Positions 1 through 54,441 of a DNA stretch of 54,441 nucleotides are shown here, piece by piece (position 1 is the first letter of the stretch; each line of letters begins with the position of its first letter). The position numbers were made by a program, and so were the translations under genes. This DNA is from Candidatus Omnitrophota bacterium (lineage in GTDB: Bacteria > Omnitrophota > Gorgyraeia > 1-14-0-20-64-10). The stretch is from positions 1 through 54,441 of the forward strand of contig JACQCH010000006.1 of NCBI GenBank assembly GCA_016201735.1, read 5' to 3'. The notes under the pieces are model-generated. The model was not told the DNA's origin and ran no database searches. It worked only from the letters and a program-made list of their open reading frames with translations.

Positions 1-262
1 GCCGAGACGGGATCCTTTGGCTTGTGGGGCATCCGCAGCGCACCTCCAGGGCGCAGTTATGTCCTGTTGGGGGGAGCCCCGCGGGTCTTCAGTATACCAA
101 TTCATGATTTGTGCTCGACGGTTAAGTTGATCGCCATGACCCTATGGGGGTGTCTTTGGACTTTCCTGGGAAGAGGTCTATACGCTCCTCAGGAAGGAGA
201 GGCCTTTCCCGATTCTCCGGCCCGTATCCGATTTTGTTTCCCTGGACCGGCTCATCTGGTGG

Positions 263-1066
263 GTGGAAGGGGAAGGGGCTTCTGCGGGGAACATCGACAA
301 AGGGAAGAACCGCCCGTTCGCGCAGACCGAGTCCCATGCTGCTCTGATGTGGCTGGCTGCACTCCGTTTGATTGACCACCTTGCCGCCGGAGGCGCTGAG
401 GCACCCATCCCGGATGAAACGTTGCAAGAATGGATTCGGAAAGTGAGAGTGGAAGGGTCGTTTCGCGGTGAGCGGACTTACGCCTTCGTGGAGCGAACCA
501 GGGTTTTGTTCACTGAAGTCCTCGAATCACTCCGGCAGGAGCGTTCACGCCGTGCCGGCCCCTCAGCGGGTCTGGAGGAAAGCCGAATGCAAAAGGTAAC
601 GCTGGCTAGAATTCTGGAGCGAGCGCAGATAGAACTGCCCGAGGCGACACGGCAAATCCAGCCGCTCCGGTTCATCGTGGATACCAGCAAGGGACAGCCG
701 GAGGTGTTGCGCCTGCTTCAGGCGGCGGTCCTGTTGGAGATTGCCCAGGGGCTTCGTCTGGAGGCGGCCGCCGTGGCCACCCAAGAACAGTTGGACGAAG
801 CCCTCAAAGAGTTTCCCAATCAGGACAGCCGGCTCCTTTTTGAGAGCCGGGTCGCGGCCTATGTTCCGGGAGATCCGGAGCGAACCTATGAAAAGGCGAT
901 GGAGAGAGCTAGGCGAGCGGTTCCCAATCTTCATCCGGAAGGGATTATCTCCAAGATCAACTCGCTGACCGTCGGCTGGTTCCTGGAAACAATCGAGATC
1001 CTCGGAGTTTGGAATCTTTCCCAAGGACTCAAGGACCAGATCAACTTCTACCTCACCGCCGCCTAA
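263..1066 (+). CDS. Unrecognised GLEE-motif protein, possibly 5'-truncated
   Basis: I do not recognise a family for this product of about 267 residues. It is mostly helical, rich in Arg/Glu/Ala, and ends in LKDQINFYLTAA. Residues 101-106 read SAGLEE, the same short motif found in the exported proteins at 35849 and 52987. The GTG at 263 is only the first available start. In the same frame, codons from 140 to 262 also look coding (for example LSWEEVYTLLRKERP), but there is no start between the in-frame TGA at 137-139 and 263. The gene is therefore probably the remnant of a longer protein with a broken 5' end, or it has a frameshift upstream. No signal peptide is visible from this start. Confidence 0.5.
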   Translation: MEGEGASAGNIDKGKNRPFAQTESHAALMWLAALRLIDHLAAGGAEAPIPDETLQEWIRKVRVEGSFRGERTYAFVERTRVLFTEVLESLRQERSRRAGPSAGLEESRMQKVTLARILERAQIELPEATRQIQPLRFIVDTSKGQPEVLRLLQAAVLLEIAQGLRLEAAAVATQEQLDEALKEFPNQDSRLLFESRVAAYVPGDPERTYEKAMERARRAVPNLHPEGIISKINSLTVGWFLETIEILGVWNLSQGLKDQINFYLTAA

Positions 1067-1097
1067 GCCACGCCAGTATAAACAAATATAAGACTCA

Positions 1098-1126
1098 TTG
1101 ACACGGATGGCCTGACTCTGTAGTAT
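1098..1126 (+). promoter_or_regulatory. Sigma70-type promoter upstream of the HTH-ilv run
   Basis: A perfect TTGACA at 1098-1103 is followed after 17 bp by TAGTAT at 1121-1126. Transcription would begin near 1133 and read through about 330 bp of repeat sequence into the HTH gene and ilvD. No other good promoter is seen before ilvD, so this may drive the amino-acid run. Confidence 0.5.
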
Positions 1127-1140
1127 ATAGAGGAAGTTCA

Positions 1141-1223
1141 CGGTGCCAGGCACCAGTCCTCTCAGTCCCTCTAGATTGGAGAGAGGGAGAAACCGATTAG
1201 GTGATGAGGGGCGTGCCTGGCAT
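1141..1223. repeat. Small nested palindromic element
   Basis: The left end carries GGTGCCAGGCACC, itself a near-perfect palindrome. The right end carries GTGCCTGGCA, its inverted partner. Inside, TCCCTCT and AGAGGGA form another hairpin. A related core, TGCCAGGTT...AACCTGGCA, occurs inside gltB at 33635-33691. It looks like a non-autonomous palindromic element. Confidence 0.5.
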
Positions 1224-1269
1224 CTTATTTATCCCGTATCTGTTTAGCTGTCTGAGACAGCGACGAGGT

Positions 1270-1405
1270 CGTCATTGCGAACAACCAACGGGAGTGAAGC
1301 AATCTCTCTTTAAAAACGAGATTGCGTCGTCGCTGTCGCTCCTCGCAATGACGGAAATACCTCTCAAACCGCTAAAATGACGGAAATACCTCTCAAACCG
1401 CTAAA
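1270..1405. repeat. Palindromic repeat (GTCATTGCGA type) plus 29-bp tandem duplication
   Basis: GTCATTGCGA at 1271-1280 is inverted as TCGCAATGAC at 1343-1352. Inside, AATCTC and GAGATT form an inner stem. The same element type (cattgcgag...cgaagcaatctc) recurs inside the gene ending at 20468. Immediately after it, a 29-bp unit starting ATGACGGAAATACC is present twice in tandem (1348-1376 and 1377-1405). Confidence 0.6.
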
Positions 1406-1422
1406 TAGATACTTTATCCCGA

Positions 1423-1437
1423 ACCTGCGAAGCAGGT
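1423..1437. repeat. Short hairpin upstream of the HTH gene
   Basis: ACCTGC and GCAGGT are separated by GAA. This is a small perfect hairpin about 28 bp before the ATG, probably a core of another dispersed palindrome; a regulatory role is not shown. Confidence 0.3.
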
Positions 1438-1464
1438 GAGGGATCTCATGACGAAGGGGTGTCC

Positions 1465-1659
1465 ATGCAGAAAGAAGTGATGACGGTATCCGAGGTGGCC
1501 GAGTATCTGCGGGTCAACCCGCAGACGGTTTACCGGAAGGCCAAGGTGGGAGAGCTGCCGGCCGTGCGGATCGGCCGGGCGATCCGGTTCCGGCGGTCGG
1601 AACTGGATGCCTGGATGAAAGAGTCTTCCTCTATGTTGGTGGGTGCCGGTTCCCGCTGA
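1465..1659 (+). CDS. Small excisionase/MerR-type HTH DNA-binding protein
   Basis: This 64-residue protein is almost entirely a winged helix-turn-helix of the excisionase (helix_turn_helix_17) type: [21 protein letters not shown], then [23 protein letters not shown]. Such proteins bind DNA as architectural factors or small regulators. I chose ATG 1465 because GAAGGGG lies about 5 bases upstream; a GTG at 1459 is possible. Its stop overlaps the ilvD start (TGATG at 1657-1661), so it is translationally coupled to the branched-chain amino-acid genes. It could be a local regulator of that run, but no operator was identified. No phage genes are nearby. Confidence 0.8.
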
Positions 1660-3314
1660 TGCGCAGCGACGCCATCAAAAAAGGGGTGGACCGGGCGCCG
1701 GCCCGGGCGATGCTCCGGGCGGTGGGCTTGAGCGATGAGGATTTCGGCAAGCCGCTCATCGGGGTGGCCAACACCTGGATCGAGGTGATGCCCTGCAACA
1801 TCCATTTGCGGCGGCTCTCGGAACAGGTCAAGGCCGGGATCCGAGCCTCCGGCGGGGTGCCGATAGAGTTCAACACCATCTCGGTGTCGGACGGGATCTC
1901 GATGGGGACGGAGGGGATGAAATGCTCGCTGGTCAGCCGCGAAGTGGTGGCCGACTCGATCGAGCTGGTGGCGCGGGGCCACCTGTTCGATGGGGTGGTG
2001 GCCCTCTCCGGCTGCGACAAGACGATCCCGGGAACGGTGATGGCGCTGGCCCGGCTGAATGTGCCGGGGCTGATGATCTACGGCGGGTCGATCGCGGCGG
2101 GAAGGTTCCAGGGGCGGGACGTCACGATCCAGGATGTTTTTGAAGCGGTGGGGGCCTGCTCAGCGGGGAAGATGAGCGTTGCGGAGCTGACCGAGCTGGA
2201 GCGCCGGGCCTGCCCGGGGCCGGGGGCCTGCGGCGGGCAGTTTACCGCCAACACGATGAGCACGGCGATGGAGCTGTTGGGGATTTCGCCGATGGGATTT
2301 AACTCGATCCCGGCGATGGACCCGGAGAAGGACAAGGCCGCCTTTGAGGCGGGACAGTTGGTGATGAAGCTGGTGAAGGAAGGGCTGACCCCCCGGCAGA
2401 TCTTGACGCGGGAGGCGTTTGAGAACGCCATCGCCGGAGTGGTGGCGACCGGCGGCTCCACCAACGGAGTCCTCCATCTTTTGGCGCTGGCACGGGAGGC
2501 CGGGGTGAAGCTTGCGATCGATGATTTCGACGGGGTGAGTGCTAGGACGCCGATCTGGGCCGACATGAAGCCGTGGGGACATTTCACCGCGCCGGACATG
2601 CATCGGGCCGGGGGGATCCGGCTGATCGCCAAGCGCCTGCTCGACGCCGGGCTCCTGAAAAAAAATGCCCGGACCGTGACCGGCCGGACGATCGGCGAGG
2701 AAGCGGCGACCGCTCGGGAGACGCCGGGCCAGCAGGTGGTGAAGCCCTTGGAGAAGCCGGTCAAGAAAAGCGGCGGCCTCGTGATCCTGCACGGGAATCT
2801 TTCACCGGAGGGATGCGTGCTCAAGGTGGCCGGCGAGGACCGGCTGCTGTTTAAGGGCCCGGCCCGGGTCTTTGACTGCGAGGAGGACGCCTTCGCCGCG
2901 GTGAAGGCCCGGAAGATCAAGAGGGGAGATGTCGTCGTGATCCGCTATGAGGGGCCCAAAGGAGGCCCGGGGATGCGGGAGATGCTGGCAGTGACGGCGG
3001 CGATCGTCGGCGAGGGGCTGGGCGACTCGGTCGCCCTGTTGACCGACGGCCGGTTCTCCGGGGCCACGCACGGCCTGATGGCCGGGCACGTGGCGCCGGA
3101 AGCGGCGGTCGGCGGGCCGATCGCGGCGGTGAAGAACGGAGATACCATTACTTTTGACGTGAAGAAACGGCGGCTCGACGTGAATCTTTCACCGGCGGAA
3201 CTCAAACTCCGCCTGCGCAAGTGGAAGGCGCCCTCCCCCAGGTACAAAACCGGGGTGATGGCCCGATACGCGAAACTCGTCAGCTCAGCCAGCGAAGGAG
3301 CAATACTGCAATGA
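1659..3314 (+). CDS. ilvD: Dihydroxy-acid dehydratase IlvD
   Basis: IlvD dehydrates 2,3-dihydroxy-isovalerate and 2,3-dihydroxy-3-methylvalerate to the 2-oxoacid precursors of valine/leucine and isoleucine, using an Fe-S cluster. The 551-residue length is normal. Family motifs are intact: VMPCNIHL (first cluster Cys), [10 protein letters not shown] (second), and [15 protein letters not shown] (third), plus the C-terminal [13 protein letters not shown] substrate loop. The start overlaps the HTH stop and the end overlaps the ilvB start by 4 bases (ATGA), typical of tight operon coupling. Nothing is missing or unusual. Confidence 0.97.
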
Positions 3315-4999
3315 AGATGAAGGGCGCGCAGATTCTGATTGAATGTTTGAAGCGGGAAGGGGTTGACGTGATCTTCGGCTATCCCGGCGGGGCGAACCTG
3401 CCGATCTACGACGCGCTGTACGACGCGCCTCTCAAGCACATCCTGGTGCGGCACGAGCAGGGGGCGGCCCACATGGCCGACGGATACGCCCGGGCGACGG
3501 GAAGAGTGGGTGTCTGCCTGGCGACGTCGGGGCCGGGCGCCACGAACCTGGTGACGGGGCTGGCCACCGCTTTCATGGATTCGATCCCGGTTGTGGCGAT
3601 CACCGGCCAGGTCCGCTCCTACTTAATCGGCAACGACGCCTTTCAGGAGGCGGACGTCTGCGGGATCACCCGCCCGATCACGAAACACAATTTTCTGGTC
3701 AAGGATGTGAATCTCCTCGCTCAGACGATCCGGGAGGCCTTTTACATCGCCGGGACCGGGAAGCCCGGCCCGGTGCTCGTCGACATCCCGGTCGATATCT
3801 CTCAGGCGGAGATTGAATTCGTCTGGCCGGAGAAGGTCGAGATCCGTGGCTACAAGCCGGAGCGGTTCATGGAAGGGCACCGGGGCCAGATCGACAAGGC
3901 GGCGAAGCTGATGGTCGAGGCGAAGAAGCCGGTCATCTACGTCGGCGGCGGGGCCATCATGTCGCAGGCCACGGAGGAGGTCCGGGAGCTGGTGGATTTG
4001 ATCGGCGCTCCCATCACGACCACCTGCATGGCGCTGGGGATCTACCCGGAGGACAAACCCTGCTCCCTGCGGATGCTGGGGATGCACGGGGCCGCTTCCA
4101 CCAACTACGCGGTCCAGTACTCCGACCTGTTGGTGAACATCGGTGCACGGTTCGACGACCGGGTGACGGGGAAGGTGGAGACCTTCTCGCCGAAATCGAA
4201 GAAGATCCACATCGACATCGACCCGGCCTCGATCGGAAAGAGCGTTCAGGTGGATGTGCCGATCGTCGGGGACGTGAAACGGGTCTTGAAGGAGCTGATC
4301 AAGGAGATCAAGGCGCTCAAGAAGAAGCCGGACTACAAAGAATGGTGGGACCAGATCCATGAGTGGCAGAAGAAGCATCCCCTTTCCTACTCGAAAAACG
4401 GCGCCAAGCTCAAGCCCCAGTACGTGCTGGAGGTCCTCTCCGACCTGACGAAGGGGGAGATCCTGATGACGACCGATGTCGGCCAGCATCAGATGTGGGC
4501 CTGCCAGTTTTACCGATGGACCCGGCCCCGGACCTACATCACCTCCGGGGGGTTGGGCACGATGGGCTACGGCCTGCCGGCCGCCATCGGGGCGCAGTTC
4601 GGCCGGCCCAAGGAACGGGTGATCTGCTTGAGCGGCGACGGATCGTTCGTGATGAACATCCAGGAGTTGGCCACGGCGGTGGACCACAAACTGCCGATCA
4701 AGACGATCATCCTCAACAATTTTTACCTGGGGATGGTCCGCCAATGGCAGGAGATGTTTTACAAGAAGCGGTTCTCCTACAGTGCGATCCGGCCGCCGGA
4801 TTTCGCCAAGGTGGCGGAGGGGTTCGGTGCCCGGGGGGTCACGATCCGGAAAGCCGAGGAGGTTCGGCCGACCCTGGAGAAGATTTTAAAGGACAAGGAG
4901 TGCTGGGTGGTGGACTGCCTCTGCGATGAGGAGGAGAAGGTGTTCCCGATCATCCCGCCGGGCAAGGCGATCGATGAGATGATCATGGACATGGCGTGA
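3311..4999 (+). CDS. ilvB: Acetolactate synthase large (catalytic) subunit IlvB
   Basis: This ThDP-dependent enzyme condenses two pyruvates to 2-acetolactate, or pyruvate with 2-oxobutyrate, the first common step of branched-chain amino-acid synthesis. The start at ATG 3311 gives 562 residues beginning [17 protein letters not shown] and has AAGGAG upstream. Visible are the ThDP glutamate region ([15 protein letters not shown]...HEQGAAHMA), the FAD-binding middle domain, and the C-terminal ThDP motif GDGSF followed by [12 protein letters not shown]. It overlaps ilvD by 4 bases. The regulatory subunit gene ilvN follows after a 126-base structured spacer. Confidence 0.97.
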
Positions 5000-5001
5000 A
5001 C

Positions 5002-5100
5002 GAGCCGACGGGTCCTGCCGCGGTTCGCCCCGCGGGTGGGCCCCTCCGCCCGGTGTGGATCCTCCCACACGCGGGGCATCACCGCGTCACCCGTCGGCTT
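5002..5100 (+). other. Multibranched structured element between ilvB and ilvN
   Basis: A closing stem of about 12 bp pairs 5002-5013 with 5089-5100 (GCCGACGGGT with ACCCGTCGGC, one G-U at the end). Within it lie CCGCGG (5018-5023) with CCGCGG (5030-5035), and GTGTGG (5053-5058) with CCACAC (5065-5070). The fold is a compact multi-way junction ending about 26 bases before the ilvN start. It could be an inserted palindromic element or an RNA that tunes IlvN relative to IlvB. No leader peptide or T-box sequence was seen. Confidence 0.55.
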
Positions 5101-5125
5101 CTACGATTCGCGAAAGGTAGACTTT

Positions 5126-5614
5126 ATGAGTAAGCATGTTCTGTCGGTGCTGGTGGAGAACAAGTTCGGGGTGCTGGCCCGGATCTCGAGTTTGATCGCG
5201 GGGCGCGGCTTCAACATCGACTCCCTGGCCGTCGGGGAGACTGAGGACCCAACCGCGTCCCGGATGACGATCGTGTTCGACGGGGATGAGAAGACGATCG
5301 AGCAGGTGAAGAAACAGCTCAACCGCTTGATCGACATCATCTCCATTCAGGATCTGACGAAGGAAGAGCACTTGGAGAGTGAACTGATCCTCTGCAAGGT
5401 TTCAGTGACGCCAAAGACCCAGCCGGAACTGGTGGAGATCGCTGAAACCCTGAAAGGGGAAGTCGCCGATGTCGGGACGAAAACCTTGACGATCCTGCTG
5501 GTCGGGGATCAGGCGAAAGTCAAAACGCTTTTGGAGCTGGTCAAACCATACGGAATCAAAGAAATCGTCCGGACCGGACGAATTGCCCTAACCCGAGATA
5601 ACGGAGGGAAGTGA
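5126..5614 (+). CDS. ilvN: Acetolactate synthase small (regulatory) subunit IlvN/IlvH
   Basis: IlvN binds IlvB, stimulates it and mediates valine feedback inhibition. The 162-residue product starts [20 protein letters not shown], an ACT domain, followed by the [20 protein letters not shown] segment and a C-terminal ALS_ss domain. I chose ATG 5126 rather than an earlier in-frame ATG at 5036, because the intervening residues derive from the structured spacer and the ACT domain begins right after 5126. GAAAGG lies about 8 bases upstream. ilvC begins two bases after the stop. Confidence 0.95.
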
Positions 5615-5615
5615 C

Positions 5616-6674
5616 GTGGCGAAAATTTATTACGAGAAGGACGCGGATCTGAATGTTTTGAAGGGGAAACGAATCGCGATCTTAGGATACGGGATTCAGG
5701 GACGGGGTCACGCGCTGAACCTGCGGGATTCGGGGCTGGATGTCGTGGTCGCCCAGCGCCCGGGCGGGCCCCATTACACTCAAGCGGTCGAGGACGGATT
5801 TCAGCCCACCTCGGTCTCGGAGGCCTGCGCCCAGGCGCAGGTGATCATGATTCTCCTGCAGGACACCCTCCAGCCGGAGGTGTATCGGACTGGAATCGTC
5901 CAGCATTTAAAGCTGGGCAAGGCGCTGGCCTTCGCCCATGGGTTCAACATTCATTTCCATCAGATTGAGCCGCCGAAAGAGGTGGACGTGTTCCTCGTGG
6001 CTCCGAAGGGGCCGGGGTCGCTGGTCCGGCAGTTGTTCGTCGAGGGGGGAGGTGTCCCCAGTCTCGTGGCGGTCCATCAGGACGCGAGCGGCCGGGCCAA
6101 GGAGATCGCTCTGGCCTACGCGAAGGGGCTCGGCTCCACGAAGGCCGGCGTTCTGGAGACCACCTTCGCCGAGGAGACAGAGACCGACCTGTTCGGCGAG
6201 CAGACGGTTCTCTGCGGCGGCGCCACGGAGTTGATCAAGGCCGGATTCGATACGCTGACGCAGGCCGGCTACCAGCCGGAGCTGGCCTATTTCGAGTGCC
6301 TTCATGAGTTGAAGCTGATCGTCGACATGATTTACACCCAGGGGATCCAAGGGATGTGGGCCCGCGTCTCTGAGACGGCCCGGTACGGGGGATTGACCCG
6401 GGGATCCCGGGTGGTCAATCAGGAGACCCGGGCGGAGATGCGCCGGATCCTGGAAGAAATCCGCTCGGGCCGGTTCGCCAAGGAGTGGATCTCTGAAGGG
6501 CAAGCGGGGCGCCCGGTGTTCAAGGCGCTGATGGCTCAGGGGGACCGGCATCTGGTGGAGATCGTCGGCGCCCGGCTCCGGTCGATGATGCCCTGGATCG
6601 GCGGGGCTCCCGCGGCGAAAACCCAAGAACCCAAAGTGAAAAATCAGCCACGGAAAACCACAAAAAATGTCTGA
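5616..6674 (+). CDS. ilvC: Ketol-acid reductoisomerase IlvC (class I)
   Basis: This enzyme isomerises and reduces 2-acetolactate with NAD(P)H and Mg2+. It starts at GTG 5616 behind GGAGGG and is 352 residues, class I length. The nucleotide-binding loop is GYGIQGRG (residues 24-31). Catalytic motifs are intact: [23 protein letters not shown] and SETARYGG. The loop after beta-2 reads [10 protein letters not shown] (47-56), where NADPH enzymes usually carry phosphate-contacting serines (RxGSxS); here those positions are Gly51 and His53, so cofactor preference may be altered. The last 20 residues are a Lys-rich tail. It overlaps leuA by 8 bases. Confidence 0.96.
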
Positions 6675-8178
6675 TCGAGTGATTATCTTTGATACCACGT
6701 TAAGAGACGGAGAGCAGTGTCCGGGGGCCTCGATGAATCCCCAGCAGAAGCTGGAGGTGGCCCGGCAGTTGGAGCGTCTGAAGGTGGATGTAATCGAGGC
6801 CGGATTCGCGGTTTCCTCTCCGGGAGATTTTGAAGGGGTGAACCTGATCGCCCGCCAGATCAAGGGGCTGGTGATTGCCAGTCTCGCTCGGGCGGTGCCG
6901 AAGGATATTGAAGCGGCGGGCAAGGCATTGAAGCCGGCCAAGCGGCGCCGGATCCACACCTTCGTGGCCACCTCCGAGATCCACATGAAATACAAACTGC
7001 GCAAGGCGGAGGAGGAGATCGTGCGGCTGGCCGTGGCGGCGGTGAAGCTGGCCCGCAAGTACACCGACGACGTGGAGTTCTCCGCGGAGGACGCAGCCCG
7101 CACCCAGCCGGAGTTCCTGTACCGGGTGTTCGAGGCGGTGATTGCCGCCGGCGCCACCACGGTGAATGTCCCCGATACCGTGGGATGGGCGATCCCCGCG
7201 CAGTTCGGGGAGCTGATCCGAGGGATCCGGGAGGAGGTGCTCAACATCCATAAGGCGGTCATCTCGGTCCACTGCCACAACGACCTGGGACTCTCGACGG
7301 CCAACAGCCTGGCCGCGGTTTTAAACGGCGCCCGGCAGGTGGAGTGCACGATCAACGGGATCGGCGAGCGGGCCGGGAACGCGAGCTTGGAAGAAGTCGT
7401 CATGGCCATGAAGGTGCGCAAGGATCTGTTCGGCGTCACCCACGGGGTCCGGACGGAGGAGATCTACCGGGCCAGCCGTTTGGTGTCGAAGCTGACCGGT
7501 TTCCTGGTTCAGCCGAACAAGGCGATCGTCGGCGGGAACGCCTTTTCCCACGAGTCGGGGATCCACCAGCACGGGGTGCTCATGCACCGGAAGACCTACG
7601 AGATCATGCACCCGAAAGAGGTCGGCTACGGGGAGTCGAAACTGGTTCTGGGCAAGCACTCGGGGCGGCACGCGTTCGTCGAGCGGCTGAAGGGCTTAGG
7701 GTTCGTGCTCGGTGAGAAACAAATGGAGCGGGCCTTCGATCGGTTCAAGGTTCTGGCCGACAAGAAGAAGGAGGTTTTCGACGACGACCTGTCCGCCCTG
7801 GTGGAGGATGAGATTTCCGAGGTGCCGGAGCGGTTCACCCTCGGGTATCTTCATGTCTCAAGCGGCACCGGGGTGATTCCCACGGCGACGATCCGGCTGA
7901 AAACTCCGGAAGGAAAAATCCTGCAGGGGGCCGCCAGCGGCGATGGGCCGGTGGACGCCTGCTACAACGCGATCGACCGGCTGATCCAGTTCAAGGGAAA
8001 GCTCCAGGATTACTCGATCCAGTCGGTCACCTCCGGGAAGGATGCCTTGGGAGAGGTGACGGTGAAGCTGGCCGTCAACGGCCGGGTCGAGCACGGCCGG
8101 GCCGCCTCGACGGACATCATCGAGGCCTCCGCGAAGGCGTACTTAAGCGCGATCAACCGGCTCCTGCATAAACGTTAA
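6667..8178 (+). CDS. leuA: 2-isopropylmalate synthase LeuA
   Basis: LeuA condenses acetyl-CoA with 2-oxoisovalerate, the committing step to leucine. The 503-residue product shows the DRE-TIM metallolyase start ([16 protein letters not shown]), the metal-binding [26 protein letters not shown], and [10 protein letters not shown], then a C-terminal LeuA dimer (allosteric) domain from about residue 370. The allosteric domain and sequence favour leuA over homocitrate or citramalate synthase. It overlaps ilvC by 8 bases, and aroE starts directly after its stop. leuB, leuC and leuD are not in the window. Confidence 0.94.
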
Positions 8179-9111
8179 TTGCCTACCGAGGAATATTTCA
8201 AACTGGGAATTCTCGGATGGCCGCTGGGCTATTCCCTGTCCCCTGGGATGCATGAACGGGCCCTGGCGGCGGCGGGTTTAAAAGGAGAGTACCGGGAATA
8301 TCCGGTGAAGCCGGAAGATCTGTGGGGTTGGTTGGAGCAGGTTCCGACCCTGGGGCTTTCCGGTTTTAACGTCACGATGCCTTACAAGAAATCGGTCTTC
8401 GCCTGGATCGTGGGCCAGGGCAATGGAAAGTTGGGTCGCCCGGAGGCGTGGCTGCGGCTACCGGAAGCCGCACCACTTGTAATCTCTGAGTCGCCGGACG
8501 CCGCGATCGGCGCCGTCAATACCGTGGTGATGGATCGAGGCAAGCCGGTCGGCTACAACACCGATGGAGAAGGGTTCCTGCGGCCGCTCATCGAGCCGCC
8601 CCGGTCTCTGGACTTGACCGGCTGGCATGTCCTCCTCCTCGGAGCTGGAGGGGCGGCGGAGGCGGTCGCTATTTCACTGGCCCTGCAGACGAAGGTGGGG
8701 CGCCTGACGATCTGGAACCGCCATCCGGACCGGGCCAAGGTTCTGGCGGAAACCGTCAATCAATTGCGAAGGAACGATCGGTTCGCTCAAAGCGTCGATC
8801 GGGTGGATTCCCTTCCGGTTCAGGAGTGCCAGCTGGTGGTGAACGCCACTCCCGTCGGGATGAATGGGCCCGGGGAAAAACTGGTGGATTCGAAACAGCT
8901 GAAAGAGGGGCAATGGGTTTATGATCTGGTGTATGAGCCGCGGGAGACGCGGTTGATCCGGGCGGCGCGGGAACGAGGATGCCGGGTGATTACCGGAGAT
9001 GAGATGCTGGCTGGCCAAGGGGTGGCTTCTTTCGAGCTCTGGACGGGTGTCAAGGGAATGCTGCCGGTGATGCAGGAGGCGCTGGATGAACATTTCCGCC
9101 GTCCTCGGTAG
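8179..9111 (+). CDS. aroE: Shikimate dehydrogenase AroE
   Basis: AroE reduces 3-dehydroshikimate to shikimate with NADPH. The 310-residue protein has the substrate motif GWPLGYSLSPGMHERAL, the catalytic lysine in NVTMPYKKSV, the AIGAVNTVV and YNTDGEGFL segments, an NADP Rossmann loop GAGGAAEA, NRHPDRAK for the 2'-phosphate, and VNATPVGM. The only start that fits family alignments is TTG 8179, immediately after the leuA stop; no clear ribosome-binding site is seen, so translation may be coupled. It is slightly long because of an insertion around residues 77-100. Confidence 0.93.
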   Translation: MPTEEYFKLGILGWPLGYSLSPGMHERALAAAGLKGEYREYPVKPEDLWGWLEQVPTLGLSGFNVTMPYKKSVFAWIVGQGNGKLGRPEAWLRLPEAAPLVISESPDAAIGAVNTVVMDRGKPVGYNTDGEGFLRPLIEPPRSLDLTGWHVLLLGAGGAAEAVAISLALQTKVGRLTIWNRHPDRAKVLAETVNQLRRNDRFAQSVDRVDSLPVQECQLVVNATPVGMNGPGEKLVDSKQLKEGQWVYDLVYEPRETRLIRAARERGCRVITGDEMLAGQGVASFELWTGVKGMLPVMQEALDEHFRRPR

Positions 9112-9910
9112 CGCCGTCTTTCTCTTGGGGCTGATGGTCGGCTCCTTCCTGAACGTCTGCATCTGGCGTCTGCCCGATGGGGAGCAGGTGGTCCGGGGAC
9201 GTTCTCATTGCCGGGCCTGCCGGCAGACGATTCCCTGGTTCGACAATGTGCCGCTGTTGTCGTTTCTTTTGCTGCGGGGAAGATGCCGCTTCTGCCGATT
9301 GAGGATTTCCTGGATTTATCCGGCGGTGGAGCTGGCGGCCGGGCTTCTTTTTCTGGCTGTCCTGAACCGGTTCGGGCCGACATTCACGGCCCTCGCGGTC
9401 GGAATTTTTGGGGCGGCCCTCATCGTCATTTCGGTGGTGGACGCTCAAACGATGATGATCCCCGATGAGATCACGAAGCCCGGCCTGGGGGCGGCTCTCG
9501 GGGTGAGTTTCCTGGTTCCGAGTTTGCATGGAACGGCGAACCGGTGGGAATCCCTAGGTTTATCTTTTCTCGGAGCCCTCACGGGGTGGGGATTGATCTT
9601 TGGGATGGCCTTCGCGGGGAGACTGCTTTTCCGGAAGAAGCTTAAGGCGATGGGAGAAGAGGAAGCGGTGGGGGGCGGGGATCTGAAGTTGATGGCGATG
9701 GTCGGGGCTGGGATCGGTTCAGCCAAGGGCCTCTTGGTGGTTTTGTTTCTCGCCCCTTTGCTGGGGTCTCTGATCGGATTGACGATGAAGATTCGATTCC
9801 ACCGGGATCTAATTCCCTACGGGCCGTTTCTCTCCCTTGGAACCTTGATCGCCCTCTTCTGGGGAGATTCGATCATCGGCTGGTATCGGGGACTTCTTAT
9901 AGGGTATTGA
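9086..9910 (+). CDS. Prepilin peptidase / N-methyltransferase (A24 family)
   Basis: This is an inner-membrane aspartic protease that cleaves and N-methylates type IV pilin-like precursors. The 274-residue protein has an N-terminal cytoplasmic zinc region with two CxxC pairs (CRAC and CRFC), the GSFLNVCIWRLP signature, and the two catalytic aspartates in VVDAQTMMIPDE and GGGDLKLMAM. Six to eight hydrophobic segments are visible. ATG 9086 lies inside the aroE end and has AGGAGG 7 bases upstream. No pilin genes are in the window, so the substrates lie elsewhere. Confidence 0.93.
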   Translation: MNISAVLGSAVFLLGLMVGSFLNVCIWRLPDGEQVVRGRSHCRACRQTIPWFDNVPLLSFLLLRGRCRFCRLRISWIYPAVELAAGLLFLAVLNRFGPTFTALAVGIFGAALIVISVVDAQTMMIPDEITKPGLGAALGVSFLVPSLHGTANRWESLGLSFLGALTGWGLIFGMAFAGRLLFRKKLKAMGEEEAVGGGDLKLMAMVGAGIGSAKGLLVVLFLAPLLGSLIGLTMKIRFHRDLIPYGPFLSLGTLIALFWGDSIIGWYRGLLIGY

Positions 9911-9938
9911 TGTCATCCTCGCGAAAGGGAGAATTGTC

Positions 9939-11066
9939 ATGTTGCGATATTTGACTTCGGGTGAATCGCACGGGGTCTGCCTGGTGGCGATTTTGGAGGG
10001 GTTTCCGGCTGGCTTATCCTTGGAGCCGTCATTCATCAATGACGAACTGCGCCGCCGCCAGCTCGGATACGGCCGGGGGGCCCGGATGACTTCCGTTGAA
10101 GTGGACCGGGTGGAGATTCTCTCCGGGGTCCGGTTTGGAAAGACCATCGGTTCTCCGATCGCCTTGAAGATCAACAATAAGGATTCTTCCATCGATAAAC
10201 TGCCGGTGGTGACGCGGCCCAGGCCCGGCCACGCCGATTTGGCCGGAGCCCTCAAATACGGCCTGCATGATGTCCGGAACATCTTGGAGAGAGCCTCCGC
10301 TCGGGAGACGGCCGCTCGGGTGGCGGTCGGAGCGGCGGCGAAACGGTTCCTCAAAGAGTTTGGGATCCAGATCTTCAGCCATGTGGTCCGGATGGGGGGA
10401 ATCGATGCCGCGCTTAAAGGAATTTCCTTTGCGCAGATTCGCTCCCGGTCGGAGATCTCCCCCCTGCGCTGCGGGGACCGGCGCGCCGAGGCCCGGATGA
10501 TCCGGCTGGTGGATAAGGCCAAGGCGGCCGGAGATACCGTCGGGGGAACCATCGAGATCGTCGCCCTCGGAGTTCCGGTCGGGTTAGGGTCTCATGTTCA
10601 GTTCGACCGGAAACTGGATGCCCGGATCGCCGGGGCCCTGATGTCGATCCAGGCGATTAAAGCGGTCGAGGCCGGCGAAGGAACGAAAGTTTCCCAGGTG
10701 CTGGGGTCCGAGCTGCACGATGAAATCTATTATTCAAAATCCCGCGGCTTTTACCGGAAGACCTCCCGGGCCGGCGGGTTCGAGGGTGGGATGACGAACG
10801 GGGAGCCGGTCCTGTTCCGGATTCACATGAAGCCCCTTTCCACCCTGCGCCGGCCTTTGATGAGTGTGGACATCAAAACCAAGAAGCCGTTCAAGGCGAC
10901 GGTGGAGCGGTCCGATGTCTCGGCGGTTCCCTCGGCCGGAATCGTCGGGGAGGCGGTGATGGCCTTCGAGCTGGCCCGGGCGTTCCTGGAGAAGTTCGGC
11001 GGCGACAGCCTGCCGGAGGTCAAGCGGAACTTCCGCGGATTCTTGAAGCAGGTGGAGAACTTTTGA
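9939..11066 (+). CDS. aroC: Chorismate synthase AroC
   Basis: AroC converts EPSP to chorismate using reduced FMN. The 375-residue sequence begins MLRYLTSGESHG, the classic start, and contains RPRPGHADLAGALKYG, the RASARETAARVAVGA signature, and GGFEGGMTNGEPV. An AAAGGGA ribosome-binding site precedes ATG 9939. The stop overlaps the aroK TTG start by 4 bases, coupling it with shikimate kinase. EPSP synthase (aroA) and dehydroquinate synthase (aroB) are not in this run. Confidence 0.97.
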   Translation: MLRYLTSGESHGVCLVAILEGFPAGLSLEPSFINDELRRRQLGYGRGARMTSVEVDRVEILSGVRFGKTIGSPIALKINNKDSSIDKLPVVTRPRPGHADLAGALKYGLHDVRNILERASARETAARVAVGAAAKRFLKEFGIQIFSHVVRMGGIDAALKGISFAQIRSRSEISPLRCGDRRAEARMIRLVDKAKAAGDTVGGTIEIVALGVPVGLGSHVQFDRKLDARIAGALMSIQAIKAVEAGEGTKVSQVLGSELHDEIYYSKSRGFYRKTSRAGGFEGGMTNGEPVLFRIHMKPLSTLRRPLMSVDIKTKKPFKATVERSDVSAVPSAGIVGEAVMAFELARAFLEKFGGDSLPEVKRNFRGFLKQVENF

Positions 11067-11590
11067 ACAACATCATTTTGGTCGGATTCATGGGGACCGG
11101 CAAATCGGCGGTCGGGCGGCTCTTGAGCCGCCGGTTGAATCGGCCCTTTCTGGATCTGGATGAGCAGATCGCTAAGGAGGCCGGCCGGTCGATTCCGGAG
11201 ATCTTCGCTTCCGAGGGAGAGGCCGGTTTTCGCAAGCGGGAGTCCGATGCGGTGGCGTGGTCCTCCGGTTTGAAGAACTATCTGATCGCCACCGGAGGCG
11301 GGGTGATGTTGGATGAGGGGAACGTTCAGCGGCTTAAAAAATCGGGAGTCTTGATCTGTTTGAGCGCCCGGCCCGACATCATCGTTCAGCGGACCTTAAG
11401 CACCTTGCCGTCCAGGCCCCTTTTAAGCAACGGGCCGGATCCGCGGGAGAAGGTGGAGGAGCTTTTGAATCTGCGCGCCCCTTTTTACGCCTTGGCCGAC
11501 CGGACGGTGGACACCTCGGACCGTTCAGTGGAGCAGGTGGTCGAGGAAATTCTGAAAGAGATAGAAGAATGGAAATTCGAGAAACGCTGA
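11063..11590 (+). CDS. aroK: Shikimate kinase AroK
   Basis: AroK phosphorylates shikimate at O3 with ATP. The 175-residue protein has the Walker A GFMGTGKSAVG (near residues 8-18), the DLDEQI substrate/Mg aspartate, the FRKRE arginine, the GGG of ATGGGVML, and the RP(L) lid. The TTG at 11063 overlaps the aroC stop and has GGTGGAG just upstream. dprA begins 22 bases before its end. Confidence 0.95.
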   Translation: MNNIILVGFMGTGKSAVGRLLSRRLNRPFLDLDEQIAKEAGRSIPEIFASEGEAGFRKRESDAVAWSSGLKNYLIATGGGVMLDEGNVQRLKKSGVLICLSARPDIIVQRTLSTLPSRPLLSNGPDPREKVEELLNLRAPFYALADRTVDTSDRSVEQVVEEILKEIEEWKFEKR

Positions 11591-12582
11591 TCCAACAGAA
11601 CTTAAGACGGTTCGGCACCCGGATCGGTTTAGATCATGCGTTGGCCGAGGAGATCCATCGGGCCGAGAAGGCCGGTGTCCGGATTGTAACGGCCGAGGAT
11701 GAAATCTATCCGGAACTTCTCCGGACATTGCCGGATCCGCCGCCGGTTCTTTACGTGAAAGGGACCCTGCTGAAAGAGGACGAGGCGGCGGTTGCCCTGG
11801 TGGGAACGAGGCGCGCCACGGTTTACGGGTTGAACACAGCCCGGCATCTCGCCCGGGGGCTTGCCCAATGCGGGATCACGGTGGTCTCCGGTTTGGCCGA
11901 GGGGATCGACGGGGCCGGCCATGAAGGGGCTCTCGAGGCCAAGGGCCGGACGATCGCCGTGCTGGGTCACGGATTGAACCACCTGTTCCCGTCGTGCCAC
12001 CGGAAGCTAGCGGAAAAGATTCAGGATTCCGGAGCGCTGGTCTCGGAATTCCCGATGGGCTATCCGCCGTTGAGGGAAAATTTTCCGATGCGGAATCGGG
12101 TGATCTCCGGCTTGAGCTTAGGAGTCCTGGTCGTCGAGGCCCCTCTGAAATCGGGCGCCCTGATCACTGCCCGGGAGGCGCTGGACCAGGGCCGGGAGGT
12201 TTTTGCCGTTCCGGGACCGGTCTCTTCCTCCCAGAGTCAGGGGACGCACCGGTTGATCAAGGATGGGGCGAAGCTGGTGGAAGATATCACCGACATCCTG
12301 GAGGAACTGGCTCCTCCGCTTAAGGAGCGGTTGAATCGGTGGAAGGGAGAGTCTCCCGTTCACCCTGAGCCCCCGATCGAGTCGGGGGCAGGTTTTGTCG
12401 GAGGGTTAGACAGCGAGGAGCTGAAGATCTACGAGGCGATTCCGGTCAGCGGGGCCTCGATGGCGGAATCTCTGAGCCGGCAGACCGCTTTAAGTCCCGG
12501 CAGGACCCTGTCTCTTCTCACCGAGCTGGAAATGAAAGGGTGGGTGAAGCAGTTCCCCGGCCGGGGATACAGCCGAAAGTGA
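11569..12582 (+). CDS. dprA: DNA-processing protein DprA
   Basis: DprA binds incoming single-stranded DNA and loads RecA in natural transformation; it is also widely conserved in non-competent bacteria. The 337-residue protein has a short N-terminal helical region, the Rossmann-like core with VGTRRATVYG, VSGLAEGIDGAGHEGAL and FPMRNRVISGLS, and a C-terminal winged-helix segment (about 280-337). It overlaps aroK by 22 bases. Its 3' neighbours topA and xer match a gene order common in bacteria. Its stop lies inside the first of several hairpins. Confidence 0.94.
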   Translation: MEIRETLIQQNLRRFGTRIGLDHALAEEIHRAEKAGVRIVTAEDEIYPELLRTLPDPPPVLYVKGTLLKEDEAAVALVGTRRATVYGLNTARHLARGLAQCGITVVSGLAEGIDGAGHEGALEAKGRTIAVLGHGLNHLFPSCHRKLAEKIQDSGALVSEFPMGYPPLRENFPMRNRVISGLSLGVLVVEAPLKSGALITAREALDQGREVFAVPGPVSSSQSQGTHRLIKDGAKLVEDITDILEELAPPLKERLNRWKGESPVHPEPPIESGAGFVGGLDSEELKIYEAIPVSGASMAESLSRQTALSPGRTLSLLTELEMKGWVKQFPGRGYSRK

Positions 12583-12726
12583 TGAGACACAAGATGATCG
12601 TCTCATCACTTCTGAGAGGGAAACCACTGCCTGGTTTCCCTCTCAGGACTCTCCCATCCGGCAAAAGCAATCGGTGCTGTTGGGGGAGATTTCCCATCTC
12701 CCCCAACACCCCCCTCTTCCAGGGGA
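12577..12726 (+). other. Tandem perfect hairpins between dprA and thiS
   Basis: Three perfect stems stand in series: 12577-12588 with 12600-12611 (12 bp, spanning the dprA stop), 12612-12625 with 12633-12646 (14 bp, starting at the very next base), and 12679-12690 with 12696-12707 (12 bp). A fourth, CCCCT (12712-12716) with AGGGG (12722-12726), pairs part of the thiS ribosome-binding site AGGGGAGG. There is no U-run, so these are not classical terminators. They may be inserted palindromes or an RNA that controls thiS/topA translation. Confidence 0.6.
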
Positions 12727-12732
12727 GGTAAG

Positions 12733-12936
12733 GTGAAGGTGGTGGTCAACGGAGACCCGATGGAGTTGTCTGAGCAATGTAAAGTGATGGACCTGCTGAC
12801 CCAGTTGAAGCTGAAACCGGAACTGGTCGTCGTGGAACTGAACCTGAACATTCTGAAACGGGAGGAGGCGGCGAGGACATTGTTGAAGGAAGGGGATCAG
12901 GTGGAGATTGTCCGGATCGTCGGGGGCGGAAGATGA
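12733..12936 (+). CDS. thiS: Sulfur carrier protein ThiS
   Basis: ThiS is a ubiquitin-like protein whose C-terminal GG is adenylated and thiocarboxylated to deliver sulfur for the thiazole of thiamine. The 67-residue protein begins MKVVVNGDPMEL and has the beta-grasp pattern with VVVELNLNILKREE and GDQVEIVRIVGGG. Unusually the end is GGGR, with one Arg after the di-glycine; normally the final Gly is free. The stop overlaps the topA start (ATGA), which fixes the end. The GTG start has AGGGGAGG just upstream, partly inside a hairpin. Confidence 0.85.
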   Translation: MKVVVNGDPMELSEQCKVMDLLTQLKLKPELVVVELNLNILKREEAARTLLKEGDQVEIVRIVGGGR

Positions 12937-15014
12937 AGAAGGCGGCAGTGAAAGAAGCATCCTCGAAAAAAACAGGAGCGCTGGTCATTGTCGAGTCGCC
13001 GACCAAGGCCAGGACCCTGGGCCGGTTCCTGGGTTCCGTCTACAAGGTGATCGCCTCGCAGGGGCACGTCATGGACCTTCCGGCCAGCCAGTTCGGGGTG
13101 GATCTGGAGAAGAACTTTGCTCCGAAATACATCGTGATCATGAAGAAGCGGAAGATCGTCAAAGAACTCAAATTGGAGGCGAAGAAATTCAAGGAGCTGT
13201 TCCTGGCGACCGATCCGGACCGGGAAGGGGAAGCGATCAGCGCCCACTTGGCGACGCTTCTCGGGGAGGGGAAGAAGGTTCACCGGGCGGTCTTCCATGA
13301 GATCACGCCGGAGGCGGTGCGGGCCGCCTTTGAGCATCCGAGGGAAATCAATGAGCATAAGGTGGAGGCCCAGCAGGCCCGCCGGATCCTGGACCGGATC
13401 CTCGGATACAGCTTGTCTCCTCTGCTCTGGAAGAATGTCGGGCGGGGCTTGAGCGCCGGCCGGGTCCAGTCGGTGGCGCTGCGGCTGATTGTCGACCGGG
13501 AGCGGCAGATCCGGGCCTTCGTTCCCCAGGAGTATTGGGAGATCACGGCGACCCTGGCGAAGCTTCACCCGGACCCGAAAGAGCCGGCCAGCTTCACGGC
13601 CGGATTGGAAACGGTCGACGGGAAAAAGGCGGAGCTGAAGGATGGGGAGACCGCGCATGCTCTGGTGAAAGAACTGGAGGGGGTTCCGTTTAAGGTCTCC
13701 GACGTCACTCGGAAGGAGACCCAGCGGCACCCATCGGCTCCTTTTACCACCAGCACGCTCCAGCAGGAAGGATTCAATAAATTGGGATTCACCGCCGCCC
13801 GGACCATGCGGATCGCCCAGCAGCTTTACGAAGGGATTGAATTGGGGAGCGAAGGGCCGGTCGGGCTCATCACCTACATGCGGACCGATTCGGTGCAGAT
13901 CGCGGCGGAAGCCAAGGGGCAGGCCCGGAATTTCATCAAGGAAAATTTCGGCGCCGCCTATCTTCCGGAATCCCCCCGCGTTTATCGGTCCCGCCGGGGA
14001 GCCCAGGAAGCCCACGAAGCGATCCGGCCCACGTCGCTGAATCGGGCCCCGGATCAGATCAAAGGATTTCTCACTCCGGAACAGTTCAAATTGTACACCT
14101 TGATCTGGAACCGGTTCCTGGCGAGCCAGATGGCCTCCGCTAAGTTGGAGGTCACGATGATCGACATAACGGCGGGGCGTTGCGGCTTCCGGGCGGCCGG
14201 AACCAAGATCCTGTTTCCCGGATTTCTCAAGGTGTTCCGGCCGGAAGAGGAGGAAGAAGCCCCCGGTAAAGAGGAGAAAACAAAAACCGGCACACAATTT
14301 TTGCCGACTCTGACGAAGGGGGAAACTCTCAAGGCGCTGGCCGTTGAGCCCAGCCAGCATTTCACGAAGCCGCCGGCCCGATACACGGAAGCCTCCCTGG
14401 TCCGAACGATGGAGGAGCTGGGGATCGGGCGGCCTTCCACCTACGCCCCCACCATTCAGACCCTCTCGACCCGGGGGTACGTGGCGCATCAGGGGCGAGC
14501 ATTGGTTCCGGCGGAACTGGGAGAGACGGTCACGGATCTTTTGTCGAAACATTTCCCCAAGGTGCTCGACGTCCAGTTTACCGCCCGGATGGAGGAAGCG
14601 CTGGATGAAGTGGAGGAAGGCCAGCAGGAATGGGCGGTTTGCGTCCGGGAATTCTACGAGCCGTTCGCCGACGCCCTCAAGAGCGCGGCGACCGAGATGC
14701 AGTCGGTCAAACGGGCGCCCGAACCGACGAATGAAATCTGTCCTCAATGCGGCAGGCCGATCGTCATCAAGTGGGGCCGGAACGGGAGGTTCATGAGCTG
14801 TTCCGGATTCCCCGACTGCAAATTCGCCAAGCCGATCACGACGGGGGTGAAATGTCCTGAGCCCGCCTGCGGCGGAGAATTGGTCCAGCGCCGCTCCCGC
14901 CGAGGGGTTTTCTACGGCTGCTCCAAGTTTCCTGCCTGCCGCCACATTGAGCGGCAGCTGCCCGTGCCGCCGGCGGGAGGAGGAAACGCCATTGCGAACG
15001 AACCCAGTGAGTGA
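12933..15014 (+). CDS. topA: DNA topoisomerase I TopA
   Basis: This type IA topoisomerase relaxes negative supercoils. The 693-residue protein has an N-terminal TOPRIM domain (VIVESPTKARTL, then ATDPDREGEAI), the active-site tyrosine Y315 in LITYMRTDS, the EAHEAIRPT segment, and two C-terminal four-cysteine zinc ribbons (CPQC...CSGFPDC, and CPEPAC...CSKFPAC). It starts inside the end of thiS, and the xer gene starts inside its last 23 bases. Length and domain order are normal. Confidence 0.97.
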   Translation: MKKAAVKEASSKKTGALVIVESPTKARTLGRFLGSVYKVIASQGHVMDLPASQFGVDLEKNFAPKYIVIMKKRKIVKELKLEAKKFKELFLATDPDREGEAISAHLATLLGEGKKVHRAVFHEITPEAVRAAFEHPREINEHKVEAQQARRILDRILGYSLSPLLWKNVGRGLSAGRVQSVALRLIVDRERQIRAFVPQEYWEITATLAKLHPDPKEPASFTAGLETVDGKKAELKDGETAHALVKELEGVPFKVSDVTRKETQRHPSAPFTTSTLQQEGFNKLGFTAARTMRIAQQLYEGIELGSEGPVGLITYMRTDSVQIAAEAKGQARNFIKENFGAAYLPESPRVYRSRRGAQEAHEAIRPTSLNRAPDQIKGFLTPEQFKLYTLIWNRFLASQMASAKLEVTMIDITAGRCGFRAAGTKILFPGFLKVFRPEEEEEAPGKEEKTKTGTQFLPTLTKGETLKALAVEPSQHFTKPPARYTEASLVRTMEELGIGRPSTYAPTIQTLSTRGYVAHQGRALVPAELGETVTDLLSKHFPKVLDVQFTARMEEALDEVEEGQQEWAVCVREFYEPFADALKSAATEMQSVKRAPEPTNEICPQCGRPIVIKWGRNGRFMSCSGFPDCKFAKPITTGVKCPEPACGGELVQRRSRRGVFYGCSKFPACRHIERQLPVPPAGGGNAIANEPSE

Positions 15015-15894
15015 ATCGATCTCTTCGGACCGGACCGTTGAGAAATTCTTAAACTATCTCCGGGTTGAACGGAACGCCTCCCCCCACACCCTGCGGAACT
15101 ACACCAAGGACTTAAGTCTCCTGCGCCAGGCGCTGGGGGATCTGCCTTGGGAAAAAACAAAGCTGGTAAACCTGCGGCAGTTTGTGGCGCAGCAGAGGAG
15201 CCAGGGGCTTTCCAAGGCGTCGGTCGCCCGGCGGGTCGCGACGGTCCGTTCCTTCTTCCGGTTTCTCTGCCGGGAGGGCTATCTGGCGGAAAATCCGGCC
15301 CTTGTCTTGACCCGGCCGAAACTGGATCGGCGGCTCCCCTCTTTCCTGAGTGTGGAGGAGGCGACCCGTTTGGTGGAAGCCCCGACGGGGAGTGGGGCCG
15401 CTTCACTGCGGGATCGGGCGATCCTGGAGACTCTTTACTCCACCGGCCTTCGAGTCAGCGAATTGGTTTCCCTGCGGGTCCGGGACATGGACCTGATCGG
15501 AGGAACCTTAAGGGTGCTGGGCAAGGGGAGGAAGGAGCGGCTGGTCCCGATCGGCTCTTACGGCATCGAGGCGATCCGCCGCTATTTAAAGGCCTTGGGG
15601 CCGAAGGCAGAACCGGATGGCCCGCTGTTTCAGAACCGGCTTTCCGGGCGGCTCACCGACCGGTCGGTCCGGCGGATTCTCCATCGGTACTTGAATCAAC
15701 TGAGCCTCTCTCAGCGGATTTCCCCCCATTCCCTGCGCCATTCCTTTGCCACCCATCTGTTGGATCGCGGGGCGGACCTGCGTTCGGTGCAGGAACTCCT
15801 GGGGCACAGCAGTCTGGCGACGACCCAGGTGTATACCCATGTCACGACGGAGCGTCTCAAGCGTGCCTACCAATCGGTTCATCCGCGAGCGTGA
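14992..15894 (+). CDS. Tyrosine recombinase XerC/XerD
   Basis: Xer recombinases resolve chromosome dimers at dif. With the TTG start at 14992 (GGAGGA about 8 bases upstream) the protein is 300 residues. It has the N-terminal SAM-like core-binding domain (FLNYLRVERNASPHTLRNY) and the catalytic residues in STGLRVSEL (Arg), GKGRKERLVP (Lys), PHSLRHSFATHLL (His, Arg), LGHSSLATTQVYTHV (His and nucleophile Tyr). The dprA-topA-xer neighbourhood supports a housekeeping XerC/D rather than a mobile-element integrase. I cannot distinguish C from D. Confidence 0.92.
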   Translation: MRTNPVSESISSDRTVEKFLNYLRVERNASPHTLRNYTKDLSLLRQALGDLPWEKTKLVNLRQFVAQQRSQGLSKASVARRVATVRSFFRFLCREGYLAENPALVLTRPKLDRRLPSFLSVEEATRLVEAPTGSGAASLRDRAILETLYSTGLRVSELVSLRVRDMDLIGGTLRVLGKGRKERLVPIGSYGIEAIRRYLKALGPKAEPDGPLFQNRLSGRLTDRSVRRILHRYLNQLSLSQRISPHSLRHSFATHLLDRGADLRSVQELLGHSSLATTQVYTHVTTERLKRAYQSVHPRA

Positions 15895-15903
15895 ACTTCC
15901 GGG

Positions 15904-16120
15904 ATCCTGGCGGGGAGCGGTCCGTCCCCGGCATCGGGCCTCGTTCGGATGGGTTGTTCACATGGACGATGTCAGAGCATAGGGAGATGGCCGAATCCAA
16001 CAGGACGTTCCATGGAAAGTCGTTCATTTCAGCACGGGTTTCCATTCGGTCAGGGCATGAGCCTGAAACGTCGGCCCTGCTGGCGGGAATCGGACCGCTC
16101 CCCGCCACCCCGAAGGTCTC
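15904..16120. repeat. 217-bp structured repeat, copy 1
   Basis: A 17-bp perfect terminal inverted repeat (15908-15924 with 16091-16107) encloses about 165 bases that closely match a second copy at 24824-25040. An internal ATGGAAA...TTTCCAT hairpin is also conserved. Stem differences between copies are compensatory. It lies just after xer and before kdtA. The minus strand carries an 88-codon open frame, but differences between copies are mostly non-silent in that frame, so it is not considered coding. Confidence 0.75.
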
Positions 16121-16147
16121 CACTCTCTCGGGCGGTTCTTCTCTACG

Positions 16148-18478
16148 ATGAACGGATTACTTTTATTTTCTTATCAAGTGTTCCTTGCATTCTTTGGGGC
16201 GGGGTATCTGGTGGTGCGCGTCCTGCGGGGGAGGGGAATCCCTGGCTTGCGGCAGCGGCTGGGGTGGTACTCCGAGCCGGTCAAGCAGTGGCTGGAAGCT
16301 CACCCCGGATCCATCTGGATCCATCTGGTTTCCGTTGGGGAGGTGATCGCCGCCAAGCCGCTGATCGAAAGTTTACGCGGGCGGCTCCCGGACCGATCGT
16401 GGATCATCACCACGGTGACGCCGACCGGCCGGTCGGTGGCAAAGGGTTTCCTTCGGGAAGGGAAGGATCAACTGCTGTATCTGCCGTGGGATTTCAGTCC
16501 GGTGATCGGCCGGGCGGTCCGGCGGATCCATCCGAGCTTGTTCATCGCCTTCGAGACGGAACTTTGGCCGGTCCTTTTTAATCACCTGAATCGGGAAGGG
16601 GTGCCGATCTTTGTGGTGAACGGGCGGATCTCACCGGCCGCCTATCGGAGATACCTTTGGGCGCGCCCTTTTTTTCGGAAGACGCTGGCGAAGGTCAACT
16701 TTTTCTTGACGCAGAGCGCCCAGGATGCCCGGCGGTACGCGGCGCTGGGAGCCCCGAAGGACCGGATCGCTGTCACCGGAAATCTGAAATGGGACTTGGC
16801 AGCTCCGCAGGGAGCGGCTGTTTCCGAACAGGAAAACCTGCGCCTCCTCCTAAAACTTTCTCCCCGATCGGTTCTTTGGACCGCCGCCTCGACGCATCCG
16901 GGCGAGGAGGAGTTGATTCTCCAGGTGTATCGGAACCTTAAAAGAAGGTTCCCGAATTTAAGACTGCTCATCGCCCCTCGGCATCCGGAGCGGGTCCCGG
17001 AAGTGGAGAAAGAGGTGAGGGAAGCCGGGCTTTCCTCAGTCCGCCGCACCGCTCTCGAGGGAACGGATGGATCGGAGAAGAATCCGGTCATCCTTCTCGA
17101 CACCTTGGGGGAGCTGACCTCTTTCTATCGGGTCAGTGATCTCACTTTTGTGGGAGGTTCCCTGGTTCCCCATGGGGGACACAACCTGATCGAGCCTGCC
17201 TTTTTTAGCCGGCCGATCCTGACCGGGTCTTATCTTCAGAATTTCCAGTCGGTGGCGGAATCACTTTCGGCGGCGGGCGGGATCGCGGTGGTCAAATCGG
17301 TGGGGGACCTGGAAGAGCGGCTGGGGCGTTTGCTGGAGAACCCGGCACTTCGGGAGGAGCTGGGCAAGAGGGCTTTTTCCGTGATCCGGGAACATCGGGG
17401 AGCTACGGAACGAACCGTGGAGCTAATTCTCCGAAAGTCCGGCCAGGAACGTGGTTCGTCGCGCGGATCTCCACACCCTCTCCGTTTTTTTCTCCCTTTT
17501 CTGGCAGTGGGGGCGGTGGGGTACCGGGTCATCCTTTCGGGGATTGGAATTCTGTACCGCCGGGGGATCTTGAAAACGCACCGGCTGCCGGTGCCGGTGG
17601 TCAGCGTCGGGAATCTGACGTGGGGCGGAACCGGGAAGACCCCGTTCGTGATGCAGTTGACGAAGAGTCTCCAGGAGAAAGGGCGTGCGCCGGCGGTGCT
17701 GACTCGGGGATACGGGCCGGATGAAACCCGGCTTTTGACCGAGCGGCTGCAGCCGATTCCCGTGCTGGTGGGGCCGGATCGGATCACGACGGGGAATCGG
17801 GCGATTCAGGAGTTCGGAGCGGATCTGCTGGTTTTGGACGACGGGTATCAGCAATGGCGTCTCAGGAAGGATCTGGAGATTCTTTTGGTGGATTCCACTG
17901 CTCCCTTCGGGAACGGGCATCTGCTGCCCTGGGGATCTTTGCGCGAGCCCCGGGCCGCCGCCTCCCGGGCGAATCTGATCGTGGTGACGAAAGCGGATTT
18001 AAATCCCAACGGCCTCAACGGACTGGAGGCCGAGCTTCGGCGGCTCAACCCGTCGGCCCCGATCTTCTTTGCCCGCTACAAGCCGCTCCGGTTGTGGGAG
18101 TGGCCCTCCGGGAAGAAGATCCCTCTCGGACAGATCAAGACGGAAAGGATCTGCTCTTTGGCGGGGATCGCCCGTCCGGAATCCTTTGAGGCGTCCCTCG
18201 AGGCGTTGGGGGCGGGAATCGCCATGAAATACCGGGTCGGGGATCATCATCCTTATACCGTCGGGGAAATGGTCCGCCTGATGACCCGGTGTCAGCGCCA
18301 CGGGATCCGGCGGATCGTCACGACCGCCAAGGATGCGGTCCGGATTCCGAACTCTCTCCTGGAAACGGTCGGACCGGATTTGAAAGGGTTGGAATTCTGG
18401 GTGTTGGAAGTGGAACTGGAGTTTGAGCCGGATGAAAGCGAGCTTCTTCACCGAATCGATACTTTACTCCCTCGCTAG
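16148..18478 (+). CDS. Fused KdtA (Kdo transferase) and LpxK (lipid A 4'-kinase)
   Basis: One uninterrupted 776-residue reading frame joins two inner-membrane lipid A enzymes. Residues 1-428 are a GT30 Kdo transferase: N-terminal membrane anchor, HLVSVGEVIAAKPLI with the catalytic Glu, TTVTPTGR, FETELWP, VNGRIS, GNLKWDL and GGSLVPHGGHNLIEPA. Residues 440-776 are LpxK: a membrane helix (FFLPFLAVGAVGYRV), SVGNLTWGGTGKTPF with the P-loop at 493-498, LTRGYG, DDGYQ and TTAKDAVR. LpxK phosphorylates the tetra-acyl disaccharide and KdtA adds Kdo to that product, so the fusion joins consecutive steps. ATG 16148 lacks an obvious ribosome-binding site. It overlaps the next gene by 47 bases. Confidence 0.93.
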   Translation: MNGLLLFSYQVFLAFFGAGYLVVRVLRGRGIPGLRQRLGWYSEPVKQWLEAHPGSIWIHLVSVGEVIAAKPLIESLRGRLPDRSWIITTVTPTGRSVAKGFLREGKDQLLYLPWDFSPVIGRAVRRIHPSLFIAFETELWPVLFNHLNREGVPIFVVNGRISPAAYRRYLWARPFFRKTLAKVNFFLTQSAQDARRYAALGAPKDRIAVTGNLKWDLAAPQGAAVSEQENLRLLLKLSPRSVLWTAASTHPGEEELILQVYRNLKRRFPNLRLLIAPRHPERVPEVEKEVREAGLSSVRRTALEGTDGSEKNPVILLDTLGELTSFYRVSDLTFVGGSLVPHGGHNLIEPAFFSRPILTGSYLQNFQSVAESLSAAGGIAVVKSVGDLEERLGRLLENPALREELGKRAFSVIREHRGATERTVELILRKSGQERGSSRGSPHPLRFFLPFLAVGAVGYRVILSGIGILYRRGILKTHRLPVPVVSVGNLTWGGTGKTPFVMQLTKSLQEKGRAPAVLTRGYGPDETRLLTERLQPIPVLVGPDRITTGNRAIQEFGADLLVLDDGYQQWRLRKDLEILLVDSTAPFGNGHLLPWGSLREPRAAASRANLIVVTKADLNPNGLNGLEAELRRLNPSAPIFFARYKPLRLWEWPSGKKIPLGQIKTERICSLAGIARPESFEASLEALGAGIAMKYRVGDHHPYTVGEMVRLMTRCQRHGIRRIVTTAKDAVRIPNSLLETVGPDLKGLEFWVLEVELEFEPDESELLHRIDTLLPR

Positions 18479-20468
18479 GGGATTAAGCGCCGCCCTGCGG
18501 GTCGTCCCCCCGACGTGGGGGACCGGATTTGGCTCCGGGGTGGGGACGCTTGCCTATTGGATGCTCCCCCGCCGCAGAACGGTCGCCCTCGGGAATTTAA
18601 AGTCGGCCTTCGGCGGCTCCTACTCGCCGGGAGAATATCAGCGGATTTTGAAGGGGATGTTCCGGCATTTTGGGATGACCCTTCTGGAGGTGGCCCGGAT
18701 TCCCTGGATCGACCGGGCCTACGTCGACCGGTGGGTGCAGATGGCGCCGGGGAGCCGGGAGCATCTGGAAGAAACGCTGGCGAAAGGGCGGGGGGTGATC
18801 TTTATCACGGGCCATTTCGGAAATTGGGAGTTGATCAGCATCACGGGGGCTCTTCACGGGTACCCGACGCTGGTTCTTGCCCGGGAGCAGGGCTGGCCGA
18901 AATTGAACGCCCTGTTGACCCGGTATCGGGAGTCGGCGGGATGCCGTGTCGTGACCAAGGGTTTTCCGATCCGGGAGTTGATCCGGGGGCTTGAGGAACG
19001 CCGGGTCGTCGGGATCCTGTCCGATCAGGACGGCGGCCGCAACGGGGTTTTGGCCCCATTTTTCAAGCGGCTGGCGTCGACGGCTCCGGGGGCGATCGCC
19101 TTAAGCCTCAATACCGGCGCGCCGGTATTGCCGATCTTCATGGTGAGGCGGAAGGGGCCCGCGCATACCCTTTACGTCGGGGAGCCGCTCAAGATTCCTC
19201 AGGAGGGATCGTTGCAGGATCGGATCCAGGCGGGGATCGCCGCCTACCTGGAGGTGCTGGAGGAAACCGTCCGTCGATACCCGGCTCAGTGGCTTTGGCT
19301 TCACCGGCGGTGGAAGTCCAGTCCGCAGCGGCGGGTCCTGATCTTCAGCGATGGCAAGGCGGGCCATCGTTCTCAGGCAATCGCCTTGTCGCAGCGGATG
19401 GAGGCGGCTTGGAAAGTTCGGCTCCAGCGGGACAAGCGTTTGAACGGTTTAAACCGTTTGAAAGGTTCCGCGAAATCCCTGATGAAGGTCGAGACGGTGG
19501 AGGTGGTCTTTCGGCATCCGCTGGCCCGGGTGATCCTTCGTCTGGTTGCTTCCGCGGTTCCTCGGCGGTTTCCGTTTGGTGACGCGTGGCTCCGGTGGAC
19601 CTTGACGCCGGATTCCTACCGGGCTCTGGCGGCCCGGTCGGCCGACTGGTCCATCTCCTGCGGTTCCAGCACGGCGGCAGTGAATCTCCTCTGGGCCTGG
19701 AGCGTGGGATCAAAAGCGATTCATATCCACCGCTCCCGTTGGCCATCCTGGAGCCGGTTTGCGTTGAGTCTTATTCCTGGCCACGACCGGCCGCCTCAGC
19801 CCGCCCCCGCCAACGTGCTGATGATCGACGGGGCGCTGGCTCCTCTGTGCAGAACGGAGGGGGACCAGCTTCAGAAGTGGCGGCAGATCCTTCAGCTTTC
19901 CAATGGGCGGCAGATCGGTCTTTTGGTCGGAGGTCCCGCGCGAGGGCTCACGCTTGAGCCGGCCGACGTGGAACGGACGGTGCGGGGATTGATGGAGGCG
20001 GCGGAAAAACTCAACGCCGAACTGCTCGTCACCAGTTCCCGCAGAACGCCGCCGGCGGTCGAGGGATGGCTTCAACAGGTTTTAGGAAATTATCCCCGCT
20101 GCCGGCTTCTGGTCCTCGTGAATCGCCGGGAGGCGGGACAGCTCCAGGCGACCGAGGAGGCGATCCCTTGTCTGTTTGGGCTGTCTCAAGTTCTTGTCGT
20201 CTCCGGCGACTCGATCTCGATGGTTTCGGAGGCGGTGGAGAGTGGAAAGCCGGTCGTCAGTTTTCTGGGAGACGGGCTCCGGACTGCCACAAAATATCAC
20301 CGGTTCCTTCAGCAGATGGACTTTCAAGGGCGGATCAAACTTGCCTCGCCGGAGAAGGTGGGGGAGGCGGTTGTTTCCGTCATTGCGAGGACCCCGAACG
20401 AAGTGAGGGGGACGAAGCAATCTCAAGGGATGGACTCCATCACGGAGTTTCTGACCCAATGGCTCTGA
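18432..20468 (+). CDS. Fused LpxL-type lipid A acyltransferase and ELM1/GtrOC1-family domain
   Basis: The 678-residue protein has two parts. Residues 1-295 match the LpxL/HtrB late acyltransferase family, with the HX4E catalytic motif at H128 (TGHFGNWE) and SDQDGGRNGVLAPFF; it would acylate Kdo-lipid A. Residues 300-678 (VLIFSDGKAGHRSQAIAL to the end) match the ELM1/GtrOC1 family (DUF1022), putative glycosyltransferases, with GGPARGLTL and VVSGDSISMVSEAVESGKPV as nucleotide-sugar-type features. The last 33 residues partly derive from a palindromic repeat (20379-20424). ATG 18432 was chosen over TTG 18423. It overlaps both neighbours. Confidence 0.88.
   Translation: MKASFFTESILYSLARGLSAALRVVPPTWGTGFGSGVGTLAYWMLPRRRTVALGNLKSAFGGSYSPGEYQRILKGMFRHFGMTLLEVARIPWIDRAYVDRWVQMAPGSREHLEETLAKGRGVIFITGHFGNWELISITGALHGYPTLVLAREQGWPKLNALLTRYRESAGCRVVTKGFPIRELIRGLEERRVVGILSDQDGGRNGVLAPFFKRLASTAPGAIALSLNTGAPVLPIFMVRRKGPAHTLYVGEPLKIPQEGSLQDRIQAGIAAYLEVLEETVRRYPAQWLWLHRRWKSSPQRRVLIFSDGKAGHRSQAIALSQRMEAAWKVRLQRDKRLNGLNRLKGSAKSLMKVETVEVVFRHPLARVILRLVASAVPRRFPFGDAWLRWTLTPDSYRALAARSADWSISCGSSTAAVNLLWAWSVGSKAIHIHRSRWPSWSRFALSLIPGHDRPPQPAPANVLMIDGALAPLCRTEGDQLQKWRQILQLSNGRQIGLLVGGPARGLTLEPADVERTVRGLMEAAEKLNAELLVTSSRRTPPAVEGWLQQVLGNYPRCRLLVLVNRREAGQLQATEEAIPCLFGLSQVLVVSGDSISMVSEAVESGKPVVSFLGDGLRTATKYHRFLQQMDFQGRIKLASPEKVGEAVVSVIARTPNEVRGTKQSQGMDSITEFLTQWL
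20379..20424. repeat. GTCATTGCGA-type repeat inside the acyltransferase-ELM1 gene
   Basis: The stretch cattgcgag...cgaacgaagtgag...cgaagcaatctc is the same kind of element as at 1270-1353. It is translated in frame as part of the C-terminal tail (SVIARTPNEVRGTKQSQ), showing an insertion near the 3' end of a coding gene. Confidence 0.6.
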
Positions 20469-22624
20469 CGGTTCTGCAGATCGTTCCTTCTTTGACGGTG
20501 GGCGGGGTGGAGACCGGGACCGTCGATCTCGCCCGGTCCCTGTTGGCCAAGGGGCATCGGGCGATTGTGATTTCCTCCGGAGGGCCGTTGGTGGAGCCGC
20601 TGGAAGCGGCCGGCGCGATCCATTACACCCTGCCGGTCCACCGGAAGAATCCGTTCCAATTCCTCCCGCTCGCCGATCGGGTCGCCGAGGTGGTGGAGTC
20701 GCACGGAGTGGATATCCTCCACGCCCGCAGCCGGGTTCCTGCGATGATCGGGCTTCTTGCCTGGCGCAAGGTCGCCGGCCAGGTCAGTTTCCGGATGGGA
20801 GGCCGCCAGCGGATCCCTGTTTTCATCACGACCGCGCACGGCTACTACGCCGGCCATTGGTTCAGCCGGATCATGGGATGGGGGCGCCTGGTGATTGCGA
20901 TCTCCGAGAGGGTCGCCCGGCACATGATCGATGATTTCGGGGTGCCGGCCGACCGGATCCGGCTGATTCCTCGGGGAGTGGACTTAAGCCGGTTCCCGTA
21001 CAAGGAGCCGCGCCTGGAGGCCCCTCGGGGGGAATGGCGCGTCACGACGATCGGGCGGATCACTCCGATCAAGGGGCACCGGGACCTGCTGCGGGCGTTC
21101 CGGATTGTGGTGAAAAGTTTCCCCCGGGCTCGACTCTCGATCGTCGGCAGAATTTCTCCGGTGGAGGAAAAATATTTCCAGGAACTAAAGGCCCTGGTCC
21201 GCCGGTTGGGATTGGAGGATTCCGTGGAGTTTCCGGGGCATGAATCGGACGTCGCCCGGCTTCTCACGGAAACCGATCTGGCGGTCCTCCCCTCAACGGG
21301 AGAAGAGGCCTTTGGGCGGGTCTTGATCGAAGCGGGGGCGGCGGGGGTTCCTGTCGTGGCGACCCGGGTCGGCGGGGTGACGGAGGTGGTGGTGGACCGG
21401 AAGACCGGCCTCTTGGTCCCGCCGGCGGATCCGATGAGCTTGGGCTCGGCGATCGTCACCCTTCTGAAAGAGAGGTCCTTCGCCCGGGAACTGGCCCGGG
21501 CGGGCCGCCGGCGGGTCGAATCGATCTATCCCTTGCAGCGGATGGTGGAGCAGACGCTGGATGTGTATCAGGAGGCCTCGGAACGGTTAAGGATACTGGT
21601 CATCAAGTTGAGCGCCGTCGGGGATCTGGTCCTGATCACACCTTCCCTGCGGGCCCTGCGGGCCCGGTTCCCGAAGGCGCACCTCTCTGTGCTCGTCGGG
21701 GCTCAGGGCCGGGAATTGCTCCAGCGCTGTCCCACCATCGATGAGCTTTTGATCTATGACCGGAATCGGGACGGATCGTTGGGGGGGCTGCTCCGGCTGG
21801 GCAAAAAGCTTCGACAGCATCAGGTGGATCTGGTGGTTGATTTTCAGAATAATCGGACCAGCCACTGGCTGGGTTTTTTAAGCGGGGCTCCTCAGCGGTA
21901 TGGGTTCGCGGGCCGGCGCTGGGGCCGGCTCTTAACCCATCGGGTGGCTCGGGTCTTAGAGCCGATTCCGCCCGTGGAGCACCAGTTCCGCCTGTTGGAA
22001 TTGCTGGGGGTTCAGGGAGCGCCGACTCACCTGGAGTTGTGGCCCGGTTCCTCGGACCAGGAACGGGCCGGCGGGATTCTTGAGGAGGCCTGGGTTGCCG
22101 ACCGTCAGCCGCTGGTGGTTGTTCATCCGGGGGCGAATCCCCGTTGGCTCTCTAAACGGTGGCCCACCCAGCGGTACGCCCAGCTGGTGGATGAGCTGGC
22201 TCTGAAGGCCAAGGCCCGGGTGGTCCTGACCGGTTCCGCCGAGGAGCGCTCTTTAGGAGATCAGATTTACCGTGAGGCGAAAGCAAAACCGATCGTGGCA
22301 ATGGGGCGGACTTCTTTGAACGAGCTGGCCGCCCTTATTCAACGGGCGGACTGTTTTGTCGGCGCGGACACGGCCCCCCTGCACATCGCCGCCGCGGTGG
22401 GGACGCCGGTGGTGGCCCTGTTTGGATCCACCGATCCGGTCCGGCATCTGCCCCCCGCTCCTCGGCTGAAGCTCCTGAAGGTGAACCTCCCCTGCTCCCC
22501 CTGTTACCGCCGGGTCTGCTACCGGGTCGGGTCGGGTCATATGGAATGCATGAAATTGATCTCCGTCGAGTCGGTCCGGGATGCGGTCTTAAGCCACCTC
22601 AAGGTTCCGGTTCACGCGCCATGA
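20459..22624 (+). CDS. Fused GT4 and GT9 (heptosyltransferase-like) glycosyltransferase
   Basis: The 721-residue protein starts MALTVLQIVPSLTVGGVETG at ATG 20459, overlapping the upstream gene by 10 bases. Residues 1-375 are a GT-B family 4 transferase with TTAHGYYA, GVDLSRFPY, and the nucleotide-sugar EEAFGRVLIEAGAAGVPVVA site. Residues 376-721 are a family 9 ADP-heptose:LPS heptosyltransferase-type module: LRILVIKLSAVGDLVLITPSL, HPGANPRWLSKRWP, GADTAPLHIAAAVGTPVVALFG. It probably adds two successive sugars to LPS core or O-glycan; the acceptors cannot be read from sequence. An earlier in-frame ATG at 20066 is a shadow of the previous gene. Confidence 0.9.
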   Translation: MALTVLQIVPSLTVGGVETGTVDLARSLLAKGHRAIVISSGGPLVEPLEAAGAIHYTLPVHRKNPFQFLPLADRVAEVVESHGVDILHARSRVPAMIGLLAWRKVAGQVSFRMGGRQRIPVFITTAHGYYAGHWFSRIMGWGRLVIAISERVARHMIDDFGVPADRIRLIPRGVDLSRFPYKEPRLEAPRGEWRVTTIGRITPIKGHRDLLRAFRIVVKSFPRARLSIVGRISPVEEKYFQELKALVRRLGLEDSVEFPGHESDVARLLTETDLAVLPSTGEEAFGRVLIEAGAAGVPVVATRVGGVTEVVVDRKTGLLVPPADPMSLGSAIVTLLKERSFARELARAGRRRVESIYPLQRMVEQTLDVYQEASERLRILVIKLSAVGDLVLITPSLRALRARFPKAHLSVLVGAQGRELLQRCPTIDELLIYDRNRDGSLGGLLRLGKKLRQHQVDLVVDFQNNRTSHWLGFLSGAPQRYGFAGRRWGRLLTHRVARVLEPIPPVEHQFRLLELLGVQGAPTHLELWPGSSDQERAGGILEEAWVADRQPLVVVHPGANPRWLSKRWPTQRYAQLVDELALKAKARVVLTGSAEERSLGDQIYREAKAKPIVAMGRTSLNELAALIQRADCFVGADTAPLHIAAAVGTPVVALFGSTDPVRHLPPAPRLKLLKVNLPCSPCYRRVCYRVGSGHMECMKLISVESVRDAVLSHLKVPVHAP

Positions 22625-22649
22625 CCCCGCCCCGAGCCGGAGATTCTGC

Positions 22650-23753
22650 ATGAAGATCCTGCTGCTGACAACCCATCTGGAGATGGGGGGGATTCCGATC
22701 TATGTGACGAGTCTCACCCGGGGTTTAAAGGATCGGGGGCATGAGCCCAGGGTTGCTTCCGGCGGCGGGTGGCTCGTCAAGCGGCTCACGGAGAATCAGA
22801 TTCCCCACCTCCGGATCCCGTGCCGGACTTCCAGCGAGATGGATCCCAAGCTGTGGATCCTGGCTCTGCCTAAACTTCTTGGCTGGATCCGTCGGGAACG
22901 GCCCGACCTTATTCACGCCCACACCCGGGTCACTCAGGTGTTGGCCTGGGCCCTGCACGGCTGCACGGGGATTCCTTACGTCACGACGTATCACGGCTTT
23001 TACCGGCTCGGAATCGGGCGGAGAGTCTTCCGGTGCTGGGGGAAAAATCTGATGGCCATTTCGGAGCACAGCAGGGATGAACTGCTCAGGCAGTACCCAT
23101 CGGCTCCTCCGCACCGGGTGGTCCTCGTCCGCAACGGCATTGAGATGGACCGGTTCCTTCAGCCGCCCCCGCCGTCGGAGATCGCCGCTTTTCGTCAGGC
23201 CAACGGCCTGCGGGGAGAGCCAATCATCGGCTCCATCGCTCGCTTGAGCCCGGTGAAGGGGCTTGAGTTTCTGCTCAAGGCCGTTCCCACTCTCTTGAAA
23301 AGTTTCCCCCGGCTGCAGGTTTTGCTGGTGGGCGACGGTCCGTCCAAGGCGGATCTCGTGCGGCTGGCCTATGCCTTGAAGATCGCGGATCACGTCCTGA
23401 TCACCCATTCGGCGGAGGACACCCGGATTCCCCTTTCGGTGATGGACTGTTTTGTGGTTCCTTCCCTTCGGGAAGGGTTTGGGCTGGCTCTGGTGGAGGC
23501 GATGGCGGCGGGCAAGCCGGTGGTGGCGACGAACAACGGCGGCCCGTCGGAGATTATTGAGAATGGAAAGTCAGGTCTTCTCGTTCCGCCGGCTCACCCG
23601 GAGGAATTGGCGCAGGCCCTTCTCACATTGCTCAAGGATTCCAATTGGCGCAGGGAATTCGCCCGGGAGGGACGGGAAAGGGCCCGGACGGAATTCAGCA
23701 TGGAACGGGTGGTCCGGGAAGTGGAGGCGGTGTACACGCATGCTCTCTCGTAA
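22650..23753 (+). CDS. Glycosyltransferase family 4
   Basis: The 367-residue GT-B transferase has the N-terminal acceptor domain (TTHLEMGGIPIYVTSL), HTRVTQ, TYHGFYRL, RNGIEMDRF, then IARLSPVKGLEFLLKA and the donor site REGFGLALVEAMAAGKPVVATNNGG. It resembles the LPS-core and capsule GT4 enzymes that use retaining chemistry. It lies between the GT4-GT9 fusion and a heptosyltransferase, and overlaps the latter by 14 bases, so it belongs to the same LPS assembly run. Confidence 0.9.
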   Translation: MKILLLTTHLEMGGIPIYVTSLTRGLKDRGHEPRVASGGGWLVKRLTENQIPHLRIPCRTSSEMDPKLWILALPKLLGWIRRERPDLIHAHTRVTQVLAWALHGCTGIPYVTTYHGFYRLGIGRRVFRCWGKNLMAISEHSRDELLRQYPSAPPHRVVLVRNGIEMDRFLQPPPPSEIAAFRQANGLRGEPIIGSIARLSPVKGLEFLLKAVPTLLKSFPRLQVLLVGDGPSKADLVRLAYALKIADHVLITHSAEDTRIPLSVMDCFVVPSLREGFGLALVEAMAAGKPVVATNNGGPSEIIENGKSGLLVPPAHPEELAQALLTLLKDSNWRREFAREGRERARTEFSMERVVREVEAVYTHALS

Positions 23754-24780
23754 ACGGATACTCATCGTGGGGGTCAACTGGATGGGGGACATGATCTTTA
23801 TGACCCCCGCAATTCGGGCGATCCGCCGGGCCTTTCCGGAGAGCCACATCGCTTGCCTGGTTCCTCCCCGGGGGCTGGATCTTTTAAGCGGCAATCCCCA
23901 TTTGAACCGGGTCATCCCGCTCAAGGAGGCTCGAGGGTTGAGCGGGCTTCTCCAGTGGAGGCCACTCGTTCGGCTTCTTCGGGCGGAACAGTTTGACACG
24001 GCGTTTCTTTTCCATCGGTCGTTCAGCCGGACCCTAGCGGTCTGGGCCGCGGGGATCCGTTCCCGGGTCGGCTATTCGACCTGGAAACGGGGCTGGCTCT
24101 TGACGGAGGCGGCGGCTCCGGTTCCAAAGGATTCCGTTCATAAGGCGGAGTTCTTTCTGCGGCTGCTGGAAGCGGCGGGAATCCCCAGCGACGGCTTACG
24201 GTATGATGTGGGGCTTTTTCCGGAGGACCGGCAGACGGCGCAGGCCCTGCTCAAGGAGTGGAAGGTCGATCCGCAGGATCGGCTGGTGGCGCTGCACCCG
24301 GGGGCGAACTGGCGGTTGAAGCGCTGGCCCGCCGGGAATTTCGCCCGGCTCGCCGACGGTTTGGCCGGCCGCTATGGGGCGAAGGTGATCTTCATCGGGG
24401 ATCGGGAAGATCTCCCGTTGGTTCGAGGGATCGCTAAGCGGATGCAAACTTCTCCACTCATTGCCACGGGGCGGACCACCTTTCGTCAATGCGGGGCCCT
24501 TCTTCAGCAGACCTCCCTGCTGGTTTCCAACGACTCCGGGCCGCTCCATTTGGGATTGGCGGTGGGAACGCCGGTCGTGGCTCTGTTTGGGCCGACGGTG
24601 CCGGAGCTGACCGGTCCGCCGACGGGTGTTCCCAAGGCGGTCACCCTGTTCGGGTCCATCGGCTGTCCGGTCCCCTGCTACCAGCTCCACTGCCCCGTGA
24701 ACCTGTGCATGAGCCAGATCACCGTCGAGCAGGTCCTCGCCGCCGCCGGGAAATTCCTCGGAGTAAACCGTTCGTGCTGA
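23740..24780 (+). CDS. Heptosyltransferase (GT9, WaaF-like)
   Basis: Transfers heptose from ADP-heptose to LPS inner core. The 346-residue protein starts at ATG 23740 (MLSRKRILIVGVNWMGD) and has VNWMGDMIFMTPAIRAI, HPGANWRLKRWP, and SNDSGPLHLGLAVGTPVVALFGPT. The pattern is closest to lipopolysaccharide heptosyltransferase II. Its last residues (NRSC) and its stop codon fall inside a palindromic repeat (24768-24800), so the native C-terminus was probably replaced. Confidence 0.9.
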   Translation: MLSRKRILIVGVNWMGDMIFMTPAIRAIRRAFPESHIACLVPPRGLDLLSGNPHLNRVIPLKEARGLSGLLQWRPLVRLLRAEQFDTAFLFHRSFSRTLAVWAAGIRSRVGYSTWKRGWLLTEAAAPVPKDSVHKAEFFLRLLEAAGIPSDGLRYDVGLFPEDRQTAQALLKEWKVDPQDRLVALHPGANWRLKRWPAGNFARLADGLAGRYGAKVIFIGDREDLPLVRGIAKRMQTSPLIATGRTTFRQCGALLQQTSLLVSNDSGPLHLGLAVGTPVVALFGPTVPELTGPPTGVPKAVTLFGSIGCPVPCYQLHCPVNLCMSQITVEQVLAAAGKFLGVNRSC

Positions 24781-24800
24781 GCTTGTCGAAGCACGAACGG
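24768..24800. repeat. CTGAGC-TGTCGAAG palindrome, copy 1
   Basis: A perfect 11-bp stem (CCGTTCGTGCT with AGCACGAACGG) flanks the core gagcttgtcga. The upstream gene stop TGA (24778-24780) lies in the stem and core. The same core occurs near 26050, 27170, 31225, 44680 and 50275. Confidence 0.85.
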
Positions 24801-24823
24801 AATCTCGACTCTTTCTTTCGGGG

Positions 24824-25040
24824 TCCTGTCAGGGGAGCGGCCCGGTTCCGGCATCAGGCCTTGTTCGGATGGATTGTTCACAGTGACGATGTCAGAGCAT
24901 AGGGAGATGGCCGAACCCGACAGGACGTTCCATGGAAAGTCGTTCATTTCAGCATGGGTTTCCATTCGATCAGGGCTTGAGCCTGAAACGTCGGCCCTGC
25001 TGGCGGAACCGGGCCGCTCCCCTGCCACCCCGAAGGTCTC
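24824..25040. repeat. 217-bp structured repeat, copy 2
   Basis: The terminal inverted repeat is 20 bp and perfect (24830-24849 with 25005-25024). The interior is nearly identical to copy 1 at 15904-16120. An extra A-T pair and a T-A to C-G change relative to copy 1 both keep pairing. Its right end abuts an ATG at 25041; the heptosyltransferase start is 30 bases further on. Confidence 0.75.
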
Positions 25041-25070
25041 ATGCGAAGTCCCGAGCTGGGGCTTGTTCCC

Positions 25071-26084
25071 ATGAAGATTCTCGTGATTGAGCTGAGCAAT
25101 CTCGGGGACGCGATCCTGACCTATCCGGCGCTGGAATCTCTGTGGGCGGCGTTTCCCGATGGGGAGTTTCATGTTTTGGCGGGGCCCCGGAGCGCGGATC
25201 TGTTCGCCGGGGAGCCGCGGGTCAGGAAGGTTTGGGTTTGGCGGAAGGAAGGATCGGTTTTGAAGCGGCTCGGTCTCATCCCTCAGCTCGCTCTCCAAAA
25301 GTTTTCATGGGTGGTGGATTTTCGGCGCTCGCTGATCCCCCTTTTCTTAGTCGGCGCGCGGCGCGCCCGGATTCCCCGGTCGACTTCCGTCAACGGGACG
25401 CACCGGGTGCAGCAGCACCTATCCCTCCTCACCGATTTAGGGATCTCCATCCGGGAGGAAAAATCTCCTTTGCCGTTCGGGCCGGAGGAGGAACGTTTTG
25501 TCGGCGAACAGTTAGGATCGGACCGGCCCGTTGTGGTGATGGCCCCCGGCTCCCGGAGCCACTTGAAGCGGTGGCCGGCCCAGCGATTTGCCGCCGTGGC
25601 CGACCGGTTGGTCGAAGAACAGCAGGCACAGATCATTTTTGTCGGCGATCAGGAAGAGCGGCCGATCGTCGATTCGGTCTTAAGCGCGATGAAATCGCCG
25701 ACGAAAGATCTGACCGGCCGGACCTCTCTGCGTCAACTGGCCGCCCTGCTGGCGAAGAGCGACCTTCTGATCACCAACGACAGTGCCTGCCTCCACGCCG
25801 GGCAGGTGATGGGGACGCCGACGGTGGCAATCTTCGGCCCGACCGACGAGAAAAAATACGGTCCTCGCAACCCCAACTCCGTCGTGGTCCGCAAACAGCT
25901 CGTCTGCGCCCCCTGCGAGCGGGCCCTCTGCCCCTACGGCCACGAGTGCATGAACTGGCTCGACTCCGACGAGGTTTTCTCCGCTGCAGTGAAGATTCTA
26001 CGGGGTGACACAGCCGTTCATGCTGAGCCCTTCGGCTCCGTTCGTCCTGAGCCTGTCGAAGGACGAACGGGACAGGGAAGGTAG
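25071..26084 (+). CDS. GT9 family glycosyltransferase (heptosyltransferase-like)
   Basis: This 337-residue protein begins MKILVIELSNLGDAILTYPAL, the family 9 start, and has MAPGSRSHLKRWPAQRF, a TGRTSLRQLAAL segment, and the donor-site NDSACLHAGQVMGTPTVAIFGPT. A later motif CAPCERALCPYGHECM holds four cysteines, as in several GT9 enzymes with a short Cys-rich loop. ATG 25071 matches family starts better than ATG 25041. The last 22 or so residues (from AVHAEPFG) are encoded by the palindromic repeat 26013-26070. Confidence 0.88.
   Translation: MKILVIELSNLGDAILTYPALESLWAAFPDGEFHVLAGPRSADLFAGEPRVRKVWVWRKEGSVLKRLGLIPQLALQKFSWVVDFRRSLIPLFLVGARRARIPRSTSVNGTHRVQQHLSLLTDLGISIREEKSPLPFGPEEERFVGEQLGSDRPVVVMAPGSRSHLKRWPAQRFAAVADRLVEEQQAQIIFVGDQEERPIVDSVLSAMKSPTKDLTGRTSLRQLAALLAKSDLLITNDSACLHAGQVMGTPTVAIFGPTDEKKYGPRNPNSVVVRKQLVCAPCERALCPYGHECMNWLDSDEVFSAAVKILRGDTAVHAEPFGSVRPEPVEGRTGQGR
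26013..26070. repeat. CTGAGC-TGTCGAAG palindrome, copy 2 (compound)
   Basis: A degenerate left unit (ccgttcatgctgagc) is followed by a full copy at 26038-26070 with perfect arms CCGTTCGTCCT and AGGACGAACGG. Both are translated as the tail of the GT9 protein. Confidence 0.8.
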
Positions 26085-26090
26085 AGAAGT

Positions 26091-26402
26091 ATGCCTTTCT
26101 GGATCTACATCCTTCGTTGCTCTGACGGCTCTTATTACACGGGTCATACGGACGACCTCGAGAAAAGAATGGGTGAGCACCAGACAGGTGCAATCCCGTG
26201 TTACGCTTCCCAAAGGCTTCCTGTCGAATTGGTTTTCTCTGAGGAATTCCAGTCTCGCGCGGAAGCTTTGGAACGGGAACTCCAGGTTAAGGGGTGGAGC
26301 CGAAGCAAGAAAGAAGCATTGATGCGTGGGGATTGGGCTGAGGTGTCAAGATTGGCGTGCCGATACTCTTTGAGAGACTTAAAAAGGACCGGCGACTATT
26401 AG
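26091..26402 (+). CDS. GIY-YIG nuclease-domain protein (UPF0213-like)
   Basis: This 103-residue protein is a single GIY-YIG domain: WIYILRCSDGSYYTGHTDDL, where the usual GIY and YIG triplets appear as IYI and YTG, followed by the catalytic Arg in EKRMGEH and the Glu in SRAEALERELQVKGWSR. Stand-alone members are small putative endonucleases or repair proteins of unknown role. GGAAGG precedes ATG 26091. It sits 6 bases after the GT9 gene, between two repeat copies, and looks like an insertion into the LPS cluster. Confidence 0.85.
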   Translation: MPFWIYILRCSDGSYYTGHTDDLEKRMGEHQTGAIPCYASQRLPVELVFSEEFQSRAEALERELQVKGWSRSKKEALMRGDWAEVSRLACRYSLRDLKRTGDY

Positions 26403-26417
26403 TTGGGGGGAACGGAA

Positions 26418-27209
26418 ATGTCAGCCCTTATTCTTCAAAGAATTGCTTTTACAAAAGGAGATCTTCTTGCCGTTTCATCCGAGGAGAAAGTCGTTTTTAC
26501 AATCTTAGTTGGCTCTCTACTCCAGGAAACCGTATTGCTTCAAAAATTGATAATCTTTTCCATACAAAAAACAGATGACACAGAAGAAAGCAGAGCAGCA
26601 GTAGCTCAAAGCATGTACTTGCTTCGATATCTCGGGGCGCACTTATTTGAAGGTTGGCGTACTTTGCGGAAGAGTTCTTATGGGCGTATCAATGCCGACT
26701 TTGATGGGAAGCTTTCAGATGATGGGAAATCAGCCCTTCAAGAGTTACAGGTCTATTTTTCAAAGAAAGATAATGCATGTGAGAAATTGCGGAATGACCA
26801 TGCTTATCATCGCGATTCAGGGGGAATCAGGAATTTGTTTCGGCAGATTAAAAATGAAGAACGCTTAGATGTGCTCCTGCATGAGACGTACGCAAATTGC
26901 CGATTTACAGCGTTTGAAATAGTGGTGAATCTGTCTGTTCTTGGAACATCTGAGGTTGCGGAGATAAGAATTCCTCTTGAGAATTTAATGAATGAGGTTA
27001 TTAAAATAGCCAAATTGTTTATGGATCTGCTCGGAGAGTACACAAAGATATTCTTTGGGGAGATTGATAATTTAGAGACTGAAGAAGTGCTATTGAGCGA
27101 TGTCCCTCTATTGAACACGATATGGATACCATACTTCACCACACAGCCAGGACCGAGTCGTGCTTCGACAAGCTCAGCACGAACGGGCAAGCCGACAGGC
27201 TCAGGATGA
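26418..27209 (+). CDS. Uncharacterised helical protein with HEPN-like R-x5-H
   Basis: I do not recognise this 263-residue product. It is rich in predicted helices and clearly lower in GC than the LPS genes around it, suggesting transfer. The segment LRNDHAYHRD (R125, H131) fits the R-x4-6-H signature of HEPN domains, which occur in RNA-cutting toxins and defence proteins, but one short motif is weak evidence. ATG 26418 is preferred over TTG 26403. The last 20 residues (GPSRASTSSARTG and onward) and the stop are encoded by a palindromic repeat. Confidence 0.6.
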   Translation: MSALILQRIAFTKGDLLAVSSEEKVVFTILVGSLLQETVLLQKLIIFSIQKTDDTEESRAAVAQSMYLLRYLGAHLFEGWRTLRKSSYGRINADFDGKLSDDGKSALQELQVYFSKKDNACEKLRNDHAYHRDSGGIRNLFRQIKNEERLDVLLHETYANCRFTAFEIVVNLSVLGTSEVAEIRIPLENLMNEVIKIAKLFMDLLGEYTKIFFGEIDNLETEEVLLSDVPLLNTIWIPYFTTQPGPSRASTSSARTGKPTGSG

Positions 27210-27213
27210 ACGG
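27155..27213. repeat. CTGAGC-TGTCGAAG palindrome, copy 3 (two units)
   Basis: Reverse-orientation unit tcgtgcttcgacaagctcag at 27158 with arms closing at 27186, then a half unit gacaggctcaggatgaacgg. The stop of the upstream gene (27207-27209) is in the second unit. Confidence 0.8.
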
Positions 27214-27243
27214 TTTAATTCTTACGAACGGATTATCTTTTCT

Positions 27244-28302
27244 ATGATGGACTTGCCACGGATATTGATTGTACGCACCGACAGGATCGGGGATGTAATC
27301 CTCTCGACGCCGGTGATACGGGCGCTGAGGGCCGCTTTCCCCGACGCCTACCTGGGGATGATGGTCCGCCCGGCCAACCGGGAGCTCATCGAGGGGAACC
27401 CGGATTTGGACGCGGTGATCCTGTTCGACAAGGATGGCCCCCAGAAGAGCGGGCGGGGAACTTTAAGATTCGCCGGGGAACTGAGGAAACACCGGTTCGA
27501 CACGGCGCTGATCCTTCATTCGACGAACCGGGTGATCCTGCTGGCCTGGCTGGCCGGGATCCGACGGCGGATCGGGTACGCCCGGCGGCTTCGCTGGCTG
27601 CTCACCGATCCCGTCCCTTACATTAAAAGGGAAGGGGACCGCCATGAATTGGAATACAACCTCGACCTCCTGCGCCGGATCGGAGTGGAGTCCAAGGAAC
27701 GGACACTTTCCGTTCCGGTTCGGCCGGAGCAGGAACAGAAGGTCGGGATTTTCTTGGAGGCCCATGGAATCTCGAACGGCAGTGGGTCCTTGATTGCCGT
27801 CCACCCCGGGGCGAGCTGTCCCTCCAAGCGGTGGCCGGCGGATCGGTTCGCCCAGGTCGCCGACGGGCTCGCCGGGCGGTATCAGGCCCGGATCATCGTT
27901 GTGACCGGCCCGGAGGAAGTCCAATTCGGTGAACAGGTGGTCGGCCGGATGGCTCACCCGGCCCTGCGGGCCTTGGGGACGCTGAGCTTGGGAGAGATGG
28001 GGGCCCTTTTGAAGAGGGCGCGCTGTTTGGTTTCCAACGACAGCGGGCCGGTTCATCTGGCCTGCGCGGTGGGGACGCCGGTCGTCTCCATCTTCGGCCG
28101 GTGGGGCGGGGGATTGAGCCCGACCCGCTGGGGCCCGACCGGCCCGAAATCCATCGCGCTCCACCACGACGTCGGCTGCCGGCCGTGTCTCGCGCACCGG
28201 TGCCCGATCGGGTTCATCTGCCTTGAGGCGGTCACCGTCGAGGAGGTGCTCGCCGCCGTCGGTCACGTCGCAGGGCTGACTCAAAAGAAACAAACCGCTT
28301 GA
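27244..28302 (+). CDS. GT9 family heptosyltransferase
   Basis: The 352-residue protein begins MMDLPRILIVRTDRIGDVIL, the typical family 9 Rossmann start (ATG 27244 or 27247). It has HPGASCPSKRWPADRFAQ, SNDSGPVHLACAVGTPVVSIFG and a C-terminal CRPCLAHRCPIGFICL cysteine cluster. It would transfer heptose or a related sugar to LPS core. It is the fourth GT9 module of the cluster and is separated from the others by the GIY-YIG and unknown genes, consistent with an insertion splitting the run. Confidence 0.9.
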   Translation: MMDLPRILIVRTDRIGDVILSTPVIRALRAAFPDAYLGMMVRPANRELIEGNPDLDAVILFDKDGPQKSGRGTLRFAGELRKHRFDTALILHSTNRVILLAWLAGIRRRIGYARRLRWLLTDPVPYIKREGDRHELEYNLDLLRRIGVESKERTLSVPVRPEQEQKVGIFLEAHGISNGSGSLIAVHPGASCPSKRWPADRFAQVADGLAGRYQARIIVVTGPEEVQFGEQVVGRMAHPALRALGTLSLGEMGALLKRARCLVSNDSGPVHLACAVGTPVVSIFGRWGGGLSPTRWGPTGPKSIALHHDVGCRPCLAHRCPIGFICLEAVTVEEVLAAVGHVAGLTQKKQTA

Positions 28303-28325
28303 TTATATAGAGACGTTTGTATACT
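28299..28325 (+). promoter_or_regulatory. Possible promoter for the restriction-modification pair
   Basis: TATACT at 28320-28325 lies in an AT-rich gap, with TTGATT at 28299-28304 giving a short 15-bp spacer. It is the only promoter-like sequence before the methyltransferase gene and is weak. Confidence 0.3.
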
Positions 28326-28376
28326 ATTACAGATGATGAAGAGCTCTCTCTATGATTAATTTTATGATTCGCTTTG

Positions 28377-29564
28377 ATGGTACAATTTCTCGGGAGGCTG
28401 GGGGTGTCTGCTAAATCACATCATAAAAAGCAACGTTACTATGCAAGATGGAAACATTACTTTCCGCGGGACGGTAATGCAATTTACTCGTCAAGTTTAG
28501 CCGCTTCTCCTGAAGTTGGCGGATTGCTAATTCAAGGAGATAATCTCGATGCCTTGCAGATGCTTCGAGACAATCCGAATGTTTGCGGGAAGATACGTTT
28601 GGTTTATATCGACCCTCCTTTTGGAACTCGTCAAATCTTCACCATAGCAGAGCACCGGATTGCAACGATTAGCCGTGGAAATGGAGGAGAAGTCGCTTAT
28701 CGGGATAGCCTCTTCGGCCAAGCCTATCTCGGATTCTTGAAAGCAAGATTGCAGGCGATCCGAGAGATTATGGCGGATGACGGATCGATATACGTTCACA
28801 TTGACTGCAAGGTCGGTCATTATGTGAAGTGTCTCATGGACGAGATCTTCGGTGCCGAAAATTTTATTAATGACATCACGAGGATTAAGTGCAATCCAAA
28901 AAACTTTAACCGAAAAGGCTATGGGAACATTAAGGACATCATTCTTTTCTATGGCAAAACAAGAAGATTTGTGTGGAATGATGTGAGGCAACCTATCGAA
29001 GTTTCCATTGGTGATGAAAGATTTCGAGCGGTAGATTCCGATGGCAGAAGATATACGACCACCCCACTTCATGCTCCCGGGGAGACGGTGAACGGTGCAA
29101 CCGGAAAACCATGGCGTGAATTACGACCCCCCGCCGGGAGGCATTGGAGATATCCTCCCAGTACTTTGGAGGAGCTCGACAAAAAAGGTCTTATTGAATG
29201 GTCCTCGACTGGCAACCCCAGGAAAAAAATCTATGCGGATGAGGTGGTGAGAGCCGGGATAAAGATCCAAGACGTCTGGGTTTTTAAAGACCCACAGAAT
29301 CCAAAATATCCTACCGAGAAGAACTTGGAGATGCTAAAACTCATTGTTTCCAATTCCTCTCGTCCGGGAGACGTCGTCCTGGATGCCTTCTGTGGATCTG
29401 GCACAACGCTCGTTGCCGCGAGTGAACTTGGACGCAAATGGATTGGAATAGATGATTCACAGGTTGCTATAGGGACGGTTAAGAGACGTCTGCCGGGGGG
29501 TGTCTTTATGTATTCGCACCATGTCGAACTGGAAAGGTGTCGCCTCAATGGACAAGTGGGCTAG
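28377..29564 (+). CDS. DNA methyltransferase, beta class (N6-adenine/N4-cytosine)
   Basis: The 395-residue enzyme has catalytic motif IV (YIDPPFGT, near residue 79) before the SAM-binding motif I (LDAFCGSGTTLVAASELGRKWIGID, near 335), the order of beta-class methyltransferases as in type III and many type II systems. The specificity region lies between. It is visibly more AT-rich than its surroundings, as is the next gene, indicating horizontal acquisition. ATG 28377 is preferred; no strong ribosome-binding site is seen. It overlaps the restriction endonuclease gene by 17 bases. Confidence 0.88.
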   Translation: MVQFLGRLGVSAKSHHKKQRYYARWKHYFPRDGNAIYSSSLAASPEVGGLLIQGDNLDALQMLRDNPNVCGKIRLVYIDPPFGTRQIFTIAEHRIATISRGNGGEVAYRDSLFGQAYLGFLKARLQAIREIMADDGSIYVHIDCKVGHYVKCLMDEIFGAENFINDITRIKCNPKNFNRKGYGNIKDIILFYGKTRRFVWNDVRQPIEVSIGDERFRAVDSDGRRYTTTPLHAPGETVNGATGKPWRELRPPAGRHWRYPPSTLEELDKKGLIEWSSTGNPRKKIYADEVVRAGIKIQDVWVFKDPQNPKYPTEKNLEMLKLIVSNSSRPGDVVLDAFCGSGTTLVAASELGRKWIGIDDSQVAIGTVKRRLPGGVFMYSHHVELERCRLNGQVG

Positions 29565-30312
29565 AAAAACAGTTCGTCTGGTGAAGGAAGGAAATTACCT
29601 GGATCAGTTGCAAGAAATCTATCCTGTTATACCCAAGGCCCGTGTGGTTTCTGAGAAGAATTTGCTTGAGATAAGAGAGGCATTCGCGAAGAAAAACGCA
29701 AGTTTACTTCTCAATGCTCTTTTACAGCTTGAGAGATTTCCATACGACGAATCTTATGCTAAATTCCTTCGTTCCGATCCTACTGCTATTGCCAGAAACC
29801 CCAAAACGGTTAATCGGATTTGCGAAATTTTATTCACTATGGGGTTGGAAAAAGTAATGGCAGGGGTTACCGCACCAAAAGAAGCGAACACCCGACGGGG
29901 AAGTGAGTTTAAACGATGGGCAAAGGATCATTTCACTTTTGTAGGTGTCAAAGCCTTCACGCTTTCCAAGAACGGAATCTTATTCCTCGATGCGTCAGAT
30001 TCAGAACTGCGGAATTTTGCCAACGCAATCCTCGGAGCTGGATTGGAAAAACGGCCGGATTTTGTTGCCAGGGTAGACAGAAAATTTGTGATTGGAGAGG
30101 CTAAATTCTTAAGCGATGAAGGTGGAAATCAAAGAGCAGCTTTTCGTGACGCCATATCAGTAGCTGCTCACCCCTCAGGTAGAGCAGTCAAGGTCGCTGT
30201 TCTAGATGGTATTGTTTGGATAGAAGGATCCAGTTTCTATCGGTCCATCGAGACATCGAGTATCCACATATTTAGTGCGCTTCTCCTAAACGATTTCTTA
30301 GGGGCGCTTTAA
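29548..30312 (+). CDS. Type II restriction endonuclease (PD-(D/E)XK)
   Basis: The 254-residue product follows and overlaps the methyltransferase, the usual partner arrangement. The nuclease core is visible as KRPDFVARVDRKFVIGEAKFLSDEGG, that is PD...GEAK, the PD-(D/E)XK catalytic triad, followed by NQRAAFRDAI. The pattern GEAKFLxDxGGxQ resembles Tsp45I-like enzymes, but I cannot fix the recognition site. The start is uncertain: ATG 29548 has GGAAAGG about 10 bases upstream, and ATG 29521 is also in frame. Confidence 0.75.
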   Translation: MDKWARKTVRLVKEGNYLDQLQEIYPVIPKARVVSEKNLLEIREAFAKKNASLLLNALLQLERFPYDESYAKFLRSDPTAIARNPKTVNRICEILFTMGLEKVMAGVTAPKEANTRRGSEFKRWAKDHFTFVGVKAFTLSKNGILFLDASDSELRNFANAILGAGLEKRPDFVARVDRKFVIGEAKFLSDEGGNQRAAFRDAISVAAHPSGRAVKVAVLDGIVWIEGSSFYRSIETSSIHIFSALLLNDFLGAL

Positions 30313-30351
30313 CCCTTTAGCCCAACGGGTAACCCAGAACACCCCAGTCAA

Positions 30352-31143
30352 TTGCGTATTCTGCATCTATTTAATTTGCTAGCATTCCTCCTGGCGGGGT
30401 GCGCGCAGGCCCGGATCGTCCAGCCGCCTCCGGTTTCCGCGGCGGCGCCTGGCGGCATTGCTCCCGCCTCCCGGTCGCTGCCGGTCGGCGAGGATCTGGA
30501 GTATCGGATTTCCTGGTGGGGGATTCCGGTGGGAACGGTCACCCTGTCGCTCCAGCCGGCCGAGAGGAAATTGGTCAAGGCCCATCTCGAGGGCCGCTCA
30601 AACCGATACCTTCAGGCCTTCTATCCAGTCCGGGTGGAAATCAGCAGTTTGATCGATCCGGAGACGGCAGCCCCTTCTCGATTCCAGGCCTTTGTCAAGC
30701 GCCGCTGGAGAGTTCATGAAAGCACCATCACCTTCGACCGGGCGGAAGGGACGGCGTTCCATAAACTTCCCAAGGGCAGGTCGGCGACGGTGCCGGTGGG
30801 CTCGGCGACTCAGGATGGCCTGAGTGTCGTCTACTACGTCCGGACAATCGATTTTCATCTGGGCCAATCGATCCCATTAGAGATCACGGCCGACGGAAAG
30901 AACTGGCATCTGGACGGCCGGATCTTAAAGCTGGAAAGGATGGAGTTGAAGGGATTGGGCGCCTGGCTCACCGTAGAGGGATCGGCGGAGCTGGCCTATC
31001 CGGTTCCTTTCTTCCAGGGGGCCAAGGCCCGGATCTGGTTCAGCGCCGATCAAGAGCGGATCCCCCTTCTGGCCAAGATCCACTCCCGGATCGGCCCGGT
31101 CACCGTGGTCCTCACCAAGCGTACTTCGAGGGTTTCCCCTTGA
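30352..31143 (+). CDS. DUF3108 lipoprotein
   Basis: The 263-residue protein starts with a lipoprotein signal peptide (LHLFNLLAFLLAGC, lipobox LAGC), so Cys17 is probably acylated and the protein anchored in the outer or inner membrane. The body, LPVGEDLEYRISWWGIPVGTVTL through the GLGAWLTVEGSAELAYPV region, matches DUF3108, a beta-rich periplasmic family often found near envelope genes; its role is unknown. TTG 30352 is the only start that gives a full signal peptide. GC content returns to the local high level here, marking the end of the restriction-modification island. Confidence 0.8.
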   Translation: MRILHLFNLLAFLLAGCAQARIVQPPPVSAAAPGGIAPASRSLPVGEDLEYRISWWGIPVGTVTLSLQPAERKLVKAHLEGRSNRYLQAFYPVRVEISSLIDPETAAPSRFQAFVKRRWRVHESTITFDRAEGTAFHKLPKGRSATVPVGSATQDGLSVVYYVRTIDFHLGQSIPLEITADGKNWHLDGRILKLERMELKGLGAWLTVEGSAELAYPVPFFQGAKARIWFSADQERIPLLAKIHSRIGPVTVVLTKRTSRVSP

Positions 31144-31172
31144 TTTGCCGAGGGGATCTGGTAGCATAAATC

Positions 31173-31203
31173 AAGCAAGGGCCGGCAACGGACCTTGCTT
31201 TTC
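31173..31203 (+). terminator. Hairpin with short T-run before gltB
   Basis: AAGCAAGG (31173-31180) pairs with CCTTGCTT (31193-31200), followed by TT. It is a plausible terminator for the DUF3108 gene or a leader hairpin for gltB; the T-run is short. Confidence 0.5.
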
Positions 31204-31215
31204 GTATCTAAAAGA

Positions 31216-31243
31216 ATCCTTCGACAAGCTCAGGATGAACGGA
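31216..31243. repeat. CTGAGC-TGTCGAAG palindrome, copy 4, upstream of gltB
   Basis: ATCCT and AGGAT arms flank tcgacaagctc. The AGGA of the right arm lies about 12 bases before the gltB ATG and is the only ribosome-binding-like sequence there, so the repeat may contribute to gltB translation. Confidence 0.7.
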
Positions 31244-31245
31244 TA

Positions 31246-35829
<4,584 letters not shown>

Positions 35830-35848
35830 CGGTTTTTATCTGACAACT

Positions 35849-38800
35849 ATGCGAGGCCTTAACCAAACCTTAAGCCGTTTCACCGCTTTTCTTCTTTCTC
35901 TCATTCTATTTTTCAGCCCCACCTCTCCAGTCGGAGTTTATCCCGAGCCGAGTCGAGGGGCCCTGCGCGTCCAAGAGCCCCGAAATTCCTCCACCCAGCA
36001 GCTTCTTCAATCCGGTCTGGAGGAGAGCCTCGAGCATCCGTTCTTTAGTGCGATGCAGAAACGCCAGGCCCGGGTGCGGGAACTGGCCGTCCGGGCTCAA
36101 GGGCTTGGCATCGACATCGGATTTACTCCGGAGGAAGTGGATTCCTTAAGCAAGCCGCGTGAACTCCTCCAGAGGAAAATCCAATGGAGGTTAGACAACG
36201 GGCAGATCAAGGAAGTATCGGTCGTGCGGGTCAAAGATACCGTCACTCGAGGAAAGCGGCCGGCCAAAGGGGGCATCCGGTACATCTTGAGCCCCAGGGT
36301 GCTCAAAGGAGATCCTTTCGAGAAAATTTGGAACCGATTTTTGAAGGGGAATCCTACCCCGGAGCAGGCGCGGCAATTCCTGGAAGGACTGGCATTGCAG
36401 GTGGCCAAGGCTTTAGCCAGAGGAATGAGTTGGAAGATTGCGCTGGTTCAATTGGACGAGTTCTTAGGAGGAGCCAAAGGGGACTGCTTTGGCCTTGATG
36501 TGGATGATCGGCTTCAGATCGTTCCCTTTAAAGATTCGTTCAGCCCCGGCGAGCTTGCCCGCTTGGACCGGGCCATCGGCCGGATGTTGGCTCAGGAGCA
36601 AGCGGTGGGTCCTCAGATTGATGTCCCCGCCCCAGACGTGGACACGAACAGCGGCACCATGACCCGGATGGAAGAGGAATATCTGAAGGTGCAGGTCGAA
36701 ACCCCCCAAAGTTCCCTCCATCGCGACCATCCCGAGTTGGCCAACGAATTGGCGGGACTGCTGGAGCGTTCCCAAGGCCAAGAAGTTCCCCTCTTGAAGC
36801 AGACGGTGGATTATGAGCGGACCGGTAAGGCCGTGCGGGAACTGGCCGTTTTTACCGGGAAACCGGTTGAATTAGGCGGGTCTCTCGTCAGGGCAGATGC
36901 CACCGGCTTAGGCGGCCTGATCGTGGCGGAAGAGATTGTCAAACGGAAGGAGCCCGAACGAAAAGATTCCCCACGTCCCTTGGAAGGGATGACGGTTGCT
37001 GTTCACGGTTTCGGGAAAGCTGGGGAGCCTTCCGCCCGCCTTTTCACTCAGGCGGGGGCCCGGGTTTTGGCGGTCAGCGACAGTACCGGTTATTTGTACC
37101 GGGCGGAAGGATTCACGTTGCCGCAGTTGCAGCAGTTGGAGCGGTTAAAACGGGCGGGCAAGCCCTTCAATGAACGTCGTGGGCTGGGTCTTCCCAGCGT
37201 CTCTTTCTTCCCGGGTCATCGGAGGTTGTTGGAGCTGAAGGTCGACATTCTGGTCCCCGCGGCGATCGAGTTGGTGATCACACAGGAGAACGCCGCCCGG
37301 GTCCAGGCCCGCTATGTGATCCCGGAGGCGAACGGGGCCGTGACTCCGGAAGCAAATGCCCTTTTGGCCCAGAGAGAAGTCACCGTGGTTCCGGATTCCT
37401 TGGCCAGCGCCGGGGGGGTGATTGTTTCCTGGCTGGAGATGCTCCAGAACTTTGAAGGAGTCCAATGGAGGGCGGAGGATGTCGAAAAAAGACTCCGAGA
37501 ACGATTGGTCAATGCCGTTGATCTGCTTTGGCGAACGTGGCAAGAGCTCAAGGAAGTGGAGCCCGGAATCGATCTCGCCACAGCGGGGGATCTCCTCTCG
37601 GTCCGCCGGTTGGTGGAACGTTTCGTTCGGGAGGAGAAGCAGCCCCCATTTATTCCATGGAACGGATCGTCGGACGTGCTGGTCCGGCAGGGCCCTTATC
37701 TTCCTCTGAATGGCTATCCCATTGAATTGGTTCAGTACTTGCAGGATCAGGTGCTGTTAAGTCCTTCTCTGCGGGAGGTGTACGGGAAGGAGATTCCGTT
37801 AGTTCCTCTTCCGGAAATTAGCTGGAGAAAACCGGTGTATCTTTGGCGGGAACCGACCGTGCTTCCTACGGGCTCCACCAAGCCGAGGATGCTGGCGGTT
37901 CTCTTCGATCTTTTTCTCAATGGGGATCCCTATAATCTGTCGGGGCTTCATGGCAAGCCGCTTCCCTTGACGCTTGGGACCCAATCCACCGGAAACCACG
38001 GCCAGGCAATGGCCTGGTTCGCCCACTTTCTGGATCAGTTGAATCAGGGAAAGCCGCCCGCGTCCCAGGTCGCTGTTCCGAAAGTGACGGTTTATTCTGG
38101 AAAGGACATCCCCCCCTTAAAGAAAAATCGGATGCAAAATCTTGGAGCCGTGGTCCGGGACGAGTTTGAGGATTACAGCAAGGCCCGGGCGGCGGTCGAA
38201 AGGGACGCCCAACAGCAGGATCGGTTTCTCTATTGGAGACATGGCGTGTTTCCCATCAACATGGGCAATGCCACATCGGCGGTGGCGCTTCATCAGCGGC
38301 TTGAGGCCGATCCCCGCCTGAAAGGAAAACGGATCGCCGTCGTGACTGCCGCCGGCGCGGGGGGGCGAATCGCGGGGTTGGCCGCCGGCTTAAGGCAGCT
38401 TCGGGGGGATTCGGTGAAGGTGATTGCCGCGCAGACCGATCGGATCGATCCGGTTTTCGAAGCGGCCTTGGCCGGTCATCCGGTGCGGATCTCCCTGCCT
38501 CCCAAACGGGTGGCGGAGGATGGGATCGCGGTGGATGCCATGGAAGAGGAGGCGATGAGAGTTTTTCTGGCCGCGGGTGATGCAGTGGTTCGGGTGCCGT
38601 ACGGAGAAGCTCTTTCCGCCACCCGTTGGCTTCATGAGGAATTGGCGAATAACGGCAATGGCAATTCGGTCACCGAAGTGGTCACAGGGGTTTCTCTGGC
38701 GGCCCTGTTGAAATACCCCAACCTGTTCAAGGATTCCGATGCCGTCATCATCGATGAGACTGGAATCAATGTGGATCCTGAAGACCTCTGGCAGGTTCGC

Positions 38801-40963
38801 GCGGCTCCCTTGCCGGAGGAATTAGTCGGCCTGGAGGAATCGGAGTTAGATCCGGCGGTACGGGAGATCTTCTCTGATTTCTTCGTGCAGCGCATTGACG
38901 AACCGCTTCTTTGGTTAGCGAATCGCCTAAGCCGCCTCGAGACGAAAGAGCGGCGGGTGCAATTTCTCAATGCTCTCATTTGGTTCCGGGATGAAGAGTC
39001 GTTCGCCGAGCCGTTGGCCGATGCCTTCCTTAAAAAACCCCACCGACCGGGCGCCAAGACCGTCCGAGAGATTCTCCTGCGGGCCGTGCGGGAGGATCCC
39101 TCTTTGCACGGGGCGTTCGCGCTGGGGTCCCTCTTGGCGTTTCGACTTAACTCCGACCTGCTCCGGGTTCCGAAGGGATTCGACCGCCGCATCCTAGTGG
39201 GGATGCGGGTGACGAGCCAGGATCCGGCCTCGCGTCAGGTCCGTCCGCTTGGGGATACAAATTTTCCCCCCGCCGGTCGGTCCCAATTTCCAACCTCACC
39301 GGCCTTGATGAAGTTTGCGGCTGAGAGGGGAGATCTGAATACGGAACGGAAACAAGAACCGGATGTGATCGCGATCACTCCCTTCGAAAGGGATAAGAAT
39401 TCCCATCTCGGTCGAGCGGCCCTCTATCAAGATCTTTCCCCTCTTTGGGATGGGGAGCTTGCTTCCCTCGAGGAGTTGGAGATGGATTTAGCGAATCTCT
39501 CCTTTTCAATGCAGGTTGAAGAAGAGTACCGTCGGGAGGAGGCTTGGGCTATGCCCAAAGGGCTTTCCCAAGAACGGGCGGAGGCGATCCGTCACAACCG
39601 TCAAGAAATGGAAGTGGCCGTCGTACACGAGATCTATCCTCGGCTGCGGGAACAGCTGGAGAAAAGACACGATCTTGCGTGGAAGAAGAAAGATTGGGGG
39701 CTGCTGCATCAGACGCTGGGGTTGTGGATTGAGCTGGAGTACTCCTTCGCGGAATATCTGACAGTGAGCCCCGGCGTCTGGAACGTTTCGGAGCATGAAA
39801 GGGCTGGGAGACTACTTCAGGAGGAGTTGATCGGTCTGCGCCAACGGCAAAAGGAACTCCTGATGGGTCGGCCAGCGCAGGCCGCTGGTCCCTCGGTTTC
39901 ACTCGGGGCCGGGCTGGAGGAGAATTCTCCTCAGGGATCGGGGATTGATTGGGTGGGGGATATTTATCATCTCAACAAGGATAAGGAAACCAAAGAAATC
40001 AGCGATCAGTGGAGAACGATATTCTTCTCTTTTCGCCCCAATCGCTCCGCGAAGGTTTTCACCAAGTCGCCCGCCGCATGGGACTCCCTTCAGAACGCGG
40101 CCCTTTCTAACGGCGACGGTTCTGACAGCCACATTCTGCCCGAGGCCATCGAGATCTTTAGGAAGGAGATAGAACCTTTTCTGAAGGCGAGAGTGATACT
40201 CCTGGATGGCAGCGGCCAAGGCAGGGAGGTTTCGGTCAAAGAACTGCAGCTCACGAATCTGTATCGGGATTCCACATTGCGAGTCAGCGGTCTTTTGGGA
40301 AACGAAGCGGGAAAACTGGAAAGAAGAGGATACCCTTTCGATGTGGAAATCTCTGTGGATGGCGGCAAAAATTGGAGAAGATCCAGCGAACGGGGTTACT
40401 TCCAGTTTGAGCCGGGGCTGGCGGTAAGACCTCCCGTTATCCATCGCTTCACCGTCGAGGCCGGGTTGGAGGAAACCGCAAAGGCCATTCAGGGCATTCT
40501 CCGAGGATTGGCTCGAGCCGAGAGTCCAGAGGGGATGGTTCTCATCGGGCCGGGAACACTGATGGGGGATGGAATGCCAGCGCTCTGGCCCCTCTTGATG
40601 GAATTGAAAGCGGTGCTGCCCTCGGAAGAATGGGCTAAACTTCAGAAACGGATCATCGCGTACACTGAGGATGAAAGGCTTTCAACCTTATTGAAGGAAG
40701 CAGGCTATGAAGCTCCTCGGTGGCCTTCACAGGTGAATGAACTGCTGGCGGCTCGAACTCCCAGCAGCTTGACTCTCTATGCGACTCCGGCGGAATGGCT
40801 CCTGCGTGGGGAATTTCCGCAGGTTACCCAGACGATCGAGCTGACTCCCCAAAATTACTTATTGGAATTGGCCCGCTTGTTGGAGCTCCTCGGCTACGCG
40901 CATCCGAAGCCGGAACAGTTGCAGAATTTTCCAGAATCACTCATCGAGTACCAGTCTGCGTAA
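35849..40963 (+). CDS. Exported giant fusion: glutamate dehydrogenase, fold-type-II PLP enzyme, unknown tail
   Basis: This 1704-residue protein starts with a signal peptide (FTAFLLSLILFFSPTSPVG), then SGLEE at 55-59. Residues 80-620 are a glutamate-type dehydrogenase with all key residues: K140 in KGGIRY, K196 in SWKIAL, K210 in GGAKG, D263 in VPAPDV, GFGKAG Rossmann loop at 387-392, and PEANGAVTPEAN. Residues 640-960 resemble threonine dehydratase/Trp synthase-beta enzymes: Schiff-base lysine K678 in TGSTKPR, STGNHGQ at 713-719, phosphate loop AAGAGGR near 834-840. From 960 on I recognise nothing; GLEE recurs at 1355-1358 and 1539-1542. It lies 19 bases after gltB. Whether it acts outside the cytoplasm is unknown. 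Confidence 0.82.
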   Translation: MRGLNQTLSRFTAFLLSLILFFSPTSPVGVYPEPSRGALRVQEPRNSSTQQLLQSGLEESLEHPFFSAMQKRQARVRELAVRAQGLGIDIGFTPEEVDSLSKPRELLQRKIQWRLDNGQIKEVSVVRVKDTVTRGKRPAKGGIRYILSPRVLKGDPFEKIWNRFLKGNPTPEQARQFLEGLALQVAKALARGMSWKIALVQLDEFLGGAKGDCFGLDVDDRLQIVPFKDSFSPGELARLDRAIGRMLAQEQAVGPQIDVPAPDVDTNSGTMTRMEEEYLKVQVETPQSSLHRDHPELANELAGLLERSQGQEVPLLKQTVDYERTGKAVRELAVFTGKPVELGGSLVRADATGLGGLIVAEEIVKRKEPERKDSPRPLEGMTVAVHGFGKAGEPSARLFTQAGARVLAVSDSTGYLYRAEGFTLPQLQQLERLKRAGKPFNERRGLGLPSVSFFPGHRRLLELKVDILVPAAIELVITQENAARVQARYVIPEANGAVTPEANALLAQREVTVVPDSLASAGGVIVSWLEMLQNFEGVQWRAEDVEKRLRERLVNAVDLLWRTWQELKEVEPGIDLATAGDLLSVRRLVERFVREEKQPPFIPWNGSSDVLVRQGPYLPLNGYPIELVQYLQDQVLLSPSLREVYGKEIPLVPLPEISWRKPVYLWREPTVLPTGSTKPRMLAVLFDLFLNGDPYNLSGLHGKPLPLTLGTQSTGNHGQAMAWFAHFLDQLNQGKPPASQVAVPKVTVYSGKDIPPLKKNRMQNLGAVVRDEFEDYSKARAAVERDAQQQDRFLYWRHGVFPINMGNATSAVALHQRLEADPRLKGKRIAVVTAAGAGGRIAGLAAGLRQLRGDSVKVIAAQTDRIDPVFEAALAGHPVRISLPPKRVAEDGIAVDAMEEEAMRVFLAAGDAVVRVPYGEALSATRWLHEELANNGNGNSVTEVVTGVSLAALLKYPNLFKDSDAVIIDETGINVDPEDLWQVRAAPLPEELVGLEESELDPAVREIFSDFFVQRIDEPLLWLANRLSRLETKERRVQFLNALIWFRDEESFAEPLADAFLKKPHRPGAKTVREILLRAVREDPSLHGAFALGSLLAFRLNSDLLRVPKGFDRRILVGMRVTSQDPASRQVRPLGDTNFPPAGRSQFPTSPALMKFAAERGDLNTERKQEPDVIAITPFERDKNSHLGRAALYQDLSPLWDGELASLEELEMDLANLSFSMQVEEEYRREEAWAMPKGLSQERAEAIRHNRQEMEVAVVHEIYPRLREQLEKRHDLAWKKKDWGLLHQTLGLWIELEYSFAEYLTVSPGVWNVSEHERAGRLLQEELIGLRQRQKELLMGRPAQAAGPSVSLGAGLEENSPQGSGIDWVGDIYHLNKDKETKEISDQWRTIFFSFRPNRSAKVFTKSPAAWDSLQNAALSNGDGSDSHILPEAIEIFRKEIEPFLKARVILLDGSGQGREVSVKELQLTNLYRDSTLRVSGLLGNEAGKLERRGYPFDVEISVDGGKNWRRSSERGYFQFEPGLAVRPPVIHRFTVEAGLEETAKAIQGILRGLARAESPEGMVLIGPGTLMGDGMPALWPLLMELKAVLPSEEWAKLQKRIIAYTEDERLSTLLKEAGYEAPRWPSQVNELLAARTPSSLTLYATPAEWLLRGEFPQVTQTIELTPQNYLLELARLLELLGYAHPKPEQLQNFPESLIEYQSA

Positions 40964-41024
40964 AATTCACTGCGCCCCCTCTGGACAGGGTGCATCGTTT
41001 TGCCTATACTGCTTTCATCACTTC

Positions 41025-41106
41025 GGGGACGTGGCGGAACTGGCATACGCGCGTGCTTGAGGGGCACGTGCCGAAAGGCTTGGAGGTTCAAATCCTCTCG
41101 TCCCCA
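41025..41106 (+). tRNA. tRNA-Leu (anticodon GAG)
   Basis: The acceptor stem GGGGACG pairs with CGTCCCC. The D arm is GCGGAACTGGCATACGC, the anticodon stem CGTGC/GCACG has loop TTGAGGG (anticodon GAG, reads CUC), there is a long variable arm GCC-GAAA-GGC as in class II tRNAs, and the T arm is GGAGG-TTCAAAT-CCTCT. The discriminator is A, and CCA is not encoded. Confidence 0.95.
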
Positions 41107-41160
41107 CAGAACTTTTATTTGCTACCCAGAGAGGATTTGAAGGGAGCTTCTCGTCCCCAC
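41087..41160 (+). repeat. Rearranged partial copy of the tRNA-Leu 3' end
   Basis: Just downstream of the tRNA, AGAGGATTTGAA (41130-41141) is the exact reverse complement of the tRNA T-arm strand (41087-41098). TCTCGTCCCCAC (41149-41160) directly repeats the acceptor end (41096-41107). This may be a scar of integration or a processed trailer hairpin. Confidence 0.55.
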
Positions 41161-41172
41161 TTTCATCCTCGA

Positions 41173-41553
41173 TCACTTCCTCAGATGTTCCTCAATGACA
41201 GCGCACAGATCTTCCGGAGTGACCGGCTTGGCGACGCAGGGGTAACCGGCGATTCTTCCCTCCTTCTGCCTCGACTCATCCTTTGTCAGGATGGCGGTTA
41301 GAAAGAGGATCGGGACCGCCTTCATCGCTGCATCGGCCTTGATCTGCGCCGCGACGGAACCGCCGTCGATGTCCGGCATGATGACATCCATAAGGATCAG
41401 GTCCGGCTTGAACTCTTGGGCCGCCGCGAGCCCCTTTTTACCCTCATTCTCGGTTCTCACCTCGTAGAAGCCGGTCTTCTCAAGGTTGAGCCGAAGCAGG
41501 GTGGTAAAGCGGTGCTCGTCGTCAATCACCAAGATTCGTTTTTTGCTGTTCAT
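41173..41553 (-). CDS. Single-domain response regulator
   Basis: The 126-residue protein is a receiver domain only: acidic pocket ILVIDDE, phospho-acceptor Asp56 in LILMDVIMPD, switch Thr in FLTAILT, and conserved Lys in CVAKPV. With no output domain it would act by protein contact, as in a phosphorelay. I chose the ATG at 41553 because GAGGGG lies about 7 bases upstream; an ATG 5 codons earlier is also in frame. Its 5' end overlaps the 3' end of the histidine kinase gene, so the two are a coupled pair. Confidence 0.9.
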   Translation of the reverse strand: MNSKKRILVIDDEHRFTTLLRLNLEKTGFYEVRTENEGKKGLAAAQEFKPDLILMDVIMPDIDGGSVAAQIKADAAMKAVPILFLTAILTKDESRQKEGRIAGYPCVAKPVTPEDLCAVIEEHLRK

Positions 41554-43471
41554 GGCGCTGCCCCTCATCGGTTTTTAGAAATAAAGTTACCTTAACGCCT
41601 CCTCCTTCTCGATTCCGGATATCAATCATCCCCCCATGAAGTTGGATGATGTTCTTTGTGACCGAAAGCCCCAGGCCCGTTCCTTTTCCGGTCGGTTTGG
41701 TGGTGAAGAAGGGATCAAAGATTTTGGGAAGAATCTCCTGGGGGATTCCAACCCCCGTATCCTCAATCTCGACCGCCGCCGCCGATTCAGCCGTTTCCGG
41801 ACCGTTCTCCCGGCCAGTTCCTTTTATGCCGGAATTTTGTGCCAATTGCTTGACGGATGTCCGGAGGGTCAGAGTTCCTCCTCCGGGCATCGCTTGGATG
41901 GCGTTTACAAGAAGGTTCACAAAGACCTGCTCCATCTTATTCTTGTCCAGCGGAACGAGGGGGAGGTTGGGATCGAATTTCCTGACCAGGCGGATGTGAT
42001 GTTTATCCAGCTCGTGTTTGACCAACAGGAGCGCCTGCTCTATGACGGGGTGGAGTTCTCCCGGACGGATCTCCAGCTCCTTTAAGGCGGAGAAATCCAA
42101 CAATCCCCGGATGACGACGTCGGCCCTCCGGACGGCATCCTTGGCGTAGTTGATGGCGATGGGGATGTTGCCGTCCTCGCTGTTGGCGAGGGGTTTTGAC
42201 AGGTAGCTTAAGCCCTGAAGGATCACGGCCAGCGGGTTCTTGACCTCATGCGCCACTCCGGCCGCCAGTCGGCCCACCGATTCCATCTTCGCGGCTTGGA
42301 TCAGCTGGAGCTGGGTGGCTTTCAATTCCTCGAGCGATTTCTTGAGCTTCCCGTGAGCTTCCCTCAACTGGTTTTCCGCCTGCTTGCGCTCCGTGATGTC
42401 CCGCGCGATGCAGATGACCCCGACGGGCCGGCCGTTTCCATCACGAATGGCAGAGATAGAGACATCCAGGGCAATCTTGCTTTCTTCCGGGTTGGGATAG
42501 AGGGTTTCATAACCGTGGATGGTCCTGGTTCGCAGGAAACGTTCCAGCTGCTGGATGGGGAAGAAATCCTTGTTGATGCTCCAGATCGGATTCCCCACCA
42601 ATTCGGTCTCGGGCCGGCCGAACAGCCTGCAGGCGGCATGATTGGCCGTCCGGACAACCCCTTCCCGGTCCAGCACGAGGAGGGCATCGGACATCGTTCT
42701 CAAGATCTGGTCCGCCGCGAAGGCGGGAGTGATCTCCACCAGCTGATATTTCCAGATGGTGTGGGCCGCCATCCCGAGAAAGAGGAAGACCGGCAGGTAT
42801 CCGATCGGGTAGACCGAAATCCCGAAGGCGGGGAGATAATCCACGGATCCCAGGTACGCCATGGAAAAGGCGATGAACAGGGATTTGAACCGGCGCTTCC
42901 GCGTCTCGGTGGACGCCCGCCGATATTCCAATTGATAAAGGCGGAGGCAAAAGAGCATCAATCCGAAGAAGAAGAGGATGAAGGGAATGCTCAAGGGTCC
43001 GTAATGCGCGAAGTAACCCCAGGAGTACCGGTAAACTCCCGAGACGAACCCATCCGTCAGCAGCAGTCCCAGCAGGAACAGCCCTGAAATCAGGAGACTG
43101 AGCCAGGCCAGGGGTTGAAATCGGCGGTATCGATCGGTGACGGCCAGGGTGAAGAAGGCAACCGCGCTGGGGATCAGGACCACCGCCCCGTTTTCAATCT
43201 TGGCCCAGGCGGTGGCGAGGGTTTCGTTGTGAGCCGAATAGATTCCCACGTAGCCGAGCAGCCACGCGGCCCCTAGGGAGGTCATCAGGCAAAACATGAC
43301 GCTCACCAGGGAGAACCGTTCCCGTATGAGAACGGCGATCCCCAACCCTGCCGTCAAGACTCCCACCACCAGTGGAGCCAGAGCGTATAGGGTAAATGTA
43401 TAATTTGAAACCTGAAACAAGTTAGTTTCCATAGCTAATCTATAAGTATACCTGATTTTTAATTTGAGCAT
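41522..43471 (-). CDS. Membrane histidine kinase with PAS domain
   Basis: The 649-residue kinase has an N-terminal seven-helix membrane module (16L-type, residues about 25-245), a PAS domain with PAC segment (ILRTMSDALLVLDREG to ARDITERKQAE), the HisKA dimerisation helix with the phospho-accepting His in AAGVAHEVKNPLAVI, and a HATPase domain (NLLVNAIQAM, EDTGVGIP, FDPFFTTKPTGKGTGLGLS). It pairs with the overlapping response regulator. The start at 43471 has AAGGA very close; an internal ATG at 43432 is an alternative. It is divergent from the desulfurase-like gene; signal and targets are unknown. Confidence 0.9.
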   Translation of the reverse strand: MLKLKIRYTYRLAMETNLFQVSNYTFTLYALAPLVVGVLTAGLGIAVLIRERFSLVSVMFCLMTSLGAAWLLGYVGIYSAHNETLATAWAKIENGAVVLIPSAVAFFTLAVTDRYRRFQPLAWLSLLISGLFLLGLLLTDGFVSGVYRYSWGYFAHYGPLSIPFILFFFGLMLFCLRLYQLEYRRASTETRKRRFKSLFIAFSMAYLGSVDYLPAFGISVYPIGYLPVFLFLGMAAHTIWKYQLVEITPAFAADQILRTMSDALLVLDREGVVRTANHAACRLFGRPETELVGNPIWSINKDFFPIQQLERFLRTRTIHGYETLYPNPEESKIALDVSISAIRDGNGRPVGVICIARDITERKQAENQLREAHGKLKKSLEELKATQLQLIQAAKMESVGRLAAGVAHEVKNPLAVILQGLSYLSKPLANSEDGNIPIAINYAKDAVRRADVVIRGLLDFSALKELEIRPGELHPVIEQALLLVKHELDKHHIRLVRKFDPNLPLVPLDKNKMEQVFVNLLVNAIQAMPGGGTLTLRTSVKQLAQNSGIKGTGRENGPETAESAAAVEIEDTGVGIPQEILPKIFDPFFTTKPTGKGTGLGLSVTKNIIQLHGGMIDIRNREGGGVKVTLFLKTDEGQRHEQQKTNLGD

Positions 43472-43498
43472 TTTTCCTTACTACTCTGTCCGGCGGGG

Positions 43499-43527
43499 TT
43501 GACATCAAATTCCATGTTTTGTATGAT
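43499..43527 (+). promoter_or_regulatory. Strong sigma70-type promoter for the desulfurase-like gene
   Basis: TTGACA at 43499-43504 and TATGAT at 43522-43527 are separated by 17 bp. Transcription would start near 43534, about 6 bases before the ATG at 43540, implying an almost leaderless message. Confidence 0.65.
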
Positions 43528-43539
43528 GAAGGTTCCCCC

Positions 43540-44694
43540 ATGGAACGAATCTATCTGGATTATCAGAATCAAGCGGTGTCGGACAGCCAGGTGGTCTCGG
43601 CGGTCGAGGCGGCTTTGCGGCTTCCCGGCAACCCCTCCAGCCCTCATCGGGAGGGGAGGGGTTCCTCCCAGGCGGTCGAGAGGGCCCGGGCTTTGGTGGC
43701 GGGTTTGATTAACGCCTCGGCTCCCAAGGAGATCACCTTTACCTCTTCGGGGACCGAGGCGAACGGGTGGGCCTTGGGCGGCTTGACGAAAGCCCATGAG
43801 AGCAGGGGCAGGCGGATCCTCCTTTCCGCCGTCGAGCATTTGTCGGTTCTTCATCCGGCGAGGCGGCTCGAAAAGGAGGGCTGGCAGGTCACGGTTCTCC
43901 CGGTCGACCGGTGGGGCCGGGTTTCCCCTGACGCGGTGGAGGAGGCTTTAACTCCGGAGACGGTTCTGGTTTCGATCCAATGGGCCAATGGGGAGGTCGG
44001 CACGCTCCAGCCGATCGCCGAATGCGTCCGGCGCGTGAAGGGGCGAGGGATTTTGTTCCACTGCGACGCGGTGGCGGCGGTGGGCCAAGTTCCCATCGAT
44101 CTGGTCCAAGTTCCGGTGGACGCCCTGTCATTAGCGGCCAACACCTTCGGCGGTCCCGCCGGGATCGGGGCGTTATTCCTGCGCAAGGGGGTACGGATTC
44201 AGCCCCTGTTCGTCGGGGGAGCACAGGAGGAGGGCCGGCGGGCCGGGACGGAGAATCTGTTGGGGATCGTCGGGATGGGAAAGGCGGCGGAGCTTGCCAA
44301 GGCCCGTTTGCCCGAGAGCGAAAAACAGCTCGTTTCTTTGCGGGATCGGCTGATCCGTGGAATTATGGAGCGTCTGCCGCAGGCGGTTTTCAACGGGCAC
44401 CCGACCGAGCGGCTGCCCGGCCATGTCAGCGTGTCATTCCCGGGAGCGGACGCGGAGGCGTTGGTGCTGGCCCTGGATCTGAAGGGGGTGGCCGTCGGGA
44501 TCGGCTCGGCCTGCACGAGCCGGACGATGAAGGCCTCGCAGGTTTTGAAAGCGATGGGGATCGCCGACGAGCAGGCCTTAGGCACGATCACCTGCACGCT
44601 GGGACCTGAAACAACGGAGGAACAGATCGATCGGGTGCTGGAGATTCTGCCTCGAGTGATAACTTCCGGTCACCCTGAGCTTGTCGAAGGGTGA
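43540..44694 (+). CDS. Cysteine desulfurase-like protein lacking the PLP lysine
   Basis: The 384-residue protein aligns along its length with NifS/IscS class V enzymes: SSGTEANGWALGG, EH with H100, WANGEVGTLQPI, GGAQEEGRRAGTEN, and the sulfur-accepting loop SACTSRTM with C325. But the segment that should read SAHKxxGPKG is AANTFGGPAG (around 199-208): His and the Schiff-base Lys are replaced by N201 and T202. The N-terminal DNAAT-type motif is also altered (LDYQNQA). Ordinary desulfurase activity is therefore unlikely. Related lysine-less IscS proteins are known (Archaeoglobus fulgidus). Neighbours thiC and nadA need Fe-S clusters. The C-terminus (HPELVEG) and stop come from a repeat. Confidence 0.85.
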   Translation: MERIYLDYQNQAVSDSQVVSAVEAALRLPGNPSSPHREGRGSSQAVERARALVAGLINASAPKEITFTSSGTEANGWALGGLTKAHESRGRRILLSAVEHLSVLHPARRLEKEGWQVTVLPVDRWGRVSPDAVEEALTPETVLVSIQWANGEVGTLQPIAECVRRVKGRGILFHCDAVAAVGQVPIDLVQVPVDALSLAANTFGGPAGIGALFLRKGVRIQPLFVGGAQEEGRRAGTENLLGIVGMGKAAELAKARLPESEKQLVSLRDRLIRGIMERLPQAVFNGHPTERLPGHVSVSFPGADAEALVLALDLKGVAVGIGSACTSRTMKASQVLKAMGIADEQALGTITCTLGPETTEEQIDRVLEILPRVITSGHPELVEG

Positions 44695-44695
44695 C
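44669..44695. repeat. CTGAGC-TGTCGAAG palindrome, copy 5
   Basis: GTCACCCT and AGGGTGAC arms surround gagcttgtcga. The stop of the desulfurase-like gene (44692-44694) lies in the right arm. Confidence 0.85.
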
Positions 44696-44711
44696 GAATT
44701 GGAGACTAAGA

Positions 44712-46241
44712 ATGAAATTTGAAGTCGTTACGGGACCATTGACGGCGCGGAGGGAATCGATCCTCTTGGGAGTCACGGAGGGGAAGACCCTGCCTGCTTG
44801 GGCGGACGGCTGGGCGGCTCCTGTCAGGAAAGGGGTGGAGGGGCTTCTTAAATCGGGCCGGTTTCACGGAAAGCTCAACGAGACCTTCCTCCTGCCGGTC
44901 GATTCCCACTGGCCAGCGGGCCGTGGTGCGGCGTCCAATAGCCGCAGCCAGTGGATTATCCTCGTCGGAGCCGGAAAGAAAGAGGAGCTGACCCTCGACC
45001 GGGTCCGGCAGGCGGCGGCGACGGCCAGCCGCCGGGCTTTATCGGCCGGCATCGATGGTTTCGCCCGGGGGCTGGTTCAGGTTCCGGGAGCGAAACCGGA
45101 GGAGGTGGCCCAAGTCGTGACCGAGGGGACGATCCTGGGAACGTACCGGTACCTGGAGCTGAAAGAGGTTCCTCCGGAGGAGAGGCGGAGTTTGAAGACG
45201 GTGACCTTGGTGGTGAAAACGGCGCAGGAGGCGGCCGTCGCCAGGGCGGGGATCCGTCGGGGCCAGGCGATCGCCGAGGCGGTCTGCTGGGCCCGGGACA
45301 TGATCAACCGGCCCTCAAACCGGCTGACTCCGACGGCGATGGCGCAGGAAGCGAAAGCGGCGGCCAAGAAATTCCGGTTCCGTTGCCGGGTCCTCGGGCC
45401 CGACCAGATGCGCCGTCTGGGAATGAACGCGGTGTTGGCGGTCGCCCAGGGTTCCAAGGAACCGAGCCGGTTCATCATCTTGGAGTACCGGGGCGCCGGC
45501 ACCCGGCAGAAACGGCCGCTGGTTTGGCTGGGCAAGGGGATCACCTTTGATTCCGGCGGGATCTCGATCAAACCGGCGGACAAGATGGAGCAGATGAAGT
45601 ACGACATGTCCGGCGGGGCGGCGGTCCTGGGGGCGCTCCGGGCGATCGCGGCGTTGAAGCTGCCGGTCCACGTGGTGGGACTGGTGCCGGCCACCGAGAA
45701 CCTGCCCGGCGGGTCGGCCCAGAAACCGGGCGACGTGATCAGGGCCTTTGGCGGCCGGACGATCGAAGTGATCAACACCGACGCCGAGGGACGCCTGGTC
45801 CTGGCCGACGCGCTGGCCTACGCCCAGCGGTACAAGCCGGAAGGGATGGTGGATTTGGCCACCTTGACCGGTGCCTGCGTCGTGGCGCTCGGCCAGCATG
45901 CCATGGGGCTGATGGGCAACAATCCGAAGCTGATCGACGAGGTGAAGGCGGCGGCAACCCGGTCGCAGGAGCGGGCGTGGGAGCTGCCCCTTTGGCCGGA
46001 GTACGCGGAGTCGATCCGGTCCGACGTCGCCGACGTCAAGAACGTCGGAGATGGAAAGGCCGGCACGATCACCGCCGGCTATTTCCTGAAAGAGTTCGCG
46101 AAGGAGACTCCCTGGGTTCACCTGGACATCGCGGGGGTGGCCTGGTCCGACTCGGACCGGGGGTACCTGCGCAAGGGGGCGACGGGCGCGGGGGTGCGGC
46201 TATTAGTAGAGCTAGCCACTCATTGGAAAGGGGTCCGATGA
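44712..46241 (+). CDS. pepA: Leucyl aminopeptidase PepA (M17)
   Basis: This cytosolic dizinc aminopeptidase removes N-terminal residues from peptides. The 509-residue protein has a divergent N-terminal macro-like domain and a conserved M17 catalytic domain: [15 protein letters not shown] with metal and catalytic residues, [12 protein letters not shown], the signature [14 protein letters not shown], and the C-terminal [14 protein letters not shown] 44712 has GGAG 8 bases upstream and follows the repeat at the end of the previous gene. It overlaps folE by 4 bases. Confidence 0.94.
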
Positions 46242-46837
46242 AAATGGAGGAGGTGCTGGAGCAGAAGTCGAAGGCGGGAATCGCGGAGTTGGTCCGGGAG
46301 CTTTTAACGATTCTCGGAGAGGATCCGGACCGGGAAGGGCTGGCGAAAACGCCGGAGCGGGTGGAGCGGAGCCTGCGGTTCCTCACCCAGGGATACCAGG
46401 AAAACCCGGAGGCCCTGTTCCGGAACGCCCGGTTCGTCAGCGAGCGGTACGATGAGATGGTCCTGGTCAAGGACATCGATTATTTTTCGAATTGCGAGCA
46501 CCACCTGATTCCCTTTTTTGGCAAGTGTCATGTGGCCTACATTCCCGACGGGAAGATCGTGGGTTTGAGCAAGATCCCCCGCTTGGTGGAGATCTTCTCC
46601 CGGCGGCTCCAGGTGCAGGAGCGGCTGACCTGTCAGATCGCCGAGACCCTTCAGGAATATTTGAAGCCCAAAGGGGTGGCGGTGGTCATGGAGGCCCAGC
46701 ACCTGTGCACGATGATGCGTGGGGTTCAGAAGCAGAACACCAAGATGGTGACCAGCTCCATGCTGGGCACCTTCCGGTCGGATCCGAAAACCCGGATGGA
46801 ATTTTTATCGTTGATTCGCGAAGGGGGAAGCCGATGA
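46238..46837 (+). CDS. folE: GTP cyclohydrolase I FolE
   Basis: FolE converts GTP to dihydroneopterin triphosphate, the first step of folate and, in some bacteria, queuosine synthesis. The 199-residue length and motifs are typical: [14 protein letters not shown], the zinc site [12 protein letters not shown], the second zinc Cys in QHLCTMMRG, and [12 protein letters not shown] at the end. AAAGGGG precedes ATG 46238. Four-base ATGA overlaps join it to pepA upstream and thiC downstream. Confidence 0.96.
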
Positions 46838-48141
46838 GCGAGAACGTGACCCAGATGCATTTTGCCAGGGAAGGGGTGATCACCCCTCAGATGCAGGCCG
46901 TCGCTCTAACCGAGCGGGTGGAGCCGGAGCTGATCCGGAAAGAGGTGGCCGTTGGAAGGATGATCATCCCGGCCAACATCAAGCATCCGGAGGTCAAGCC
47001 CACCGGGATCGGGTTGGCCGCGACCTGCAAGATCAACGCCAACATCGGCAACTCCGCCGTCACCTCGAACATTGACCAGGAACTGGAGAAGATCCGGATC
47101 TGCGTCAAGTACGGAGCCGACACGGCGATGGATCTGTCGACGGGCGGGGGCATCCGGGAGATCCGGGAGGCGATCCTTCGCGACAGCCCGCTTCCCATCG
47201 GGACGGTCCCGATCTATGAAGCGGTCCAGCGGGTCAAGAAGGTGGAAGACCTCTCGATCGGGCTTCTCTTGGAGGTGATCGAGGAGCAGGCGGCCCAGGG
47301 GGTCGATTACATGACGATCCACGCCGGGATCTTGAGGGAGTACCTGCCGCTGGTCCAGCACCGGGTGACCGGCATCGTCAGCCGGGGCGGTGCCCTGATG
47401 GCCCAGTGGATGGTGGCTCACAACAAGGAAAATCCCCTCACCACCGAATTCGACCGTCTCTGCGCCATCTTCAAGAAATATGATGTATCCTTTAGTTTGG
47501 GGGATAGTTTGAGGCCGGGGTGCCTGGCCGATGCTTCCGACGCGGCGCAGTTCGCAGAGCTTAAGACCCTCGGCGATCTGACCTTGAAGGCGTGGGAGCA
47601 GGACGTCCAGGTGATGATCGAGGGGCCGGGGCATGTCCCGATGGATCAGCTTGCGATGAACGTCCAGAAGCAGCAAGAGCTCTGCCACGGCGCTCCCTTC
47701 TACACCTTGGGGCCGCTCGTCACCGACGTCGCTCCGGGGTACGATCACATCACCTCGGCGATCGGCGCGGCGATCGTGGGCTGGCACGGGGCCAGTCTCC
47801 TCTGCTACGTGACCCCAAAGGAACATTTGGGGCTGCCCAATTCAGAGGACGTGCGCCAAGGGATCATCGCCTACAAGATCGCCGCTCACGCGGCGGACGT
47901 CGCCCGGCACCGGCCCGGCGCGCGGGAACGGGATGACGAACTTTCCCGGGCCCGGTTCAGCTTCGACTGGAACCGGCAGTTCGAGCTGAGCCTGGATCCG
48001 GACCGGGCCAGGGAGTACCATGACGAGACCCTGGCGCACGACGCGTACAAGTCGGCGGCCTTCTGCTCGATGTGCGGACCGAAATTCTGCTCGATGCACA
48101 TCTCGCAGTTGATTGCCGAGAAGGTGAAGATAGAGGTGTAG
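46834..48141 (+). CDS. thiC: Phosphomethylpyrimidine synthase ThiC
   Basis: ThiC is a radical SAM enzyme that rearranges AIR into HMP-P for thiamine. The 435-residue protein contains [49 protein letters not shown], and the C-terminal 4Fe-4S ligands in [11 protein letters not shown]. This is the shorter, N-terminally compact form. AAGGGGGAAG precedes ATG 46834. No TPP riboswitch is seen: the gene begins inside folE. thiS lies far away, at 12733. Confidence 0.96.
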
Positions 48142-48143
48142 TG

Positions 48144-49136
48144 ATGGAGATGACTCAACTCATTGCGCTGGTCAAGGAGCTGAAACAGGAGCGGCGGGTG
48201 ACGATCCTGGCCCACAACTACCAGGAAGGGCCGATCCAGGAGGTGGCCGATTTCGTCGGCGACTCGCTGAAGCTGGCCCAGTTCGCCGGGACGGTGGAGT
48301 CCCCGACGATCCTGTTCTGCGGGGTCCATTTCATGGCGGAGACGGCGGCGATGCTCTGCCCGAACAAGAAGGTGCTGGTGCCGGATCTGGCCGCCGGCTG
48401 TTCCCTGGCCGACATGGTGATCCCCCAGCAGGTGAGAGCCTGGAAGGAAAAGCATCCCGACGGCGCGGCGGTCTGCTACATTAACACCTCCGCGGCGGTC
48501 AAGGCGGAGTGCGATTACTGCTGCACCTCCTCCAACGGGGAGATCGTCATCGAGGCGATTCCCCCGGAGAAGGAGATCCTGTTCGTTCCGGACTATTATC
48601 TGGGGAGCTATTTGAAGCAGAAGACCGGCCGGGAGATCCAGCTGTGGAAAGGGTACTGTCCCGCTCACGCGGTGATCGATCCCGGTCAGATCGAGCACCT
48701 GAGGGAGGCCCATCCGGACGCGGAGTTTTTGATGCATCCGGAGTGCGGGTGCCTCACCAAGCAGATGGATCTGGCGGACCAGATCCTCTCGACCGACGGG
48801 ATGACCCAGTACGTGAAGCACTCCAGCTCGAAGAGCTTCATCATCGCGACGGAGAACGGGATCCTTTATCGGATGCGCAAGGAGAATCCGGACAAGGTGT
48901 TCATCCCGGCGAGCGAGCATGCCGGCTGCCACCACATGCAGCGGAACACCCTCGAGAAGGTGTACCGGTCCCTGGTGACCGGGGAATTCCAGGTGACGGT
49001 GGATCCGGCGGTCGCCGAGCGGGCCCTTGTTCCGATCCGGCGGATGATGGAAATTTCACGCCCTGCTCCCATCCAGCCGGTTCCCATCGAGGAGTGGGCG
49101 GATTGGGTGTTGGCCGCGGCGAATGATTTTCGATGA
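48144..49136 (+). CDS. nadA: Quinolinate synthase NadA
   Basis: NadA condenses iminoaspartate and dihydroxyacetone phosphate into quinolinate for NAD, using a 4Fe-4S cluster. The 330-residue protein has AHNYQEGPIQEVADFVGDS, the cluster cysteines in MLCPNKKVLVP, PECGC and AGCHHM, and YCPAHAVI. ATG 48144 follows the thiC stop by 2 bases; GTG 48141 is possible. nadB and nadC are absent here. A palindromic element begins 2 bases after its stop. Confidence 0.95.
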   Translation: MEMTQLIALVKELKQERRVTILAHNYQEGPIQEVADFVGDSLKLAQFAGTVESPTILFCGVHFMAETAAMLCPNKKVLVPDLAAGCSLADMVIPQQVRAWKEKHPDGAAVCYINTSAAVKAECDYCCTSSNGEIVIEAIPPEKEILFVPDYYLGSYLKQKTGREIQLWKGYCPAHAVIDPGQIEHLREAHPDAEFLMHPECGCLTKQMDLADQILSTDGMTQYVKHSSSKSFIIATENGILYRMRKENPDKVFIPASEHAGCHHMQRNTLEKVYRSLVTGEFQVTVDPAVAERALVPIRRMMEISRPAPIQPVPIEEWADWVLAAANDFR

Positions 49137-50317
49137 CTGTCATCTCGAGCCACGAAGTGGCGAGAGATCCCGCTTTTAAAGACGGGGTTTCTCGGCCTGA
49201 CGGCCTCGAAATGACTCCGCTGCGGCCGCAGGACCTGGACGCGCTGGACCGCCGGCTGCTGACCCTGGCGCAGAAGGAGATCCCGCTGGTCGAGCGGCCG
49301 TACAGGGCCTTCGGCGAATCGCTGGGAATCTCCTCCGAGGCGGAGACTCTAAGCCGGGTCGAGCGGCTGAAGAAAGGGCACATCCTCCGGCAGATCGGCG
49401 CGATCTTTGACACGAGGCGGTTGGGATACCAGAGTTCCTTAGTGGCGGTGCGGGTGCCGAAGGAGCGGCTGGACGCCGCGGCCGCGGTGGTGAACGAGCA
49501 TCCGGGGGTCAGCCACAATTACGGCCGCAACCACGCGTACAACCTTTGGTACACGATCGCTCTTCCGCCGGGTGTTTCGATGGAACGGACGATCCAGCGC
49601 CTCCATGAGCTTTGCGGCGGCCAGGTGACCCGGCCGATGCCGACCCTGCGGTTGTTCAAGATCGGCGTTCAGCTGGACGTCGCCGGGGATTCCAAGCTTT
49701 CCGACGAGACGGACGGGGCCGCGACTTGGGCGTGGAAAACGCCCCCGCTGGCGGCGGACTTAAACGAGCGGGACGTCCGGGCGATCCGGGCCCTGCAGGA
49801 GGATCTGCCCCTGGATCCGGCTCCTTTCGAGGGGCTGGGCCGGCAGGAGGGGCTGTCCGGCGAGGAGATCCTCCAGGGTGCCCATCGGTTCCTCCGGGAT
49901 GGAATCATGCGGCGCTACTCGGCGGTGCTCCATCACCGGGCGGCCGGGTTCGTGGTCAACGGGATGGCGGTCTGGAAGGTGCCGCCGGAGCGAATCGAGG
50001 AATTGGGTCCCCAGATGGGGGGGTTCCGGGGTGTGACCCATTGTTATCAGCGGCCGACGTACGAAGATTGGCCTTACACGGTTTTCACGATGATCCACGC
50101 GCGCACCGGCCCGGAATGCAAAGGGGTCGTCGACGCGATCACCGCGAAGACCGGATTGACGGAGGTTGAGATCCTGTATTCAACGAAGGAGTACAAGAAG
50201 GTGCGGGTCAAATACTTCACGACGGAATTGAAGAAGTGGGAGCAGAAGTATGGAATGACCGATCACCCTGAGCCTGTCGAAGGGTGTATCGGTCATGGTT
50301 CGACAGGCTCACCATGA
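49133..50317 (+). CDS. Fused siroheme decarboxylase AhbA-AhbB
   Basis: The 394-residue protein joins two Lrp/AsnC-like modules of the AhbA/AhbB (NirDLGH) family that decarboxylate sirohaem to didecarboxysirohaem, on the route to haem or haem d1. The first module has SHNYGRNHAYNLWYTIALP, the second HCYQRPTYEDWPYTVFTMIHA, the typical substrate-binding patterns. Two starts are possible: ATG 49133, overlapping the nadA stop as ATGA, which then translates a palindrome; or ATG 49211, inside that palindrome. Neither has a clear ribosome-binding site. The C-terminal tail (HPEPVEG to the stop) is repeat-derived. Other ahb genes are not in the window. Confidence 0.88.
   Translation: MTVISSHEVARDPAFKDGVSRPDGLEMTPLRPQDLDALDRRLLTLAQKEIPLVERPYRAFGESLGISSEAETLSRVERLKKGHILRQIGAIFDTRRLGYQSSLVAVRVPKERLDAAAAVVNEHPGVSHNYGRNHAYNLWYTIALPPGVSMERTIQRLHELCGGQVTRPMPTLRLFKIGVQLDVAGDSKLSDETDGAATWAWKTPPLAADLNERDVRAIRALQEDLPLDPAPFEGLGRQEGLSGEEILQGAHRFLRDGIMRRYSAVLHHRAAGFVVNGMAVWKVPPERIEELGPQMGGFRGVTHCYQRPTYEDWPYTVFTMIHARTGPECKGVVDAITAKTGLTEVEILYSTKEYKKVRVKYFTTELKKWEQKYGMTDHPEPVEGCIGHGSTGSP
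49139..49215. repeat. Two-lobed palindrome at the ahbAB start
   Basis: GTCATCTCGA at the left end is inverted (one mismatch) as TCGAAATGAC at the right end. Two inner hairpins, GCCAC-GAA-GTGGC and GGCC-TGAC-GGCC, sit between. The right arm contains the ATG at 49211, a possible start of the next gene. Confidence 0.7.
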
Positions 50318-50320
50318 CCG
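50257..50320. repeat. CTGAGC-TGTCGAAG palindrome, copy 6 (two units)
   Basis: Unit one, CACCCT...AGGGTG around gagcctgtcga, lies inside outer arms GACCGAT and TATCGGTC. Unit two has GGTCATGGT paired with ACCATGACC around tcgacaggctc. The ahbAB stop (50315-50317) is in unit two; the next ribosome-binding site begins right after. Confidence 0.85.
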
Positions 50321-50329
50321 GGGAGATAA

Positions 50330-52066
50330 ATGGCTGATACCGTCTTTCGATTCGGCGGAGAGGGTGGAGAGGGAGTGATCTCCACCGGGGAGCTTTTCAC
50401 CACTGCCTGCGCCCGGTCGGCTCTGGAGATCTACACCTTCCGCTCTTACCCCGCCGAGATCAAGGGGGGCCACGCGATGATCCAGGTGCGGGTCGCGGAC
50501 CGGAATATTCTTCTTTCCCGGGGGGACGCGGTGGATGTCCTGGTCGCCTTCAACAAGGAAGCGTACGACCGGCACTACCAGGAGGTCCGGCAGGGAGGGG
50601 TGCTGGTCTTCGACAACACCGACTTTCTCCCTGAGGAGGATCAGCGGACGATCAAATACCCGATTCCTTTCACCAAGATCGCCATGGAAGAGATCGGGGT
50701 GCGGCTGACCAAGAACATGGTTGCTCTTGGTGCGATCAGCGAGCTGTTCGGCGTCCCGCAGGGGAAGTTCAAGGAATTGATCCGGGAGAAGTTCGGCAAG
50801 AAAGGGGAGGCGATCCTGGCCAAGAATTTCCAGGCGCTGGAGGCCGGGGCCCGGTACGTCGCCCAGAACATCAAGAAGAAGGAGCAGATCCGGGTGGCCC
50901 CGACGGGCCGCCAGCCGAAACTGGTCCTCTCCGGAAACGAAGCCCTTTCTTTGGGGGCGATCGCGGCCGGCTTAAAAGTGTACGCGGGCTACCCGATCAC
51001 GCCGGCCAGCTCCATCCTGGAGTTTCTGGCGAAGGAGCTGCCCAAGGCCGGCGGGGTGGTGATCCAGACCGAGGATGAAATCGCGGCGCTGGGGGTTGTG
51101 CTGGGGGCTTCCTTCGCCGGGAAGAAGGCGATGACCGCCACGTCGGGGCCGGGGTTCTCCCTGATGGTCGAGATGCTGGGGTTGGCGGTGATGGCGGAGC
51201 TTCCGGCGGTGATCGTGGATGCCCAGCGGGCCGGCCCCTCGACGGGGATGCCGACCAAGATGGAGCAGGCGGACCTGATGATGGCGATCCACGCCGGCCA
51301 CGGGGAGGCGCCTCGGGTGGTGATGGGGCTGACCTCCGTCGAGGACTGCTTCTACGGGATCATCCGGGCCTTCAACATCGCCGAGACGTTCCAGACGCCG
51401 GTGGTGGTGCTGTCCGACCAGGGGCTGGCCCAGCGGGAGGCCTCGATCTTAAAGCCGGAGACCGCCGAGATCGATATCCTGGAGCGGCGCAAACCCAACG
51501 CGGACCAACTGGCCAATTATCAGCGGTTTCGGATGACGCCCGACGCGATCTCACCGATGGCGGTGCCCGGCATGCCGGACGGCTTCTACGCGGCGACGGG
51601 GATCGAGCACACCGAGGCGGGCGAGCTCAACTATGAGCCGGCCAACCATAACAAGATGATGGCGAAGAGGGCGAAGAAGCTCCAGGGGGTCCTGGATCTG
51701 CCTTGGATTGTCAAAACCTATGGAGCGGAGCGTCCCGAGATCGCGGTGATCGGCTGGGGTTCCGGGGAAGGGGTGATCCGGGAGACGGTGGCCCTGGCGC
51801 AGGAGACCGGCTTAAAGGTGGGAGCGCTCCACCCGAAGATCCTCTGGCCGTTCCCGACGAAGATCATCAACGACTATTTGGCTAATGGGGTACGCAAGGT
51901 GATTGTTCCGGAGCTGAATTTCTCCGGGCAGTTTGCCGCCCTCCTGAAGCAGCACTTGAAGCGGACCGACATCGAGGTGATCTCCATGGCCAAGGGGGGC
52001 GGAATTCCCTGGAAGCCGGGCGAGATCCTCGAGCAGATTAAGGAGGCGGCGAAGATCCATGCCTAA
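50330..52066 (+). CDS. korA: 2-oxoacid:acceptor oxidoreductase, fused gamma-alpha subunit (KorA)
   Basis: With KorB this enzyme oxidatively decarboxylates a 2-oxoacid (probably 2-oxoglutarate) to an acyl-CoA, reducing ferredoxin; it can run in reverse. The 578-residue protein has an N-terminal gamma domain (FRFGGEGGEGVISTGEL, residues 1-190) and the alpha domain from about 205 (GNEALSLGAIAAGLKVYAGYPITPASSILE, SGPGFSLMVEMLGLA, RAGPSTGMPTKMEQADL). GGGGAG precedes ATG 50330. It overlaps korB by 8 bases. Substrate preference cannot be fixed from sequence alone. Confidence 0.92.
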   Translation: MADTVFRFGGEGGEGVISTGELFTTACARSALEIYTFRSYPAEIKGGHAMIQVRVADRNILLSRGDAVDVLVAFNKEAYDRHYQEVRQGGVLVFDNTDFLPEEDQRTIKYPIPFTKIAMEEIGVRLTKNMVALGAISELFGVPQGKFKELIREKFGKKGEAILAKNFQALEAGARYVAQNIKKKEQIRVAPTGRQPKLVLSGNEALSLGAIAAGLKVYAGYPITPASSILEFLAKELPKAGGVVIQTEDEIAALGVVLGASFAGKKAMTATSGPGFSLMVEMLGLAVMAELPAVIVDAQRAGPSTGMPTKMEQADLMMAIHAGHGEAPRVVMGLTSVEDCFYGIIRAFNIAETFQTPVVVLSDQGLAQREASILKPETAEIDILERRKPNADQLANYQRFRMTPDAISPMAVPGMPDGFYAATGIEHTEAGELNYEPANHNKMMAKRAKKLQGVLDLPWIVKTYGAERPEIAVIGWGSGEGVIRETVALAQETGLKVGALHPKILWPFPTKIINDYLANGVRKVIVPELNFSGQFAALLKQHLKRTDIEVISMAKGGGIPWKPGEILEQIKEAAKIHA

Positions 52067-52901
52067 AATCGCTCCAGCCCAATACAAAACGAAGGTCGAG
52101 CCGGTCTGGTGTCCCGGCTGCGGCGATTTCGGGGTGTTGAACGCCCTGTGCAATGCCCTTTCCGCTAAAGAGGTAGATCCGAAGAACCTGGTTTTCGCGT
52201 CGGGGATCGGCTGTTCCGGACGGCTTCCTCCTTACGTCAAATCGTACGGGTTCCACACGGTGCACGGGCGGGTCCTGCCGATCGCGACCGGCGTCAAGGT
52301 GGCCAACCCAGACTTGACCGTTGTCGCCGTTGGCGGAGACGGGGATGCCTTCGCCATCGGCGGTGGGCACATCCCCCACATGTCGAGGCGCAACCCCACC
52401 GTCCTTTACATCGTCATGGACAACGGGACCTACGGGCTCACCAAAGGGCAGGCCTCTCCGACGGGTCCGCTCGGGATGAAGACCGGCGCCTCCCCTTATG
52501 GGACGATCGAGCCGCCCTTGAACCCGATCGCGATGGCGCTGGGCTACGACATCTCCTTCGTGGCCCGGGCCTACTCCGGGAAGAATAAGGAACTGGAGGC
52601 GTTGATCCTGCGGGCCCTCTCCCACCGGGGATTTTCCTTCATCGACGTGATCTCCCCCTGCATCACCTACTACAACACCTACAAGGATCTCCCGCCGCAG
52701 TTGGCCTCGGTCCCCGCCGATCATGATGTCAAGGACCGGGTGAAGGCCTTCGAGCTGGCTCTAAAGACCGACAAGATTTACCTGGGGCTGTTTTACGAGG
52801 TCGAGCGGCCCACCTTCGAGGAGCGGATCCGGGCCAACGTCGACCAGGCCGAGGCCAGCGGCATCCCCCGCCTCGACGAAATCTTCCTCGAGTTCGCGTA
52901 A
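52059..52901 (+). CDS. korB: 2-oxoacid:acceptor oxidoreductase beta subunit (KorB)
   Basis: KorB carries thiamine diphosphate and an Fe-S cluster. The 280-residue protein has VWCPGCGDFGVLNAL and ASGIGCSGRLP (cluster cysteines), the ThDP motif GDGDAFAIGGGHIPHMSRRN...DNGTYGLTKGQ, and SPCITYYNTY. It follows korA with an 8-base overlap, the standard two-gene arrangement. A ThDP enzyme near thiC fits the general theme of cofactor genes in this run, but need not be functional coupling. Confidence 0.94.
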   Translation: MPKIAPAQYKTKVEPVWCPGCGDFGVLNALCNALSAKEVDPKNLVFASGIGCSGRLPPYVKSYGFHTVHGRVLPIATGVKVANPDLTVVAVGGDGDAFAIGGGHIPHMSRRNPTVLYIVMDNGTYGLTKGQASPTGPLGMKTGASPYGTIEPPLNPIAMALGYDISFVARAYSGKNKELEALILRALSHRGFSFIDVISPCITYYNTYKDLPPQLASVPADHDVKDRVKAFELALKTDKIYLGLFYEVERPTFEERIRANVDQAEASGIPRLDEIFLEFA

Positions 52902-52934
52902 GTGGTATGAAAATCCAGTTATTATTTCCCCGCA

Positions 52935-52943
52935 TGGCATAAT
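52935..52943 (+). promoter_or_regulatory. Possible extended -10 promoter before the exported metallopeptidase
   Basis: TGG immediately followed by CATAAT resembles an extended -10. No matching -35 is visible. It is 43 bases before the ATG, in a gap that is AT-richer than its surroundings. Confidence 0.3.
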
Positions 52944-52986
52944 CTGTCGTGTAAACTTGTAGTAAACCGATGAGTCCAATCATTCC

Positions 52987-54324
52987 ATGAGAATTCGAAA
53001 GTTTTTGCCCCGAACCCTGGCGCTTTTCCTAAGCCTGAGCGTCGGTCTGCCTGCTTTTGCGCTCCATCAACTGGAGCCCAGCGAAAATTCCGGTCTTGAG
53101 GAAAAAATAAAACAGGCGTTCGGAAGTTCCACCTCCCCTTCTCTTGTAGAAGTCGGTCGAGGAGCGACGGCTGGGTTGGAGGAAAGGGGAAACTATGCCG
53201 ATGCGGTAAATCACTGGATTGATCGGCTAGAGAGCTCTCTGCGCTCTCTGCGGCGGAAGGCCGGCAAGTCAGAAGCCCAAAAGTCTCAAATCTTGGTTTT
53301 AGACAAAAGGTTTAAGGCCGAAATCGCACCACTCCGCGGGGACCCGGATGCCCTCTTCGCCTACTTGGAGAAACAAGACCGGCCTCCATCGTCGTTTCAA
53401 GATAAAGTTCGGGACGAACTGGCTTCTCTTTCGAACCTTCCTAAATCACAGATTATCTTCGTTCCTCCGGGTGATCTTCTTATCTGGGGTCTCATGGGAA
53501 AGATCGATGAGGAGAAATTTAAAGCGAATGTCGCTGGAGTGGCAGTCCACCTTAAAGATCAAAGCGGCGGCCGTTTAAAACATTTTATTTTGGTTCGTAA
53601 TGACTCGAAAGATTTTAATGGGCTCGTCACCTTGGCTCATGAAATCGCACACACTCAGCAGAGCGATCGGGCTCGTGGTTTGATGTATAACGATCCACTT
53701 GCAAAGGTCATCGCGGAGGGGTTCCAGGGCTATCGGGAGTACGAGATCCTTTTGTTGTTGGCTTCCCGCAATACTTCGGTAGGCCGCCAGGTAAAGAAAG
53801 TTATTGCAGACACTTTGCGCGGTATGCATCAGGGGTTGCCCTTGTTGGCTCGGCTCCATGGATTTCATTCGCCGAGAAAAAGATCTGATTCTTTAGGATA
53901 TTCCCTCTCCGGGAGGTTATGGGTCTATCTCGGGAGTAGTTTTGGTACTAACCCGGCCTATGAAGAGGAAAGGGAATTTGTCCGGAGATTGATTGCGCGT
54001 GTTGGTATCGGACCTGTGCGAGCTTTGTATCAGCAGGGCAACTTGAAGAAACTTCGTTACGCTCCGGGTCTTGGTCCGGTTCGGTTTGACGCCCTACGGT
54101 TGGCTTTCTTGAAATTTGATATAATCGGTCGGGATTTCGGATACAGAAGAGAAACAACCATTCGCTTTGCTGCTGAGACAATTCTTAATTCGAAAGTTTG
54201 GCGAGCTGAGGATACGCGTTTATTCCTTAAGCCCTTTCTTGACGGATTGGAGGGTCTTTCCTTCAACTACGGCGGTGATCTCCGAATCTTGCTAAAGATT
54301 TTTAGTATCAGTTTAGCCCGATGA
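52987..54324 (+). CDS. Exported putative zinc metallopeptidase with GLEE motifs
   Basis: The 445-residue protein has a signal peptide (FLPRTLALFLSLSVGLPAFA, likely cleaved after AFA near residue 25). Two GLEE motifs follow, NSGLEE ending at 39 and TAGLEE ending at 66, then a helical region. The segment LVTLAHEIAHTQQSD contains HExxH, the zinc and catalytic site of metallopeptidases, and AEGFQGYREYEI downstream offers a Glu third ligand. I cannot assign a known peptidase family. It sits alone after korB with its own possible promoter. It shares the signal-plus-GLEE layout with the giant fusion at 35849, suggesting a common export or processing route. Confidence 0.7.
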   Translation: MRIRKFLPRTLALFLSLSVGLPAFALHQLEPSENSGLEEKIKQAFGSSTSPSLVEVGRGATAGLEERGNYADAVNHWIDRLESSLRSLRRKAGKSEAQKSQILVLDKRFKAEIAPLRGDPDALFAYLEKQDRPPSSFQDKVRDELASLSNLPKSQIIFVPPGDLLIWGLMGKIDEEKFKANVAGVAVHLKDQSGGRLKHFILVRNDSKDFNGLVTLAHEIAHTQQSDRARGLMYNDPLAKVIAEGFQGYREYEILLLLASRNTSVGRQVKKVIADTLRGMHQGLPLLARLHGFHSPRKRSDSLGYSLSGRLWVYLGSSFGTNPAYEEEREFVRRLIARVGIGPVRALYQQGNLKKLRYAPGLGPVRFDALRLAFLKFDIIGRDFGYRRETTIRFAAETILNSKVWRAEDTRLFLKPFLDGLEGLSFNYGGDLRILLKIFSISLAR

Positions 54325-54334
54325 AGTTCTCGAC

Positions 54335-54439
54335 TCAGGCAGGCACAAGCGGGACCGGCCAGGGATCTCGCTGACGATGGAGGACATAGGCCCGCCCCAA
54401 CGTCGGCCCCATGGCTCTGCCCTGAAGGGCCAGCGTTTG
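54335..54439 (-). CDS. C-terminal end of an unrecognised gene running off the window
   Basis: On the minus strand an open frame from the window edge ends with a TGA at 54335-54337. The last 34 residues read QTLALQGRAMGPTLGRAYVL followed by HRQRDPWPVPLVPA. The composition looks coding, and the gene would converge on the metallopeptidase with a 10-base gap. Too little is present to name a family. Confidence 0.35.
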   Translation of the reverse strand, partial: QTLALQGRAMGPTLGRAYVLHRQRDPWPVPLVPA

Positions 54440-54441
54440 CA

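Follow-up and report, generated by a model that had tools for sequence, protein, structure and literature searches.

Why does a gene of an Omnitrophota bacterium join a glutamate dehydrogenase (GDH), a PLP-dependent dehydratase-like enzyme (PALP) and a long tail behind what appears to be a signal peptide? The gene is found in the window analysed here, the whole stretch of 54,441 nucleotides of one contig, and the first-pass annotation of this DNA had described its product as an exported protein of just this composition. The ORF, the Pfam matches and the signal-peptide-like N terminus bear that description out. Giant ORFs are known in the Omnitrophota and have been called poorly understood (Seymour et al. 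2023, PMC10066038; PMC12057145). Those described are adhesin-like, transmembrane or carbohydrate-binding, and roles in the coat, in adhesion and in cell-wall degradation have been proposed (PMC10066038; PMC12057145). Is the present gene an isolated recycling enzyme, or does it belong to a wider class of proteins? Here we investigate its organization, its relatives within the phylum and a short motif that recurs at the borders of its units.

Organization of the giant gene

The ORF at positions 35849–40963 has an ATG start and encodes 1704 aa, with internal stops absent in the open-frame check. It lies on the forward strand, as do its features given below, and starts 19 bases after gltB. A terminator scan of the region around gltB and the giant gene returned matches not above chance. 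A tRNA-Leu (gag) is present just downstream, at 41025–41107.

Residues 1–30 (35849–35938) form the predicted signal peptide, which has a hydrophobic core and resembles the stereotyped N-termini of other chains with multiple GLEE motifs. Judged by a hydrophobicity rule and by this resemblance, the signal peptide placed here by the first-pass annotation appears to be the typical N terminus of a recurring family type. Between it and a conserved LR is an insert, YPEPSRGA (residues 31–38, 35939–35962), at a position where other chains carry AFALR. The insert is probably repeat-derived, and the identical DNA word is found in another locus (L042). Inserts of probable repeat origin (YPEPSRGA, YPELSRRA and SVSDT-type) recur between signal peptide and LR, in this gene, near position 3551 of L042 and in chains of genome G002, and it looks as if palindromic elements had landed repeatedly at the cleavage region. 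Copies of a short repeat (PELVEG / SKD type) are present at 26046, 31218, 44674 and 50267 of the window, inside ORFs or at their ends; examples are a copy in the N-terminal extension of gltB and another at the C-terminus of the ORF at 43519–44694.

The GDH unit comprises about residues 66–600 (36044–37648), as determined by Pfam, PDB alignment and an AlphaFold2 model. ELFV_dehydrog_N is matched at residues 180–278 and ELFV_dehydrog at 343–586 (6.9e-55), both above the curated cut-off (one with 186.8 bits against 23.4, the other with 51.7 against 25.3). The score against the GDH equivalog was 199, its cut-off being 750. K140, K196, K210 and D263 align with the GDH active-site motifs KGG-R, M--K, GG-KG and PA-D, the last three residues being invariant across 15 aligned sequences, whereas at the position of K140, which the giant protein keeps, some exported relatives have Q, G or R. 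A model of residues 57–993 has a complete GDH fold over 57–596, with pLDDT about 90 and TM up to 0.91 to solved GDHs (Foldseek).

The PALP domain, serine/threonine dehydratase-like, is at residues 649–967 (37793–38749; 2.1e-28, 99.9 bits against a cut-off of 35). K678, which we take to be the Schiff-base lysine, falls in its motif GSTKPR. The PALP part of the model is poor, only two sequences having covered this domain. The motifs expected of active enzymes, including the catalytic lysines and D263 listed by the first-pass annotation, were found in both domains, so on sequence grounds the two look capable of activity.

Could the fusion be an assembly error that joined separate genes? This was rejected because a distant genome of the phylum, G058, has the identical GDH-PALP order in a single continuous ORF. 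Relatives with a downstream start and no signal peptide would have spoken against export, and the opposite pattern was found: giant-type GDHs of seven families sit in long, cysteine-poor proteins, most of which bear a signal peptide. In a tree, twelve giant-embedded GDHs from these seven families form one supported clade with the giant protein (100/99), and the 11 normal-size GDHs sampled fall outside it. The giant-type GDH is found in long ORFs across the phylum. A GDH-like match (G113:C3:84848-85363) lies within an open frame of 44,856 aa, the upper end of open frame lengths in the phylum. Within its own genome it is the sole GDH above the family cut-off, and five normal-size PALP enzymes are present in addition to the PALP of the giant protein. 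A homologue search found no GDH homologue in the eight other genomes of its family (that of G000), and the recycling link with gltB proposed at first pass would accordingly have no counterpart in family relatives. Genome contigs were also scanned for close relatives; the one match, to PALP in a Gemmatimonadaceae MAG, was weak.

As had been noted at first pass, the tail matches nothing: residues 994–1704 (about 710 residues) have zero Pfam matches, and comparison with PDB sequences returned spurious matches only. Modelled by AlphaFold2 from the single sequence, it reached a pLDDT of 39. The protein does carry GLEE four times, at residues 56, 994, 1355 and 1539. The motifs are SGLEE at residues 55–59 (36011–36025), VGLEE, with a weaker first residue, at 993–997 (38825–38839), and AGLEE at 1354–1358 (39908–39922) and 1538–1542 (40460–40474). 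They delimit tail unit 1 (residues 998–1353, 38840–39907) and tail unit 2 (1359–1537, 39923–40459), each without a Pfam or PDB sequence match, and the C-terminal tail unit 3 (1543–1704, 40475–40960). The tag is absent between GDH and PALP. Many chains with multiple GLEE motifs appear to share an alpha/beta domain of about 150–190 aa at the C-terminus, possibly a common module, of which tail unit 3 is a candidate member; in a leave-one-out test with profiles, 37% of C-termini were recognised at p < 0.05, that of the giant protein not being among them (p = 0.17).

Enzyme chains and their boundary motifs

The giant protein is one of dozens of exported-type, almost cysteine-free enzyme chains in the family of G000. 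A second chain of the same kind is present in the window (52987–54324, forward strand, 445 aa), with two GLEE just past the signal peptide, and an ORF at the contig edge (263–1066, forward strand) with one SAGLEE (566–580) is possibly part of a further chain. It is highly probable that a class of exported, tag-delimited enzyme chains exists. The suggestion of an undescribed system made at first pass therefore stands as a candidate; the single GDH-PALP recycling enzyme that it proposed as the unit does not, and is replaced by this class of motif-marked exported multi-enzyme chains.

The contents of the chains are divergent versions of cytosolic enzymes. Among them are GDH, PALP, two FBPase types, PfkB, GHMP kinase, phosphoglucomutase, nucleotidyl and hexapeptide transferases, epimerase, aldo-keto reductase (AKR), aminotransferase, transaldolase, HAD, metallophosphatases and PP2C. 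Fic, receiver and HTH domains are also found, as are WD40, TPR and HEAT scaffolds. Inspection of modules by eye showed catalytic motifs to be kept in most, namely in those of PfkB, HAD, AKR, PP2C, GlpX, GHMP, aminotransferase and metallophosphatase type. The majority of chain segments have no Pfam match.

Multi-motif chains share a stereotyped N-terminal sequence ending like P-A-F-A-L-R. Of the multi-motif chains, 16 of 23 and 24 of 27 have signal-like N-termini; for other ORFs the counts are 15 of 128 and 23 of 96. Cysteine makes up 0.14% of the chains and 1.04% of the other ORFs in the genome of the giant gene (p = 5e-11), and 0.14% against 0.96% in G002 (p = 2e-12), the comparison set being ORFs picked mechanically from the same motif-chosen stretches, some false ORFs included. 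The giant protein has one cysteine. Together, these N-termini and the cysteine depletion argue for a site outside the reducing cytoplasm. A C-terminal sorting motif followed by a membrane helix and basic tail (PEP-CTERM / LPXTG type) was absent by inspection, and the C-termini look soluble.

The boundary motif is abundant. Across 52 chains (95,351 aa) taken from four genomes of the family, [AST]GLEE occurs 210 times against 1.19 expected from composition, about 176-fold, a statistic that rests on stretches selected around motif matches, with pattern counts from whole genomes beside it. G and both E are practically irreplaceable, and L is replaced only by M (29 sites, equal enrichment). The position preceding G is occupied by A, S or T and only rarely by G or V, and proline is enriched three to seven residues upstream. 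The median spacing between motifs is 297 residues. Across the whole genome carrying the giant gene, the AGLEE codon pattern has 75 matches, clustered in long ORFs, against 18 for the reversed pattern. By the same control AGLEE is enriched in eight of nine family genomes, by up to 141 against 14; the ninth is G001, with 9 against 17. In about 190 other genomes of the phylum it is near the control level.

Is the motif a repeat at the level of DNA? As the whole cause this was rejected. There are 24 DNA spellings across the 52 motif sites of the genome, with variation in synonymous codons, and the commonest 15-mer spellings are in the AGLEE frame in 30 of 30 and 44 of 44 copies, which indicates that selection acts on the protein. 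Codon choice for AGLEE is biased toward one 15-mer, and AGLEE may have spread partly by DNA copying.

The motif is placed between units. None of 93 motifs lies inside a Pfam domain, where chance placement would put 16.3. In example chains a WD40 propeller at residues 851–1147 sits between motifs at 847 and 1148, a motif at 1346 separates FBPase from HAD, and PP2C begins 31 residues past a motif. In 37 of 40 signal-peptide proteins the first motif is no more than 60 residues past the signal peptide core (8.2 expected), and the tag therefore also precedes the first unit. Where different chains share homologous segments, 66% of these start at a motif in each of the two proteins, against 7% expected. 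The chains thus hold several complete units each, and the motif that recurs at the borders is absent within the units, as looked for in a polyprotein. Not every module junction is tagged, the exceptions including that between GDH and PALP and that between UDPGP and epimerase in G017.

One module of 1,800 residues has been followed across six genomes. The AGLEE upstream of it is in the same column in G000, G002, G005, G007 and G008, and the one downstream is conserved in G000, G002, G005 and G007, the G008 contig ending before that boundary. G001 has AGLEG and AGLES at the aligned sites. The module is directly behind the signal peptide in relatives, and in G000 other modules, about 1,526 residues in all, come before it, which is why we consider that modules are shuffled at the tag.

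Other families of the phylum have a different tag. The giant ORFs of families f40 and f44, and of a few others, carry the strict R[SA]E[VAMLIT]R, with 34 copies in an ORF of 11,701 aa (G017) and 29 in one of 11,858 aa (G058), about 0.2 being expected in each; these ORFs contain 5 and 6 cysteines. R[SA]E[..]R is enriched genome-wide in the tag-bearing families (e.g. 160 against 11, 277 against 27) and not in G000. Again, none of 63 copies is inside a Pfam domain (12.6 expected). Tags enclose each of the following units of G058: transketolase, PfkB, GDH-PALP, hexokinase, phosphoglucomutase, UDPGP and KDPG aldolase. There GDH-PALP is bracketed by RAEVR at 3842 and RSEAR at 4805, and in the giant protein by the GLEE at 56 and 994. 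Because the same unit is bracketed by two different tags in two lineages, the marking of units itself seems to be what matters.

Several further features of these giants were observed. Near residues 3472–3700 of the G058 giant ORF, VIPAKAGIQLDPHLRGDD peptides are found in linkers beside R[SA]E[AV]R tags, and repeats seem to be tolerated in linkers. The 11,701-aa exported-type chain of G017 contains an MraZ domain at residues 9253–9310, flanked by tags at 9245 and 9373. Neither tag is present in some of the phylum's giants (G133, G160, G092), and some are richer in cysteine (G235, G190, G251). At four loci of G133, G160 and G092 (L118, L119, L122 and L123), adjoining genes encode cysteine-poor exported-type proteins with a common N-terminal domain, LPAPGTM..FxPVxxKG..NPLxFDFIxDxG, some of which carry the same GDH type with neither tag.

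Possible roles of the tag

The reading that we favour, by a small margin over its being wrong, is that the chains are secreted polyproteins processed at a clade-specific tag. A Sec-type signal peptide would take the nearly cysteine-free chain of fused enzymes out of the cytoplasm. The tag, [A/S/T]-G-[L/M]-E-E, would mark the start of the first unit and many of the unit boundaries; in the giant protein it would set off the GDH-PALP module (residues 59–993) and split the tail into three units. A protein most probably reads it, the best candidate being an endoprotease that would cut at the tag, perhaps at the bond between the small residue and Gly. Cutting would release separate enzymes, as in a viral polyprotein, and R-[S/A]-E-[V/A/M/L/I/T]-R may be used for the same purpose in other families. 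Once released, GDH-PALP may act beyond the cytoplasm of the cell itself, in the periplasm, at the surface, or in a prey or host cell, the last of which would offer ATP and NAD(P). By deamination it would turn glutamate (or a related amino acid) and serine/threonine into 2-oxoacids and ammonia. We infer the recognition of the tag by a protein, the bond cut, the activity of the enzymes and their place of action. Cleavage at the tag itself we rate as somewhat better than an even chance; counting against it are the junctions that lack a tag, the giants that are tagless or richer in cysteine, and a putative protease and fragments that are as yet hypothetical.

The main rival of cleavage is docking without cutting, which we consider rather unlikely. 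The chains would stay whole after export, with each unit docked by its GLEE or RSEVR to a receptor on the surface or on a scaffold, in an ordered multi-enzyme complex. A strict motif ahead of every unit, the first included, and the proline-enriched flank before it would suit such a complex, as would the so far hypothetical status of processed fragments. However, two unrelated tags in different families would require two receptors, the receptor is purely hypothetical, and a small residue-Gly-acid pattern in a flexible interdomain linker has, we infer, the usual look of a cut site. Alternatively, nothing may recognise the tag: chains would have been fused by recombination at short shared linkers, and GLEE and RSEVR would have spread along as relics. 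The codon bias toward GCCGGGCTGGAGGAG, the shuffling of modules at the tag and the repeat-derived peptides that linkers also gather are what such a history would leave behind, yet we hold it to be improbable. A passive linker is made less likely by the strict and conserved amino-acid profile, with its free synonymous change and L/M equivalence. In G017, 24 RSE[VM]R sites have 23 DNA spellings; the tag column is kept between orthologues at 55–62% identity and the preceding linker is not; and the tag stands ahead of the first unit, where no fusion is needed.

A further question is whether the chains leave the cytoplasm at all. Outside it, no supply of cofactors is evident for enzymes that depend on NAD(P), ATP and PLP, which counts against export, and the hydrophobic N-terminus might instead be an anchor or a signal for an internal compartment, so that the enzymes act near their cofactors. 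We give this little credence, given that signal-peptide-like ends followed by LR or a variant are found in 32 of 40 proteins, that cysteine is strongly depleted, and that the same features occur in other families whose exported-type giants have classical AxA-type signal peptides. Returning to processed, secreted chains, we put forward only tentatively a wider proposal, that these bacteria maintain a second central metabolism of carbon and nitrogen (kinases, phosphatases, transketolase, aldolases, sugar-nucleotide enzymes and GDH) outside their own cytoplasm, by means of cysteine-poor polyproteins cut at a clade-specific five-residue code, perhaps inside prey or host.

Comparison with known systems

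Domain searches yield few matches in the giant exported proteins of this part of the bacterial tree, which is why these have remained unexplained. The boundary code cuts the chains into units of about 300 residues, each of which can be modelled, searched and expressed singly. If the tag is a cleavage site, then bacteria own a chromosomal polyprotein system, and it has two codes or more. Should the enzymes be active outside the cytoplasm, their export would amount to a new lifestyle trait, exported central metabolism, and would bear on how these small, apparently host-dependent cells feed. In the open literature, mostly excluding subscription papers and preprints, we found no description of the tag, of such enzyme chains, or of a 'GLEE motif' or 'bacterial polyprotein'. 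The size class of giant ORFs is known; the tag code and the exported-metabolism content are apparently undescribed.

Cytosolic GDHs (GdhA, NF040817 and relatives) have in common with the giant protein both Pfam domains, the residues K196, K210 and D263, and the fold. Unlike them, the giant GDH has a signal peptide, three inserts, almost no cysteine, and a fusion to PALP and the tail. Its PALP shares the SxK, S-GNHGQA and glycine-rich phosphate-binding motifs of serine/threonine dehydratases and serine racemase (fold type II), but scores only about 30 bits to solved relatives of these enzymes, which leaves a substrate assignment unsupported.

The giant ORFs described in the Omnitrophota are likewise very long exported-type ORFs of unexplained role, and the phylum, the one searched here, is uncultured (PMC10066038; PMC12057145). 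Unlike them, the units here are divergent central-metabolism enzymes, poor in cysteine, with a clade-specific motif at their borders. At 5.1 kb, the giant gene is far under the 20-kb threshold for Omnitrophota giant ORFs, and the longest examined in its family is 18.5 kb (G002); ORFs of about 35 kb in G058 and G017 exceed the threshold.

Viral polyproteins also have several functional units per chain and a recurrent short motif at the borders, which suggests that the tag-marked exported chains are a bacterial version of such polyproteins. The chains differ in being encoded by bacterial chromosomal genes, with dozens of different chains per genome, in having a signal peptide, and in that cleavage and the protease are only proposed. 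The PEP-CTERM, T9SS CTD and dockerin systems likewise have a short signal that recurs on exported proteins and serves sorting or docking. Those signals are C-terminal or folded modules, whereas the GLEE tag is internal, repeated and N-terminal to the units.
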